A DNA stretch of 64,000 nt, taken from NCBI RefSeq assembly GCF_000969645.2, contig NZ_CP014222.1, positions 682,001 through 746,000 on the forward strand. Reading direction: 5' to 3'. The notes below the pieces were generated by a model. That model searched no databases. It worked only from the letters and a program-made list of their open reading frames with translations, and was not told where the DNA came from. Shown piece after piece: positions 1-64,000 of this stretch (positions within the stretch are counted from its first letter, which is position 1; the number at the start of each line of letters is the position of its first letter). The position numbers and the translations under genes are program-made. This DNA comes from Janthinobacterium sp. B9-8 (GTDB lineage Bacteria > Pseudomonadota > Gammaproteobacteria > Burkholderiales > Chitinibacteraceae).

Positions 1-240
1 CATATTGGGTATTTCATTCGAATCAGGGTGATAGCCTGCACGGCGAAGATCACGGCTAATTAAAGACAGCATGGCTTGTGCATCCTGCTGCAAAATAATG
101 TTGCGCTGGGTATCGGTGCTGGTAAATAAATTAGTTAGCGATAAGCTCGATATTCCCACCAGCAGCAGCAGCCCCATTGCGGTAGCAAGCATCATTTCAA
201 TTAAAGATAAGCCACGTTGTGAATAAAACTTCAAACGCAT
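1..240 (-). CDS. PilW-like type IV prepilin, N-terminal part (runs off left edge)
   Basis: The minus-strand frame from the ATG at 240 stays open to position 1, giving the first 80 residues of a protein that continues outside the window. It begins MRLKFYSQRG and then LSLIEMMLATAMG, a type III prepilin signal with Gly at -1, Glu at +5 and a hydrophobic N-terminal helix. The helix composition and the following SRDLRRAGYHP stretch are typical of PilW/PulJ-like minor pilins, which join the priming complex of type IV pili. It overlaps the end of the FimT-like gene upstream by 10 nt, so the two are probably co-transcribed. The PilW assignment rests on the N-terminus only. Confidence 0.8.
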   Translation of the reverse strand, partial: MRLKFYSQRGLSLIEMMLATAMGLLLLVGISSLSLTNLFTSTDTQRNIILQQDAQAMLSLISRDLRRAGYHPDSNEIPNM

Positions 241-755
241 TCTGCATACCCTCCGAAGGAGATACTACCCTGGGGCCGGCATAGTGTGGATAAGCCTGTG
301 GCCGTAATTTGTAATTGCAGCTGGTATTGGCCAGATTGAAAGTTAATAAATTGCTGCTGGGTAAAATTAGGCAGGCCATTGAAATTATGGAATTTATTTT
401 CTTTTAAGGCATCGCTCAAAGAGTGCAATTCAATGCCCTTATGCTCTTCTGATGTCTGCTGGCGTAGCAAAGTGCTACCTTCGCTACAGGGCGTGATGGT
501 GCAAATTTGTAATGACCAATTCTGATTGTTTTGGCGCTTTGCCACATAAAAAACAGCGGGGCTGCGTGCACCACCAAATTTAACCGCGGTACTGCGGGCA
601 AATAACCAATCATTTTGCGCTTCTAAAACGGCGCTTTGCAAACGATAGCGCTGCAACATCCCTGTAAAGCCGGGGATGGCAATGCTGAGCACAATACCCA
701 GCACAATCAGGGTGACCATCAGTTCAATTAAATTAAAAGCATATTGTTTACGCAT
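231..755 (-). CDS. FimT/GspH-family minor prepilin with Ala at the cleavage site
   Basis: A 174-residue protein with a type IV prepilin N-terminus (MRKQYA, then FNLIELMVTLIVLGIV) and a soluble domain with the GspH/FimT pattern after the long N-terminal helix. These proteins are minor pilins or pseudopilins inserted in the inner membrane and cleaved by prepilin peptidase PilD. The residue before the expected cleavage point is Ala, not the nearly invariant Gly, while Glu+5 is kept, so processing efficiency is uncertain. It leads the second minor-pilin set in the window and overlaps the next gene (PilW-like) by 10 nt. Family assignment is good; the exact role is inferred. Confidence 0.85.
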   Translation of the reverse strand: MRKQYAFNLIELMVTLIVLGIVLSIAIPGFTGMLQRYRLQSAVLEAQNDWLFARSTAVKFGGARSPAVFYVAKRQNNQNWSLQICTITPCSEGSTLLRQQTSEEHKGIELHSLSDALKENKFHNFNGLPNFTQQQFINFQSGQYQLQLQITATGLSTLCRPQGSISFGGYAECV

Positions 756-942
756 GAATGAGTTTTTTTGTGCGGCTGTTGTAGAGGTATAGCATTGGGT
801 AGTCAGTTAAAGGCGTTTATTGCCATGAGGGGGCTTGTGGCAGGCGGGTGGAATTTAATTAAGGGAGCAGATTTTACTCTTAAAGGAGCAAAAACGTTGT
901 TGGATCAGATCAAAGGTTTTGCTTGGTCATCAATGTAAATTA

Positions 943-967
943 GCCCCACAAATCAGATTTGTGGGGC
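943..967 (-). terminator. Perfect hairpin downstream of the PilX-like gene
   Basis: GCCCCACAAATC (943–954) and GATTTGTGGGGC (956–967) form a 12-bp perfect stem with one base between the arms. It lies just after the stop codon of the large PilX-like gene and before the FimT-like gene, so it probably ends the first pilin operon. The U-run is poor on the minus strand (TAATTT), so it may also be an mRNA-stabilising 3' hairpin. Confidence 0.55.
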
Positions 968-973
968 AGGGAC

Positions 974-2923
974 TTATAAATATCTAACCCAGCGGACCAC
1001 CGTGAGGGCTGCGTTGCCCGTACCGCCTCCACCCGGAGTGGATAGGGTTTGATCTGCTTTAAAACTGGCAGGCAAATTAGTTAGAATAATATTTGTACTA
1101 TTTTGAATGGTGTTGCTGGTTTTGGAGCCTAAAGCCAAGGCTGTAATATAGCCGTGAATTTTGGTATCGCCCGTATTGCCGTATAAATTCCCGGCCCAAA
1201 CACTGCCGTAAATATCAGAGCTATTGGCAAAGCTAATATCGCCGCCCTGGTAGGTATTATTTAATGTGCTGCCAGCCATCGTGGCAAAATTGCCAATGCC
1301 ACCATCGATATCACTATTCCACTCTGTAGCAGAAGCACAAAACTGTGATGGAATTAATCCATAGCTTGTTTGATTGCAATAGCCCAGTGGTGAATAAATA
1401 GTCGAGCCAGATTTTCCTGAATAGCCTGCATAGTTAGGCGCATAAATGGTGGCTGATGCTGTGGTTTTAAGATCTAAAGTGGCGATAAAGCTGTTGTAAT
1501 AAGTACCATTTTGTACTGCTAAATGGCCTTCAAACCAGGCAACTCCTGGTGCAATTCCTTTGCCATTGATGGTCCACAGTTTTTTTGCGCCATCATATGA
1601 AAAACAAGAATTAGAGCTTGAAAAGCCCTCACAAATTGTTTTACTTGAAGCCACGGCTGGGCTTGTGCATTGCGGTGCAGATACCGCGCCTGATACCGCC
1701 GTACAAAGATAGTCTTTTTTGTTATTGGCATAAGAGCCAATAAAGTAATCGCCTTCGGCTACGCCCGTTATTCGTTTGACCTTCACTTTCATGCGGCCAT
1801 CGCTATCGGTATAAAAAGCGTAATTAGCCAGCTCTTTATAGGCATAGGCATCAAAGCTATCGTCGGGGGTGAGCGTAACGACGGGAACATTAACGATCAA
1901 ATCGGGCACAACGCTGATCATGCGGGTATTAAACCAATCGCCGGGTTTGCTTACACCTAGCTTTACTTTATCAAATTTGGGCTTGCCCGTTGCACCTGTA
2001 TAGCCTGCGGTCACGTCAAACTGGGGCAAGGTAGTGATTTCAAAGTGATCAACTATAGGGTTAAAGCTATATGCCGTTTGGTAGCCTGTTTCTAGCTTTG
2101 CACCCCCATTGGTGATATTCAGCGCGCCACCTGCTAACAGATCAAGTACTTCTGTTGAGTTGTCGATTTCGATATTGCCATTGGCGGCGGCGTGATTAAT
2201 GATGCCGTTGTTATCCAGTAAGAGATTGCCGCGGGAGAGCAGGGCTTTGGAACTGGTGCTGCCCGTGAGTGTGATATTGCCATTGGCGTGCAGCAAGCCA
2301 AAGCTGCTGCCAGAGGTGATTGTAATATTGCCGGTAGAGCGGATAATGCCAACGCCTGTGATTGAATTACCACCAGTTTCTACATTGCCGTTGACGCGGA
2401 TTTCCATATTATGGATGTCGCCTTCAAATAACTTGATGGCACCACCCAGCTTTAAATCACTATTAAACATCACCACCCCACGAGAGGGGCGCGATGGTAG
2501 CGTGGCAGGCGTCACTGCGATATTTGCGCTAAGCCTTGAGCTGGATGCAAGGCTTGTGCCAGTGCCCGCCATGCCCGTTACTACAAGGGTGAACTGAGCA
2601 GGATTCGCCCCTGCAGCGGCAGTTGCGCCAGTAAGCTGCAGTGTGATGTCATTAACCCCGTTTAAAGTCATATTTTGCGGTGCGCTTGCAACTACCGTTG
2701 CCAGCGTTTGCAACTGAGCCGCCGTCATTCTTTGAAAAACAGACTGGGCAATATCCAGCCCCTGCCAAGCCCGCATCTGTGCCTGTGTGGCGGCCAGCGA
2801 GGTGTTTTGCTGCTCTTGCATGCTTTTTACATAGAAATTAGAGCCTAAAACAGTTGCACCAAGGGCCATGCCCACAAAAATGAGGATCAGGACGGTGGCC
2901 ATGCCTTTTTGCTGGTTTTTCAT
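974..2923 (-). CDS. Very large PilX-like pilus assembly protein with beta-repeat body
   Basis: A 649-residue protein starting MKNQQKGMATVLILIFVGM. The N-terminus resembles the PilX_N type: short basic leader, Gly, then a hydrophobic helix without Glu+5, followed by a polar helix around residues 30–65. PilX family members are usually 150–200 residues; here the body is about three times longer. Residues roughly 155–290 hold short repeats of the form 'xGNIxITxGS', like the polymer-forming/bactofilin beta-helix pattern. The rest is Gly/Ser/Asn/Thr-rich with several Cys. The ATG at 2923 was chosen because it overlaps the upstream stop as ATGA; a longer frame upstream would cover the coding end of the PilW-like gene. 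It could be a tip adhesin or minor pilin; the function is inferred. Confidence 0.75.
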   Translation of the reverse strand: MKNQQKGMATVLILIFVGMALGATVLGSNFYVKSMQEQQNTSLAATQAQMRAWQGLDIAQSVFQRMTAAQLQTLATVVASAPQNMTLNGVNDITLQLTGATAAAGANPAQFTLVVTGMAGTGTSLASSSRLSANIAVTPATLPSRPSRGVVMFNSDLKLGGAIKLFEGDIHNMEIRVNGNVETGGNSITGVGIIRSTGNITITSGSSFGLLHANGNITLTGSTSSKALLSRGNLLLDNNGIINHAAANGNIEIDNSTEVLDLLAGGALNITNGGAKLETGYQTAYSFNPIVDHFEITTLPQFDVTAGYTGATGKPKFDKVKLGVSKPGDWFNTRMISVVPDLIVNVPVVTLTPDDSFDAYAYKELANYAFYTDSDGRMKVKVKRITGVAEGDYFIGSYANNKKDYLCTAVSGAVSAPQCTSPAVASSKTICEGFSSSNSCFSYDGAKKLWTINGKGIAPGVAWFEGHLAVQNGTYYNSFIATLDLKTTASATIYAPNYAGYSGKSGSTIYSPLGYCNQTSYGLIPSQFCASATEWNSDIDGGIGNFATMAGSTLNNTYQGGDISFANSSDIYGSVWAGNLYGNTGDTKIHGYITALALGSKTSNTIQNSTNIILTNLPASFKADQTLSTPGGGGTGNAALTVVRWVRYL

Positions 2924-3564
2924 GGGGAAACCACTAGGTTTGATAAGCAGCTTTGCGAGCGAATGGCCTGCCCAGTTGCATTGTTTGATTGGATCGTAAC
3001 GGTGGCTTTGCCTAGGCTGGCATAGCCAAACTGGCTGCATGTGCCCGCTGTATTACTCAGTACAAAATTAAAAGTACCAAGGCTTGCGAGTGGTTTGGCG
3101 GGGGGCCAGCTGGCAGTAGACCATTCGGTAAGGGCACTGCAGTTGATGGGGCCGAGCAGCATCAGGCCTTTATCAGGTGCAGCAAAAAGAGCCGAGCATT
3201 CAAAATTAGTGCCGAGATTGCGCAGCCAGACAAGGGCATTGGCCGTTTCGCCACTGGCTGCAGTCGTGCCGCTTAGCTTATTGGCTACAGAGAAAGCCGC
3301 GCCTTTAAGCGCAATGATATGGCTGCTTACGCTGGCATCAGTAATACCAAAGCCGGCGTCTTGCAGCAGAATGGGCGCGATGGTCATGGCGCTGCTTCTT
3401 TCGGCATCTTGCTTACTGATTTGAGTGGTATCGGTGGATATTTTTATGGAGTGGCGAAACAGGGTGAGCATAGCCACGGCCGTGATCAGCGAGATGGTGA
3501 TGCCCACCATCATGCTGATTAAAGAAACACCACTTTGCGATTTAATTGAGCGATATAACACCAT
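2920..3564 (-). CDS. PilW-like minor prepilin lacking Glu+5
   Basis: A 214-residue prepilin-like protein from the ATG at 3564, preceded by GGGGG. A TTG nine bases further up is possible but has no better ribosome site. The N-terminus has QSG followed by VSLISMMVGITISL: cleavage-site Gly present, but Ser where Glu+5 is normally found, then the hydrophobic helix and a soluble domain with four Cys in the last half. PilW-like proteins form part of the pilus priming complex with PilV, PilX and FimU/FimT. It overlaps the PilV-like gene by 23 nt upstream and the PilX-like gene by 4 nt downstream, so translation is coupled. Confidence 0.8.
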   Translation of the reverse strand: MVLYRSIKSQSGVSLISMMVGITISLITAVAMLTLFRHSIKISTDTTQISKQDAERSSAMTIAPILLQDAGFGITDASVSSHIIALKGAAFSVANKLSGTTAASGETANALVWLRNLGTNFECSALFAAPDKGLMLLGPINCSALTEWSTASWPPAKPLASLGTFNFVLSNTAGTCSQFGYASLGKATVTIQSNNATGQAIRSQSCLSNLVVSP

Positions 3565-3952
3565 CGCCCCCAATCAGTGCTGCATTCGCTGAATCTTGTT
3601 TGGTGGTTAAGCTAGAGCCTGTAATGGGCGAATTGGGGGCCGCTGCTACATCAATGGTTTGGCCCGCTACTGTCGCTGTAAAGGCGCTGCGCTGGCACTG
3701 GGCGGCTAGTGCCACACTCTGATCTGCAACGGTAAGAGATGGGTTTGTTGCGGCGCATAAAGCGCTCAAGCCCTGAGTTTGCGCGGCTGAGCGCAGGGCA
3801 AACAGAGCCATGTTTTGTGCTGAGGTGTATTTTTGTGCCACTGCTGTTTTAGCCACTAAAAATGTCAGCCCAATCATAATAAAGCTGAGCAGCACAATCG
3901 AAACCAGCGCCTCAATCATTGCGTCGCCTTGTTGTTTATACAAGCTTGCCAT
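3542..3952 (-). CDS. PilV-like minor prepilin
   Basis: 136 residues beginning MASLYKQQG then DAMIEALVSIVLLSF. The leader ends in Gly and Glu is at +5; the sequence MIEALVSIVLLS is the pattern seen in type IV pilus modification protein PilV. The mature part is short (about 127 residues), Ala-rich, with two cysteines that could form a disulfide. PilV-type pilins sit in the minor-pilin complex that initiates the fibre. It lies between the FimT-like gene (17-nt overlap) and the PilW-like gene (23-nt overlap), the normal fimT–pilV–pilW–pilX order. Confidence 0.85.
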   Translation of the reverse strand: MASLYKQQGDAMIEALVSIVLLSFIMIGLTFLVAKTAVAQKYTSAQNMALFALRSAAQTQGLSALCAATNPSLTVADQSVALAAQCQRSAFTATVAGQTIDVAAAPNSPITGSSLTTKQDSANAALIGGDGVISLN

Positions 3953-4385
3953 CTACGTGATCGCCTTTTTTTGTAATGGTGTAAGTCAGGGCTCTTACGG
4001 CAAGACCTGTTCTATCGAGCTGGATGGTGGTGATGTCGTTGCTTTCGCTGTCGCTAATGCTGATCTCGGTGTTTTTTGCAAAAGAGGCCGACCAGGTGGC
4101 GGTGTTGGCAGTGCAGCTGCCACCGCCCACATTGCCAGCGCAGATAAAGACTTTTTGTCCGGTGATTTGTAAGCCTGCTGCCGTGCCGTTGGCGTTTCTG
4201 ATAGCCAGCGCTTTGGCTTTGGAGTGCGCCATTTTTAAAACGCTTTCCGATTTTTGCAAATCACTGGAAACCAGCCAGGAAGACCCCAGCGAAACAGCGG
4301 CAAGGGTCAGCATAATAAAAATCACCATCGTGACCATCAGTTCGATCAGGCTAAAGCCCGCTTGTTTACCAAGTTGTGAATCCAC
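3936..4385 (-). CDS. FimT/GspH-like minor prepilin
   Basis: 149 residues when started at the GTG at 4385, which has AGGAG six bases upstream; the ATG at 4412 has no clear ribosome site. This start gives a 10-residue leader ([10 protein letters not shown]) and then [16 protein letters not shown], a canonical type III prepilin signal with Gly-1 and Glu+5. The C-terminal half has the GspH/FimT beta-sandwich pattern with paired Cys around [14 protein letters not shown]. These minor pilins take part in fibre initiation and, in FimT of some bacteria, DNA binding; which applies here cannot be told. It overlaps its neighbours by 20 and 17 nt. Confidence 0.82.
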
Positions 4386-4770
4386 AGCCGGCTCCTCTTG
4401 CTGTTCGGTCATTGGCAGAATTAAGCGTGAGTGTGCAGGTAAATTTTGTGCTGATGGCGGTGAGGGTGTAAGTGTTATTTGTCCAAGTCGCTTGGTAGGT
4501 AAAATCGGGGCGGGAAGGGGCCCAGCCTGTCACGAGCGCTTTTGTTGTGGCAGTGGTTTCTGTGGGGCTGTCTGTTGCAAAGGTGTAGGTTAACCGGCGC
4601 TGCAGTTGTTGCTCAAAAAAAAGAGAAAGTGAAACCAAATCACCCGCTGCAGATTTAGCCGCAGCCTGACGGATATATTGCTGATAACTGGGAATGGCAA
4701 TTGAGGCCAAAATAGCAATAATCGCCACCACAATCATCATTTCTATCAGGGTAAAACCATTCTTTTTCAT
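4366..4770 (-). CDS. PilE-like type IV prepilin (second copy)
   Basis: 134 residues from the ATG at 4770 (TTGGA five bases upstream); two ATGs are adjacent (4773 and 4770) and the second fits the spacing better. It begins MKKNG, then [31 protein letters not shown], a textbook class IVa pilin N-terminus. The body resembles the small PilE/ComP group rather than FimT, with two Cys near the C-terminus (TFTCTL and GAGCGF) defining a D-region disulfide loop. It may be a minor pilin such as a ComP/PilE-like DNA-uptake pilin or a second structural subunit. It sits inside the minor-pilin operon and overlaps the FimT-like gene by 20 nt. Confidence 0.85.
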
Positions 4771-4854
4771 CATATTCCAAGGCGTAATAGCAGAGGCAGG
4801 GATTACCTGGCTATGCAGAAGTTGTTTGTATTTAATAAACAAACGCACTTTTAA

Positions 4855-5283
4855 TTAAGAGGGTGATTTGAGGGCTTCTTTATTTTTTTTGATTTGATTT
4901 AAATTAGCGTTATAAATTTCAGTGGCTTGAGTTTCTGCCTGAATCTGACTTAATAAATTGGCACGGATATTGGGGCTCTTTTCTTCTGCGGCCCGTTTAT
5001 AAAGCTTGGCTATTTTTTCACGGGATTCCGCGATGTTTTTTAAATTGCGCTGTTCCATATTATTTAATATGGTGAGCGCTTCATTGGGGGCGGGGGTAGG
5101 TGCAGATGCTTGAGCATTTGCCGCCGTGGCAGGTTTAACCATATGCAGTTTAGCGTTGGCAGGCATCGATACGGCGTCGCCAAATGTCACTCTGCCATTG
5201 GCGTCTTTTTGTATATACACAGCAGATGCAAAGGTTAAGGCGGATAAAAAGGCAGTGCCTAAAGCGAATAGTGCGCGGAGCAT
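4855..5283 (-). CDS. Small exported protein with DUF4124-like N-terminal segment
   Basis: 142 residues from the ATG at 5283 (AAGG ten bases upstream). An N-terminal signal peptide (MLRALFALGTAFLSALTFASA) is followed by VYIQKDANGRVTFGD, which matches the short DUF4124 pattern common in secreted betaproteobacterial proteins. A Pro/Ala linker leads into a charged helical C-terminal half (about residues 70–140) likely to form a coiled coil. The function of such proteins is not established. Its position between two pilin genes, in the same direction and with short gaps, suggests a periplasmic accessory of the pilus, but that is inference. Confidence 0.7.
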   Translation of the reverse strand: MLRALFALGTAFLSALTFASAVYIQKDANGRVTFGDAVSMPANAKLHMVKPATAANAQASAPTPAPNEALTILNNMEQRNLKNIAESREKIAKLYKRAAEEKSPNIRANLLSQIQAETQATEIYNANLNQIKKNKEALKSPS

Positions 5284-5337
5284 GATAAACAAGCCTTCAG
5301 CTAATTTAATAAATAAAGCGTTATCAGAGAGTGGCGG

Positions 5338-5748
5338 TTATTTTTGCCAGCATTGGGTCGGGGTGTTGGTGGTATTGCCATTGCTTACGCTCATCGTTAA
5401 TGTAGCGCAGTCTTTGTCGTTGCTCTGTGATTTGATTGCGGTGGCTGTAATGACATAAGCAGCACCTGAAGTATTGCTCACTTTAATTTCATAAAAGCCA
5501 CTGTCGCTGGTGACGACCTTGTTGCTGGCACTGAGCTTAAGCCCTGTGGCGCTCAGATCATCTGTGTAGCCCGTATTATTTGCCCGCCACTTTTCCTCAG
5601 CCTGCTGAATTTTAGACATCATTACCACTGCATCACTGCGGCGGCTTTTGCGCACGCTATCTTGATAGCTGGGCAAAGCGATGGCAGCAAGGATGCCGAT
5701 AATGGCAACCACCACCATCATTTCAATGAGTGTAAATCCTTTGCTCAT
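5338..5748 (-). CDS. pilE: Type IV pilin PilE (major-type)
   Basis: 136 residues starting MSKG then FTLIEMMVVVAIIGILAAIALPSYQDSVRKSRR: a four-residue leader, Gly-1, mature Phe, Glu+5 and the long alpha1 helix of class IVa pilins. Two cysteines (DKDCATL and TQCWQK) define a C-terminal D-region. It is the first gene of the pilin block, behind about 390 nt of non-coding DNA, consistent with its own promoter. Whether this copy is the main fibre subunit or a minor PilE is not certain: N. meningitidis-type major pilins are somewhat longer (about 160 residues). The ribosome-binding site is weak. Confidence 0.85.
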   Translation of the reverse strand: MSKGFTLIEMMVVVAIIGILAAIALPSYQDSVRKSRRSDAVVMMSKIQQAEEKWRANNTGYTDDLSATGLKLSASNKVVTSDSGFYEIKVSNTSGAAYVITATAIKSQSNDKDCATLTMSVSNGNTTNTPTQCWQK

Positions 5749-6064
5749 GAGGTTTTCACTTAGGGTGTTTTATTTACGTAAGGTAATATTAGTGGTATTG
5801 CTGGGACGGGGCAATCTATTTATGCTATATAAGCAAACTGTTATTTTGAAGATGGTTGTGGGTAAGTATCGTGGCAGAAGTTTGGTTTGTGTTGAGTGTT
5901 TTTTAACGTATGTACATGATTTTATTGATATAAATTTATTTATTCATTTGGTATTTTTTGTTTTTTCGAGATGTTTTAAACAAAAATAAGGCTAACTTTG
6001 CTGTTTTTTTGATGCGAAATGATTATGAAAATTTGCAAAGTGGTATTGCACAAAATCAAGTAAG
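5749..6064. other. Intergenic region upstream of pilE
   Basis: About 316 nt of AT-rich DNA between the pilE start and the terminator of the threonylcarbamoyl-AMP synthase gene. On the minus strand there is a TTGCTTATATAGCATAAAT stretch about 75–95 nt before the pilE start that could serve as a sigma-70 -10 region. I see no clear sigma-54 (TGGC-N8-TTGC) element and no convincing gene. Confidence 0.4.
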
Positions 6065-6096
6065 CAAAAAAATCCCCAACACTGGGTGATGGGGAT
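6065..6096 (-). terminator. Rho-independent terminator of the Sua5-family gene
   Basis: On the minus strand, ATCCCCA (6096–6090) pairs with TGGGGAT (6078–6072), with an inner CAC/GTG stem, followed by seven T residues (6071–6065). It lies 41 nt after the stop codon of the gene at 6137–7111. Confidence 0.88.
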
Positions 6097-6136
6097 GTTG
6101 TAGAAGGACTGACTATTTAAGCGGGCTGAAGGGCGC

Positions 6137-7111
6137 TTATTCTTGTCCCATTTTTTGATGCGCGGCACGGCCAAGACGGTCATGTACCGCCAGCCATGCA
6201 GGTTCGTCAGGTGGCAGCACCAGCAAAATAGCGTCTAAGCCCTGCGTGTCTAAATCGCGCAGCGTGGCATAAATCATTTGTGCGTATTCATCGGCATGAG
6301 CAGGCATCAGAATATGAATCGCCGCATCATCTTGGGGTAAAGGCGCTTGAGTATGCAAAATAGCGAGCTTTTGTCCCGCTCTGGCCACGGCTGCGGCGGC
6401 CATTTGTTCTTGGTTGCCGGTTAATAAGGTGGTGCGCGGCGCATAGTGGGAATCCAATAAGCCGGATGCACGAATTTTGGCGCTGCTAGCGTTTTGCAGG
6501 TGTTCAATGGTATGCCCAAGCACGGTTTCAATCGCTGTCCGTGCTACGCCGCCAGGGCGAAGTAAGACAGGGCGTGGGCCGATCAGGCTGATAATCGTTG
6601 ATTCAACGCCCACATCGCAAGCACCGCCATCCAAAATAAGCGACACGCTTTCTGTGCTGAATTCATCTCTGACATGCTGTGCGGTAGTGGGGCTGACATG
6701 ACCGAACTGATTTGCGGAAGGGGCAGCAATGCCGCCGCCAAAGCGCTGTAATAATTCATGCGTGATTGGGTGATTAGGGGCGCGTAAGCCCACGCTTTCT
6801 TGCCCGCCAGTTACGGCATAAGAAACATGCGGTTGTTTTTTAAGAATCAGCGTGAGCGGGCCGGGCCAAAAAGCATCTGCCAGCTTCCAAGCGTCTTCGG
6901 GAATATCCATCGCCCAGTCGTTCAGTTGTGCTTTGCCTGCAATATGCACAATCACAGGGTGATCGTTGGGGCGGCCTTTGGCGGCAAATATTTTTGCTAC
7001 AGCCAGAGGCTGGGCGGCATCAGCGGCTAAGCCGTAAACCGTTTCAGTGGGAATACCGACCAGCTCTCCCGCTTTGAGAAGGGCAAGTGCTTGATCCAGA
7101 TCGCTAGTCAT
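6137..7111 (-). CDS. L-threonylcarbamoyladenylate synthase (Sua5/YrdC family)
   Basis: 324 residues. The enzyme makes threonylcarbamoyl-AMP from threonine, bicarbonate and ATP for the t6A37 modification of ANN-decoding tRNAs. The YrdC domain fills residues 1–200, with PTETVYGLAADA near the start and KGRPNDHPVIVHI in the nucleotide pocket. GLRAPNHP and AAPSANQFG follow at about 120–145. The C-terminal 110 residues form the extra Sua5 domain, joined through a typical linker (SGLLDSHYAPRT), so this is the long Sua5 type (TsaC2), not the short TsaC. It is a single-gene unit with its own terminator, divergent from luxS. Confidence 0.93.
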   Translation of the reverse strand: MTSDLDQALALLKAGELVGIPTETVYGLAADAAQPLAVAKIFAAKGRPNDHPVIVHIAGKAQLNDWAMDIPEDAWKLADAFWPGPLTLILKKQPHVSYAVTGGQESVGLRAPNHPITHELLQRFGGGIAAPSANQFGHVSPTTAQHVRDEFSTESVSLILDGGACDVGVESTIISLIGPRPVLLRPGGVARTAIETVLGHTIEHLQNASSAKIRASGLLDSHYAPRTTLLTGNQEQMAAAAVARAGQKLAILHTQAPLPQDDAAIHILMPAHADEYAQMIYATLRDLDTQGLDAILLVLPPDEPAWLAVHDRLGRAAHQKMGQE

Positions 7112-7348
7112 TTGATGCTTTCAGCAAAAAGAGCGAATTATACCTTGATGCCTTGCCAGCGCGAAGGGAGTCCTTGGGGGCGTGGCTCAGTGGCATTTTT
7201 AATTAGTGGGTCGAGAGTTTTTTCAACTTTGCTAAGTATTATCCCGAGTCATTTACTGCGTGATACCATCTTACCGACGCACCCTGCATTGATATGTCAT
7301 GGTGGCCCCCTAGGGAAGTACCGCTAAAAAAACATCAGAGAGAAAGAT
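7112..7348. other. Intergenic region between the Sua5 and luxS genes
   Basis: 237 nt holding the divergent start regions of the Sua5-family gene and luxS. I looked for an S-adenosylhomocysteine riboswitch ahead of luxS and found no match to its conserved core. No promoter stands out clearly and no gene is supported. Confidence 0.4.
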
Positions 7349-7858
7349 ATGCCTTTATTAGATAGCTTTACCGTTGATCACACCCGTATGCAGGCCCCTG
7401 CTGTGCGCGTTGCTAAAACCATGCTAACGCCTAGCAAAGACACCATTACTGTCTTTGATTTACGTTTTAGCGTGCCTAATCAAGAGATCCTTTCTGAGCG
7501 TGGCATTCATACGCTAGAGCATTTGTTTGCCGGTTTTATGCGTGACCATTTAAATGGGGATGGGGTAGAGATTATTGATATCTCGCCGATGGGCTGTCGT
7601 ACTGGTTTTTATATGAGTCTGTGCGGAGCACCTAGCGAGGCAAGAGTGGCCGCAGCCTGGAAGCTGGCGATGGAGGACGTCTTGAAAGTGAAAGAGCAAA
7701 GCGAAATTCCTGAGCTGAACGAATATCAGTGCGGCACATTTGTAATGCACTCGCTGGAAGAGGCGCAAGGCATTGCCCAGAATGTAATCACGCGCGGGAT
7801 TGGCGTGAATCGCAATGATGAGCTGGCTTTGTCAGAAGAGAAGTTACAATCGTTATAA
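7349..7858 (+). CDS. luxS: S-ribosylhomocysteine lyase LuxS
   Basis: 169 residues, the normal LuxS length. It cleaves S-ribosylhomocysteine to homocysteine and DPD, the precursor of autoinducer-2, as part of the activated methyl cycle in the cytoplasm. The metal-binding HTLEH motif (His54, His58 region) is present, together with the following [16 protein letters not shown] and the later Cys of YQCGTF that completes the metal site. The ATG at 7349 follows GAGAGAAAGAT. It is monocistronic and ends at a strong hairpin. No other methyl-cycle gene is adjacent. Confidence 0.97.
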
Positions 7859-7871
7859 TGCGTATTTGAAT

Positions 7872-7902
7872 AAAAAAGGCTGATTTTTGATCAGCCTTTT
7901 TT
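7872..7902. terminator. Bidirectional terminator between luxS and emrB-like gene
   Basis: AAAAAAGGCTGAT / ATCAGCCTTTTTT with a TTTTG loop. Both strands have a T-run, so it can end luxS (plus) and the MFS transporter gene (minus), whose stop is 11 nt away. Confidence 0.9.
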
Positions 7903-7912
7903 GTGCGCGCAA

Positions 7913-9499
7913 TTAATGCGATAAATCACTGCCTGCGCTCATTTGCTGGTTTTTCATGACAAAAAGAAGCGGCGTTACGCAAAGCATGGCAAGGCCAAAT
8001 AACATAAATAAATGCGCGAAAGAAAGCATTTGTGCTTGTTTGGCAATTTGCTGGGCAAGCAGGGCCTGTGCTTTTAGTGGGGCCAGTGTTTCTGGTGTGC
8101 CCATCATGATTAGTTTGTTTTTTAAGCCAGCAAGGCGCTCTATGGTTTGGGCGCTATTGGCAATCACATGCTCATTAAGTGCCGCACGTTTGGCGTCTCC
8201 TAATTGTGCTAATAAAGTCGCTGATACCGCGATACCTACGCTGCCACCTAATTGACGGGTTAAATTATATAAACCCGCTGCATTTGGAATTTGTTGTGGC
8301 AAGATATTTGCCATGGTTAATGTATTTAATGGCATAAAAATCATTCCCAAACCCATGCCGCGAATAATCATCGGCCAAAGAAAATCACTCATTCCCGAGT
8401 CGGTCGTAAAGTGATAATGCTGCCACATACCATACATAAAGAGCAGCGCCCCTGCGGCAATGAGTGCACGGGCAGAAACACCACGGGCGACTAATTTAGC
8501 TGATATTGGCATCATCATGCCCGATGCAACTGCTGAAGGTAAAATCATTAAACCCGTTTGCCATGCGGTATAGCCCATTAAGCTTTGCACATAAACAGGG
8601 AAAATAAATACCGTAGAAAACAGCGATGCACCCAGTAAAAAAGTCATCACTAGCCCGGCAGAAAACTGTGGGTCCCGGCAAATTGCTAAATCGACAATCG
8701 GGTATTTAATTTCTAATTGGCGAGTAATAAATAAGCTTAGTGAAAAGAAACTAAGCAGGGCATAAGAGACGATTTCATAAGAGTGAAACCATTCTAGCCG
8801 CTCGCCACGCTCCAGCATTAATTGCAATGCAGCGATGCCTGTGGCCATTAAAATAAGTCCTAAATAATCAATTTTTTTAATCGCTTGCTGATGCTTTGAA
8901 TCAGGCATGTAAATTAGCGTTAAAAGCAGCGCAATCCCGCCCAAGGGTAAATTAATATAGAAAATCCATGGCCATGAATATTGGTCGGTGAGCCAGCCAC
9001 CCAAGGTGGGGCCTAGCATTGGGCCGGTCATAATCCCCATGCCAAAAATAGCCATGGCGGTGCCCATTTCCTTGCTAGGAAATGTTTCAAATAAAGTGGA
9101 TTGTGCCGTGGCAATCAGCCCGCCACCGCCTAAGCCCTGCACAATACGCCAGAAAACCAAGCCACCCAAGGTGGTCGCATTGCCGCAGGCAAAGGATGAA
9201 AAAATAAACAGGGCAAGCGATAAAATAAAGTAATTTCTACGCCCAAATAATTGCGATAAAAAGCCAGAAATAGGCAAAACAATCACATTGGCAACCACAT
9301 AGCCAATTGATACCCAGGTGATTTCATCGAGCGTTGCGCCAAGTGTGCCCATCATATGCGGCACGGCAACGTTCACAATGCTGGTGTCCAGTAGCTCTAA
9401 CACGCAGGCTAATGTCACGGTTATGGCAATAATATAGCGATTTGCATAAACGCTTTCTTGCGTATCAGAGCGGGATAAACCCGGTAAAATGGCTTTCAT
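7913..9499 (-). CDS. DHA2-family multidrug efflux transporter (EmrB-type)
   Basis: 528 residues with about 14 hydrophobic segments, the size of drug:proton antiporter-2 (DHA2) MFS proteins. LELLDTSIVNVAVPHM near residue 40 is the DHA2 motif D1 in helix 1. GQLFGRR-like loop residues (SQLFGRRNYF) follow helix 2, and GMGIMTGPMLGPTLGGWL near 155 is antiporter motif C. It would export a hydrophobic toxic compound across the inner membrane with the HlyD-type adaptor next door and an outer-membrane channel that is not in this window. The ATG follows GAGG at 4 nt. It is the last gene of the TetR–adaptor–transporter operon. Confidence 0.92.
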   Translation of the reverse strand: MKAILPGLSRSDTQESVYANRYIIAITVTLACVLELLDTSIVNVAVPHMMGTLGATLDEITWVSIGYVVANVIVLPISGFLSQLFGRRNYFILSLALFIFSSFACGNATTLGGLVFWRIVQGLGGGGLIATAQSTLFETFPSKEMGTAMAIFGMGIMTGPMLGPTLGGWLTDQYSWPWIFYINLPLGGIALLLTLIYMPDSKHQQAIKKIDYLGLILMATGIAALQLMLERGERLEWFHSYEIVSYALLSFFSLSLFITRQLEIKYPIVDLAICRDPQFSAGLVMTFLLGASLFSTVFIFPVYVQSLMGYTAWQTGLMILPSAVASGMMMPISAKLVARGVSARALIAAGALLFMYGMWQHYHFTTDSGMSDFLWPMIIRGMGLGMIFMPLNTLTMANILPQQIPNAAGLYNLTRQLGGSVGIAVSATLLAQLGDAKRAALNEHVIANSAQTIERLAGLKNKLIMMGTPETLAPLKAQALLAQQIAKQAQMLSFAHLFMLFGLAMLCVTPLLFVMKNQQMSAGSDLSH

Positions 9500-9560
9500 A
9501 TCGCCTCTTGCTTGTGTATAGGGTCGGGTGAATCCCGCTGTGATCAGCGTGGCCCGTAAA

Positions 9561-10646
9561 TTAAGGCGTATTGATCACGACATTAACCGATAAGCCCGGG
9601 CGTAGTTGATTGCCTTTGGGTAATTCATCTAAAACGATTTTTACCGGCACACGTTGCACTACTTTAGTGAAATTGCCAGTTGAATTATCAGCAGGCAGCA
9701 GGGTGAAACGTGCACCGGTTGCTGGGCTAAATGAATCCACTTTGCCTTTGAGCTTTAAATCAGGAAAAGCATCGACTTCAATTTCGGCGCTTTGGCCTAA
9801 TTTAATTTGTTTTAATTCTGTTTCTTTTAAATTGGCAATCACCCATATCTTATCGGTGGGAACCAAATACATTAATGTTTGACCTGCCTGAATCATTTGG
9901 CCAGGCTCTACTGCTTTTTTGCTGATTACGCCTGAAGCGGGTGCATAAACTTGTGTATCAATGAGCTGATTACGTGCAAATTGTAAGGTGGCTTCCGCTG
10001 CCAGCGCTTTAGCCTGCGCCGATTTAAGCCCTGCTGATGAAACAACCACTTGCTGATCGGCCGCATTAGCACTTTCTTTGGAAGTGCGTAGTGCTGATTC
10101 AAGCGCGCTGACACGGGCATCAGCAGCCTTTACTAAGGTATCTGCGCTATCTAATGCCGCTTGGCTGAGCATTTTTTGTGCGGCAAGCTCTTTGCTGCGG
10201 GCTAAATCCTTACGTGCTTTGGCTGCATTGGCGCGTGCTTCGGTAATTTGTGCTTCAGCCGTGTGTGATTGTGCTGTGGCTGCTGCTGCGTTGGCGCTTG
10301 CTGCACCAATGCGGGCAAGGGCTTCGCCGGGTTGTTTGTCGTGGCCAGCGGCAGATAAGGCCTGACGATAGTCTGCATCTGCTTGCGCTACTTTGACTTG
10401 ATAATCGCGAGGATCAAGCTCAATCAATAAAGATTTTTGTGCAACCAGCTGATTATCATTGACCGGCACGGCTTTGACATAACCGCTCACACGGGCAGCA
10501 ATTGGCACAATATGGCCTTCAAATTGCGCATTATCACTGCTGATATGGTGATTGCCCCACCACCAGCGATAGCCTAGAAAGCCAAGTACAATCAGTAACA
10601 TAATCGCAAGAATGCTGCGTGCAGGTGAGGCAGATTGAGTGCTCAT
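9561..10646 (-). CDS. HlyD/EmrA-family membrane fusion protein
   Basis: 361 residues: one N-terminal transmembrane helix (about residues 12–32, ILAIMLLIVLGFLGYRWWW), then NAQFEGHIVPIAARVSGYV, the first biotinyl-lipoyl-like half. A long Ala-rich coiled-coil hairpin follows (about 90–220), then the second lipoyl half (YAPASGVISKKAVEPGQ) and a beta-barrel domain. This is the periplasmic adaptor that links the EmrB-like transporter to an outer-membrane channel. Its start overlaps the stop of the regulator gene by 4 nt (ATGA) and the transporter follows after 61 nt, so the three genes form one operon. Confidence 0.93.
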   Translation of the reverse strand: MSTQSASPARSILAIMLLIVLGFLGYRWWWGNHHISSDNAQFEGHIVPIAARVSGYVKAVPVNDNQLVAQKSLLIELDPRDYQVKVAQADADYRQALSAAGHDKQPGEALARIGAASANAAAATAQSHTAEAQITEARANAAKARKDLARSKELAAQKMLSQAALDSADTLVKAADARVSALESALRTSKESANAADQQVVVSSAGLKSAQAKALAAEATLQFARNQLIDTQVYAPASGVISKKAVEPGQMIQAGQTLMYLVPTDKIWVIANLKETELKQIKLGQSAEIEVDAFPDLKLKGKVDSFSPATGARFTLLPADNSTGNFTKVVQRVPVKIVLDELPKGNQLRPGLSVNVVINTP

Positions 10647-11281
10647 AGCGTGTGCTCCGGGGCGATGGCAATGCCATACAAAACGATATCGAGATGAAAT
10701 TGAGCCAGTTGGTTTAGATCGTAAGTAATAGGATCTTGGCTTGCATAGGTGTGCCGCCAGATGCTGGTCAGCAAAATAGGAGAGAATAGTATTCTGGCAA
10801 GCATATCCGGGTCAGTTTGGCGAAACTCACCGCTATCTACACCTGCTTTAATCAGCAGCATCAGCAGTGAGCGCGAGCGCTTGATAACGGTTTCTATATA
10901 AAAATCGGTGAGTTCGGGGAAATTGCCTGCTTCAGAAATCATGAGTTTGGAGATACTACCCTTACATTCATTCAGTGCAGTAGCCCAGCTGTGAATGGCT
11001 GTACGTAAGCGAATTGTTGCCGATTCAGTGCTTTTAAGCGCCAGCTCTTCGATCCTATCCAGATTGGGGTGGATTGTTTCGCTGATGGCCGCCTTAAACA
11101 GCGCTTCCTTGCTAGGAAAATAGAGATACAGCGTGCCCTTAGTGACGCCTGCTGCACGGGCAACATCATCGAGTTTGGTTGCCGCATAGCCTTTTTGATG
11201 GAATAAAATCAGCGCGGCTTCAATGATTTCACCGGGGCGTGCTTCTTTGCGCCTTTGACGTGGGCCAGCGATGTCGGACAT
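10643..11281 (-). CDS. TetR/AcrR-family repressor of the efflux operon
   Basis: 212 residues. The N-terminal HTH (about 20–60) contains AALILFHQKGYAATKLDDVARAAGVTKGTLYLYFPSKEALF, the TetR signature; the C-terminal ligand domain is of the TetR_C/AefR-like kind. It is the first gene of the efflux operon and the large palindrome at 11290–11323 begins 9 nt upstream of its start, so autorepression released by the transported compound is the simplest reading. The ligand is unknown. Confidence 0.92.
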   Translation of the reverse strand: MSDIAGPRQRRKEARPGEIIEAALILFHQKGYAATKLDDVARAAGVTKGTLYLYFPSKEALFKAAISETIHPNLDRIEELALKSTESATIRLRTAIHSWATALNECKGSISKLMISEAGNFPELTDFYIETVIKRSRSLLMLLIKAGVDSGEFRQTDPDMLARILFSPILLTSIWRHTYASQDPITYDLNQLAQFHLDIVLYGIAIAPEHTL

Positions 11282-11289
11282 GATGCTCT

Positions 11290-11323
11290 CTATTTAATAA
11301 CTAACTGGTCAGTCATTAAATAG
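11290..11323. promoter_or_regulatory. 34-bp palindromic TetR operator
   Basis: CTATTTAAT (11290–11298) and ATTAAATAG (11315–11323) are perfect inverted arms around AACTAACTGGTCAGTC. The core matches the AcrR/TetR-type ACYRACYGGTYRGT pattern, and core and outer arms share one centre at 11306/11307. It sits directly before the tetR-like start codon, as expected for an autorepressed efflux operon. Confidence 0.8.
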
Positions 11324-11464
11324 ACAGAGATAGGCCTTGTCAATAATCGGGTGGGCGCTTCGATCTGAATTTTGAAGGGATTTGGGAGGAAATTGACGAT
11401 TATTTCGGTTTTGTGCCAGAAAATTACGTCGACAAGGAGGGATTTTAATACTTTGAAAGGGGAG

Positions 11465-11493
11465 TCTGGCAGACGAGTGCCTGCCAGATTTTT
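11465..11493 (+). terminator. Terminator-like hairpin, plus-strand polarity
   Basis: TCTGGCAG (11465–11472) pairs with CTGCCAGA (11481–11488) and is followed by TTTTT on the plus strand only. It lies 23 nt beyond the stop of the minus-strand crp-like gene, which would read through it without a U-run. A plus-strand transcript from the tetR operator region would fit its polarity, but no plus-strand gene is seen between 11282 and 11515. Confidence 0.5.
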
Positions 11494-11515
11494 CTAGGGC
11501 ATTACCAAGCGCAGA

Positions 11516-12184
11516 TTAGAAGCGCTCAGGTAGTTTTTGCAACAAGATGATGCGCTTGTTTTCCAGGCGGATATAACCACCGAAAACCAGCTCTTTCAGA
11601 ATACGCGCAATCATTTCGCGTGAAGAGCCTACGCGATCAGCAATCGCTTGCTGGGTGAGCGGCTCGGAAATCATTTCTTGCCCGTCAGCTTCGGTCAGCA
11701 TGCCTTCAAACAAGGCGCGCACACGACCATAAACATCCAGTAAAGCGAGGTTTTTCATGGTGAGCGAAAGGCGGCGAACCATGCGCGCTAAGTTCATGAT
11801 GAGCTGATCTTTGGCATTAGGCAGCGAGCCCAATGCTTCGCGGAAGTCTTGTTTGGAGAACATCAGGAAAGATGAATCGTCCTCGGTTTGGGTAGACCAA
11901 GACCGTGGCTCGTCATCAATCAGGGAAACTTCGCCAAATACATCGCCTGGCTCGCCAATCATAAAGACGAATTCTTTGCCTTGATTGTCGCTGGTAAACG
12001 AGCGTGTGCGTCCTTCCATTAGGATATACATGGATTCGCCAGGGTCGCCTTCGCGGAATAAGAAGGTACCTTTAGGCAGGTGGCGTTTTACTGCGGCATT
12101 TAAGACAATGTCTAAATCTTCATCGGCAAAATCCTGGAAAATGGCAGATTGCGATAAAAAGTTTTTAAGTAAATGATGGTCCAT
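11516..12184 (-). CDS. Crp/Fnr-family regulator, copy 1 (keeps the Crp recognition residues)
   Basis: 222 residues: N-terminal cyclic-nucleotide-binding jelly roll (about 15–125), C helix, and an HTH_Crp domain (about 160–215). The phosphate-binding cassette reads FGEVSLIDDEPRSW, keeping the Gly-Glu and Arg-Ser pairs that hold cAMP in E. coli Crp. The recognition helix reads GSSREMIARILKEL, aligning with Crp SRETVGRIL and retaining Arg, Glu and Arg for a TGTGA-type half-site. No N-terminal Cys cluster is present, so it is not Fnr. It is preceded by a close paralogue (12234–12905) after 49 nt. Targets are unknown. Confidence 0.88.
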   Translation of the reverse strand: MDHHLLKNFLSQSAIFQDFADEDLDIVLNAAVKRHLPKGTFLFREGDPGESMYILMEGRTRSFTSDNQGKEFVFMIGEPGDVFGEVSLIDDEPRSWSTQTEDDSSFLMFSKQDFREALGSLPNAKDQLIMNLARMVRRLSLTMKNLALLDVYGRVRALFEGMLTEADGQEMISEPLTQQAIADRVGSSREMIARILKELVFGGYIRLENKRIILLQKLPERF

Positions 12185-12233
12185 GAGTGTTATATCTCCG
12201 TGGCTCAGTGCCTATTTCTGGCAATATTGGGTG

Positions 12234-12905
12234 TTAAAAATGTTCGGGTAATTTTTGTAATAATTCAATTCGGCGATTTTCAATGCGAATATAGTTGCCA
12301 AATACCAGCTCACGCATTAATTTTGCGATCATTTCTCTGGATGAGCCAACACGGTCGGCGATCGCTTGTTGGGACAAAGCATCTTCAATATAGCGACGAC
12401 CATTCACTTCAACGGCTAAACCTTCAAGCAGCAGGCGCATACGGCCATATACATCCTTTAGTGCTAATGATTTCACCATATTGGCTAAATAACGATTGTA
12501 ACGAATCATATTACGCAGCAAGTTATTGTTGAGTAATGGTGTTTTTTCAAGCAGCTCCAGGAAAGAAGTTTTGCTAATGCTCAGTAATTGGCAGTCTTCT
12601 GCCGCATCAATCGAGAGTGATCTTGGCTCTTCATCAATTAAGGCCATTTCACCAAAACTGGTGCCGGCTGTTGCAACATAGAAAACAAATTCCTTACCAG
12701 TATCCGCACTAGAGAAACAGCGTAATCGCCCTTCGATTAGTACATACATCGATTCTGCAATATCGCCTTCAGCAAACAATAAAGAGCCTTTGCTGAGCGT
12801 GCGCCGGTTAGATATTTTCTCGATAGCTGCCAGAATGCTATCGTCTAAATCAGTAAATAACGGCACGGAAGCGAGTAATTGGTAAAGGGCGGTATTCTTA
12901 GTCAT
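12234..12905 (-). CDS. Crp/Fnr-family regulator, copy 2
   Basis: 223 residues and collinear with the next gene downstream: cNMP-binding domain with FGEMALIDEEPRSL (Gly-Glu/Arg-Ser cassette kept), C helix, and HTH GSSREMIAKLMREL. The third DNA-contact position is Lys instead of Arg, so its site preference may differ from copy 1. Both copies end in a near-identical LLQKLPE(H/R)F tail, which points to a tandem duplication. Its start overlaps the stop of the upstream lipoprotein gene by one base (TAATG), so lipoprotein, copy 2 and copy 1 may share a transcript. Confidence 0.87.
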   Translation of the reverse strand: MTKNTALYQLLASVPLFTDLDDSILAAIEKISNRRTLSKGSLLFAEGDIAESMYVLIEGRLRCFSSADTGKEFVFYVATAGTSFGEMALIDEEPRSLSIDAAEDCQLLSISKTSFLELLEKTPLLNNNLLRNMIRYNRYLANMVKSLALKDVYGRMRLLLEGLAVEVNGRRYIEDALSQQAIADRVGSSREMIAKLMRELVFGNYIRIENRRIELLQKLPEHF

Positions 12906-13246
12906 TAGTGTTCTGCTTTATCGGCTTCTGCGGGCTTTTCTTCGGATGCATCATTTTTCTCTACTTTTTTTACAGCAACAGGAGGAGGTGGTTCATCTTC
13001 TGGCGGAGAAATCACCTCAATCTTTTTTTGTTGCATATACTCGTTCATTTCTTTCCAGCCTGCGAAAATATCAGCCTTGGGAATTCTGGTGTTACGGCGA
13101 TAGCAATCTTCAAGTGCTCGTCCACTATGGCGGCAAGCCGCGCCAATTGCTTTGCCATTGGCTTGCTGCTTGTTGACCACTTCCATGACTTTATCGCAGC
13201 CAGTTAGTGTGATTAATCCAAATAGCATAATAATAAGACGACGCAT
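12905..13246 (-). CDS. Small predicted lipoprotein, function unknown
   Basis: 113 residues. A signal peptide (MRRLIIMLFGLIT) ends in LTGC, a lipobox with Cys16 as the acylation site. The mature part has two further Cys (AACRHSG and EDCYRRN) that could pair, then a Pro-rich and a Lys/Glu-rich tail. I do not recognise a family. It precedes the two Crp-like genes with a one-base overlap and follows a strong terminator, so it is probably the first gene of that transcript. Confidence 0.75.
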   Translation of the reverse strand: MRRLIIMLFGLITLTGCDKVMEVVNKQQANGKAIGAACRHSGRALEDCYRRNTRIPKADIFAGWKEMNEYMQQKKIEVISPPEDEPPPPVAVKKVEKNDASEEKPAEADKAEH

Positions 13247-13324
13247 TTGCAGAGCCAGTATGTCAATAGTATTGTTATTAGTGTAAGCGAAAAATTAGCT
13301 ATCTGTTCAGCCATCTTATTTTTA

Positions 13325-13362
13325 ACAAAACAAAGACCGACATGTGTCGGTCTTTGTTTTGT
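13325..13362. terminator. Strong 18-bp palindromic terminator
   Basis: ACAAAACAAAGACCGACA and its exact reverse complement flank a two-base loop (TG). The stem ends in T-rich sequence on both strands. It ends the Tim44-domain gene (minus strand, stop 17 nt away) and separates it from the lipoprotein–crp unit. Confidence 0.88.
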
Positions 13363-13378
13363 AATGGCCTTTACGCTA

Positions 13379-14284
13379 TTACAACTGCTGGATACCTGCC
13401 ACCATCCAGCGTGGGTCGCCATTAATTGGGCGTACAAAATGCCAGATTTCTTGGAACTCCACAGGTGCAGAGTGAAGTGATTCACTCACTTTGCCGTAGA
13501 AGCGCACGCTGGAAACCATGCGGCCTTCTTCGGTGGCGCAATCAACAAGTTCGGTATTGAGCTCCGGAAACTCGGCGGGCTCTTCATTGCCGGAGATTTC
13601 CTGGCTTAGCTCGTTAAAGAGCTCAGGTGTTAAGTACTTGCGCATTTCATTCACTTGCTCGGCCGAATGCAGGGTTTGCATATGCATAAAGCTGCCCCGT
13701 GCCTGGCGAAGAAACGCTGCAGTTTCTGTGCCATCAGGCAGGCGAGTGATACCTGAAGCCGATGGAGCTGCTGCCATATTGCTGGCCTGATCGCCCATAC
13801 GGAATACACGATCTTGCTGAAGAGGCTGGTTTTGCATGTTGGCAGGCATGCCGGCAAATGCAGGGGCATTAGCTGTAGCCGCTGCAGCTTCTTTGCGGCG
13901 ACGAATCATGCGCATAGCAAAGTAACCACCCGCGCCGAGTAGCAGTAACAATCCCCATGGAAAGCCGCTACCAGATGATTCAGATGTGCCTGATGCATTG
14001 TTAGAGTTCAGCAAATTGCCAAGCAGGTAGCCACCTAGCGCACCAGCAGCGACGCCACCCAGAATCGAGCCCATGCCACTTCGCTGTGGCTGTGGGGCGA
14101 CTTGCCCAGGCTGTTGTGCAGGTGCGACATTACGTTGAGGAGGTGGAGCGGCCGGGCGCGTATTCTGGCTACGCTGCATGCCGCTTGAGCGGCCACCACC
14201 GACTCGTTTTGCTTCAGCGATGCCGCTGGCAAAGAGTGAGGCGGTAAGTAGTGTAACCATGAGTGTGCGGCTAAATTGGCTCAT
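13379..14284 (-). CDS. Tim44-domain membrane protein
   Basis: 301 residues from the ATG at 14284, chosen because AAGGA sits six bases upstream; a longer frame to 14347 lacks a ribosome site. A signal peptide (MSQFSRTLMVTLLTASLFASGIAEA) is followed by an Arg/Gly/Gln/Pro-rich low-complexity stretch (about 26–75). Two hydrophobic glycine-rich segments follow, the second ending FAMRMIRRRK. The C-terminal half (about 165–301) is a Tim44-like domain (FMHMQTLHSAEQVNEMRKYLTPEL…). Bacterial Tim44-like proteins are cell-envelope proteins of unsettled function. It is monocistronic. Confidence 0.85.
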   Translation of the reverse strand: MSQFSRTLMVTLLTASLFASGIAEAKRVGGGRSSGMQRSQNTRPAAPPPQRNVAPAQQPGQVAPQPQRSGMGSILGGVAAGALGGYLLGNLLNSNNASGTSESSGSGFPWGLLLLLGAGGYFAMRMIRRRKEAAAATANAPAFAGMPANMQNQPLQQDRVFRMGDQASNMAAAPSASGITRLPDGTETAAFLRQARGSFMHMQTLHSAEQVNEMRKYLTPELFNELSQEISGNEEPAEFPELNTELVDCATEEGRMVSSVRFYGKVSESLHSAPVEFQEIWHFVRPINGDPRWMVAGIQQL

Positions 14285-14503
14285 GCCAAGTCCTTGCGGT
14301 GAATAATTCAATACATGCTTAGTGAGGCTGAAGCGAAAGAAGTTCAAGTCATTGTGTAAAAAAATGCAGGATGACTTGATGATGAGTATTGGCGCAGCGG
14401 ATATTTTGGCGCAGCTGGGTAGATCGACACGCCTTTTGGTGGCGCTGAAATCTACACAAGCTGCTTTTGGAGTGCACTGCCTTGAGGCAATGTTGTAGAC
14501 GAT

Positions 14504-14860
14504 TTAAGCGCGGTGGCCACGCTCAATGGTGACGCCAACCCGACCAACTTCGTGCAAGATGCCGAGTTTTGTGACAGATACCTTAGCCCAAGGCGCGCCA
14601 AAGTCTTGCATAATCAGTTGTGCAATATGCTCGGCAAGCGCTTCAAGCAGCAAAAAGTGGCGCTCTTCAAGCACTTTGCGAATGTGTTTGACCACCGCAT
14701 CGTAATCGATGGTATCGACCAAATCATCGCTGGCACAGGCGCGTGCAGAAGGGATGCCAATTTCCAAATCAAGCTCTACAACTTGCGGCGCAACGCGCTC
14801 CCAGTCGTACCAGCCAATAAGGGTGCGCGCACGCACTTCGTGTAAATAGATAATGTCCAT
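14504..14860 (-). CDS. folB: Dihydroneopterin aldolase FolB
   Basis: 118 residues, the usual FolB length. It converts 7,8-dihydroneopterin to 6-hydroxymethyl-dihydropterin in folate synthesis. The motif LHEVRARTLIGWYDWER at the N-terminus, the DTIDYDAV segment, the catalytic-region Glu in LLLEALAEHIA and the Lys of VSVTKLGIL are all in the expected order. It lies divergently from plsY (81 nt between starts), a common arrangement in proteobacteria. Confidence 0.95.
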   Translation of the reverse strand: MDIIYLHEVRARTLIGWYDWERVAPQVVELDLEIGIPSARACASDDLVDTIDYDAVVKHIRKVLEERHFLLLEALAEHIAQLIMQDFGAPWAKVSVTKLGILHEVGRVGVTIERGHRA

Positions 14861-14941
14861 GATGGGGTGACTTAATGGGTTTTACCCAGCAGCGGTCATT
14901 TAGCTTAAAATCGGAAGCTTACGATTGTAGTGGATTTAGGT

Positions 14942-15562
14942 ATGACACCGTTAATTCTAATTTTAGTAAGCTACCTGATCGGCTCCCTTTCTTTTGCCGT
15001 GATTGTCTCTAAAGCCAGTGGCTTGGCCGATCCGCGCAGCTATGGCTCGGGCAACCCCGGGGCTACAAATGTTTTGCGCAGCGGCAATAAAAAAGCGGCT
15101 TTGCTCACTTTATTGGGCGATGCGCTTAAAGGCTGGCTGGCGATCGTGCTGGCGCAAGTCGCGGCTTCTTATCTGGGCTTGGGGCCGGAAGTCATTGCTA
15201 TGGCTGCTGTAGCGGTGACAGTTGGCCATATGTGGCCGGTCTTTTTTAGCTTTAAGGGCGGCAAAGGCGTAGCCACGGCGGCGGGTATTTTACTGGCCTT
15301 GGATTGGCGTGTAGGTTTATTAACGCTGCTGCTCTGGCTGGTGGTAGCCAAGGGAATGAAAATTTCTTCTTTGGCTGCGCTCTTGGCCGCCCTGCTTGCG
15401 CCTGTGCTGGCTTGGATCTGGTTGCCATCTTCTGCACAAATTACGGCGGTTGTGGTGATTTCGCTACTATTAATCTGGCGTCATGAAAGAAATATTCGAG
15501 ATTTGCTGACTGGTAAGGAAGGCAGTATCGGTGAAAAGGCGAGTGGGGCCAGCAAAGAGTAG
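14942..15562 (+). CDS. plsY: Glycerol-3-phosphate acyltransferase PlsY
   Basis: 206 residues with about five membrane segments. It transfers the acyl group of acyl-phosphate to glycerol-3-phosphate, the first step of phospholipid synthesis. All three conserved loops are visible: SYLIGSLSFA with the downstream SYGSGNPGATNVLR, the GDALKG motif, and FKGGKGVATAAG. The ATG at 14942 gives the usual N-terminus; a GTG 12 nt upstream would add four residues. The gene is divergent from folB and ends in a strong terminator. Confidence 0.95.
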   Translation: MTPLILILVSYLIGSLSFAVIVSKASGLADPRSYGSGNPGATNVLRSGNKKAALLTLLGDALKGWLAIVLAQVAASYLGLGPEVIAMAAVAVTVGHMWPVFFSFKGGKGVATAAGILLALDWRVGLLTLLLWLVVAKGMKISSLAALLAALLAPVLAWIWLPSSAQITAVVVISLLLIWRHERNIRDLLTGKEGSIGEKASGASKE

Positions 15563-15564
15563 GC

Positions 15565-15596
15565 AGCAAAAAGGGCAGTAAACTGCCCTTTTTGCT
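15565..15596. terminator. Bidirectional terminator between plsY and smpB
   Basis: AGCAAAAAGGGCAGT and ACTGCCCTTTTTGCT form a perfect 15-bp stem with an AA loop. T-runs occur on both strands, serving plsY (plus) and smpB (minus). Confidence 0.92.
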
Positions 15597-15621
15597 GAAT
15601 AGATCATCGCGACAGGCGAGA

Positions 15622-16077
15622 TTAGCTGTATTTATTATTGGCACGAACAATTTGCGCTTTTTCGCGCACCCATTCGCGATCTTTTTCGGTATTGCGTTTA
15701 TCGTGCTGCTTTTTACCCTTGGCTAAACCGATATCCAGTTTAATAAAGCCGTTTTTATAATGCATATTGAGCGCAGCCACTGTGTAGCCGGCACGTTCAA
15801 CTTTGATCGACAATTTTTCGATTTCACGTTGATTAAGTAATAATTTACGCAGGCGGGTAGGCTCTGGCAGTACATGGCTTGATGCGCTGGTGAGTGGCGA
15901 GATATGCGCACCCATTAGCCAGAAGTCGCCCCGCAGATACACCACGTAAGATTCTTTGAGCTGCACACGGCCAGCACGGATTGATTTGACTTCCCAGCCT
16001 TGTAGCATAAGGCCCGCTTCAAAACGTTCTTCGATAAAGAAGTCGTGAAAGGCCTTTTTATTATCGACGATCGACAT
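15622..16077 (-). CDS. smpB: SsrA-binding protein SmpB
   Basis: 151 residues, typical length. SmpB binds tmRNA and brings it to stalled ribosomes for trans-translation. [18 protein letters not shown] is the family signature, followed by [10 protein letters not shown] and the C-terminal basic tail ([17 protein letters not shown]) that enters the mRNA channel. The start ATGTCGATCG at 16077 is the natural one. The tmRNA gene itself is not in this window. It is divergent from the asparaginase gene. Confidence 0.96.
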
Positions 16078-16140
16078 CGCAATGGGTCCGGTTTTGTTTC
16101 ACTAAACCTTGATTCTAACACTTTACGGAGTAAGTCATAG

Positions 16141-17118
16141 ATGCAGAGAATTCGCGTCATTTATACCGGCGGCACTATTGGTATGTTGCAAAGTGCGGAC
16201 GGCTATGCGCCCGCACCTGATTATTTGCAGCAGCAGTTGCAAAAGCTCTACCCCGGCCTATCTGTGCTGGAGTATTCCCCGCTGCTTGATTCCAGTGAAA
16301 TGACGCCTGCGTTATGGAATCGCATCGCGGCCGATATTGCTGCGGATTACGATGACTACGATGGCTTTGTCGTGCTGCATGGTACGGACACCATGGCCTA
16401 TACCGCTGCAGCACTGTCTTATATGTTAGAAAACTTGGCTAAGCCTGTGGTGGTCACTGGCTCGCAAATACCGTGGTGCGAGCCGGGTAATGATGCGGTA
16501 GAGCATGTTGCTGCAGCATTGGCATTGGCGAGCATGCCTGATTTTTGCGAAGTGGCGGTGGTATTCGCTGGGCTGTGTCTGCGTGGCAACCGGGTGCGCA
16601 AAGTCGATTGTGATGGCATGGCTGCTTTTGCTTCGCCTAATTTACCTACCTTGGGGCAATGGGCAGCAGGGCGCTGGGTGATGTCTACGATTATTCCTGC
16701 GATGGTAAAACCGCTTAAGCCGTTCAGTTTTCAGCCCGTGGCAGAGTCGGCCCGTATTGTGGCGGCAAAACTGGCGCCGGGCTTTAGTGCCCAGTGGCTG
16801 GCATCGTCATTATCTGATTTAGATGGCGTGGTGCTGGAGACCTTTGGTGCAGGTAATGCTGGAACCCAGCCTGCTTTAATGGCGGCATTGGCGAAGCAAA
16901 GCTTGGTGGTGAATTGCACGCCGTGTTTGCAAGGCTCGGTAAAAATGGGGCGCTATGCGGTGAGCGGCAGTCTGGCGGCGTTGGGCGTGCTCGATGGCGC
17001 GGATATGACGCCAGAGGCGGCACTGGCTAAGCTTTATTATGCACAGGCTAAGGGCGCGGATAGGGCAGAGCGGGTGAGTATCTTCTTAAATTCGCGTTCT
17101 GGTGACCGATTAGGGTGA
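16141..17118 (+). CDS. ansA: Type I (cytoplasmic) L-asparaginase
   Basis: 325 residues without a signal peptide, matching the cytoplasmic AnsA type. It hydrolyses asparagine to aspartate and ammonia. The first catalytic motif YTGGTIGM is at residues 8–15 and the second, LHGTDTMAYTA, at about 80–90 (catalytic Thr and Asp). VVTGSQIP, FAGLCLRGNRVRK and the late ETFGAGNAGT loop follow in family order. The ATG follows GGAG at 10 nt. It is followed directly by the SRP RNA gene. Confidence 0.93.
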   Translation: MQRIRVIYTGGTIGMLQSADGYAPAPDYLQQQLQKLYPGLSVLEYSPLLDSSEMTPALWNRIAADIAADYDDYDGFVVLHGTDTMAYTAAALSYMLENLAKPVVVTGSQIPWCEPGNDAVEHVAAALALASMPDFCEVAVVFAGLCLRGNRVRKVDCDGMAAFASPNLPTLGQWAAGRWVMSTIIPAMVKPLKPFSFQPVAESARIVAAKLAPGFSAQWLASSLSDLDGVVLETFGAGNAGTQPALMAALAKQSLVVNCTPCLQGSVKMGRYAVSGSLAALGVLDGADMTPEAALAKLYYAQAKGADRAERVSIFLNSRSGDRLG

Positions 17119-17124
17119 TTTTCC

Positions 17125-17153
17125 TTGGTGCTTTTATTGGGCTGTGCTATAGT
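17125..17153 (+). promoter_or_regulatory. Sigma-70 promoter of the 4.5S RNA gene
   Basis: TTGGTG at 17125–17130 and TATAGT at 17148–17153 are separated by 17 bp and sit immediately upstream of the SRP RNA, in the spacer after the asparaginase stop codon. Confidence 0.7.
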
Positions 17154-17170
17154 GCGCCCCTGTGTTCGAC

Positions 17171-17267
17171 GGCGGGTCTCCCCGCATAGCTAGAAGGTGA
17201 ACTTGGTCAGGTCCGGAAGGAAGCAGCCACAGCTTTTGATGCTAGTGCCGGGGGTTAGGCTCGCCAC
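17171..17267 (+). ncRNA. ffs: 4.5S signal recognition particle RNA
   Basis: The Ffh-binding core GGTCAGGTCCGGAAGG followed by AAGCAGCCA, then the matching strand around GTGCCGGG, is the universal bacterial SRP RNA apical domain. GGCGGG at the 5' side and CTCGCC at the 3' side can close the hairpin. The length of about 97–110 nt fits small bacterial SRP RNA. It guides Ffh to signal-bearing ribosomes at the inner membrane. The exact ends are estimates. Confidence 0.95.
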
Positions 17268-17340
17268 CTCCCCATTTTAAAGTTTTGCTATTCTGAGCAA
17301 GGCTGATCCAAATCCCACTTCTTGTATCTAATTAGGTTGA

Positions 17341-17540
17341 GCGATGAAATGCAATGCATTCATCGCCGAAATTCGTTTGCCATTTGCTGGCTTAAATCAC
17401 TGTTTGCGTCCCCCCCTGCTTGATCCAAATCAATACGTGGCAAGGGGGATTACACGAGAATGGTTGTCACGCGAGCTTGATGCTTCGTGTATCTCCAGTG
17501 GTAAATTTTGCGCCGCGCACTGTCGCGGCGCCTTTTTTTG
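17341..17540 (+). ncRNA. Candidate structured RNA of unknown class
   Basis: About 200 nt between ffs and yciB with no credible gene but four successive helices. They are GCGATGAA/TTCATCGC (17341–17366); CCCCC/GGGGG (17411–17448) enclosing TTGAT/ATCAA; TACACGA/TCGTGTA (17451–17491); and an intrinsic terminator (17510–17539). TGATCCAAATC occurs at 17304 and again at 17421. This layout suits a free small RNA or a leader that terminates before yciB. I could not match it to tmRNA, 6S, RNase P or a riboswitch class known to me. Confidence 0.5.
17510..17539 (+). terminator. Strong intrinsic terminator upstream of yciB
   Basis: GCGCCGCG (17510–17517) pairs with CGCGGCGC (17524–17531) over a CACTGT loop and is followed by seven T residues. 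No protein gene ends just before it, so it belongs to a non-coding transcript or a leader. Confidence 0.9.
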
Positions 17541-17606
17541 TCTGCATTTACTTGTTTTCATAAAAATGGGTCAGCATAATGCGGCATCTCTCTGTTGATG
17601 ATGCCA

Positions 17607-18158
17607 ATGAAAGCCCTTTTCGACCTCCTCTCCGTTATCCTGTTTTTTGTAACTTACTCCATCACGAAGAGTATTTATGCTGCAACCGGCGTGGCAATTG
17701 CGACTACAACGGCGCAAGTGGCCTGGTCATGGTTTAAATACCGCAAAGTTGATGGCATGCTCTGGTTAAGTTTTGGCTTGATTTCTGTACTAGGTGGCGC
17801 AACCTTATTACTTCACAACAAAGCCTTTATTTTGTGGAAGCCCACCGTGCTGTACTGGGTGTTTGCCGTTATTTTGTGTGGCTCTCGTTACTTGCGGGGC
17901 AAAAACCTGATGCAAAGCCTGATGGGCCCACAAATGAACTTGCCTGCTAAATTATGGGATAAGGTTAATTTAGCTTGGGTTACATTCTTTGTTAGCATGG
18001 GTGTTCTTAATCTCTATGTTGCCTTTAACTTTACTGAAGACCAGTGGGTTAATTTTAAGATGTTTGGTACATTGGCGCTGACACTGGTATTTGTGCTGCT
18101 GCAAGCATTGGTGCTTTCACGGTATCTTACTGATGATTCGGGAAAAGAGGAGTCTTGA
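17607..18158 (+). CDS. yciB: Inner membrane septation protein A (YciB/IspZ family)
   Basis: 183 residues with five or six membrane segments. It begins MKALFDLLSVILFFVTY, the standard YciB N-terminus, which is why the ATG at 17607 is preferred over the TTG/ATG codons just upstream. KALFDLL, KSIYAATG, KPTVLYWVFA and LPAKLWDKVNLAW are family landmarks. YciB affects envelope integrity and cell division, and its mutants in Shigella fail to septate inside host cells. It runs into a YciI-like gene with a one-base overlap, then a BolA-like gene; yciB–yciI–bolA–parvulin is a conserved betaproteobacterial cluster. Confidence 0.92.
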   Translation: MKALFDLLSVILFFVTYSITKSIYAATGVAIATTTAQVAWSWFKYRKVDGMLWLSFGLISVLGGATLLLHNKAFILWKPTVLYWVFAVILCGSRYLRGKNLMQSLMGPQMNLPAKLWDKVNLAWVTFFVSMGVLNLYVAFNFTEDQWVNFKMFGTLALTLVFVLLQALVLSRYLTDDSGKEES

Positions 18159-18457
18159 TGCTTTATGCAATTATTGCTAATAACTATCCCGATTGCGCTG
18201 CCGCACGTTTGGCGAGCCGTTCGGCGCATCTGGCTAGGCTAGAGCAACTGAAAGAAGCGGGGCGCTTGGTGCTTGCCGGTCCTTTTCCTGCAATTGATGC
18301 AGTGGATCCTGGGCCTGCCGGTTTTTCGGGTAGTTTAATTGTTGCAGAATTTGATTCGCAGCTGGCCGCGCAAGCTTGGGCTGACAGCGATCCTTATGTA
18401 AAAGCAGGGGTTTATGAAAATGTCATTGCAAAGCCCTTTCTCCAAGTCCTCCCCTAG
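18158..18457 (+). CDS. YciI-family protein
   Basis: 99 residues. It begins MLYAIIANNYPDCAAARL and shows the YciI pattern: a conserved His in RSAHLARLEQL, then GRLVLAGPFP, and WADSDPYVKAGVYENVIAKPF near the end. The fold is a dimeric ferredoxin-like (DABB-type) barrel; the cellular function is not settled. The ATG at 18158 overlaps the yciB stop as TGATG, so translation is probably coupled. Confidence 0.9.
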   Translation: MLYAIIANNYPDCAAARLASRSAHLARLEQLKEAGRLVLAGPFPAIDAVDPGPAGFSGSLIVAEFDSQLAAQAWADSDPYVKAGVYENVIAKPFLQVLP

Positions 18458-18725
18458 CGTTATGATTACTGAAGAAATACACTCACGGCTTGCCGTATTA
18501 CAGCCAGAGTATGTTGATGTTTACGATGATAGTGCTTCACATGCAGGTCACGCAGGCAGCGTGGCAGGTGGCGGGCATTATGATTTAACCATCGTATCCG
18601 CACAGTTTGCAGGCAAAAACACCTTGGCTCGTCATCGTATGGTGATGGCTTTATTTACCGATTTGATCCCGCACCCTATCCACGCGCTCAGTATTAAAAA
18701 AACACTGACGCCGGACGAGTTGTAA
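18420..18725 (+). CDS. BolA-family protein
   Basis: 101 residues if started at 18420, which has AGGGG nine bases upstream and overlaps the YciI-like gene by 38 nt. Another start at 18462 (MITEEIHSRL) would give the more usual compact BolA length but has no ribosome site. The domain shows DDSASHAGHAG, then GGHYDLTIVSAQF, RHRMVMALF and HALSIKKTL, with the His characteristic of BolA/glutaredoxin iron–sulfur partners. BolA proteins bind [2Fe-2S] with monothiol glutaredoxins and influence envelope and stress responses. The start is uncertain; the family is not. Confidence 0.88.
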   Translation: MSLQSPFSKSSPSVMITEEIHSRLAVLQPEYVDVYDDSASHAGHAGSVAGGGHYDLTIVSAQFAGKNTLARHRMVMALFTDLIPHPIHALSIKKTLTPDEL

Positions 18726-18774
18726 AATTGACTGAACCTAAGCTCTACTGACTTTAAGATCAAAGGACTAACAC

Positions 18775-19557
18775 ATGCGTCAACCAAACCGTATTGCTCT
18801 TGCTCTCGCTGCTTGTTTCTTATCTGCTTCTTTTGCGGCTACTGCTGCAAACGTAGCCACCGTTAACGGCGTTGCTATCCCTGATAGCAAGGTTGATTTC
18901 TTCTTGAAGCAAGTTGCTGAACGCGGCCAGAAAGATAGCCCAGAATTACGTGCACGCATCAAGGAAGAGCTGATTCGTAACGAAGTATTGTTCCAAGAAG
19001 CACAAAAGAAAGGCGTGGAAAAAAACGCTGAAGTACAGCAACGCCTTGATATGGCTAAGCAACAGATTCTGGTTGGTGCTTACGTGAATGACTACGCTAA
19101 AGCAAACCCAGTGAGCGATGCTGATCTGAAAAAAGAATTTGATAAAATCAAAGTTAACTTCAGCGGCAAAGAATACAAAGCTCGTCATATTCTGGTTAAA
19201 ACAGAAGAAGAAGCAAAAGCAGTTTTGGCTGACCTGAAAAAAGGTAAGAAGTTTGAAGATATCGCTAAGGCGAAATCCGCAGACAAAGGCAGTGCTGTAA
19301 ATGGTGGTGACCTGGGTTGGTCTACTCCTGCTAACTACGTAAAAGAATTTGGTGAAGCGTTGGCCAAACTGCCTAAAGGCAAAATCTCTGATCCAGTGAA
19401 GACCCAGTTTGGTTGGCATGTGATTAAGCTGGATGACCAGCGCGAAGCGAAAGGCCCTTCATTTGAAGAAGTAAAACCAGAGTTGACTCGTGAGCTGCAA
19501 GGCCAGCGTGTACAAAAAATGGTTGAAGAATTACGTGCTAAAGCAAAAGTTGAGTAA
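18775..19557 (+). CDS. Periplasmic parvulin-type peptidyl-prolyl isomerase
   Basis: 260 residues. The signal peptide ends around residue 24 (ASFAATAANVATVNG). A SurA_N-like helical region (about 28–125) precedes one PpiC parvulin domain (about 133–228), recognisable from KARHILVKTEEEA, NGGDLGW and FGWHVIKLDD. It assists folding of exported proteins by isomerising X-Pro bonds. AAGGA lies seven bases before the ATG. The gene closes the yciB–bolA group and is followed by a strong terminator. It resembles the Cbf2/PrsA-like group rather than full SurA, which has two parvulin domains. Confidence 0.93.
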   Translation: MRQPNRIALALAACFLSASFAATAANVATVNGVAIPDSKVDFFLKQVAERGQKDSPELRARIKEELIRNEVLFQEAQKKGVEKNAEVQQRLDMAKQQILVGAYVNDYAKANPVSDADLKKEFDKIKVNFSGKEYKARHILVKTEEEAKAVLADLKKGKKFEDIAKAKSADKGSAVNGGDLGWSTPANYVKEFGEALAKLPKGKISDPVKTQFGWHVIKLDDQREAKGPSFEEVKPELTRELQGQRVQKMVEELRAKAKVE

Positions 19558-19574
19558 TCCGTTTTTTGTATAAG

Positions 19575-19608
19575 AAAAGCCCCGCTAGAGAAATAGCGGG
19601 GCTTTTTT
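19575..19608 (+). terminator. Terminator of the parvulin gene
   Basis: AAAAGCCCCGCTA and TAGCGGGGCTTTTTT enclose a GAGAAA loop, with a long T-run on the plus strand. Confidence 0.92.
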
Positions 19609-19805
19609 GTGGGCGGTGATTTAGAACAGTCATATGCCGCTAGGCAGCAAGGTTGTTACTATCTTTTCTAAGCAGGCTCAATCGTTTGTTTAAGATGCTG
19701 GATATGTTTTATGTTATCTACCTTTATCGCCTGAGCGGCTGAGAAATGGGGCTGATAAGTCATTAGCCTAAGATGTTGCACGCTATTGCTTGAGGCAATA
19801 ATTCT

Positions 19806-19842
19806 AAAAAAAGCCCCGACCTCACTGAGTGGGAGCGGGGCT
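19806..19842 (-). terminator. Terminator of the serine operon
   Basis: On the minus strand AGCCCCG (19842–19836) pairs with CGGGGCT (19818–19812), followed by seven T residues (19812–19806). It lies 18 nt beyond the sdaA stop codon. Confidence 0.88.
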
Positions 19843-19859
19843 ATTATTCATGCGTTTCT

Positions 19860-21251
19860 TTAAGCAGGCACTTTATCCATAAAGCGTATGGTTTTTAGTG
19901 CAGGGGCGGTGATTTGCAGGGCGAGCCCGCCGCAGGATGTTTCGCGGTATTTTGCGTCCATATCCTTGCCAGTAGCGTACATTGCGGCAATCACTTTATC
20001 TAAAGACACTTTAGGGCTGCTGCTGCGGTGCATGGCCATACGGGCAGCGTTGATGGCTTTGACTGCGCCAATCGCGTTGCGCTCGATACATGGAATCTGT
20101 ACTTGCCCGCCAACTGGATCACATGTCAGGCCAAGGTTATGTTCCATGGCAATTTCTGCAGCCATGCAGACTTGGGCAGGGCTGCCGCCCATCAACTCGG
20201 CAAGGCCAGCCGCCGCCATAGAGCAGGCGACGCCTACTTCGCCCTGACAGCCTACTTCTGCGCCAGAGATGGATGCGTTTAGCTTGTATAAGCAGCCAAT
20301 CGCGCCTGAAGATAAGAAAAAGCGCAGGGCGCTGTCTTCATCTAATGGCTTAATAAAATGATTGTAGTAAGACATTACGCCAGGAACGATGCCGCAAGCG
20401 CCATTGGTAGGGGCGGTAATGACGCGGCCACCGGCAGCGTTTTCTTCTGACATTGCCATCGCATACATATTCACCCAATCCATCACATTGAGCGGGTCAT
20501 GGGCGACATCCAATGAGCTGGTCAATAGATGATGCAGGGCAGGCGCGCGGCGGGGAATGCGCATTGGGCCGGGCAGATTGCCTTCGGTTTTCATGCCGCG
20601 CTCGATGCTGCTTTGCATCACACTCCAAACACGGGCGAAATGGGCCTTGATATCGGCCATATCATGGAAGGCTTTTTCGTTTTCGAGTACCAGGGCGGAA
20701 ATCGACAGGCCGCTGTCTTCGCACATATTGAGCAAATCATCAGCACTTAAAAAGTGATGCGGCACTGGAATATCGTTACAGCTACCTTGATTGAAGTGCT
20801 CTTCATCAACAATAAAGCCGCCGCCAATCGAGTAGTAAGTCTTGCTTAGGCAGCAGGTGTCACCCACAAAGGCACGGATCATCATGCCGTTTTCGTGCAG
20901 GGGCAGGTAGCTATCTTGGAATACAAGGCTAAAACCAACGCGTTGCTGGGTGCGGCCTAGGCAGATCGTGCCGTTTTGCTCTACTTCATGCACGATGCTG
21001 GCCATATTGTCTAAATCAATCGTGTCGGGCAGATTGCCTGCTAGGCCCAACATGATGGCGTGATCGGTGCAATGGCCTTTGCCTGTGAGGGAGAGCGAAC
21101 CGTAGCAATCTACTGCAATTTTGGTAACGGCATTAAATTGCCCGGTTTCTTTAAGCGTGCCTAAAAACTGGTGCCCTGCTTTCATGGGGCCAATGGTGTG
21201 CGAGCTTGATGGGCCAATGCCAATTTTGTAAATATCTAAGGTGCTAAACAT
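19860..21251 (-). CDS. sdaA: L-serine ammonia-lyase (serine deaminase), iron–sulfur type
   Basis: 463 residues from the ATG at 21251, with AAGGA seven bases upstream; the frame extends further up without support. It converts L-serine to pyruvate and ammonia. The N-terminal beta domain starts [23 protein letters not shown], the serine-site signature of one-chain bacterial enzymes. The alpha domain carries the [4Fe-4S] cysteines in the [16 protein letters not shown] and ETSCGGLA regions. [10 protein letters not shown] is another catalytic-loop landmark. It lies 58 nt after a serine transporter gene, forming a serine catabolic operon. Confidence 0.96.
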
Positions 21252-21309
21252 GGCTACTTCCTTGTGAATACAGCCTGCTCTGTATGAGTGCAGGCTGTAT
21301 ATATCGTGT

Positions 21310-22611
21310 CTAGGACATGAGGCTGAAGAAGATGGCAGAGATGGCAATGACACCAATCAGCACAACGAATACATTGCTGGCTGCGCCGGAATACTTACGC
21401 ATGGCAGGTACTTTACGGATGGCGTACATCGGCATGAGGAATAGCAAGATAGCAATAACAGGGCCGCCTAGTGTTTCAATCATTCCCAGGATATTTGGGT
21501 TGATGGTGGCGACCAACCAAGTGGTAATCAGCATAAAGATCGAGGTGTAACGCTCAAGCTTAGGTGTTGAAATGGTTTTACCTTTTTCACGCAATTGTTT
21601 GATCACCAAGCCATGCAGACCTTCTTTGGCACCAAGATAGTGGCCAAGGTAGGATTTAGTAATGGCGATAAAGGCAATGATCGGGGCCATCCAGGCAATA
21701 ACCGGGTTGTCAAAGTGGTTTGCAAGGTAGGACAAGATTGAAATATTTTGCGCTTTAGCGGCAATCAAGTCGGCAGGAGCCAAGCTAAATACACAGCTAA
21801 ATACAAAGAACATCACCGACAACACCATCATGATATGGCTGCGTAACAAGATTTTAGAAGCCACTTGGTCTTCTTTGCCCGGGTGCAGCTTTTTTTGGCT
21901 CACAGCAAAAGAAGAAATGATAGGTGAGTGGTTAAACGAGAACACCATCACCGGGATCGCTAGCCACAGCGTTTTGTAGAAAGAGCCGCTGCTTAGTGCA
22001 TCGCCCAAGCTGCCTGCATGATCGAGCACGGAGCTATTCCAGTTCGGGATTAGGTAAACCGCTAAAACCATCAGCGCAATCACAAAGGGGTAGACCAGTA
22101 CGCTCATGGCTTTAACAATAAAATCGCCACCTAATCGCACAATCGACATCAGCCCCAAAATCAAACACAGCGCAAAAATACCGCGTGTGACGAGATCAGT
22201 GCCTACAGCAATATGCATTTGATGGGTGAGGAAAGACAATACCGTGTTGGTAATGGCCACGCTGTAAACTAATAGAATGGGGTAGATGGCAAAGAAGTAA
22301 AGCAGAGTAATGAGTTTGCCTGCGCCCTTACCAAAGTGCTCTTCTACTACCTCGGTGATATCGCCATCTTTAGTTGAGCCAGAAAGCACAAACCGGCTCA
22401 GCCCTCTGTGTGCAAAAAAGGTCATTGGCAAGGCTAGCAGTGCCATCATAATTAGCGGCCATAAACCACCAATCCCTGCATTAATGGGTAGGAATAAAGT
22501 ACCCGCGCCAACCGCCGTGCCATAAAGCCCTAGCATCCAGACCGTATCTTGCTTGGTCCATGTTGCTGCGCTGTGTGGCAGCGCTAGATCATTGAGTGTG
22601 GTATCAGACAT
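21310..22611 (-). CDS. sdaC: Serine/proton symporter of the HAAAP family (SdaC-like)
   Basis: 433 residues with 11 predicted membrane segments. GTAVGAGTLFLPINAGIGG near the N-terminus is the HAAAP substrate-site glycine motif, and KSYLGHYLGAKEG occurs in the middle as in SdaC/TdcC proteins. It brings serine (possibly threonine) into the cell with protons. Its position between a regulator and the serine deaminase makes serine the best substrate guess. The ATG follows GAGAAAACATC. Confidence 0.92.
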   Translation of the reverse strand: MSDTTLNDLALPHSAATWTKQDTVWMLGLYGTAVGAGTLFLPINAGIGGLWPLIMMALLALPMTFFAHRGLSRFVLSGSTKDGDITEVVEEHFGKGAGKLITLLYFFAIYPILLVYSVAITNTVLSFLTHQMHIAVGTDLVTRGIFALCLILGLMSIVRLGGDFIVKAMSVLVYPFVIALMVLAVYLIPNWNSSVLDHAGSLGDALSSGSFYKTLWLAIPVMVFSFNHSPIISSFAVSQKKLHPGKEDQVASKILLRSHIMMVLSVMFFVFSCVFSLAPADLIAAKAQNISILSYLANHFDNPVIAWMAPIIAFIAITKSYLGHYLGAKEGLHGLVIKQLREKGKTISTPKLERYTSIFMLITTWLVATINPNILGMIETLGGPVIAILLFLMPMYAIRKVPAMRKYSGAASNVFVVLIGVIAISAIFFSLMS

Positions 22612-22639
22612 GATGTTTTCTCGATTAAAAAATAGTGAT

Positions 22640-23263
22640 TTAGTTGTTGTTTTTTAAGTAGCGATAAAGCGTGGGCTCTGAAATAGCCAGTAATGAAGCT
22701 GTTTTGGCGATAAATCCTTTCACAAGGAAAACGCCGTTTTGTTCTAGTTTTTGCACAATGTCTTTTTTATCGGCACTGCTTAAGTGCTTGGCGTCGATAG
22801 GGTAGCTGGCTAAGGCCTGCTGAATAATGTCGTCGCCTAATTGCTCTACCGAGTGGCTGAGTAACTCCTCGCTTGGGCTATTTTCTTCGTGTTGAAAAAA
22901 CTGATGGAGCAATTCGCTGGCGTGTTGTAGTTGATGATCGTTGCGATTAATGCAAAGCATGGCAACCGAGGTGCCGGTTTCGTCTTTAAGCAGCATGCTG
23001 GAGCTGCGCAGACGATGGCCATCGAGCGTCTTGCCGGGATAGTTGGTGCGAAAAGGTGCTTTGCTACTGTCTTGGCATTCGCGCAGCAGACGCAGGGCAA
23101 AGTCTGTAGCGGGGGCGCCTGGCTCACGGCCGGAAATTGGGTTTTTAATGATTCGCAGGGAGTTTTCCAGCTGGGTCATATCGTGCACCGCAATCTCTGC
23201 GTGTGTGCCTAGCACTTGAGAGAGAAAGCTTGAAAGCGTGTCGAGGTCTATCGAGATCTTCAT
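22640..23263 (-). CDS. YheO/DauR-type transcriptional regulator of the serine operon
   Basis: 207 residues. The N-terminal two thirds form a YheO-like PAS domain (VLGTHAEIAVHDM and SSSMLLKDETGTSVAMLCIN are family landmarks). The C-terminal 60 residues are an HTH of the DauR type, ending ASLLAISEPTLYRYLKN. Members such as DauR control amino-acid catabolism. It is first in the regulator–transporter–deaminase operon (29 nt to the next gene), so serine-responsive control of its own operon is likely, though the ligand is inferred. Confidence 0.88.
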   Translation of the reverse strand: MKISIDLDTLSSFLSQVLGTHAEIAVHDMTQLENSLRIIKNPISGREPGAPATDFALRLLRECQDSSKAPFRTNYPGKTLDGHRLRSSSMLLKDETGTSVAMLCINRNDHQLQHASELLHQFFQHEENSPSEELLSHSVEQLGDDIIQQALASYPIDAKHLSSADKKDIVQKLEQNGVFLVKGFIAKTASLLAISEPTLYRYLKNNN

Positions 23264-23528
23264 GATAAAAAATTCTTGTCTTGATAAGTTGATGTGGATT
23301 TTACTCCCGATATCCTGTCCTTTATGTTGGATTTAGTACGTTTTTTGACGCGCATCAATAAATAATTTTTCATGTAAATAATTTATTATTAGCATGATGT
23401 TCTAATTTTTATTTTTTTTGTTAAATTTTGTTCTGTTTTTTGAGTGTTTAGCGCATTTTTTGTGAATTGTTGCAATTTTGTTTGTTTGTTGCAAAATTTA
23501 CTTTTATGTTTGCGTTTATTGATGGCGT
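23264..23528. other. AT-rich upstream region of the serine operon
   Basis: About 265 nt, strongly AT-rich, with T-runs and short inverted A/T repeats around 23355–23395. It should hold the serine-operon promoter on the minus strand. I cannot pick a single promoter with confidence and see no gene. Confidence 0.4.
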
Positions 23529-23574
23529 AAAAAAACCAACATGCCTTTGCTATTGAAGGCAATGTTGGTTTTTT
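23529..23574. terminator. Bidirectional terminator hairpin downstream of the YdcF-like gene
   Basis: AAAAAACCAACAT-GCCTT pairs with AAGGC-A-ATGTTGGTTTTTT around TGCTATTG. T-runs occur on both strands. On the minus strand it lies about 100 nt beyond the YdcF-family stop codon. Confidence 0.85.
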
Positions 23575-23669
23575 GATGCGTCAAGCCTTGCTTTATAAGG
23601 CTTGGGGAGTTGTAGGGCAGTAGTTTTTATTTATGCGGGAAATATTATATTCAGTAAAAAAAGAAGGCA

Positions 23670-24413
23670 TCAAGGTCGTAGTTTGTACCAGAGCATGCCT
23701 AAAAGCTCATGCAGGGCGAAGCTGCTGTTGCTCATGGCCTGTGCTTTTGGCATAAATGACAAGATAGATAATGGCTCCTGATTTGCATAATCTGTTGCCG
23801 CTGGAATAACGTTAAATCCTTGTTTGGTAAATGCACTTTGCGCGCGTGGCATATGGACAGCCTGAGTCACAAGGATGATTTTTGCGTTTTTAGGCAAAAG
23901 CTGAGCACTTAAGCTGGCATTTTCCTGGGTATCCACTGATTCACTTTCTATCCAGCGTACGGGCGTATTGAATTCTTTTTGCAAAATATCGGCCATCAGA
24001 GTGGCTTCGCTGATGCCGCCCAATGGTTTCCCACCGCTGACTAAGATGGGCAATTTACTTTTTTTTGCTAGCTGGGCGGTATAGCGCAGGCGCATTAAGG
24101 TGGCATTGTTGATCGTCTCACCTTCAATTTGGTCGTAAGCCGTAAAACGCTTTCCGCCGCCTAAGCTGACAATTGCGATGGCATCGTTTGGAATAAACTT
24201 GAGTGCTGGCGGCTCAACCATCAGCAGGAGTGCATTGGCCACAAGCGGCATGGAGAGTGTTGTGAGCAATAGCAGACTGCTTGCAATAAGGCTGCGGGCA
24301 AGGCGAGGCTTGCGGCTAATGAGGAACAGGCCAATGGCAATCAAGAGTAAAAAAAGGCCGGGAGGTAAGAGCCAGGCTGCAATGGCATTTTTAGCAAGTA
24401 CGGCAGAATGCAT
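23670..24413 (-). CDS. YdcF/ElyC-family (DUF218) envelope protein
   Basis: 247 residues. Two N-terminal hydrophobic segments (about 10–60) are followed by the DUF218 domain: IAIVSLGGGKRF, then LPILVSGGKPLGGISEATLM, the acidic ESVDTQENA motif and ILVTQAVHMPRAQSAF. This architecture is that of ElyC-type proteins, which affect peptidoglycan or undecaprenyl-phosphate metabolism in E. coli. The active chemistry is not known. It is a single gene flanked by non-coding DNA. Confidence 0.88.
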   Translation of the reverse strand: MHSAVLAKNAIAAWLLPPGLFLLLIAIGLFLISRKPRLARSLIASSLLLLTTLSMPLVANALLLMVEPPALKFIPNDAIAIVSLGGGKRFTAYDQIEGETINNATLMRLRYTAQLAKKSKLPILVSGGKPLGGISEATLMADILQKEFNTPVRWIESESVDTQENASLSAQLLPKNAKIILVTQAVHMPRAQSAFTKQGFNVIPAATDYANQEPLSILSFMPKAQAMSNSSFALHELLGMLWYKLRP

Positions 24414-24654
24414 GAGTTTCCAGAGGAGTAGAGATGAAGCAGGCAGGATTATATAAGGGAAGTTAGAAAGCGATCTTCCCTTGTTGCTCTGTGTGGCTTA
24501 AATAATATCCACCCGTATGTCTCTACGATGCTTGAAGGCTAGCACTAGGTACGCTTTGAAGCCAAACCTTGCCAATTTAAGTACAAATACCATAGGAGCG
24601 GCTTTGGCCAAGAATGGTTTAAATGGAGAGGGTTGATTTTGAGATGCCTGGCAT

Positions 24655-24683
24655 AAAAAAACGAGCCGCAGTGTGCGGCTCGT
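24655..24683 (-). terminator. Terminator of the liv operon
   Basis: ACGAGCCGCA and TGCGGCTCGT form a 10-bp stem with a three-base loop; on the minus strand it is followed by a run of T (24660–24655). It lies 26 nt after the livF stop. Confidence 0.92.
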
Positions 24684-24708
24684 TGTGTGCGGCTTGAAAA
24701 TGCGGGGC

Positions 24709-25425
24709 TTACTCGCCTAGATACGCTTGCTGAATCTTTGGGTTGGCCAAGAGATTTGCTGCGGTGTCGGCCAGCGTAATTTTGCCTGATTCCATCACAT
24801 AGCCGCGGTTGGCGGTTTGTAGTGCCAGTTTGGCGTTTTGCTCAACCAGCAGCATGGTGACGCCTTCGGCCGCGATCATTTTGATAATTTCAAAAATCTT
24901 TTGCACGATAATCGGTGCCAGGCCCATCGATGGCTCATCCAGTAGCAGTAGCTTAGGCCTGCCTAAAATAGCACGGCCAATCGCAACCATTTGCTGCTCA
25001 CCACCAGACAGCGTACCTGCCAGCTGTTTCATACGCTCTTTCAGGCGGGGAAAGAGGTAGTAAACACGCTCCATATCATGCTCAATAGCCGCTTTGTCGT
25101 TGCGTGTATAAGCCCCCATTAAAAGGTTCTCTTCTACGGTCAGGCGGCTAAAAATACCACGTCCTTCAGGCACCATAATCAGCCCCTGTTTAACATAATC
25201 GTAAATTGGCTTTTTAGCCGTCGATTTACCGTCAAACAAGATTTCGCCAGAGCTGGGGTTGCACATGCCGATCAGTGTTTTAAGCGTGGTGGTTTTACCC
25301 GCGCCATTGGCTCCAATGAGGGCGACTAGCTCACCTTGATTGATTTCTAAATCAATGCCTTTTACTGCGTGGATACCGCCGTAGGCCACTTTAAGGTCTT
25401 TTACTTGTAGTAATGGGCCACTCAT
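24709..25425 (-). CDS. livF: Branched-chain amino acid ABC transporter ATPase LivF
   Basis: 238 residues, standard for LivF. Walker A GANGAGKTTTLK, the signature LSGGEQQMVAIGRA and Walker B LLLLDEPSMGLAP are all present, along with VEQNAKLAL, the H-loop variant typical of LivF. It is one of the two ATPases powering high-affinity uptake of leucine, isoleucine and valine. It is the last gene of the livHMGF block, 73 nt after livG, with AGGAG upstream of the ATG. Confidence 0.95.
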   Translation of the reverse strand: MSGPLLQVKDLKVAYGGIHAVKGIDLEINQGELVALIGANGAGKTTTLKTLIGMCNPSSGEILFDGKSTAKKPIYDYVKQGLIMVPEGRGIFSRLTVEENLLMGAYTRNDKAAIEHDMERVYYLFPRLKERMKQLAGTLSGGEQQMVAIGRAILGRPKLLLLDEPSMGLAPIIVQKIFEIIKMIAAEGVTMLLVEQNAKLALQTANRGYVMESGKITLADTAANLLANPKIQQAYLGE

Positions 25426-25498
25426 GCTCTTGCAACTCCTTGAAACGCCACTTGCAGCTTATTGATTTGGCTTGTATTGATTTGCTGTAATCGCTTGT

Positions 25499-26269
25499 TC
25501 ATTCTGGCGCAACCCCTAGATAGGCTTCGATCACGCGTGGATCGTTTTTTACCATGTCGGGTATACCCTCAGCGATTTTCTTGCCGTAATCCAGCACCGC
25601 GATGCGATCACACAGGTCCATCATCAGCTTTACATCGTGTTCAATCAGCAAAATGGTGACGCCATCGTTTCTGATCTTTTCCATCAGTTTTTTAAGATCG
25701 TCCGTTTCTTTCGGGTTCATCCCTGCAGCAGGCTCGTCCAGCGCCAGCAGCGTAGGGCGGGTGGCCAATGCACGGGCAATCTCTAGGCGGCGCTGATCCC
25801 CATAAGACAAATTACGCGCTAGCTCCTTGGCATGTTTGCTGATGCCAACATAAGCCAGTAGTTCGGCGGCTTTGCTGTGGATTTCGGCTTCTTCTTTAAC
25901 CGCCTTAGGGCTATGGAAGACCGCGCCTAAAATGCCGGAGTTTGTTCTTACATGCTGGCCCACCATCACGTTTTCTAGGGCCGTCATATTGGCAAATAAG
26001 CGAATATTCTGAAAGGTACGGGCAATGCCAGATTCAACGACTACGTTTGGCTTTTGGCGGAATAAATCCAGGCCATTAAAACTAAAGCTGCCTTCGTCAG
26101 GCTGATAAAGGCCGGTTAGCACATTAAATAGCGTGGTTTTGCCTGCGCCATTGGGGCCGATCAGGCCGTAAATCTCACCCTTGTTGATGGTTAGACCTAC
26201 GCCGGATAGGGCGTGCAGACCGCCAAAGCGCTTGGTAATACCGTCAATTTTTAGAAGTAATTCGCTCAT
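25499..26269 (-). CDS. livG: Branched-chain amino acid ABC transporter ATPase LivG
   Basis: 256 residues. Walker A GPNGAGKTTLFN, the FQNIRLFANMTALENV segment diagnostic of LivG, signature LSYGDQRRLEIARAL, Walker B LLALDEPAAGMN and the switch His in LLIEHDVKLMM. It pairs with LivF on the LivH/LivM membrane subunits. Its start overlaps the livM stop as ATGA, so the two are translationally coupled. Confidence 0.95.
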   Translation of the reverse strand: MSELLLKIDGITKRFGGLHALSGVGLTINKGEIYGLIGPNGAGKTTLFNVLTGLYQPDEGSFSFNGLDLFRQKPNVVVESGIARTFQNIRLFANMTALENVMVGQHVRTNSGILGAVFHSPKAVKEEAEIHSKAAELLAYVGISKHAKELARNLSYGDQRRLEIARALATRPTLLALDEPAAGMNPKETDDLKKLMEKIRNDGVTILLIEHDVKLMMDLCDRIAVLDYGKKIAEGIPDMVKNDPRVIEAYLGVAPE

Positions 26270-27375
26270 GCCTTTGCCTCTTCATCTTTTTCATGGAACT
26301 CTGCTTTACGGCGCTGGGAGGGCCAGAGGCCCTCAGGGCGCAGCAGCATAACCACAATCATGGCAAGGCCAAAAATCAGCATGCGTAAGTTTTCCGGATC
26401 GACCACTTTGCGGCCAACCAGGGCGTGTTGTAGCGGGTTGATTACATCACGCAGAATTTCCGGTGTGATCGATACAATAATCGCACCTAAAATCACGCCA
26501 GGAATATGTCCCATGCCGCCCAATACCACCATACATAGCACCATGATGGATTCCATCAGCACAAATGATTCTGGTGAAACAAAGCCCTGGAAGCTGGCAA
26601 ATAGAGCACCAGATACGCCGCCAAAGCTCGCGCCCATCGCAAAAGCGAGCAACTTGATATTGCGGGTATTGATACCCATCGCGTTGGCAGCAATTTCATC
26701 TTCGCGAATCGCAACCCATGCACGGCCAATACGGGAGTTTTGCAAGCGTACTGATACAAAGATAATCAAGAGGCAGAAGGCTAAAATCAAGTAGTAGTAA
26801 AGATGCACTTTTTCAAAAGACAGGCCTAAAAACTCAATCGGGCGACCAAAATCGTAACCTGCAATCTGCACGGTCTTGATATTGTTAATTCCTTGCGGGC
26901 CATTGGTAATATTGATCGGGCGATCAAGGTTATTCATAAAGATGCGGATAATTTCACCGAATCCCAGCGTTACAATCGCCAGATAATCCCCTCGCAGTTT
27001 TAAGGTGGGGGACCCCAGCAAAACCCCGAAGATGCCCGCAACCAGCCCTGCCATAGCAATCATGACCGGGAAAGAGGGGTAAATGAGCCAGGCGGGTAAT
27101 ATGGCTGCCAGATGGGGCGAATTAAGAATGGCGTATAAATATGCGCCCACTGCATAAAAGGCGATATAGCCCAAATCTAATAGCCCGGCATAGCCCACAA
27201 CAATATTGAGTCCGAGTGCCAGCATAATATAGAGCAGGGCAAAATCTATGGTGCGAATCCACGATTTACCGCTTTCAAAGCTACCCGTTAATACAAAGGG
27301 CAGGATAAGCATGATCACCGCCAGCACGGCCATGCCGATCAGCCGGGCGCGGGGATTTTCTAGTTTTAATAACAT
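26266..27375 (-). CDS. livM: Branched-chain amino acid ABC transporter permease LivM
   Basis: 369 residues with about ten membrane segments. LNIVVGYAGLLDLGYIAFYAVGAYL and the EAA-like cytoplasmic loop GRAWVAIREDEIAANAMGIN identify the LivM permease. The C-terminal tail (EFHEKDEEAKA) is charged. AGGGA precedes the ATG. It is flanked by livH (16 nt) and livG (overlap), in canonical order. Confidence 0.95.
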   Translation of the reverse strand: MLLKLENPRARLIGMAVLAVIMLILPFVLTGSFESGKSWIRTIDFALLYIMLALGLNIVVGYAGLLDLGYIAFYAVGAYLYAILNSPHLAAILPAWLIYPSFPVMIAMAGLVAGIFGVLLGSPTLKLRGDYLAIVTLGFGEIIRIFMNNLDRPINITNGPQGINNIKTVQIAGYDFGRPIEFLGLSFEKVHLYYYLILAFCLLIIFVSVRLQNSRIGRAWVAIREDEIAANAMGINTRNIKLLAFAMGASFGGVSGALFASFQGFVSPESFVLMESIMVLCMVVLGGMGHIPGVILGAIIVSITPEILRDVINPLQHALVGRKVVDPENLRMLIFGLAMIVVMLLRPEGLWPSQRRKAEFHEKDEEAKA

Positions 27376-27391
27376 GGTCGTTCCCTTGGGC

Positions 27392-28321
27392 TTAAGCGCG
27401 GTCTGCTACACGTTCGCCTAGTAATCCGGACGGACGGAACACCAGTACGATAATCAGCACGATAAAGGCGAAGATGTCTTTGTAGTTACTACCAAATGCA
27501 CCGCCGGTTAAATCGCCCAGATAGCCAGAGCCTAGGCTTTCGATGAGGCCAAGCAATAGTCCGCCTAATACCGCGCCACCTAAATTGCCAATCCCGCCCA
27601 GTACTGCCGCTGTAAAGGCTTTCAGGCCAATTAAGAAGCCCATATAGGCGTGTGCCTGATCGTAATTTGCGGCAACCATGACGCCTGCTACAGCGCCCAG
27701 CGCTGAGCCAATCATAAACACCATAGAAATAATGGAATTGATATTGACGCCCATAAGGCCGGCGACTTCCGGGTTTTGAGCTGTGGCACGCATAGCACGG
27801 CCTAATTTGGTACGTTCAATTAGGAAGAACAAGCCTGCCATCAAAGCCAGCGCCAAGCCAATAATGGAGATCTGCAAGCTGGTAATGGTTGCGCCGCCAA
27901 TTTCGTGGATTGTGGTTGGCATAATGGCTGGAAAAGGGCGGTAGTTACGGCCCCAGATCAGCATGGCCACTTGTTGCAATACAATCGATACACCAATCGC
28001 CGTAATCAAAGGTGCTAGTCTTGGTGCCTTACGCAGCGGTCGGTAAGCGATTTTTTCGATGGCGTAGCCTAAAAGAATTGATACCGGCACTGCCATCATA
28101 AAGCCGACGAGCAATAGCATCGGGCCGGGCAGTGAAACATTTTGCCCTAGCAAAAGATTGATACATGTAATGGTTACCATTGCACCGATCATTACGATTT
28201 CGCCATGGGCAAAATTGATCAGCTGCATGATGCCGTACACCATGGTATAGCCGAGGGCAATCAGCGCATAAATGCTACCGACAACCAAGCCATTAAAAAT
28301 TTGCTGGAGAAAAATATCCAC
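27392..28321 (-). CDS. livH: Branched-chain amino acid ABC transporter permease LivH
   Basis: 309 residues from the GTG at 28321, matching the normal LivH length and its VDIFLQQIFNGLVVGSIYALIALGYTMVYG start. The frame is open further upstream (to a TTG at 28435), but that extension shows no family similarity and no ribosome site. The loop GRAMRATAQNPEVAGLMGVN is the permease–ATPase contact. It is the first gene of the liv block. The periplasmic binding protein (LivK/J) is not encoded here, so it must lie elsewhere. Confidence 0.93.
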   Translation of the reverse strand: MDIFLQQIFNGLVVGSIYALIALGYTMVYGIMQLINFAHGEIVMIGAMVTITCINLLLGQNVSLPGPMLLLVGFMMAVPVSILLGYAIEKIAYRPLRKAPRLAPLITAIGVSIVLQQVAMLIWGRNYRPFPAIMPTTIHEIGGATITSLQISIIGLALALMAGLFFLIERTKLGRAMRATAQNPEVAGLMGVNINSIISMVFMIGSALGAVAGVMVAANYDQAHAYMGFLIGLKAFTAAVLGGIGNLGGAVLGGLLLGLIESLGSGYLGDLTGGAFGSNYKDIFAFIVLIIVLVFRPSGLLGERVADRA

Positions 28322-28810
28322 GTTGTTTAGCCCAAGTGAGGAGTGCAGATGCGATTGAATAAGACCATTACAGTTTGGTCTGAGTGCGAAAATTAACCTT
28401 GAATAATACCTGCGGATACTTGTGAATTTCCCCAACTGGCAATCTTGAACCAGGCTGTTTTAAACAAAAAGATTGCCATTAATTAAGTAATGGATTCCAT
28501 TTAGATATTAGCCTGAAATAATTTTAATATTCATTATTCTGAAATGTTTATTCTTTTTTAAACAAGCAGATAAGGTGTAGGGGGGGAATTGATTGTGAAA
28601 CAATGATTTTAAATGTGAGTAGAAATGTAGGGGTTTATACAGGGGCTTGCCGGGAGGGCCATTGTTTTTTAGGATAAAGGGGAGCGCGGGTAAATAGAAT
28701 GCCTTAATCGCTTGTCATGTGGTGCGGCGTAAATAGGGTAAGCGGCGTGTAAAAACCTTGCGTTGCCATGTGTAGAGAGTACTGAGCTTGAAAGGTATTG
28801 CTAAAAGCAT
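28322..28810. other. Intergenic region upstream of livH
   Basis: About 490 nt, AT-rich between 28460 and 28580, containing the presumed liv promoter on the minus strand. I see no gene, clear operator or RNA in it. Confidence 0.4.
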
Positions 28811-28848
28811 AAAAAAAGCCACCGAGTTATTTTCGGTGGCTTTTTTTT
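28811..28848. terminator. Terminator of rne
   Basis: GCCACCGA (28818–28825) and TCGGTGGC (28833–28840) form the stem. Seven T residues follow on the minus strand and eight on the plus strand. It lies 13 nt beyond the rne stop. Confidence 0.92.
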
Positions 28849-28860
28849 ATTCAAACGAGA

Positions 28861-31845
28861 TTAAAATTGCTTGGTTTGAACTTGTACAAGTGGTTCGGCG
28901 GATGTATCTACCGGAGCTGCGGCCGTTTCGCGTCGAGCGCGTACCGGTGCATCATTGGCTGTTTGTGATGCAACTGCTGCATTGCTGGCGGCTTGTGTTT
29001 CTACTTGCTGCAACATAGGTGCTTCACTGCTGGCTACGGTGTTGCTTGCTTGTGCATCACGACGACGGCGGCGTACCGGAGCGGCTGCCACAGGATCACT
29101 TTCCGCTGCTAAAGCACGCGTTGCAACCATAACCAATCCCGCCGCTTCCGGCGTACCAATGACAAGTGCTGGTGCAGCAGGGATCGCTACCGGAGCGGGA
29201 GCGGGTACAGGGGCGGGCACGGGAGCCACCGGTGCAGCGATAGCTACAGCCGGAACTGGCGCTGGTGCCGCTACCGCTACTGGAGCAGGTGCAGGCTCGA
29301 CAACAGGAGCGGGTATGGGTGCTGCTACAGGTGCTGCCATAGGAATAACAACTTCTGGAGCCACTACGGGAGCAGGTGCTGCCACAACGGATACAGCAGG
29401 CACAGGTACTGGTGCAGGCACTGCCGCAACGGGCACAGCAGGTACATGTACTGGTGCAGGTGCAGGTGCAGGTGCAGGTGCAGCCACAACAGGAGCAGGT
29501 GTTACTACAACCGGTGCAGTAGTAACGGGCGCTGCTGAGGCACTTGCTGCTACAGGTGCTGTATGTGTTGGCTCTGTGGCAACAAAACCAGGAGCGGGTG
29601 CATCAATTGCAGTGAATGCCGCTTCTGTACCCGGCGCTGATTCAACACGCTCACCACGGCGCTCACCACGACGGCTACGACGACGACGACTACGTTGTTG
29701 CTCGCTTGCGTCATCCGTGTTGTTTTCTATAGCGGGCGTAGTCAGCAAGGCTTCGGTCTGGGCAACAGCAGCTTCTTTGCGTGGCTGACGTTCCTGGCGC
29801 GGAGGGCGCTCGTTGCGAGGACGCTGTTCTACCGCCGGGGTTTCGTTGCGCTCGCTGCGATCATTGCTTGGAGTACGTTCACGTGGCTCGCGGTTTTCAC
29901 GCGTTTCACGAGTTTCGCGGCTCTTTTGCAAGTCTTCTTCGATACGTGGCTTGCCACTGCTACGGCGCGGCTGGGCAGGCGCTTCTTCGTTACGGGCCGG
30001 GCGCTCTGCACGAGGCGCTTGGCCTTCACGTGGTTCACGAGGAGGGCGCTGGCCACGATCATTGCGATTGCGTGAGTTATTTTGCGGGCGGGCAGCAGCA
30101 ACCGGTTTAGGTGCTTCTACTGGCGCAGCAGCAGGCTCGCCTTGGAACCAAGTGACTAGCTTTTTCCAGAGCGATGGAATAATGACATCATCGCTTGGTG
30201 CGGCAATACGGTCACGAGCGGAGATCGGCGCTGGCTGGTCTGGCGTAATGCCTTTGACCATGGCTTCCTGGCGCTTGGTTTGCTCTTCTTTCACTTTACC
30301 TGGCTGATAGCCTGTTTCGCTTGGCAAATCGACCATTTTATAAGAGGGCACTACATCTTCAATATTGCCGATATCTTCGTGGCGCAGACGTGACAGGTTG
30401 TAGTTTGGCGTTTCCAAATGGGTATTTGGAATCAAAATCACGCTTACTTTCAGGCGTGCTTCAAGTGCAAAAATCTCGGCGCGTTTTTCATTGAGCAAGA
30501 AGGTTGCAACATCAACCGGCACTTGTGCATGGATTGCGCCGGTGTTTTCCTTCATTGATTCTTCTTGAATAATACGCAGGATATTTAGCGCAGAAGATTC
30601 AATGCCGCGTGTAAAGCCAGTGCCGTGACAGCGCGGGCAGGCGATGTGGCTGGTTTCTTCTAAGGAAGGCTGCAAGCGTTGACGGGATAATTCCATCAGG
30701 CCAAAACGGCTGATTTTGCCAGTCTGAACGCGAGCACGGTCGTGGTGCAGGGCGTCCCGCAGGCGGTTTTCGACTTCACGCTGATTCTTTGGGTTTTCCA
30801 TGTCGATAAAATCGATCACGATCAAACCACCCACGTCACGCAGACGCATCTGACGGGCGATTTCGTCAGCGGCTTCCATATTGGTACGCAGTGCGGTTTC
30901 TTCGATATCGGCACCCTTAGTAGAGCGAGCCGAGTTCACGTCGATGGAGTACAGCGCTTCGGTCTTGTCGATCACAATTGCGCCGCCGGAAGGCAAATTC
31001 ACTTCGCGGGCAAAAGCGGTTTCGATTTGATGCTCAATCTGGAAGCGCGAAAACAGTGGCACATCATCCTGATAAAACTTCACGCGGTTTACATTGGCCG
31101 GCATCACATGGCTCATAAACTGGCGTGCTTGCTCATAAATATCGAGCTTATCAATCAGAAGTTCGCCGATTTCCGGCTGGAAGTAATCACGGATTGCGCG
31201 GATCACTAGGCTTGATTCCTGATAAATTAGGAATGCGCCAGTTTGAGTAGAGGCAGCGCCTTCAACCGCACGCCAAAGTTGCAATAGGTAGTTTAAATCC
31301 CATTGCAATTCTTCAGCATTACGGCCAATAGCCGCAGTACGTGCGATCAGGCTCATACCGTTTGGTGTTTCGAGTTGGTCGAGTACAGCGCGAAGCTCAT
31401 TACGCTCTTCGCCCTCGATACGGCGAGAAACGCCGCCGCCACGTGGGTTATTAGGCATCAGCACCAAATAACGACCTGCCAAACTGATGTAGGTCGTGAG
31501 GGCTGCGCCTTTATTGCCGCGTTCGTCTTTTTCGACTTGAACGATCAGCTCCTGGCCTTCTTTGAGCGAATCGCCGATGCGAGGGCGGCCATGGCCGTCA
31601 CCGCTGTCGTTGAGATAGGCACGGGCTACTTCCTTAAATGGCAGGAAACCGTGGCGATCGCAGCCATAATCAATGAAGCAGGCTTCAAGGCTAGGCTCTA
31701 CGCGGGTAATCACACCCTTGTAGATATTGGATTTCCGTTGTTCTTTGCCAACGGTTTCGATGTCGAGGTCGACTAGCTTCTGACCATCAACAATCGCAAC
31801 GCGCAGCTCTTCGGCTTGCGTTGCGTTAAATAGCATACGTTTCAT
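28861..31845 (-). CDS. rne: Ribonuclease E
   Basis: 994 residues from the ATG at 31845 (GGAG eight bases upstream), starting [21 protein letters not shown]. The catalytic half has the S1 domain (about 35–120), the sensor/RNase H region, and the DNase I-like site with [16 protein letters not shown]. The Zn-link CPRCHGTG near residue 405 joins protomers. The C-terminal half (about 520–994) is disordered: an Arg-rich RNA-binding stretch and then a long Ala/Pro/Val region of APVPAP-like repeats that replaces the usual degradosome scaffold. It cuts mRNA and rRNA precursors at the inner membrane. It is divergent from rluC, the standard arrangement. Confidence 0.96.
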
Positions 31846-32649
31846 AAAAAATGCTCCGGCTCGCACTCACGCGGCAGGAATTAGGTTCTGGCAAGCCCAG
31901 CGCAACCGAACATGACTAAAATGCAGACATTGTTAGTTAAGTGCTCGCATCCTAAGTCAAGACAACAAAGGTATTGGAGGCGCGGGTGGGGCTATTTCCA
32001 TGCAATTATTTACAGTGGCCTGCAAAACGGCGGTGAAGTTCATACCTAGCCTTGAAAATGGGCCTAAAATTCTTGTTTTAATCCATCTTTTTACAAGAGT
32101 TTTGGCCAGTTTAGCTTGCTGGTTTTTATTCTTCTCTCACCTTTTTTTAGAAGGCCATTACAAGGTGCTTAGCTGCCGAACGTACCATACCGGCGTTTTT
32201 ACTTGTTTTTCTGTAAAAGTAGGCCAGTACGCTAATAAGAATCCGATGAGTGCTTTATATATACAAATCAATTACCATCGCTGCTTTTTGCGGTGAGCGA
32301 GATAACCGCTTCCCGGAACTTGTTGCATAAGCCTGACGGCAGATAGGCGAGCCCCGCGCTTGCGCTCCCTGTTTTACTAAGACTGGCTTTTTGTGCCAGT
32401 TGGGAGGCGTAGAGTGTTTTTACTCTACGGCGGGAAGGTAATCGCCGACTGTATCGCCCTGCAGTATTGCTTTAAGAGCGGGATCTAAAAGTGGCCTTAG
32501 CCACCTTACGCAGTGCTTGTTTGAAGCGGGTAATTAAAAGTCCCTTGTCAAAACAAGCCCTTGCGGTAATCGTTGCCGTTGCGTTTTTATCGCTTCGGCC
32601 AACCTGCTACAACCTTCTGGGTTGTGGCGTGCGGAGAGTATAAGTCAAG
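31846..32649. promoter_or_regulatory. Long structured divergent leader region rne/rluC
   Basis: About 800 nt without a credible gene. The rluC-proximal 350 nt (32280–32640) are GC-richer and contain a string of hairpins: ACTGGC/GCCAGT (32382–32400), GTAGAGT/ACTCTAC (32409–32428), CTTGT/ACAAG (32544–32557) and ACAACC/GGTTGT (32609–32625). Long rne leaders mediate RNase E autoregulation in enterobacteria; which strand uses these structures cannot be told. A 98-codon frame at 32000 has no ribosome site or family. Confidence 0.5.
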
Positions 32650-33606
32650 ATGAAGGGCAGTAGCAAAGCATCCGTCACGTTCCTGACCGTGGACGAAGAA
32701 GATGCCGGCCAAAGGCTGGATAATTTTTTGTTAAAACACCTCAAGGGCGTACCAAAAAGTCATGTTTATCGCATTGTGCGTAGTGGTGAAGTACGCGTAA
32801 ATAAAGGCCGCAGTGATGTGACTTATCGCATCGTTGCCGGCGATATTTTGCGCTTACCTCCGGTGCGCGTGGCAGAAAAGCCAGACGCAGCGCCTGCGGT
32901 GGCGGCCTCACACCGTATCGATATTCCAATTATCTTTGAAGATGATGCGATTCTTATTCTGAATAAGCCTGCAGGTTTGGCTGTGCATGGAGGCTCTGGT
33001 GTGAGCTTTGGCTTGATCGAGCTGATTCGTGCCCAGCGCCCGCAAGCCAAATTTTTAGAATTAGTACATCGTCTGGATAGAGAAACCTCAGGTATTTTAA
33101 TGGTGGCCAAAAAGCGTTCTGCGCTGACCGTGCTGCAAGATGCCTTGCGTGATAATCACCGCATCGATAAGCGATACTTGGCTTTGGTGAAAGGTGTGTG
33201 GGAGAATCCGCGCAGTCATGTTAAGTTTTCTTTGCTGAAATACAACACAGCCGAAGGTGAGCGCCGCGTGCGTGTTTCACCTGAGGGGAAAATTTCACAT
33301 ACCGTGGTGAATCGTCGTAAGGTATGGAAGGATTGCTCTTTGCTTGAGTGTGAGCTTAAAACTGGCCGAACTCATCAAATCCGCGTGCATCTGGCGGCCA
33401 GTGAGCATCCTATTTTGGGCGATGAAAAGTATGGTGACTTTGCTTTGAATAAAATCTTGCCAAGACAGGGGCTGCGGCGCATGTTTTTGCATGCTTGGCG
33501 ATTAATCGTTGATCATCCGATCACGGGTAAGCCTTTGGAGCTGGAAGCGCCTTTGCCGCCTGAATTACAATCTTATATTGACCTACTTGAGAAAACGCAT
33601 GCCTAA
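32650..33606 (+). CDS. rluC: 23S rRNA pseudouridine synthase RluC
   Basis: 318 residues. An N-terminal S4 RNA-binding domain (about 18–75, QRLDNFLLKHLKGVPKSH) precedes the RluA-type catalytic domain with the active-site Asp in HRLDRETSGIL and the later GRTHQIRVHLA. It modifies uridines 955, 2504 and 2580 (E. coli numbering) of 23S rRNA. Location opposite rne supports RluC over other RluA members. It overlaps the HAD phosphatase gene by 8 nt. Confidence 0.94.
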   Translation: MKGSSKASVTFLTVDEEDAGQRLDNFLLKHLKGVPKSHVYRIVRSGEVRVNKGRSDVTYRIVAGDILRLPPVRVAEKPDAAPAVAASHRIDIPIIFEDDAILILNKPAGLAVHGGSGVSFGLIELIRAQRPQAKFLELVHRLDRETSGILMVAKKRSALTVLQDALRDNHRIDKRYLALVKGVWENPRSHVKFSLLKYNTAEGERRVRVSPEGKISHTVVNRRKVWKDCSLLECELKTGRTHQIRVHLAASEHPILGDEKYGDFALNKILPRQGLRRMFLHAWRLIVDHPITGKPLELEAPLPPELQSYIDLLEKTHA

Positions 33607-34255
33607 ACAGTTTGATTTGCTGGTGTTTGACTGGGATGGCACTTTGATGGATTCCACTGGCACCATCGCCCGTGCGATTCAATCGGCGTTTGCCGATGTG
33701 GGCCTCGCGGTACCGACAGATAAAGAGGCTCGCTATGTGATTGGCTATGGTATGCAAGAGGCAATGCAATATCTTGCCCCGGATGCAAAGCCTGAACAAA
33801 TCACTGAAGTGGTGAATATCTATCGTCGTCATTATCTGGCCAAGGATCAGGAAGTGACTTTGTATGATGGGGTGATGGAATCTTTGCCGCTCTTTATTGA
33901 GGCAGGATTTCAGCTGGCGGTGGCAACGGGTAAATCCAGAGCGGGTTTGGATCGGGTTTTGGCATCCACCGGTTTGGGGGCGTTTTTTAAAGTGACGCGC
34001 ACGGCAGATGAGGCATTTTCTAAGCCTCATCCGGCGATGCTGCATTACATCTTAGATAAGTGTCATATGGAGGCGGGCCGTGCCTTGATGATTGGCGACA
34101 CCACGCATGACTTGCAACTGGCACAGAATGCGGGAACGCAAAGTGTGGCATTGACTTATGGTGCGCATAAATTGCCTGAGTTGCTGACGTGTAAGCCACT
34201 GGCGCATTTTGATGATTTCTACGCTCTAAAAGATTGGATTTTGCTCAATGCCTGA
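33599..34255 (+). CDS. HAD-family hydrolase (phosphoglycolate phosphatase-like)
   Basis: 218 residues from the ATG at 33599. Motif I VFDWDGTLMDS is at residues 8–18, motif II Thr lies in LAVATGKSRAGLDR, motif III Lys in SKPHPAML, and motif IV in MIGDTTHDLQLA. The helical cap lies between motifs I and II, so it is a subfamily IA enzyme of the Gph/YqaB type. The substrate is unknown. It overlaps rluC and the Rieske gene by 8 nt on each side, so the operon is tightly coupled. Confidence 0.9.
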   Translation: MPKQFDLLVFDWDGTLMDSTGTIARAIQSAFADVGLAVPTDKEARYVIGYGMQEAMQYLAPDAKPEQITEVVNIYRRHYLAKDQEVTLYDGVMESLPLFIEAGFQLAVATGKSRAGLDRVLASTGLGAFFKVTRTADEAFSKPHPAMLHYILDKCHMEAGRALMIGDTTHDLQLAQNAGTQSVALTYGAHKLPELLTCKPLAHFDDFYALKDWILLNA

Positions 34256-34598
34256 GCGGGTATTGTGCCAGAGTCAGGATTTGCTTGAACGAGGCTTGGC
34301 TCAGCGTTTTACCTTGCAATGGGGAGGGCGTGAGCGCAGTGCCTTTGTGTTTCGATATGATGCTGCTGTTTACGCTTATATTAATGAGTGTGCGCATATT
34401 CCGATTGAGCTGGATTTTAACCCGGGGGATTTTTTTGATTATTCTCACTCCTGGCTGGTTTGTTCTACACACGGCGCATATTACGCGCCAAATACAGGTC
34501 TTTGCTTGGGCGGGCCTTGCCCCGGCCGCAAGCTTATTTCTTTGCCGGTTCGTGAATACGCGAATCAAGTTTATTTGATCGAGGAACAGCATGAATGA
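34248..34598 (+). CDS. Rieske [2Fe-2S] ferredoxin-like protein
   Basis: 116 residues with the two Rieske cluster motifs: CAHIPIEL (Cys-X-His) at about residue 48 and CSTHGAYY (Cys-X2-His) at about 73, followed by GPCPGRKL. The spacing fits small soluble Rieske ferredoxins of the kind that support oxygenases or act as general electron carriers. No oxygenase is nearby. It overlaps the preceding HAD gene and the following sppA by 8 nt each; this rluC–HAD–Rieske–sppA order recurs in betaproteobacteria, which suggests co-expression rather than a shared reaction. Confidence 0.9.
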   Translation: MPERVLCQSQDLLERGLAQRFTLQWGGRERSAFVFRYDAAVYAYINECAHIPIELDFNPGDFFDYSHSWLVCSTHGAYYAPNTGLCLGGPCPGRKLISLPVREYANQVYLIEEQHE

Positions 34599-35523
34599 AT
34601 CTTGGGAACGCGAACAATTACAAAGTTTGCTGCATGCCGGTATTAAAGAGCGCCGTAGCACGCGTCGCTGGAATATCTTTTTTAGATTACTGACCTTTAG
34701 TATTGTGATTATGATCTTTGCCGTGAGCATGGGTTGGGTTGGTGGTAAGGCGGGAGATGAGCTGACTGGCCCGCATACGGCCGTGGTTCGTTTGGAAGGT
34801 GCGATCTCTGCGGGCGGTGAGGCCGATGCTGCTACCTTGATCGAAGGCTTAACTGCGGCATTTGAAGATAAAAACACCAAGGCTGTGATCTTGCAGGCCA
34901 ATAGCCCCGGTGGTAGCCCTGTGCAGGCAGGGATGATGGCCGATGAAATTGCACGTTTGAAAAAGCTGCATCCAAAGATTCCATTTTATGTAGTGATCGA
35001 AGAAATCTGCGCCTCAGGCTGCTATTACGCTGCAGCTGGAGCAGACAAGATTTATGCGGATAAAGCCTCGATGGTGGGCTCGATCGGTGTCTTGATGGAT
35101 GGTTTTGGCTTTAGTGGCGTGATGGAAAAGCTGGGTGTTGAGCGTCGTCTGCTGACTGCCGGTGCAAATAAAGGATTTTTAGATCCTTATTCACCGATGA
35201 GCCAGGGCCAGCGTGATAAAGCGCAAGTGATGCTTGATGAAATTCATCAGCAGTTTATTGGTGTGGTTAAAGCCGGTCGTGGCAATAAGTTGGCTGATAA
35301 TCCTGATCTCTTTTCCGGTCTTGTGTGGAGTGGTGCTGCCAGTATCAAGATGGGTTTGGTCGATGCTTTAGGCTCAGTAGATAGCGTGGCGCGCGATGTG
35401 GTTAAAGCCAAAGAGATCGTCGATTTTACGCCTCGCCCTAGCTATGCAGATCGTTTGGCGCGCCAGATTGGCGTATCAGCAGCGAATAAATTGGTGTCTG
35501 AGTTTAATTTGCAGTTGAAGTAA
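34591..35523 (+). CDS. sppA: Signal peptide peptidase SppA (S49 family, 36-kDa type)
   Basis: 310 residues, the short SppA type. One membrane anchor lies at about residues 30–52 (IFFRLLTFSIVIMIFAVSMGWVGG in part). The S49 motifs follow: LQANSPGGSPVQAG, the catalytic Ser in ICASGCYYAAAGADKIYA, and Lys in the MVGSIGVLMDGFGF neighbourhood. It degrades cleaved signal peptides at the inner membrane. GAGGAACAGC precedes the ATG. It is the last gene of the rluC operon. Confidence 0.93.
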   Translation: MNESWEREQLQSLLHAGIKERRSTRRWNIFFRLLTFSIVIMIFAVSMGWVGGKAGDELTGPHTAVVRLEGAISAGGEADAATLIEGLTAAFEDKNTKAVILQANSPGGSPVQAGMMADEIARLKKLHPKIPFYVVIEEICASGCYYAAAGADKIYADKASMVGSIGVLMDGFGFSGVMEKLGVERRLLTAGANKGFLDPYSPMSQGQRDKAQVMLDEIHQQFIGVVKAGRGNKLADNPDLFSGLVWSGAASIKMGLVDALGSVDSVARDVVKAKEIVDFTPRPSYADRLARQIGVSAANKLVSEFNLQLK

Positions 35524-35578
35524 TCTGCAGGGCGGGTAGGTTTCTCACTCACGCGTTTTAGAATGTTTGTCAGTGCGC

Positions 35579-35600
35579 GTGGGCACAGAAACGTGCCCAC
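35579..35600. repeat. GTGGGCAC inverted repeat
   Basis: GTGGGCAC (35579–35586) and GTGCCCAC (35593–35600) form a perfect hairpin with an AGAAAC loop between sppA and the MotD-like gene. There is no T-run, so it is not a classic terminator. It has the look of a dispersed intergenic palindrome, but only one copy is visible here. Confidence 0.5.
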
Positions 35601-35624
35601 CCTAATCTTGAAAAGGAATTCAGC

Positions 35625-36437
35625 ATGGCACGTAAGCACAGGCACGAGGAACATGAAAACCACGAGCGCTGGTTGGTGTCTTATGCGGATTTTATTACCC
35701 TGTTATTTGCTTTCTTTGTGGTGATGTACGCTATTTCTTCGGTGAATGAAGGTAAATACAAAGTACTGTCGAATTCGATGGTCGATGCTTTTAAGCAAAC
35801 GCCAACCAGCAAGGAAGTGATTAAGCAGAATCAGCCTGTGGCGGGTGTGCCGGATAAGCTGGTGGTGCTGAATGTGGTTTCGACGCCAACACCTAGCCCT
35901 AAGCTCGCTGAGCAGACACAAAAAATGCAAGGTATGGCGGGGGATTTAAAAAAATCACTTGGGGCGCTCATTGATCAGGGCAAGGTGCGGGTCACTCAGT
36001 CCAAACGGGGCATTGCCGTTGAAATCAGCGATTCTGTTTTATTTGATACGGCTAAAGCAGATTTACATACCGAATCGGCCACCGCCTTGATTGCGGTGGC
36101 TGAGATGGTTAAAAACACCGATAACTTAATTCAAATCGAAGGCAATACCGATAATCAGGCGATGCGTTCTGGGCAGTTTCCTTCCAATTGGGAGTTGTCA
36201 GCTGCCCGTGCTGCTAGTGTGGTGCGATTATTTGTTGATGTGGGTGTTGCACCGCAGCGCTTGGTGGCGATTGGTTATGGCGAGTTCCGGCCTCAAGTCA
36301 GTAATGACACACCTGAAGGGCGCGCGAGTAATCGCCGAGTTACGCTCAATATCTTGGCCGATAATAAAGACGAAGTCGCGGTGTTGTCCTTGGGGAGCGA
36401 GACCAAACCTGCGCCCGCTCTCCCTGCGCCTAAATAA
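35625..36437 (+). CDS. motD: MotB/MotD-like flagellar motor protein
   Basis: 270 residues. The single membrane helix (about 18–40) begins WLVSYADFITLLFAFFVVMYA, with the essential proton-path Asp. ISSVNEGKYKVLSNSM follows, which is the MotD pattern of Pseudomonas and betaproteobacteria. The C-terminal OmpA-like domain (about 140–250) has IEGNTDNQ, LSAARAASVVRLF and SNRRVTLNIL for peptidoglycan anchoring. It would form the stator with a MotA/MotC partner, which is not in this window, so it appears as a lone gene. AAGGA lies seven bases before the ATG. MotD versus MotB is inferred from sequence flavour. Confidence 0.88.
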   Translation: MARKHRHEEHENHERWLVSYADFITLLFAFFVVMYAISSVNEGKYKVLSNSMVDAFKQTPTSKEVIKQNQPVAGVPDKLVVLNVVSTPTPSPKLAEQTQKMQGMAGDLKKSLGALIDQGKVRVTQSKRGIAVEISDSVLFDTAKADLHTESATALIAVAEMVKNTDNLIQIEGNTDNQAMRSGQFPSNWELSAARAASVVRLFVDVGVAPQRLVAIGYGEFRPQVSNDTPEGRASNRRVTLNILADNKDEVAVLSLGSETKPAPALPAPK

Positions 36438-36503
36438 ACTAGGGTTCACCCACTTAAAAGCAAAAAGATATGTAGCCACAGAGAAAATCCTAGGATATTT
36501 AGG

Positions 36504-36530
36504 TTTGCTCTGTTTGCTCTGTTTGCTCTG
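36504..36530. repeat. Three tandem copies of TTTGCTCTG
   Basis: Exact 9-bp direct repeats at 36504–36512, 36513–36521 and 36522–36530, in the 142-nt gap between the convergent motD-like and sulP-like genes. Slippage-prone DNA; no function is evident. Confidence 0.9.
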
Positions 36531-36579
36531 TGTTCTCACTTATATTTGTGTCTACAGGTTTAGGGTTGGGGGCTTCTAT

Positions 36580-38286
36580 TTAAATCGAAAAATCCTCGGT
36601 CTCTCCACTTAAAGCCTGCATGGCTAAGTGGGCGCTTAGAAAGATCTCCCCATCCAGCGTGCTCAGCATCTCACTGCGTAATAAGTGATCCATAACCGGC
36701 CCTTTGACGTCGCTCAGGTGAATTTTAATTTGCCTTGCGCGTAAGTTTTCTTGCAGCAGGCCAATCGCCTGCATGGCGCTGTAGTCGATGCTATTTACGG
36801 CAGACAGAATCAAGACGAGGTGCTGGGTTTTAGGGGCTTTTTCTAAAATGTGCATCAGTTCGGTCTGTATTTTGGCGCTGTTGCCAAAGTAAAGACTCTC
36901 ATCAATTCGCACGGCAACAATATGATCGCTTGTTTGCGTGTTAAAGCGATTGATATTGCGGTAATGCTCTGTGCCTGCAATTCTGCCAACTACCGCAATA
37001 TGCGGCTGGCTGCTGCGATATAGAAAGAGCAAAAGAGATAATCCAACCCCTGCTAGAATACCCTGCATCACACCTAAGGCTAAAACAGCAAGCACGGTAC
37101 AGGCAAAGGCCGCGCCATCACGCCGGTCGTAGCGCCAGCTGCGAATTAAAAAATCAAAATCAATAAGGCGAATGGCGACCAGAATAATTGTGGCCGCAAG
37201 TAGAGATTGCGGGATAAGAGTTAAGTAATCGTTGAGCGAGTATGCGGCAAGGGCAATCCATATTGCCGTCATGACGCCCGCTAATGGTGTGTTGGCACCC
37301 GATGCGGCATTGACGGCAGTGCGTGAAAATCCGCCACTTACCGGAAAACCCCCGCTGGCCGCTGCGGCAATATTGGCGGCGCCTAGGCCGATTAATTCTT
37401 GATTACTATCGACGCTACGTTTAGCTTTTAAGGCAAGGCTTTGGGCGATGGTAATGCTTTGTAAAAAGCCAGCCAGACCGATGGTGATGGCGGGGAGCCA
37501 AAGCTGGTTAAATGCGCTTTGATTGAGTACTGGCCAAAATAAGCGGGGCATGCTGCTGCTAAAAGAGCCTGTGAGGGGGGTGTTGATTTTTAAAAAAAAT
37601 ACAGCAGCGCTTATGATCAGCATCAGTAAGAGTGGGCTTAATTTGGCGAGGGCTGCGCCATAGCTTATTTTGTTGAGTAATTGAGTCAGAGGTCGGCCGG
37701 CCAGCCAAAGTAATACTAGGCAAATTAATCCAAAAGCTTGGATTTGGGGTAGGGCGTGGCTAAGTTGCCAGAGTAATTGTCCCAGATGCTCGCCCTCAAC
37801 CCGTATGCCGAGTAAGGGGCCGATTTGCCCGACAATAATCAGAATGGCTGCACCACTGCTGAATCCATTGATGACGGGATGCGATAAAAGTTGCGTGATA
37901 AAACCAAGCCGCAGCAAGCCTAATAGCGCTAAAAAAAGACCAGAAAGTAAGGCAAGGCTGGCTGCCAGTGCACTGTATTCCGGCGAGCCAATGGCCGCTA
38001 AGGGGGCGAGTGCGCTGGCGGTCATGGCTGCGCTAATTGCCATCGGGCCAACAGACTGCACCATGCTGCTGGCAAAAAAGGCATAGACCACCAGTGGCAA
38101 AATACTGGCGTAAATACCCGCTTGCGGTGGCAATCCTGCCAATAGGGCGTAGGCCAGACTTTGGGGGATAAGTAAAACGGCCACAATTAAACTGGCTCCC
38201 AAATCCCCGATAAAGGTTTTTCTTTGATAAAGCGGTAGCCAATGCAAAATAGGCAGCAGCTTGCTTAGCAACTTGAGTTTACTCAT
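36580..38286 (-). CDS. SulP/SLC26-family anion transporter with STAS domain
   Basis: 568 residues. The membrane part has 10–14 segments and begins with the SulP signature: GDLGASLIVAVLLIPQSLAYALLAGLPPQ. A cytoplasmic STAS domain (about 430–555) contains VAVRIDESLYFGNSA and the NSIDYSAMQAIG phosphorylation-loop region. SulP proteins carry sulfate, bicarbonate or similar anions. Here it is the last gene of the BigR-type sulfide operon and overlaps the YeeE/YedE gene as ATGA, so export or import of sulfite/sulfate from sulfide oxidation is a reasonable inference. Confidence 0.92.
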   Translation of the reverse strand: MSKLKLLSKLLPILHWLPLYQRKTFIGDLGASLIVAVLLIPQSLAYALLAGLPPQAGIYASILPLVVYAFFASSMVQSVGPMAISAAMTASALAPLAAIGSPEYSALAASLALLSGLFLALLGLLRLGFITQLLSHPVINGFSSGAAILIIVGQIGPLLGIRVEGEHLGQLLWQLSHALPQIQAFGLICLVLLWLAGRPLTQLLNKISYGAALAKLSPLLLMLIISAAVFFLKINTPLTGSFSSSMPRLFWPVLNQSAFNQLWLPAITIGLAGFLQSITIAQSLALKAKRSVDSNQELIGLGAANIAAAASGGFPVSGGFSRTAVNAASGANTPLAGVMTAIWIALAAYSLNDYLTLIPQSLLAATIILVAIRLIDFDFLIRSWRYDRRDGAAFACTVLAVLALGVMQGILAGVGLSLLLFLYRSSQPHIAVVGRIAGTEHYRNINRFNTQTSDHIVAVRIDESLYFGNSAKIQTELMHILEKAPKTQHLVLILSAVNSIDYSAMQAIGLLQENLRARQIKIHLSDVKGPVMDHLLRSEMLSTLDGEIFLSAHLAMQALSGETEDFSI

Positions 38287-38699
38287 GGCTTCTTAGGCAG
38301 CAGGGTAAAAATAAACATGCCCACAAGCATGGCAATGACAAAAATAAACGCTTTGGCTTCGCCCATGGCCAGTGCAACAATGCCAGGTCCCGGGCAAATG
38401 CCAGCTAAGCCCCAGCCAATGCCAAACAGAATGCTGCCGCCAATTAGGGGGCGGTCGATGATTTTACTATCGGGCAGGGACATTTTTTCATGGGTCAGTA
38501 ATGTCTGCTTGCGGCTTTTTGCCCAGATAAAAAAGGGTGTGGCTGTAGCAATGGCACCGGTCATAACAAGGGCAAGGCTGGGGTCCCACTGGCCTGCCAG
38601 ATCAAGAAATCCAATCACCTTGGCGGGATTCACCATGCCGGAAATAATCAGCCCTAAGCTAAATAATAGCCCTGAGAGTAAAGCAATTAATTTAAGCAT
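38283..38699 (-). CDS. YeeE/YedE-family membrane protein, second half-transporter
   Basis: 138 residues with about four membrane helices. It contains GSILFGIGWGLAGICPGPGIVAL, the YeeE/YedE (sulf_transp) motif with the conserved Cys that relays thiosulfate or related sulfur species. Two such half-size proteins together equal one full-length YeeE. It follows the first copy after 7 nt and overlaps the SulP gene, as in bigR operons of Xylella and Agrobacterium. Confidence 0.9.
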   Translation of the reverse strand: MLKLIALLSGLLFSLGLIISGMVNPAKVIGFLDLAGQWDPSLALVMTGAIATATPFFIWAKSRKQTLLTHEKMSLPDSKIIDRPLIGGSILFGIGWGLAGICPGPGIVALAMGEAKAFIFVIAMLVGMFIFTLLPKKP

Positions 38700-38706
38700 C
38701 TTGGCC

Positions 38707-39138
38707 TCAGAATAAGTGGCGTGTAATCAGCACGGTGATAAATCCTGCACCCATAAAGCTGGCTACGGCGGCCAGTGACCGAATCGAAAACCGGGATAAG
38801 CCGCAAACGCCATGGCCACTGGTGCAGCCATTACCGTAGCGGGTGCCGATGCCAACCAAAAGCCCGGCAATAATGAGCATGGGTATATTGGCGCTGATCT
38901 GGATGTCTGCAGGGGAGTTAAACACCAGCCAAAGCAGGGGTGTTAAGAGTAGGCCGATTAAAAAAGAGCTGCGCCATGCCATCTCTTTGCTGGAGTGCGA
39001 GCTAAGTAAACCACCTAAAATACCGCTGATTCCTGCAACTCTCCCTGCTAACAGCACAAGTAATCCACTCGCTAGCCCAAGTAATGCTCCGCCCAGTAAG
39101 GCGTTCCACGGCGAAAAATGAATCCAGTCAATTTGCAT
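38707..39138 (-). CDS. YeeE/YedE-family membrane protein, first half-transporter
   Basis: 143 residues from the ATG at 39138 (AAGGA eight bases upstream); a longer frame to 39210 runs back through the regulator gene and is not supported. Four to five membrane helices; GIGTRYGNGCTSGHGVCGLSRFS carries the conserved Cys residues of the family. It probably pairs with the neighbouring half-transporter to move a sulfur compound across the inner membrane. It overlaps the repressor gene by 11 nt. Confidence 0.9.
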   Translation of the reverse strand: MQIDWIHFSPWNALLGGALLGLASGLLVLLAGRVAGISGILGGLLSSHSSKEMAWRSSFLIGLLLTPLLWLVFNSPADIQISANIPMLIIAGLLVGIGTRYGNGCTSGHGVCGLSRFSIRSLAAVASFMGAGFITVLITRHLF

Positions 39139-39481
39139 CGGAGGTTTCCTTGAGATCGATCGGGCAGTAAAGGGCGTAGAGCACTTCAAGCAGTTGTTGT
39201 ACTTCGGCACTGGCTAAGCTGTAATAAATGCGTTTGCCGTCCCGGCGCGTGTTGACCAGCCCTTCTTTGCGCAATACGGTGAGTTGCTGGGATAGTGTGG
39301 GTTGGCGGATGTCGAGCAAGGCTTCAAAGTCTGAAACGCATTTTTCGCTGTCTACCATCTGGCAGAGCAGCAAGAGCCGATCTTCATTTGCCATGACTTT
39401 TAAAATACGAGTTGCACCATGCGCCGCTTCACGCATGGCGAGGATTTGTTGGGGGGTCATTGTGTGTACCGTTGGAAGCAT
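39128..39481 (-). CDS. BigR/SqrR-like ArsR-family sulfide-responsive repressor
   Basis: 117 residues with a winged HTH; the recognition helix lies in RQPTLSQQLTVLRKEGLV and the wing in RRDGKRIYYSL. Cys40 (LLLLCQMV) and Cys106 (LYALYCP) align with Cys42 and Cys108 of BigR, the pair that forms a disulfide or tetrasulfide on reaction with persulfides and releases DNA. A third Cys (Cys48) is extra. The gene heads the operon for two YeeE/YedE proteins and SulP and is divergent from the metallo-hydrolase gene, as in bigR loci. The start could also be the ATG at 39460. Confidence 0.9.
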   Translation of the reverse strand: MLPTVHTMTPQQILAMREAAHGATRILKVMANEDRLLLLCQMVDSEKCVSDFEALLDIRQPTLSQQLTVLRKEGLVNTRRDGKRIYYSLASAEVQQLLEVLYALYCPIDLKETSDAN

Positions 39482-39484
39482 CTT

Positions 39485-39530
39485 TGATATATTATAGTTT
39501 TATATATAATATTTTCAAATATATTTAATC
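39485..39530. promoter_or_regulatory. AT-rich palindromic operator between the repressor and hydrolase genes
   Basis: ATATTATA (39489–39496) and TATAATAT (39505–39512) are a perfect inverted repeat spaced by 8 bp, and AATATTT-TC-AAATAT follows directly. The 62-nt gap between the divergent starts holds both promoters, so one repressor bound here could block both. BigR-type operators are AT-rich palindromes, which fits. Confidence 0.7.
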
Positions 39531-39543
39531 TGGAGTAGAAAAA

Positions 39544-40410
39544 ATGCTGCTGCCTCAAGTTGAAGCCTTTTTTGATTCGAATACTTCTACAGTTAGTTAC
39601 GTCGTGTTTGATCGGCAGGGTGGTCATGCTGCTTTAATTGATACGGTGCTGGATTACGATGCCAAATCCGGACGCACCTCCACGGCAAGCGCCGATCGCC
39701 TGATCGAGTTTGTGGCAGCTCATACCTTAAAGGTGGAGTGGATATTGGAAACCCATGCTCATGCCGATCATCTTTCTGCTGCTGCATATTTAAAAGCAAA
39801 GTTGGGAGGGAAAGTAGCGATTGGCCAGCAGATTCACCAAGTGCAGCGTATTTTTAAACCGGTATTTGGTTTGGAGGCTGATTTTGCCGTAGATGGTAGC
39901 CAGTTTGATGTTCTGTTTGTGGCGGGTGAGGTGTTTCAAATTGGCCAACTAAGCGCCACCGTGCTGTCTGTGCCGGGGCATACTCCGGCTGATATTGCCT
40001 ATTTAATTGCCGATGCCCTATTTGTGGGCGACACCCTGTTTATGCCGGATGTGGGCTCGGCCCGCTGCGATTTCCCAGGAGGTGATGCTGCATTGCTTTA
40101 CGATTCAATTCAGCAGCTTCTGGCTTTGCCGGATACAACGCGCGTATTTGTCTGTCATGATTATTTGCCCGCAGGGCGCTCACAGGTGCAATGGCAAACC
40201 AGCATTGCAGAGCAGCGCAAGGCCAATATCCATTTGCATCAGGGGATAAGTAAAGCGGCCTTTATTGCGATGCGTGAAGCGCGGGACAAAACATTGGATA
40301 TGCCGCAGTTGATTTTACCGGCGATTCAAATCAATATCCGTGCCGGGGGCTTTCCAGAGGCTGAAGCGGATGGACAGCGCTACTTAAAAATCCCCCTAGA
40401 TGTGCTGTAA
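39544..40410 (+). CDS. Metallo-beta-lactamase-fold hydrolase, persulfide-dioxygenase-like (Blh/ETHE1 group)
   Basis: 288 residues. The metal motif THAHADHLSAAAYL is at about 75–88, GHTPADIAYL supplies the next His, GDTLFMPDVGSARCDFPGG the bridging Asp, and FVCHDY the last His. The GSARCDF segment and overall length match the Blh group of bigR operons, related to ETHE1 enzymes that oxidise glutathione persulfide to sulfite. There is no fused rhodanese. It is preceded by GGAG and by the AT-rich operator, so it should be induced by sulfide. The enzymatic activity is inferred from family and context. Confidence 0.92.
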   Translation: MLLPQVEAFFDSNTSTVSYVVFDRQGGHAALIDTVLDYDAKSGRTSTASADRLIEFVAAHTLKVEWILETHAHADHLSAAAYLKAKLGGKVAIGQQIHQVQRIFKPVFGLEADFAVDGSQFDVLFVAGEVFQIGQLSATVLSVPGHTPADIAYLIADALFVGDTLFMPDVGSARCDFPGGDAALLYDSIQQLLALPDTTRVFVCHDYLPAGRSQVQWQTSIAEQRKANIHLHQGISKAAFIAMREARDKTLDMPQLILPAIQINIRAGGFPEAEADGQRYLKIPLDVL

Positions 40411-40438
40411 AAAAACAAATTAATTAACGAGAGCAAAC

Positions 40439-41389
40439 ATGGCCGGAACCAGTCTTTTAGTATTACTTGATGATATCGCCGCAGTTTTAGACGATGTTGC
40501 GCTGATGACCAAAATAGCAGCAAAAAAAACCGCGGGCGTTTTGGGGGACGATCTGGCTTTAAATGCCGAGCAAGTTTCAGGCGTGCGTGCCGAGCGTGAG
40601 TTGCCTGTGGTGTGGGCTGTGGCAAAAGGCTCGTTTATCAATAAGCTGATTCTGGTGCCTGCTGCCTTGGCAATCAGTGCCATTGCTCCTTTGCTGATTA
40701 CGCCGCTGCTGATGTTGGGGGGCGCTTATCTTTGTTTTGAAGGCTTTGAAAAACTGGCGCATAAATTTTTACACCACAGCGGCGAAGATCAGGCTGAAAA
40801 AGAAGCACTGGCCCATGCTCTGGATAATCCGGCGATTGATTTGGTGGCATTTGAAAAAGATAAAATCAAAGGCGCGATTCGGACGGATTTTGTGCTTTCT
40901 GCCGAAATTATCGTGATCTCGCTTGGCACTGTTGCGGCAGCGCCGTTTGTGTCGCAACTGACGGTGCTTTCTATTATTGCCATTGTGATGACAGTGGGCG
41001 TTTATGGCTTGGTGGCGGGGATTGTTAAGCTTGATGACGCGGGGCTTTACCTCTGCAAAAAGCAGGGCAGCGATATGCTGACAAAAATCCAGCATAAAAT
41101 TGGCACGGCCTGCTTGCTGGGTGCACCTTACCTTATGAAAACGCTTGCCGTAGTGGGAACGGTCGCTATGTTTATGGTGGGTGGCGGCATCCTGACGCAT
41201 GGCTTTGCCCCTGCGCATGAATTGATTGAGCACTTAAGCGAAGCGGCAAGTCGCTTAAGTGGCATAGGTGCGGTTTTGCACGTGGTCTTGCCTAGCCTGC
41301 TGGATGCGGTGGTGGGTGTGCTGGCCGGGGCTGCTTTACTTGCGGCTTGGATGGGCTTATCAACTGCTTTGAAAGCCGTGAAGTCTTAA
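40439..41389 (+). CDS. DUF808 (YedI-family) inner membrane protein
   Basis: 316 residues with about six membrane helices. It begins [25 protein letters not shown], the DUF808/YedI signature, and continues with [20 protein letters not shown] and [19 protein letters not shown], all family landmarks. The function is unknown. It lies 28 nt after the hydrolase gene in the same direction and before a good terminator, so it is probably co-transcribed with it. Confidence 0.92.
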
Positions 41390-41426
41390 GCTTGGTTTTA
41401 GGGAGTGTTTGACACTGCTTTAAATA

Positions 41427-41461
41427 TCAAGGGCAATTGATTTGCCCTTGATTGTTTTTTT
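41427..41461 (+). terminator. Terminator after the DUF808 gene
   Basis: TCAAGGGCA (41427–41435) pairs with TGCCCTTGA (41443–41451), followed by TTGTTTTTTT. Confidence 0.9.
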
Positions 41462-42064
41462 ATGGTGATATTTGTATTAGTGTTTTCTAAAGTAGTTTAT
41501 TTTTTATTTGATTTATTGCGAGTAAGTATTTGAAGGCGTTGAGTTTTATCATCAGGCAAAAGAGTTTGGTGTGCCGCGTAGTTTTTGCCTTCCTCTTAAT
41601 GAGTGCATATTAATGTGATTAATAGCATGAATGATATGGGTAGAAACGGTGTCTTGTGATGTTAAGCCACGCTGGCTCTAGGTAAAAAGTACAGTAAAAT
41701 TGAGCTAATATAAGGCTTAGTAAGGGTACTGAGTCGCTTAAGTCTGGTATCCTTTTACATGAATGCAGTTAGTGCCGCGTAAATGTCTAAATGGGCGATG
41801 TGGCTTGGCTGGCAAATAAACTCAATAAAGCAAGAAAATGGCCGAATAGGGTCACGATTTTTTCATCAAGGCCATTTGTAATGGGTATTTTTGCATGTGC
41901 CGATGAAAAACTGTTGTGGCTGAATAGATGGTTAGGCCGCTTATCTAATTAACACTGAATATAGACTGGTCCGATATCGGCTCGGATATTTCACCCTTGT
42001 TGCATCAGCTTTTGCTTGGGGTGCTATTCGCAATGATAGATCGACTTGCCAAGAGACCTAAAGA
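41462..42064. other. Gene-free region upstream of zipA
   Basis: About 600 nt of moderately AT-rich DNA. Visible structure: an AAATGGCC/GGCCATTT inverted repeat (41836–41877) and the 10-bp palindrome CCGATATCGG (41971–41980). No open frame with a ribosome site was found. It should contain the zipA promoter, which I cannot place. smc, often upstream of zipA in other proteobacteria, is not here. Confidence 0.4.
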
Positions 42065-43261
42065 ATGACCGATTTGCAACTAGGATCGCTGATTGTGGGT
42101 GGCGTGATTGTCGCCACCGTTTACGCCTTCAATTGGTGGCAGGAATATCGCTATCGTAAGCAAGCTTCCAAAGCGTTTGCGCGTAATGAAAGTGATGCCT
42201 TACTTGATGTGCCCAAAAACATGGTGCGCACAGGCGAAGCCAGCCGCATGGAGCCTTCTTTAGAGCGCGCTGAACAGGTGGCTGATCGTTTTGAGCCTCA
42301 GTTTGCCGAGCCGGAATTCGAAGCTGAAGTTGCGGCTCCACCTATGCGTGAGCCTTATGTAGAGCCTGTTGTTGCGCCTTCTCCGCTTGCGGCCCCCGTC
42401 CTCAGCGCGCCAGTGGCTGCAGTGGAAGTGTCGGCTCAGCCTGCAGCGATTGTGGGTGATGATCATGAGGCGTTGGCTAGCAGCTTACTCGATCCTGCTC
42501 TTGATTTTATTGCTGAAATCCATGCCACTGAGCTGATTGCCGCTACAGAGCTGCCCGTGTTTCGTGGCTCTAAACGTGTGCAGGTGATGGGGTGCACACA
42601 GGATCGCCGCTGGGAGGCCTGTGTACCCAGCGCGCGCTCACGTTATAAAGAATTGAAAATTGGGTTGCAATTAGCTGATCGTCAAGGGGCATTAAGCTCG
42701 GAACAACTCAATGCTTTTTGTATGTCTGTGCAGCAGTTTGCCGATGAGCATGAAGCGGTGGTGACTTTTCCTCAGCGCTCGGCCAAACTGGTGGCGGCCA
42801 CTAATCTGGACGAATTTTGCGCTGGTGTAGATGTGCTGATTGGCTTGAATGTGATGGCGGCCAGCCGCCCGTTTCCAATGGAGCGGGTGCGCTTACTGGC
42901 AGAAAATGCTGGTCTGATCCGCAGCCCTGAAGGCGCGTTCCATTATCGTAGTGATTCGGGTAAGACTCTTTTTACTTTATCCAATCATGACCATAGTCAT
43001 TTTGGTAATACATCGACAGGCTTGACGCTACTGTTTGACGTGCCCCGGGTAGCAGGTGGTGTTTCGGTGTTTGATTACTTTGCCGAGTTTGCTCAGCACT
43101 TATCCGTGGCTTTATCGGGTGAGCTGGTAGACGATAATAGCAAGCCACTGACTGAGGCTAGCCTTGATAATATTCGTAAGCAGCTAGGTGTTTTGTACGC
43201 AAAAATGGACGATAGAGGTATTGCGCCAGGGTCGGTAGCGGCTTTACGTTTATTTGCCTGA
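42065..43261 (+). CDS. zipA: Cell division protein ZipA
   Basis: 398 residues. A single N-terminal membrane helix (about 6–24, LGSLIVGGVIVATVYAFNWW) is followed by a basic patch, a long Pro/Ala/Glu-rich linker (about 50–160), and the C-terminal ZipA FtsZ-binding domain (about 200–398, with LQLADRQGALSSEQLNAF and GLTLLFDVPRVAGGVSVFDYF). ZipA tethers FtsZ filaments to the inner membrane at the division site. It stands two genes upstream of ligA, the conserved zipA–ligA neighbourhood. Confidence 0.93.
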   Translation: MTDLQLGSLIVGGVIVATVYAFNWWQEYRYRKQASKAFARNESDALLDVPKNMVRTGEASRMEPSLERAEQVADRFEPQFAEPEFEAEVAAPPMREPYVEPVVAPSPLAAPVLSAPVAAVEVSAQPAAIVGDDHEALASSLLDPALDFIAEIHATELIAATELPVFRGSKRVQVMGCTQDRRWEACVPSARSRYKELKIGLQLADRQGALSSEQLNAFCMSVQQFADEHEAVVTFPQRSAKLVAATNLDEFCAGVDVLIGLNVMAASRPFPMERVRLLAENAGLIRSPEGAFHYRSDSGKTLFTLSNHDHSHFGNTSTGLTLLFDVPRVAGGVSVFDYFAEFAQHLSVALSGELVDDNSKPLTEASLDNIRKQLGVLYAKMDDRGIAPGSVAALRLFA

Positions 43262-43295
43262 GTTGTGCAGAGGCGCAGGGTGATAAGTTTTACAA

Positions 43296-43322
43296 CAATG
43301 CCGCTGCTCGTCAGCGGCATTG
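43296..43322 (+). terminator. Hairpin after zipA
   Basis: CAATGCCGCTG (43296–43306) and CAGCGGCATTG (43312–43322) form an 11-bp stem with a CTCGT loop. It lacks a T-run, so termination may be weak. Confidence 0.6.
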
Positions 43323-43412
43323 CTACTTTGGGGTGAATGCAGGCAGATTGTGCTGCATTTTTCGGCTAAAGTGACGATACGAGTATATCGCTGTTACGCT
43401 GCAGGAGGGTGT

Positions 43413-43976
43413 ATGAAACGCGCCCAAGTAAGCTGTGCGATTGCCAGTGTAGTCCTGACTTCCTGTGCTGCCCTTCTGCCCGATTCGGAGCAAATTAGCC
43501 GTACGCCTTGGCCCGATTATCAAACGGCAGAGCACGCATTTAAAAGCATTTCTTTGGAAACGACCAGCTTGCAGCAATTGCACGCAATGGGGCTGGATCC
43601 GCTTAAAACACCTAATATTGTGGTATTGAGCTACGCAGATTTAATGCGCCGCTTAGCTTTGAGCGGGGCAGGCGAGCCGCGTTTATTAGCGCCGCAAATT
43701 CAGGCATGCATCGCTGCACAAACATCTTGCTTTGCTTATGAAATTGAGCAAAAAAGTTCGGTCAGAAAGCGCTATGGTAATTTCTGGGCGGATTTTTTAA
43801 ACTTTGAGCGAAAAACGATTATTTCGGGCTGGCATTTTGACGTGATCTTTATTATTCAGGATGGCGTGCTGGTTTATAAGCTCTGGAGCGGTACGCCCAG
43901 TATTGAGCAGTTTGAACAAGAAAATACCCCGCTTGGGCCATTTCAAGGCATGGGGATTTCTATTTTTGCTCGCTAG
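43413..43976 (+). CDS. Predicted lipoprotein of unknown function
   Basis: 187 residues from the ATG at 43413, which has AGGAGG a few bases upstream. The signal peptide (MKRAQVSCAIASVV) ends in LTSC, a lipobox. Mature landmarks are TPNIVVLSYADLMRRL and a Cys pair (IQACIAAQTSCFAYEIEQ). I do not recognise a named domain. It stands alone between zipA and ligA, in the same direction, and is probably an outer-membrane-anchored protein. Confidence 0.75.
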   Translation: MKRAQVSCAIASVVLTSCAALLPDSEQISRTPWPDYQTAEHAFKSISLETTSLQQLHAMGLDPLKTPNIVVLSYADLMRRLALSGAGEPRLLAPQIQACIAAQTSCFAYEIEQKSSVRKRYGNFWADFLNFERKTIISGWHFDVIFIIQDGVLVYKLWSGTPSIEQFEQENTPLGPFQGMGISIFAR

Positions 43977-46607
<2,631 letters not shown>

Positions 46608-46745
46608 GGGCTTTTTTACCTTTTTTAAGGGGCGCTACCGCAGGTGTGTTTTAGCCAAGATTACCTGCCTAGCGCTTTGCAGAAAGCCACTCCTGCAAAA
46701 ACGCTTTGCCCTAAGTACTTTGCTTTAGCTAAGAATTGCTGCGGC

Positions 46746-46815
46746 AATGTTTATTTTATTAAACATTCGTGAATCCAACTTTATACCTTGACGGTGGTGT
46801 TTATTTGGATAAACA
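46746..46815. promoter_or_regulatory. Two TGTTTA-N6-TAAACA operators upstream of the HTH–galU reading frame
   Basis: AATGTTTA-N6-TAAACATT (46746–46767) and TGTTTA-N6-TAAACA (46798–46815) share the same arms and the same 6-bp spacer, with centres 50 bp apart. A TTGACG box (46788–46793) with an AT-rich -10 candidate around 46810 lies between and over the second copy. The second copy ends 8 nt before the HTH start codon, as expected for an autoregulator. Confidence 0.7.
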
Positions 46816-46822
46816 TTACGTC

Positions 46823-47002
46823 ATGCAAAAGTCTGAAGCAATCAAACTGTTTGGCACCCAAACCCGCTTAGCCGATGCGTTAGGGCTTGGGCGCTCTGCT
46901 GTTTCCCAGTGGCCGGGCACGCTCCTTCAGCGCCAGGCGGATCAGGTATTGGGTGCCGCCCTTAGATTAGGTTTACTCTCTACTTCATATCAGGATTCTC
47001 AC
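46823..47002 (+). CDS. P22-Cro-like HTH segment, in frame with galU and without its own stop
   Basis: Sixty codons from the ATG at 46823 encode [31 protein letters not shown] and [15 protein letters not shown], the compact HTH of small P22-Cro/YdaS-like regulators. There is no stop codon before the GalU start at 47003, so translation from here would yield a 349-residue HTH–GalU fusion. The ribosome site at 46823 is poor and the suggested promoter would make the message nearly leaderless. It may have been a separate gene that lost its stop, or a true fusion. Confidence 0.65.
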
Positions 47003-47872
47003 ATGCAAAAAGTACGCAAGGCTGTATTCCCTGTCGCAGGCATGGGCACACGTTTTCTGCCCGCTACCAAGGCTAGCCCAAAAGAAATGATGCCCGTTGT
47101 GGATAAGCCGCTGATTCAGTATGCGGTGGAAGAAGCGCTGGCGGCTGGCATTACCGAAATGATCTTTATTACCGGCCGTAATAAACGCAGCATCGAAGAT
47201 CACTTTGATAAAGCGTATGAATTAGAAGTTGAGCTGGAAGCCAAGAATAAACAAGCGTTGCTGGAAATTCTGCGTGGCATTATTCCAAAGTCAGTCAGCT
47301 GCATTTATATTCGCCAACCAGAGGCACTGGGCCTAGGTCACGCCGTGCTCTGCGCTAAACCTGTAGTTGGGGATGAGCCGTTTGCAGTGATTCTGGCGGA
47401 TGATTTGATTGATGGCGGCGCAACCAGCGAAATGAAACGTATGGTTGATGTATTCAGCGATACGCACTGCTCCATCCTCGGTGTTGAGCAAGTGCCGCAA
47501 CAAGACACCGGCTCTTACGGCATTGTAGAAATTCAAGATGGCAACGGTCGTTTGAAAATCACCAATATCGTCGAAAAACCAAAGCCAGAAGAAGCACCAT
47601 CCAATCTGGCTGTTGTTGGTCGCTATATCTTAACGCCGCGTATTTTCCATCATTTGCAGCATGTGCAGCCCGGTAAGGGCGGTGAAATCCAGCTTACCGA
47701 CGGCATCTTTGCTCTGATGCAAGAACAACACATCCTCGCGCATAAAATCATCGGCACCCGCTACGATTGTGGCTCTAAGCTAGGCTATTTAAAAGCGACA
47801 ATGGCTTATGGCATGAAGCATGGCGAAGTAGGAGAAGAATTCTCGGCTTACGTGAAGGGTCTAAAAGCTTAA
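47003..47872 (+). CDS. galU: UTP–glucose-1-phosphate uridylyltransferase GalU
   Basis: 289 residues from the ATG at 47003, which has AGGA seven bases upstream, giving the usual GalU length. It makes UDP-glucose for surface polysaccharides. [32 protein letters not shown] is split by family motifs: the GMGTRF nucleotide loop and the catalytic [28 protein letters not shown] and GGEIQLTD follow. The reading frame continues upstream into an HTH domain, so a longer isoform is possible. It is followed by a strong terminator. Confidence 0.94.
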
Positions 47873-47893
47873 GTGCTATTTCAATAGGCTTGC

Positions 47894-47929
47894 AAAAAAG
47901 GCGGCACCACTGGTGCCGCCTTTTTTTTT
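47894..47929 (+). terminator. Terminator of galU
   Basis: GGCGGCACCA and TGGTGCCGCC form a near-perfect stem with a CT at the centre, followed by nine T residues. Confidence 0.93.
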
Positions 47930-50254
<2,325 letters not shown>

Positions 50255-50258
<4 letters not shown>

Positions 50259-50962
50259 AGCTTGCGATTATCCCTGCGCGTGGCGGTAGTAAGCGTATCC
50301 CACGTAAAAATATTAAATTATTTCATGGGCAGCCTTTGTTGGCTTATTCCATTGCAGCAGCAAAAGCATCGGGTGAATTTGATCGGATTATTGTAAGTAC
50401 CGACGATACTGAAATTGCATTATTGGCTGAAAAATTGGGTGCAGAGGTCCCTTTTATTCGTCCGGCTCATTTGAGTGGCGATCATACGAGCACGATTGAT
50501 GTCATCCAGCACGCTATCCAAACCTTGCAAGATCAAGGGCATTTTTTTGATTTTGTATGCTGCATTTATGCGACGGCCCCTTTCTTGCGAGCCAGCTTTT
50601 TGAGTCAGGGCGTGCAGTTTTTAATAAATTGCCCTAGTGCTTCTTATGCGTTTTCTGTGACGACCTTTGCTTTTCCGGTACAAAGGGCGATTTGCTTGGA
50701 TGCATCTGGCCGAGTGGGGGCGCTCTACCCAGAGTTTCGCAATACACGTTCGCAAGACTTACCCGAAGCATTGCATGATGCAGGGCAATTTTATTGGGGG
50801 CGTTGTGATGCCTGGCTACGGGGAGATGTTATTTTTTCAGCATGCTCGCTTCCCGTGCGACTTCCTCGACATTTGGTTCAAGATATTGATACACCAGAAG
50901 ACTGGCTAATGGCAGAGCATATGTTTGCAGCGGTTCTCGCTAATGAGGCTGCGCAATCATGA
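50255..50962 (+). CDS. pseF: CMP-pseudaminic acid cytidylyltransferase PseF
   Basis: 235 residues from the ATG at 50255, which overlaps the pseC stop as ATGA; a TTG two codons earlier is less likely. LAIIPARGGSKRIPRKNIK is the CMP-sialate synthetase nucleotide loop, and YATAPFLRA and the C-terminal DIDTPEDWLMAEHMF fit PseF. It activates pseudaminic acid with CTP for transfer. It overlaps pseG–pseH by 4 nt. Confidence 0.94.
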
Positions 50963-52413
50963 AAGTATTAATACGAGCAGACGCCTCGTCTGTCATTGGA
51001 ATCGGGCATGTCATGCGCTGCCTTACCTTGGCCAATGAATTACGTGCTCGTGGCGCTGAAATCGTTTTTGCATGCAGTGAGTTTTCCGGGCATTTAATTG
51101 CATATATTGGTGCTCAAGCTTTTGAGGTCATTCCCCTTGCTGCGCCTTCCTTGCCTCTAAATTGGCAGGCTGATGCGCATTCTTTGCAAGTAAAAATCAC
51201 CCCGGATTTTGATTGGATCATTGTCGATCACTATGGATTAGATAAAGACTGGGAATGCGCAATGCGCCCCTTTACTAAATACATTGCCGTGATCGATGAT
51301 CTTTGCAATCGGCCGCACGATGCAAATTTATTACTCGACCAGAATCTGAGTGCGGAAAGGGACGCATACGAGCAATGGGTACCTACACATTGCCAGTTAT
51401 TATTAGGGCCAAAATATGCTTTGTTGCGGTCTGAGTTTATTGGTGGGCCCATTACAATAAAGCCACAAATTGAACGCATCTTGGTCAATTTTGGTGGAGC
51501 AGATCCAAGTCGAGAAATGTTTAAAGTAATGGAAGCCTTGCAAGAAACGCAGGGTATTCATGTGGATTTTGTGGCGGGTAGAAGTAATCTGGCTTGGCAT
51601 GAATTACAGCAACATATTTTAAGTCAGCCTAATTGGCATTTTTATCATTATGTGGATGATTTTTCGCAGCTTATGCGCCAAGCCGATTTATTTATTGGCG
51701 CAGGAGGAAGCTCCACTTGGGAGCGGGCCGCATTAGGTTTGCCTTCTATTTGTATTGCGGTTGCGGAAAATCAGGTGTCAATTGCGCAAGTGATGCACGC
51801 TAATGGCATGCATTGTTATCTTGGTGATTCGGCGTCTGTAACTGCTGCTGATATCCGGCAGCAGGTGGCCGCGCTAAGTGATTTATCGCAGCGCTTAAGC
51901 TGGGCTAATCAATCATTTACCCTTGTCGATGCTAAAGGTGCTGGTCGAGTCGCCACTGCCCTGCTTCAATCTACTTTGCAAATGCGCAATGTTGTCTTTG
52001 ACGATGCCTCCTTATTATTTACGGCCCGTAATGCGCCTGAAGTCAGAATTTGGTCTTTGGAATCAGACGTGCTGAGCTGGGAGGCGCATTGTGCTTGGTT
52101 GAAGAATAAGTTGAGCAGCTTCGATACCCTATTGTTGATCGGTGAAGCGATTGATGGTCCGGTGGGTATTGTGCGTTTCGATCGATTTATGGACAAACAA
52201 GTTGAAATTTCTATTTATTTATTGCAAGGGCGTTATCAAATGGGTTGGGGCCGTGTTTTATTACGCGCCGCTGAAACTTATTTGATTAAAAATTGGCCAG
52301 ATACCAAATGCATTAGAGCGTTTATTAAAGAAGAGAATAGTGTATCAATCAGAATGTTTGTGGCGGCAGGGTATCAGCTGGAGCAAGGCTATTACCTTCA
52401 TTATATCCAGTAG
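50959..52413 (+). CDS. pseG: Fused PseG hydrolase and PseH-like GNAT acetyltransferase
   Basis: 484 residues combining two Pse enzymes. The first 335 or so are PseG: IRADASSVIGIGHVMRCLTLA binds the UDP-sugar, and DHYGLDKDWE and GAGGSSTWERAALGLPSI are GT-B-like landmarks; it hydrolyses UDP from the diacetamido-altrose. The last 145 are a GNAT domain with VGIVRFDRFMDKQVEISIYL, then QMGWGRVLL (acetyl-CoA loop) and the IRAFIKEENSVSIRMFVAAGYQ ending, as expected for the N-acetyltransferase PseH. No separate pseH is present nearby, which supports a working fusion. The domain boundary is approximate. Confidence 0.92.
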   Translation: MKVLIRADASSVIGIGHVMRCLTLANELRARGAEIVFACSEFSGHLIAYIGAQAFEVIPLAAPSLPLNWQADAHSLQVKITPDFDWIIVDHYGLDKDWECAMRPFTKYIAVIDDLCNRPHDANLLLDQNLSAERDAYEQWVPTHCQLLLGPKYALLRSEFIGGPITIKPQIERILVNFGGADPSREMFKVMEALQETQGIHVDFVAGRSNLAWHELQQHILSQPNWHFYHYVDDFSQLMRQADLFIGAGGSSTWERAALGLPSICIAVAENQVSIAQVMHANGMHCYLGDSASVTAADIRQQVAALSDLSQRLSWANQSFTLVDAKGAGRVATALLQSTLQMRNVVFDDASLLFTARNAPEVRIWSLESDVLSWEAHCAWLKNKLSSFDTLLLIGEAIDGPVGIVRFDRFMDKQVEISIYLLQGRYQMGWGRVLLRAAETYLIKNWPDTKCIRAFIKEENSVSIRMFVAAGYQLEQGYYLHYIQ

Positions 52414-52455
52414 TTTGAAAATGATTTCAAATAAGAAGCGAAAAGGAATGCTATC

Positions 52456-53526
52456 GTGAGTGGTTTTTTTATTGGTAATTGTCAAATTGGCCCCGCTGCT
52501 CCCCCTTTTATCATTGCCGAAATGAGTGGCAATCATAATCAATCACTGGATCGTGCTTTGGCAATTGTAGAAGCTGCCGCCAAGGCGGGCGCACATGCGC
52601 TTAAATTGCAGACCTATACCGCAGACACGATGACTTTAGATCTTGATGAGGGTGAATTTCATATTTCAGACCCGGCTAGTTTATGGGCAGGTACATCACT
52701 CTATAAACTTTACCAAGAAGCTTATACGCCATGGGAATGGCATAAACCTATTTTTGATCGTGCGCATGAATTAGGAATGCTGGCATTCTCTACGCCCTTT
52801 GATGAAACAGCGGTTGATTTCTTAGAAAGTCTCAATGTGCCTGCGTACAAAATTGCCAGCTTTGAAAATACCGATTTGCCTTTGATTCGTAAAGTGGCCG
52901 CGACCGGCAAGCCGATGATTATCTCAACAGGCATGGCCAGTGTGGCCGAGCTGGATGAGGCAGTAAAAGCGGCGCGGGATGCGGGCTGCAAAGATTTAAT
53001 TTTACTTAAATGCACCAGTACCTATCCGGCTAGCCCAGAAAACAGTCATGTCCGCACCATTCCCCATATGCGGGAGCTATTTGCCTGCGAGGTGGGCTTG
53101 TCTGATCACACGATGGGCGTGGGGGCTGCTGTCGCTGCGGTTGCGCTTGGGGCAACGGTGATCGAAAAACACTTTACTTTAAATCGGGCGGAAGGAGGCG
53201 TGGATGCGGCATTTTCACTGGAGCCCGATGAAATGGCCTTGCTGGTAAGGGAAACAAAGACGGCTTGGCAGGCATTAGGCACCATACGTTATGGTGTGAG
53301 CCATTCCGAAAAAAATAGTTTAACTTTTAGGCGTTCACTATATGTTGTTGCGGATATTGAAGAAGGTGAAGTTGTGTCCGCGTCAAATGTAAGAGCTATC
53401 CGGCCAGGGTTAGGGCTTGCTCCATGTTTTATGGATAAGGTGCTGGGTTTGCGTGTAACACGCCCTCTTAAAAAAGGAACTGCCTTATCTTGGGATCATT
53501 TTAAAAAAATGGAGGGTGCATTGTGA
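52456..53526 (+). CDS. pseI: Pseudaminic acid synthase PseI
   Basis: 356 residues from the GTG at 52456 with AAGGA eight bases upstream. The NeuB-type TIM barrel shows FIIAEMSGNHNQSLDRAL, ALKLQTYTADTMT, KIASFENTDLPLI and GLSDHTMGVGAAVAAVALGATVIEKHF. A C-terminal SAF/antifreeze-like domain (about 290–356, RSLYVVADIEEGEVVSASNVRAIRP in part) follows. It condenses the altrose derivative with phosphoenolpyruvate to pseudaminic acid. It is coupled to the next gene by a GTGA overlap. Confidence 0.95.
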   Translation: MSGFFIGNCQIGPAAPPFIIAEMSGNHNQSLDRALAIVEAAAKAGAHALKLQTYTADTMTLDLDEGEFHISDPASLWAGTSLYKLYQEAYTPWEWHKPIFDRAHELGMLAFSTPFDETAVDFLESLNVPAYKIASFENTDLPLIRKVAATGKPMIISTGMASVAELDEAVKAARDAGCKDLILLKCTSTYPASPENSHVRTIPHMRELFACEVGLSDHTMGVGAAVAAVALGATVIEKHFTLNRAEGGVDAAFSLEPDEMALLVRETKTAWQALGTIRYGVSHSEKNSLTFRRSLYVVADIEEGEVVSASNVRAIRPGLGLAPCFMDKVLGLRVTRPLKKGTALSWDHFKKMEGAL

Positions 53527-54788
53527 GCGATGTTAATAATGCTGAATTGATTCAGTGGAAAACAAATGCATGGCAAAACCCAGATATGGTTGCTTGGTAT
53601 TCAGGCCGTATGGTGGAAAATTCAAGTACAAATCATCTGAAAAATACCGTAGAAATAGGAATTATTCGCTCATATGTCACTGGGCATGATGTTATTGATA
53701 TTGGGACAGGAACTGGGCGAGCGGCATTGCCTCTGGTGCGTGATGGTTATGCTGTAACAGGCGTTGATAGCTCACAAGCTATGTTGGATGAAACAAGGAG
53801 ATTGGCAGATGGGATGCCAATTACACTAAAAAAAGCAGATATTCAGAAGCTTTCATTCAAAGATGCGGCTTTTGATTGTGCGGTTTCTTTAAATGTTTTA
53901 GTGCATTTTCCAAATTGGCGGGAGGCATTATTGGAGTGGGGTAGAGTGATTCGGCCCAATGGTAGAATTATTTTTGATATCCACTCTAAAGATCATGTTA
54001 TGTCAGCGTATGGAGATTGTACTGAGCAATGGCCTGATGCGTTAAATAAGAGTAATGATCCCAATGATTTTGGGAGCTATATGGCGAGATTGAGTGCCGA
54101 TGAAATTATTGATTTCGCAAATGAGCAGGGCTTTGTTGTGAAGGCTTTGGTGCCCTATGGTGCATTCTTAGGCGGAGGCAATATCAACTGGTTGCTGTAT
54201 CCATATTTAGATCGAAAGAATAGCTGGCGAAGAGTGTTGTCTTGGTTTGCTGTGGATTCTGATTTAAATGCTTTAGGTGAATTTATAGAGAATGACATCA
54301 TTGCGCATCTCACGCCCAAAGCAACTGGGCGTTTATTTGTAGTGCTGGAAAAACGAAAAGGGATTAGTGAGAATGAAGAGCTAAGAGCTAAGCTATTTAA
54401 GCTTGATATGCTAATTGAGCACAGACTTGTGTCAGAGTTAATGTTATTTCTGCCTTATGAGAAAGAGTATTATCAAAATAAATTTTTAGACTTGTTAAAA
54501 CCTTTGCGAAGTAAACGTTTCTTTTTATTGTTTATGGACTCAATATTTTCTCGCTTTGGAGAGTGTGATTTTTTAGCGTTGCTTGGCCCTTCAGTATCAA
54601 AAGAGCTATTGAGTTGGAGGCAATGCCGCGCTTTGGATGAGCAGTGTGTGAGTATTGTTGAAAAAGTATGTACTGAAAAAGATTTGCCCATTGTTTGTGG
54701 TGTGGAGATGACTGCATCCCTGCCATATTCCTTAATGGGGGAATTATTGACGAAGTTTTATAAAAAATTTACAGGAATGCGTGCATGA
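53523..54788 (+). CDS. SAM-dependent methyltransferase with unknown C-terminal extension
   Basis: 421 residues. Residues about 30–210 are a class I SAM methyltransferase: VIDIGTGTGRAALPLV (motif I), TGVDSSQAML, KADIQKLSFKDAAFDCAVSLNVLVHF and GRVIRPNGRIIFDI. The C-terminal 140 residues are helical, charged and not recognised. The start is a GTG overlapping the pseI stop, and the gene overlaps the giant glycosyltransferase by 4 nt. Methylation of the pseudaminic acid glycan or a linked sugar is a plausible role. The lower GC relative to upstream genes is typical of glycan loci. Confidence 0.82.
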   Translation: MSDVNNAELIQWKTNAWQNPDMVAWYSGRMVENSSTNHLKNTVEIGIIRSYVTGHDVIDIGTGTGRAALPLVRDGYAVTGVDSSQAMLDETRRLADGMPITLKKADIQKLSFKDAAFDCAVSLNVLVHFPNWREALLEWGRVIRPNGRIIFDIHSKDHVMSAYGDCTEQWPDALNKSNDPNDFGSYMARLSADEIIDFANEQGFVVKALVPYGAFLGGGNINWLLYPYLDRKNSWRRVLSWFAVDSDLNALGEFIENDIIAHLTPKATGRLFVVLEKRKGISENEELRAKLFKLDMLIEHRLVSELMLFLPYEKEYYQNKFLDLLKPLRSKRFFLLFMDSIFSRFGECDFLALLGPSVSKELLSWRQCRALDEQCVSIVEKVCTEKDLPIVCGVEMTASLPYSLMGELLTKFYKKFTGMRA

Positions 54789-57700
54789 CTCAGCCTGCGA
54801 TTATCAGTCTAATATGGGGTAAAAATATAAGTGTATTAGAGTGTTTTTTGAAGAAAAAAGGGCCATGCACAATATTGACCCTAAGTGGCTTTATTGATCA
54901 AAAAATGGCTGATGTGATTGAACGAGCGGGTGGCACAATTGTCTTGCTCGATCAACAGATATTGTATGAGAAAGATATAAAGCCTTTTTTATCTGATTTG
55001 ATGTCTGGGTTTGAAGATAAATTAAAAAATATAAATTTTGTAATAAATAGTGATGATGTTAAATATAGTCGTATTGAGCTCATTGATGTTGTTGAAGAAT
55101 GTATGGCGAGTGAATTACCACTTGTTGCTAATTTACTTAACTCCTTAGAATGGGCTAGAGTTAACTTTAACGTTAGTCTTTTGCTGGTTAATGAAGATTT
55201 AACTAATGTAGGCCGTCCTGCCACTTTGTGGGCCAAAGCGCATGCAATACCTTCATTACATCTTGCTCATTCGATCTCATTGGCTGATCCATATACTGTT
55301 CATTCTAAGCTTCTTGCAGATAAGTTGGCGGTGTTTTGTTCGCGGGGAATGGAGGGTTATTTAGACCTTGGTATTCCTTCTGAGCGGATGTGTATTACAG
55401 GAAATCCTGCTTGGGATGTTTATCAAGCACTGCGCAAAAATAAAAAAGAACTGCTTAGCGCTCTTGTGGATAAGTATCATTTGAAAGGTGATATTCCAAT
55501 TGTTGTTTTTGCGACAACATGGTCAGCAAATTTGAGTGCATTTTGTAATGAAAACATATTTTCTGAAACACTAACTTCTTTTATTTATGCTTGCCATGAT
55601 CTGCATAAAGAGGGCTTTATTTTTAATGCAATAATTAAAGATAGAGTTTCAAACTTGGCCTATGGAAATAAAAAACTAAACGAACTTTGTTTGTCGATGA
55701 ATATTGACCCTTCTTTGTTTGCGTATACCTTAGAAGATAGCGAGGGTTGGGCTGTAGTTGCTGATGTATTGATTGCTGTAGATTCTAACTACACAGTGGA
55801 GGCCATGATCTGTGGAACGCCGTGCATTAATCTTCTTTGCTCAGCAAATGGATTGTACGGTGGTGCTTTTGAGGTTGAATCTGGTGTTGTTGAAGTTGAA
55901 GCGGGTGAATTGGCGTCAGCTATTCAAGAATTGCTGAGTAATAAGTCATTTAGAGATGTACATTTAAATCAAACTAAACTACGGCTACCACACTATCATT
56001 TTTCTGGGGTAGGAACTGCTGCTGAACGTGTGGCCGGACTCATGCTTGAAATGGTGCAGAAAAACGGGCCGGTTAATGCTACGCAATATGTTTGGCAACA
56101 ATACCTTGATGTTGAAGAATTGGATGTTAATTCTTATTACCATGATAGTGCGCGTAAAGAGTTAATTGGCATGTTTAGTAATAATCCTAGGATTGTTCTA
56201 GATATTGGCTGCGCTGCGGGTGCAAATGGTGAGTTGTTAAAAAAACAGTACCCAGAGTGCCAAGTTTGGGGAGTGGAAACGAGTCGCTCAGCGGCTAAAA
56301 TTGCATCAGAAAGATTGGATCGAGTGCTTGTTGGAAAGTTTGAGGAGTTTGATTTTGAGAAAGAGGGCTTGCTTAAAGGCTCGCTGGATGGCGTGATATT
56401 GGCAGATGTACTTGAGCATATGTACAACCCTTGGTCTGTAATGACTGCGCTGCAGCCTTATTTGTCGCCTACTGCTCAGGTTATTATTAGTATTCCCAAT
56501 GTGAGAAATCTGAAATTAATGGAGGATCTTGCAGATGGATTTTGGCGATATGATTCAGCGGGCTTGCTTGATATTACGCATATTCGCTTCTTTACATTAA
56601 AAGAATTTAATCGCTTTTTAGATGAAACAGGTTACAACGTTCGTGTATTGAATTACACCATTGATCAGCGTTTGATGTCGGTATACGAAGCCAATAAAAA
56701 CAAACAAATCATGGATCTTGAATTAGGTCGCATGAAGCTCTCTGCTGTAAATAATGAAGAGCTGCTTGAGCTGTGCTCTTTACAGTTTTACATTGTTGCT
56801 ACGGCAAAGGAAAGTGCGGCTCCGTTATTGCCCGTGGTACAACTGGATCCTTATGAGCAGTTTTTAGATCATCGTTATTTGAGTACAAGTGAAGCACGGC
56901 ATTTTGATATGGCTATGGGCTATCTTGGTGAAGCCGGTATTAGCCAATTTAATTATCCAACATTAAAAATATTGATTCTAGATCGATATGGTGATCTTGA
57001 TGCAATTGTGCGAACGATAAAAAGCATTACAGGTCAGTTATATAAAAATATAAGTTTTAGTGTTGTATCTATTGCTAAAAACCCAATGCCTGCATCGGAA
57101 ATTGATTGGATTAAATGCCAGAATAATGTGTATGTAGAGGCACTGGCATATTCGGCGAGCTTAGATGATGATTATATTGGTTTTCTTGAGGGGGGGGATT
57201 TATTCACGGTTACTGGTTTATTGCTTGCTGTTCAGAAAATTGTTGAAAATCCCCATTGGGATTTGATTTATACGGATGATGATATCTTAGATGAAAAGAT
57301 GTTACCGTCTAATCCTAGATTTAAACCAGATTTTAATCTCGATTTACTGAGAAGTATGCCCTACGCCGATGGGTTTATTGTGATTCGTCGGCTTGCGATG
57401 AGTGCGATAAATTGGCTGGATTTAGAGGTTGATGGGGCTGAGCAGCTTGATTTAATTCTGCGAGTATTAGATAAATCAGGCCCGCAATGTATCGGCCATG
57501 TGCCAGAGATTGTCTGCCATCTTCAGCTAAATGATGCACGCGCACTTGGTAGTGAGTTGCGCCAATTGGCGTTTGCAAAGGCCGTGCATGCTCATTTGCA
57601 GCGTTGGCAGGTTGACGCTGAGTTGCTGCTTGGTGCTCGGATTGAAGGTAGTTTGCGTATTGTTTATCAACATGAGGCTCAGCCTTTAGTGAGTATTTTG

Positions 57701-59542
57701 ATTCCTAGCAAGGATCAATTAGGTATGTTGCAGAGGTGCGTTGAAAGTCTTTTAGAAAAAACAACATACTTGTCGTATGAAATTATTATTATTGATAATC
57801 AAAGTGAAACCTTACAGGCTAAAGCCTATTTAAATAGCCTTGCTTTGATTTGTGAGGAAAAGATTCGTGTTATTTCTTATCCTCATGCCTTTAATTTTTC
57901 TGCAATGAATAATATGGCAGTGAATGAGGCAAAGGGTGAATATCTTGTCTTGCTAAATAATGATACTGCGATTGTTGAAGGGGATTGGTTGCAGTCGATG
58001 TTGCATCATGCTCAACGCCCAGAAGTAGGGGTTGTTGGGGCAAAGCTACTCTACCCTACAGGTCTTGTGCAGCATGCAGGTGTAGTACTCGGTTTGCGTG
58101 GGCCGGCAGATCATCCTTGCCTGGGTACAACATTAGAAGACTCTGGCTATATGCACCGCTTGCAGTTGGATCAAAACTACTCGGCAGTGACGGCTGCTTG
58201 CTTAATGATTCGTAAATCGGTTTATGAGCAAGCAGGGGGCATGGATGAAGTTGACTTTAAAGTGTCGTATAACGACGTTGATTTATGCCTGAAAGTTGGA
58301 AAGCTGGGGTACCTCACGGTATGGACGCCTTATGCGGTTGTGATGCACGAAGGAAGTGTGAGTCAGAATGCAGTTGATCCAGATCTTGTCGTTGCCAAGC
58401 AAAAGCGTTTTGAGGGTGAGCAAACGGCGATGTATAACAAGTGGTTGTTTGAGATAGGGAATGATCCTGCTTATAACAAAAACTTAACCTTAAGTGGTGC
58501 TGGTTTTGAGCTGGAGCAGCGCTCTTTACTGACATGGCGGCCTTTAAGTTGGCGACCAGTGCCCTCTGTGCTTTGTCATCCGGCAGATCAGATGGGCTGC
58601 GGTCGCTACCGTATTTTTCAGCCATTTGCTGCTCTAGAAGATGAGTTGAAAATATCGGGTGTCATTGCTCTAGAGCTTTACCCTGTGTTTGAGCTGGCCA
58701 AGCTAGCACCTGATGTGATTGTTTATCAGCGACAAATTACCGAGGGGCAGATTGATTTTCTGCGGCGCTCGAAGCTGTGTTCGCCTGCATTCAAGATTTA
58801 CGAGTTAGATGACTATTTGCCAAATTTACCGCTCAAAAGCGCGCATCGCGAGCATATGCCTAAGGATATTGTTAAGTCCCTGCGTAAGGCGCTTACTTTT
58901 GTCGACCGATTTGTGGTGTCGACGAGTGAGCTAGCTAATGCTTATCAAAGCATGCATGCACAGATCCATGTGGTTAATAACTATCTTCCTGTTTCTATTT
59001 GGGGGGCTTTGTCAGCGGCCCGAAGGGTCGGTAAGAAGCCGCGCGTGGGTTGGGCTGGGGGAATTAGCCATACCGGCGATTTAGAGTTAATAGCAAGTGT
59101 TGTTCAGGCTTTGGCTGCAGAGGTGGAGTGGGTATTTTTTGGAATGTGTCCAGATAAGCTACGGCCTTTTGTGCATGAGTTTCATTCTGGCGTTCCAATC
59201 GAGCATTACCCTAGCAAGCTTGCTAGCTTAAATCTCGATTTGGCTCTGGCGCCGCTTGAGCACAATACGTTTAATTTATGTAAGAGTAATTTGCGCTTAT
59301 TAGAGTATGGCGCTTGCGGGTTTCCTGTGATTTGCACCGATATTGCCCCGTATTTTGGTGATCTGCCTGTTGTGCGAGTGAAAAATAAGCATAAAGACTG
59401 GGTAGATGCGATTCGAGATCATTTGGCTGATTTGGATGCCGCCGCTGAGCGCGGAGATGCTTTAAAAACTGCAGTATTAAAAGATTGGATGCTTGAGGGA
59501 GATAATTTGGAGACGTGGCGTGAAGCGTGGTTGCCTAGTTAG
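54785..59542 (+). CDS. 1585-residue multidomain glycosyltransferase/methyltransferase
   Basis: Four recognisable parts in order. Residues about 1–430: GT-B-like region resembling CDP-glycerol/polysaccharide transferases (SLHLAHSISL, GNPAWDVYQ, VDSNYTVEAMICGTPCIN). About 440–640: SAM methyltransferase (VLDIGCAAGANGELL, ADVLEHMYNPW). About 725–920: degenerate GT2 domain (WDLIYTDDDILDE). About 968–1235: canonical GT2 (VSILIPSKDQLGMLQRC, LVLLNNDTAIVEGDW). About 1255–1585: GT4-type C-terminal domain (KSNLRLLEYGACGFPVICTD). It lies between the Pse genes and flagellin, and no Maf-type transferase is visible, so it is the best local candidate for flagellin glycosylation. It may act on another surface glycan instead. 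Confidence 0.85.
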   Translation: MTQPAIISLIWGKNISVLECFLKKKGPCTILTLSGFIDQKMADVIERAGGTIVLLDQQILYEKDIKPFLSDLMSGFEDKLKNINFVINSDDVKYSRIELIDVVEECMASELPLVANLLNSLEWARVNFNVSLLLVNEDLTNVGRPATLWAKAHAIPSLHLAHSISLADPYTVHSKLLADKLAVFCSRGMEGYLDLGIPSERMCITGNPAWDVYQALRKNKKELLSALVDKYHLKGDIPIVVFATTWSANLSAFCNENIFSETLTSFIYACHDLHKEGFIFNAIIKDRVSNLAYGNKKLNELCLSMNIDPSLFAYTLEDSEGWAVVADVLIAVDSNYTVEAMICGTPCINLLCSANGLYGGAFEVESGVVEVEAGELASAIQELLSNKSFRDVHLNQTKLRLPHYHFSGVGTAAERVAGLMLEMVQKNGPVNATQYVWQQYLDVEELDVNSYYHDSARKELIGMFSNNPRIVLDIGCAAGANGELLKKQYPECQVWGVETSRSAAKIASERLDRVLVGKFEEFDFEKEGLLKGSLDGVILADVLEHMYNPWSVMTALQPYLSPTAQVIISIPNVRNLKLMEDLADGFWRYDSAGLLDITHIRFFTLKEFNRFLDETGYNVRVLNYTIDQRLMSVYEANKNKQIMDLELGRMKLSAVNNEELLELCSLQFYIVATAKESAAPLLPVVQLDPYEQFLDHRYLSTSEARHFDMAMGYLGEAGISQFNYPTLKILILDRYGDLDAIVRTIKSITGQLYKNISFSVVSIAKNPMPASEIDWIKCQNNVYVEALAYSASLDDDYIGFLEGGDLFTVTGLLLAVQKIVENPHWDLIYTDDDILDEKMLPSNPRFKPDFNLDLLRSMPYADGFIVIRRLAMSAINWLDLEVDGAEQLDLILRVLDKSGPQCIGHVPEIVCHLQLNDARALGSELRQLAFAKAVHAHLQRWQVDAELLLGARIEGSLRIVYQHEAQPLVSILIPSKDQLGMLQRCVESLLEKTTYLSYEIIIIDNQSETLQAKAYLNSLALICEEKIRVISYPHAFNFSAMNNMAVNEAKGEYLVLLNNDTAIVEGDWLQSMLHHAQRPEVGVVGAKLLYPTGLVQHAGVVLGLRGPADHPCLGTTLEDSGYMHRLQLDQNYSAVTAACLMIRKSVYEQAGGMDEVDFKVSYNDVDLCLKVGKLGYLTVWTPYAVVMHEGSVSQNAVDPDLVVAKQKRFEGEQTAMYNKWLFEIGNDPAYNKNLTLSGAGFELEQRSLLTWRPLSWRPVPSVLCHPADQMGCGRYRIFQPFAALEDELKISGVIALELYPVFELAKLAPDVIVYQRQITEGQIDFLRRSKLCSPAFKIYELDDYLPNLPLKSAHREHMPKDIVKSLRKALTFVDRFVVSTSELANAYQSMHAQIHVVNNYLPVSIWGALSAARRVGKKPRVGWAGGISHTGDLELIASVVQALAAEVEWVFFGMCPDKLRPFVHEFHSGVPIEHYPSKLASLNLDLALAPLEHNTFNLCKSNLRLLEYGACGFPVICTDIAPYFGDLPVVRVKNKHKDWVDAIRDHLADLDAAAERGDALKTAVLKDWMLEGDNLETWREAWLPS

Positions 59543-59576
59543 CTTTCAGCTGGTTAAAAAAGATTACATCTAGCCC

Positions 59577-59603
59577 TAAAGTTTGGTGGATTACTACCGA
59601 TAC
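59577..59603 (+). promoter_or_regulatory. Sigma-28 (FliA) promoter of fliC
   Basis: TAAAGTTT (59577–59584), 11-bp spacer, ACCGATAC (59596–59603), very close to the flagellar consensus TAAAGTTT-N11-GCCGATAA. It lies 73 nt before the fliC start, giving a leader of about 65 nt. Confidence 0.93.
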
Positions 59604-59675
59604 AGCATACAAGGGCTTACTTATATGCCTGAAACACTAAAGCACCGATTCTAGGACAAGCAAGGGGTAAGCATC

Positions 59676-61322
59676 ATGTCTCAAGTCATTAACACCAACG
59701 TACCATCACTCAATGCACAGCGTAACTTAGGTACGTCGTCCATGAGTTTAACTAACTCTCTGCAACGCTTGTCCTCGGGTCTGCGTATTAATAGCGCGAA
59801 GGATGATGCAGCGGGTTTGGCAATTTCAGAGCGCTTTACATCACAGATTCGCGGTATGGATCAAGCCAAGCGCAATGCCAATGATGGCGTGTCACTGGCT
59901 CAAACGGGTGAAGGCGCCTTAGGGCAAATGGGCGATATCTTACAGCGTGTACGTGAATTGGCTGTGCAGTCTGCCAATGCCACTAACACCACGAACGATC
60001 GCTTGGCGATTAACTCTGAAGTAACACAGCTGGTGTCAGAGCTTGATCGTTTTGCCACATCAACTGAGTTCAACGGCCAGAAATTATTTGATGGTAGCTT
60101 TACAGCGGCTACTTACCAGGTAGGTGCCAATACTAACCAAACGATTTCTGCCAATACAGCTAATTTGCGTACCAATCAATATGGTACTTATCAAATGGGT
60201 GTAGGTAATGGTACAGGGAATTTAGCCATTACAAATTCAACGTCCGGAGCGACAGCAAACGGCGTAACGGCCGGTGCATCGGGTGTTGTCAATGCAGATG
60301 GCGCGGCTGTGTCAGCAAGTGGTGATTTTAGTATTAATGGGACAACAATTTCTGTCTCAGGTACTGATATGGCTAAGGACATTGCCAATAAAATTAATGC
60401 TGCAGGGACAGGTGTTACTGCAACTGCGCGTACAGAAGTTAATTTAGGTTTGGCCTCGGGCTCATACAGCATAACGGCAGCATCAAAAAGCAGTACTTTC
60501 GAATCTGTTTCATTCAATGTGACCGATTTGAACAATAACAGCACGATTGATGCAGATGAGTATTCACAGGCCATTCAGGCCTTTAACTCAAAATCTTCGA
60601 AAACGGGGATTACCGCGGAATTAGCCACATTCCAAACGGTTGATCGCCAAACACACTATGCCTTGAAGCTGGTTGCTGCGGATGGATCAAACATCGCTAT
60701 TGGCGATCCAAGTAACGCAAGTGGTTTTGGTGGTGCAGTGACTAAGTGGGATATGGATGTCGGGGCATCTAGTGGCTCCATTCAGTTCATGTCTAGTGGT
60801 AGCGCGGCAGGTATATCAAGTACTGCTGCGGGCTCTGGTCTGGCGATTTTTGGTGGTCAGGTGGTGTTGAACTCTTCCAGTTCTTACTCGGTTACTACAA
60901 GTGGAGCTTCGTTTGCTTCTGGGGTGTTGGCGATTGGGGGCACAGGGTCTGTTGCATCTAGCGGTTCTGTATTAAGTTCGGGAACTGCATATGCTTCAAC
61001 ACTTAAAACAGTTGAAAAGCTAGATATTTCAACGGTTGAAGGGGCAAATCAAGCTTTACGTGTTGTAGATGACGCTTTGTCGACTGTAAATGATCAACGT
61101 GCCAAGTTTGGTGCGCTGCAAAGCCGCTTCACTGCTACCATTAATAATCTGGCAACAACGTCAGAGAATATGAGTGCGGCACGAAGTCGAATCAGAGATG
61201 CAGACTTCGCAAGTGAAACTGCCGCACTGACACGGGCTCAGGTATTGCAACAAGCAGGTACGGCAATGTTAGGTCAAGCGAATGCCTTGCCTAACCAAGT
61301 GTTAAGTTTGCTACGCGGTTAA
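59676..61322 (+). CDS. fliC: Flagellin FliC
   Basis: 548 residues. The D0/D1 N-terminus ([40 protein letters not shown]) and C-terminus ([31 protein letters not shown] region, ending VLSLLRG) are standard. The central variable part (about 175–440) contains flagellin-IN-like segments, is rich in Ser/Thr/Gly suitable for O-glycosylation, and includes [12 protein letters not shown] at residues 284–295, an EF-hand-like loop. Flagellin builds the filament. It is driven by a clear sigma-28 promoter and follows the pseudaminic acid locus. Confidence 0.96.
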
Positions 61323-61323
61323 G

Positions 61324-61376
61324 TTTAAGTTTGACTTAAATAAGTAAGGCCCCGGCGAACCTGTGTTGTCGGGGCA
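61324..61376 (+). terminator. Hairpins after fliC
   Basis: TTTAAGT/ACTTAAA (61324–61340) and GCCCCG/CGGGGC (61349–61375) follow the fliC stop. The second stem extends with G-T pairs but has only a short T stretch (ATTTC), so it probably attenuates rather than fully ends transcription into flaG. Confidence 0.6.
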
Positions 61377-61396
61377 TTTCTACAGGAAGGTGTATC

Positions 61397-61783
61397 ATGG
61401 ATATTCAATCTACATCATCGCTCGTGTCGCCCTCTCCCGTTGCTGCTAAAAGTGTGAGCGAGCGGTTTCATGATGCGCCCAGTGACTTAGCAAAAGTGGT
61501 GAGTGCTGAGCCAGTTAAAGTTAGCCCTGATGCGGTGCAAGCTTTAAAGCCCGCAGTAGATCCGAAAGATGTTCAGCAGGCGATAGAGAAGTTGAATCAG
61601 GCTGTACAAGGATTCTCTAATACCTTACAGTTTTCGGTTGAAGAAGAAACTAAATTGCCTATCGTGAAACTGATTGATATAAAAACCAAAGAAGTGATTC
61701 GTCAGTTTCCAAGCGAAGAAGCAATCTCTATTGCCAAGGCAATTGATCGATTTCAAGGTTTATTAATTAAAGATCGGGCATAA
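61397..61783 (+). CDS. flaG: Flagellar protein FlaG
   Basis: 128 residues. The unstructured Ser/Ala-rich N-terminal half is followed by the FlaG domain: VQGFSNTLQFSVEEETKLPIVKLIDIKTKEVIRQFPSEEAI. FlaG influences filament length in several bacteria, though its mechanism is unclear. AGGAAGG precedes the ATG. The fliC–flaG–fliD order is standard for polar flagella. Confidence 0.94.
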   Translation: MDIQSTSSLVSPSPVAAKSVSERFHDAPSDLAKVVSAEPVKVSPDAVQALKPAVDPKDVQQAIEKLNQAVQGFSNTLQFSVEEETKLPIVKLIDIKTKEVIRQFPSEEAISIAKAIDRFQGLLIKDRA

Positions 61784-61822
61784 TTTGCCGATTAATAGCA
61801 TATATGTAAACGGGAGAGCGTC

Positions 61823-64000
61823 ATGGCTGGAATTTCTTCTTTAGGCTCAGGTTCAGGAATGGATTTAAATGGGCTGATCGATAAGCTTATGACCGCGGAA
61901 AAAGCACCGTTAAAAGATTTATTGCTTAAGGAAGCGTCGTACCAATCAAAAATCTCTGCTTTTGGTTCAGTGAAAAGTGCGTTGTCTGCTTTTCAAACAT
62001 CAGTCAAAAGTCTTTCTAGTGTGCAGGGGTTTAAAAGCACATCAGCTTCGCTAGCGGACGCTTCAATTGCAACGGTTAGCTCAAGTAGCTTGGCTCAGCC
62101 TGGCTCGTATAGCCTAGAAGTTTCCCAACTGGCACAAAATCAAAAACTGACTTCTACTGCATTCAGCAGCCCAAATGCAGGTATTGGTACAGGTACGCTG
62201 ACTATTCAGTTTGGTACGGTTAATACACAAAATACAGATTCAACTGCGGATGATACGTTTACTGCGAATGCTAATGTTAAAAAAGCGGCTTTTTCTATTG
62301 TGATTGATGGAAAAAATAACACATTAAGTGGTGTTCGCGATGCGATTAATAATAGTAAAAATAATACGGGTGTTAGTGCAAGCATTTTAAATGATGGCAC
62401 AGGTAATAGATTAGTATTGACAAGTAAAGAAACGGGTGCTGAAAACTCATTGAAAATTTCGGTGAGTGATGCTGATGGTAACTCAACAGATACAGGTGGA
62501 TTATCTGCTCTGGCTTATGATCCGGCAGGGGTTCGTAATTTAGCTGAAACACAATCGGCTAAAGATGCAAAATTTAAAATTGATGGTATTAGTGTATCTA
62601 AACCTACAAATTTAGTGGGTGATGCAATTCAAGGTTTAACTATTAATTTAACGAAAGTCTCTTCACCTACGAGTACGGGGGCGACTACGCTGGCACCTAC
62701 AACGATTACTGTGGGTTCTGATTTAAATGGGATTAAAGACTCTATTAAGGGTTTTGTTAAAGCATATAACGAACTTAATAAAATACTGAAAGAAGTCTCG
62801 AGCTATACGCCGGGTAATGGAGCTTCGGCGGCAAAAGCAGCGCCTCTCAATGGCGAATCATCTATTCGTGCAATTCAAAATCAGATGCGTTCAGTTGTTA
62901 ATCAGATGCAAGGCGAGGGTAGTTACTTTAAATCTCTCAGTGATGTTGGTGTGTCTTTTAGTGGCTATACAACCGACGCAAAAGGCGTAATTGTTGGTGG
63001 CGCATCACCTAAAGGTGATTTGGTTTTAAATGAAGTAAAATTGCAAGCAGCAATAACTAGTCATCCAAATGATGTCGCTAATTTGTTTACTGTGAATGGT
63101 GTGGCCAGTAATAACCAAGTTACTTTTTTATCTGGATCATTAGCAACACAAGCGGGTAATTATGCTGTAGAGGTAACTACGCCTGCTGCTCAGGCTAAAT
63201 ACGCTTCTGCATCAGCTCTATCTTTTTTTAAAGTCGATGTCAGTAACCATAGTAAGGCCGTTACTTTGGATGGAGTGACAGCTAATTTAACGCTGGATGA
63301 TAATAATTATACAACGGACACTTTGGCTGCTCAGATTAAGTCGAAAATTGAAGCAGATAGCACACTTTATACTGCAGGTGACACGGTCAGCGTGGTTTTT
63401 AATAGCCTCAGTAAAAACTTTGATATTAGCCGCTTGCGGTCTGGAACAACGACTTCAATGGTTTTGCCGATGACAACAGCAGCTAATCCTGTTGAAATTA
63501 CTGATGATAATAAAACTTTAATGCTGTCGGTAAATGGTACTTCAAGTCAGACAATTGCTTTAACTAAAGGCAATTATGCCACGATGGCTGATTTGGCTGC
63601 TGAAATGCAATCTAAAATTAATGGGGATGAGACTTTATCTAAAGCAGGTAAAACTGTTGGTGTAGTGTTTAATGAGTTGACGAGTAAGTTTGATATTTTT
63701 TCTTCAGAATATGGCAGTAAATCTGAAATACAGATTACGGGTACAGGTGATGTGGGTACGAGCACAACCGCTGCTACGCTTGGACTAACTGTTGGCGGAT
63801 ATAACAGGGGCACTGACGTAGAGGGGAAAATTGGTGGAGAAACTGCGAAGGGGGTTGGGCAAGCTTTAACAGGTACAGGCTTGAGCGAAGGTATGAATTT
63901 AATCGTAACGGCCAGTACGGCAGGAGATTATGGCTATGTGTCGTTTAACCGTGGTGTTGCCTATTCCCTAGATAAAACACTTGAGGGTATGCTGAAAGAA
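61823..64000 (+). CDS. fliD: Flagellar filament cap protein FliD (runs off right edge)
   Basis: Open from the ATG at 61823 (GGGAGAG upstream) to the end of the window: 726 residues so far, already longer than most FliD proteins (450–700). It begins MAGISSLGSGSGMDLNGLIDKLM, the FliD N-terminal coiled-coil segment, followed by the D2/D3 domains (SYSLEVSQLAQNQKL, with FliD_N). Residues about 460–660 hold two similar modules, each ending in a VVFN-x-L-(S/T)-x-(N/K)FDI pattern and resembling flagellin hook-IN motifs. The C-terminal FliD_C end is outside. It caps the filament and guides flagellin assembly. Confidence 0.93.
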   Translation, partial: MAGISSLGSGSGMDLNGLIDKLMTAEKAPLKDLLLKEASYQSKISAFGSVKSALSAFQTSVKSLSSVQGFKSTSASLADASIATVSSSSLAQPGSYSLEVSQLAQNQKLTSTAFSSPNAGIGTGTLTIQFGTVNTQNTDSTADDTFTANANVKKAAFSIVIDGKNNTLSGVRDAINNSKNNTGVSASILNDGTGNRLVLTSKETGAENSLKISVSDADGNSTDTGGLSALAYDPAGVRNLAETQSAKDAKFKIDGISVSKPTNLVGDAIQGLTINLTKVSSPTSTGATTLAPTTITVGSDLNGIKDSIKGFVKAYNELNKILKEVSSYTPGNGASAAKAAPLNGESSIRAIQNQMRSVVNQMQGEGSYFKSLSDVGVSFSGYTTDAKGVIVGGASPKGDLVLNEVKLQAAITSHPNDVANLFTVNGVASNNQVTFLSGSLATQAGNYAVEVTTPAAQAKYASASALSFFKVDVSNHSKAVTLDGVTANLTLDDNNYTTDTLAAQIKSKIEADSTLYTAGDTVSVVFNSLSKNFDISRLRSGTTTSMVLPMTTAANPVEITDDNKTLMLSVNGTSSQTIALTKGNYATMADLAAEMQSKINGDETLSKAGKTVGVVFNELTSKFDIFSSEYGSKSEIQITGTGDVGTSTTAATLGLTVGGYNRGTDVEGKIGGETAKGVGQALTGTGLSEGMNLIVTASTAGDYGYVSFNRGVAYSLDKTLEGMLKE

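Follow-up and report, generated by a model that had tools for sequence, protein, structure and literature searches.

PutA and NadR each hold an enzyme and an HTH in one chain, and the same design is found in enzyme-repressors of the BirA kind, which have HTH-free relatives in the group I ligases. Cro-type repressors are described from prophage switches. In phage PY54, the mRNAs of cI and cro are reported to be leaderless, and Cro is inferred by the authors to act on cI without repressing its own gene (PMC4488713). For CP-933P, the corresponding report gives a leaderless start for PaaR2, describes 18-bp palindromes overlapping the promoters of the region, and states that PaaR2 and the Cro-like YdaS each repress both of these promoters, that of YdaS itself being repressed by YdaS (PMC8630535). 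For the enzyme considered here, a study of Pseudomonas GalU describes a dimer of dimers whose activity needs the tetramer (PMC11005391).

The locus described here lies in a window of 64,000 nucleotides, the whole stretch of Janthinobacterium sp. B9-8 DNA that was analysed, and encodes a Cro-type HTH in frame with GalU (HTH-GalU). Like the BirA kind, HTH-GalU combines an enzyme and an HTH in one chain, has operators predicted at a gene of the pathway it serves, and has HTH-free relatives, namely GalU elsewhere. It differs from that kind in its enzyme, in the phage Cro type of its HTH and in being predicted to regulate its own gene only, and it differs from phage Cro in being joined to a housekeeping enzyme and in occupying the same chromosomal position across ten genera. 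It is not a small free-standing repressor opposite CI, as the HTH is in frame with GalU and ligA lies upstream on the same strand. HTH-GalU would be an unusual enzyme-repressor, likely derived from a captured prophage switch.

HTH and GalU in one reading frame

The frame opens on the forward strand at ATG 46823, runs through 60 codons without a stop to the GalU ATG at 47003 and ends at 47872, with predicted lengths of 349 residues for HTH-GalU and 289 for GalU alone. The sequence-only reading had proposed this in-frame passage from an HTH into GalU; its coordinates and lengths were borne out, and the stop-free frame, one conserved ORF with an enzyme and a DNA-binding domain as in the BirA kind, recurs in 40 of the 43 genomes and 10 of the 11 genera of the family, a term used here for the grouping of the genome collection (NCBI Chitinibacteraceae includes Chitinimonas, whose two loci are without HTH). 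The other possibility it had raised, that an HTH gene had lost its stop, is not supported, and neither is a sequencing error: 40 genomes from 10 genera have the frame open. All 40 fusions have ATG at the HTH start; a GTG at 46769 was considered as the start and rejected, since the DNA before ATG 46823 is not conserved.

The HTH domain (46823..46978, + strand) had been called P22-Cro/YdaS-type. The first half of that name stands, with 34.4 bits for the 60 residues against P22_Cro (PF14549; residues 3-33, Pfam gathering cut-off 30.2), and the second does not, the score against YdaS_toxin (PF15943) being 23.3 bits, under the cut-off of 30. P22_Cro matches exceed the cut-off in 39 of the 43 family genomes, the fused copy of G039 falling just under it (29.5). 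A sequence search of the PDB with the 60 residues returned P22 Cro, 1rzs, as the sole match at E < 0.1 (E 1.3e-4). The predicted fold of the domain (pLDDT 87.4) again gave 1rzs as the best PDB match (E 7.7e-4, TM 0.71, but rmsd 5.4) and as the sole structure match at E <= 0.001, so that the fusion resembles P22 Cro in HTH sequence and, by this model, in a helical fold. The model of full-length HTH-GalU was poor (pLDDT 65.5).

Behind a variable linker of 8 codons (46979..47002, + strand; 8-15 codons in relatives, open in all 32 distinct versions) follows galU (47003..47872, + strand), whose product scores 379 bits against TIGR01099 (equivalog cut-off 326.8) and is predicted by this score to be a UTP-glucose-1-phosphate uridylyltransferase, the enzyme that forms UDP-glucose. 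The fusion thus shares with other GalU the whole catalytic domain, with its own ATG and ribosome site, and departs from them in an N-terminal extension of 60-67 residues with the HTH and in an operator pair of its own. It is the sole close GalU in its genome, five other matches being partial and 26-43% identical, and its nearest named relative, among the best 80 of 576 galU loci, is that of Iodobacter violaceini (97% identical). A likely intrinsic terminator, read from the sequence as a 9-bp GC-rich stem, a loop ACT and a T run, lies at 47900..47929 (+ strand); the stretch folds at -22.4 kcal/mol, and the consensus scan does not list it. The ORF upstream of galU (44217..46607, + strand) we take to be ligA, for NAD-dependent DNA ligase, and those downstream (48115-52413) presumably form a pseudaminic-acid-type sugar cluster with a dehydratase, an aminotransferase, a cytidylyltransferase and a glycosyltransferase-like hydrolase.

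The three fusion-free genomes of the family (G016, G025 and G033) belong to one genus, g9. Their best GalU-like matches are 34-36% identical, with no GalU at E <= 1e-30, and no galU was seen by eye in the approximately 1.0-1.2 kb after the ligA frame. One fusion genome encodes a second GalU of 60% identity (L154, G012:C4:118574-119428), which lacks the HTH and has a GGAGG ribosome site of its own.

Among named genomes, the best 80 of 576 confirmed galU loci comprised 8 with the fusion (Iodobacter, Andreprevotia, Deefgea, Chitinibacter, Chitinolyticbacter and one MAG) and 72 outside, and in none of these 72 did the in-frame peptide upstream of galU, inspected by eye in that frame only, hold an HTH. 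Some matches outside the family seemed to reach the HTH (e.g. Azonexus, Aquitalea, Chitinimonas) and were rejected, having no in-frame HTH peptide. When the HTH was searched against 57 genomes of the order beyond the family, two weak hits resulted (E 0.007 and 0.01). Residues 1-62, searched against proteins of similar total length, yielded 14 clusters among 353 candidates, all 14 carrying both Pfam domains, and a search with the 60 HTH residues alone found three short proteins. One of the short proteins (P0015, Deefgea sp. CFH1-16) corresponds to the beginning of this fusion: a frameshift soon after GalU begins, which may be an assembly error, has led to the HTH being annotated as a hypothetical protein of 83 residues. 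Listings from searches of an open-access paper library showed no description of such a fusion.

A palindrome pair, a predicted promoter and two predicted starts

Two TGTTYA-N6-TRAACA-like palindromes precede the HTH start, both features without strand: site 1, TGTTTATTTTATTAAACA, at 46748..46765 and site 2, TGTTTATTTGGATAAACA, at 46798..46815, each a predicted operator. Site 1 has a counterpart and site 2 is conserved in 40 of 40 fusions, by relaxed site expressions that were derived from the very sequences scored, and the pair would provide operator-like sites at the controlled promoter, as in enzyme-repressors of the BirA kind. The strict pattern found both sites in 27 of the 40, one in 11 and none in 2; it was absent within 400 nt upstream of galU in all 72 outside loci (from the best 80 of 576) and from all 40 control stretches inside galU. 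The spacing of the palindromes is 49 bp in 25 fusions, 50 in 9, 48 in 5 and 51 in 1, a range that does not correspond to an integral number of 10.5-bp turns, and in all 40 site 2 stops 6-8 nt short of the HTH ATG. Between genera, identity is 88 and 89% in the palindrome arms and 27% in both the spacer ahead of the -35 and the DNA upstream of site 1.

The predicted -35 hexamer is TTGACG (46788..46793, + strand), and TTG keeps this distance from site 2 in all 40 fusions, 37 of which have TTGAC. The predicted -10 hexamer, AAACAT (46811..46816, + strand), follows after 17 bp and lies inside the right arm of site 2; a TTG stands 17 bp before an RAACA(T) hexamer in every fusion. As a match to TATAAT this -10 is weak, and the consensus promoter scan of 46600-48000 listed none. 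From the -10 hexamer to the HTH ATG there are 5-7 nt in 40 of 40 fusions. Since the -10 ends so close to the ATG, the transcript is predicted to be leaderless, with its 5' end on the HTH AUG or one or two bases away, which would account for the poor ribosome site of the HTH.

That poor site had been pointed out in the sequence-only reading, together with a good AGGA site at the GalU start, and the comparison of genomes agrees on both counts. At the HTH start a ribosome-site motif is absent from 38 of the 40 fusions, the present gene included, whereas before the GalU start AGGA is found at 46992..46995 (+ strand), and AGGA, GAGG, AAGG or AGGAG occurs 6-10 nt before the GalU ATG in all 40. These conserved signals predict two products, HTH-GalU and plain GalU. 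The predicted operator pair, its fixed spacing, the predicted leaderless start and the likeness to prophage immunity regions had been missed because they are not visible from one genome.

Origin of the cassette

The fusion shares with the prophage Cro/CI switches of PY54 and CP-933P a pair of palindromes of about 18 bp, the nearer one over the cro promoter, and a predicted leaderless cro start; unlike them, it has no adjacent CI gene and no conserved leftward -35. At the mirrored place of site 1, where an intact CI/Cro switch would be expected to have that -35, TTG was found in none of the 38 fusions checked (the expression missed site 2 of the other two). Site 1 and its distance have been kept although this -35 is not conserved, and this speaks for a continuing role of site 1 at galU.

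Free-standing P22_Cro-type genes of the family, the best ten of 15 matches with frames of up to 110 codons, offer a further comparison. The best operator pair is 47-49 bp apart in seven of the ten, a spacing like that of the fusion, with pair scores that no more than 2% of the 60 shuffles per gene reached, and the other three are without such a pair. In the seven paired genes the near operator ends 7-10 nt before the ATG, and each of the seven is divergent from an ORF that carries CI-type domains; five of these ORFs have Peptidase_S24, and two have HTH_3 but no Peptidase_S24. No four-base ribosome-site motif occurs in the last 18 nt before nine of the ten. Two cro-like genes of viral contigs (L165 and L166, upstream of position 2001) also have their ATG close behind a -10-like stretch and lack a clear ribosome site, which would fit a general tendency of this Cro type to start leaderless.

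Outside the family ligA also lies upstream of galU in 69 of the 72 loci, within the fetched DNA (best 80 of 576). At 31 of these 69 loci the two genes are contiguous or overlapping, with a gap of -1 or -4, and at seven they stand about 1.5 kb apart. Of the 40 fusion genomes, 37 showed ligA within the fetched stretch; there it precedes the GalU ATG by 253-1302 bp, and the cassette lies between the two genes. As for a phage source, the HTH matched none of 50,697 phage records, and scans of viral contigs gave 5, 3 and 1 loci, mostly short matches. By its geometry the galU cassette looks like a prophage operator region with its cro and without CI. The cassette probably stems from the immunity region of a prophage, whose operator pair, promoter and cro came to sit between ligA and galU.

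Probable autoregulation and its alternatives

The HTH is under purifying selection as a protein. Over 89 pairs within genera and 691 between them, mean pN/pS is 0.131 and 0.205 for the HTH (residues 1-50), 0.642 and 0.728 for the linker, and 0.041 and 0.147 for GalU. The linkers of 8 to 15 codons vary by whole codons, and none of the 32 distinct versions has an in-frame stop; the +1 frame is likewise stop-free in 32 of 32, and the +2 frame has stops in 11 of 32. With shuffled linkers, one per genus, the stop-free product over ten genera is about 10^-2.3, and the open linker is by itself modest evidence for the fusion.

These values bear on the thought that the HTH is a relic, the cassette giving only a promoter and the cells making essentially plain GalU from the internal ribosome site present in every fusion, with the HTH start lacking such a site in 38 of 40 and the HTH without role. 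We regard this as quite unlikely, since pN/pS is 0.13-0.21 in the HTH and 0.64-0.73 in the adjoining linker, the predicted operators are conserved alongside it and the frame is open in all 40. If the HTH is in use, its control might conceivably reach beyond galU to further sugar or envelope genes. In the genome of Janthinobacterium sp. B9-8, TGTTTATNNNNATAAACA is matched with up to two mismatches at 49 places vs 21 for a reversed control, as a wider regulator might lead one to expect, but the sole other one-mismatch place lies inside a 963-codon ORF. Across the family, TGTTYAWWNNWWTRAACA has 59 matches in the 43 genomes, 3 in the three fusion-free genomes and 56 in the 40 fusion genomes; 51 of the 56 sit at galU, in 35 of the 40 genomes, and the 5 away from galU compare with 6 for the reversed control. 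We consider such a wider role very improbable, and HTH-GalU looks, from the distribution of its sites, like a dedicated autoregulator.

The long form might also act mainly as a repressor, the GalU oligomer serving to dimerise the HTH while plain GalU alone does the chemistry. The two conserved starts would suit such a division of labour, as would the weak dimerisation of P22 Cro, which the PY54 report puts far below that of N15 Cro (PMC4488713). We find it unlikely, because the GalU part of the fusion is complete, scores over the TIGR01099 cut-off and has its residues undisturbed by the fusion, and because oligomers would mix both forms.

Feedback of HTH-GalU on its own promoter, an idea already voiced in the sequence-only reading, remains the best reading of these signals, given the Cro-type domain, the internal GalU start, the poor HTH start and the Cro-type, operator-like promoter region. 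We consider it probable that a captured prophage switch lost CI and had its Cro fused to GalU, and that HTH-GalU represses its own gene while an internal start gives plain GalU. A prophage immunity region would have landed between ligA and galU and lost its CI gene, Cro becoming joined to GalU. The long form would arise by leaderless initiation at the HTH AUG, and the internal ribosome site on the same message would give plain GalU. The GalU oligomer would pair the HTHs as DNA binding requires and could hold both operators at once. Once enough HTH-GalU is present, site 2 and the -10 would be covered and the promoter shut, keeping the enzyme level steady; site 1 would add affinity, and plain GalU from the internal start would dilute the HTHs. 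Unlike the BirA kind, the same gene would make the HTH-free form through its predicted internal start, and ligand control, with UTP, glucose-1-phosphate or UDP-glucose altering DNA binding, is a guess only. There is a bolder version, in which a whole prophage lysis switch has been domesticated as a thermostat for UDP-glucose: a GalU tetramer with Cro heads would clamp both operators of its own leaderless promoter, UTP, glucose-1-phosphate or UDP-glucose would set its grip, and the ratio of leaderless HTH-GalU to plain GalU from the internal start would set the number of heads per tetramer. We regard this as tentative and rather doubtful.

If autoregulation by HTH-GalU is true, a central sugar-nucleotide enzyme would control its own gene via a captured phage repressor domain, kept through ten genera. 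The locus would then be a compact test case for the conversion of a phage immunity switch into a housekeeping regulator, for an enzyme oligomer that takes over the dimerisation of a repressor, and for an isoform device built from a leaderless and an internal start.
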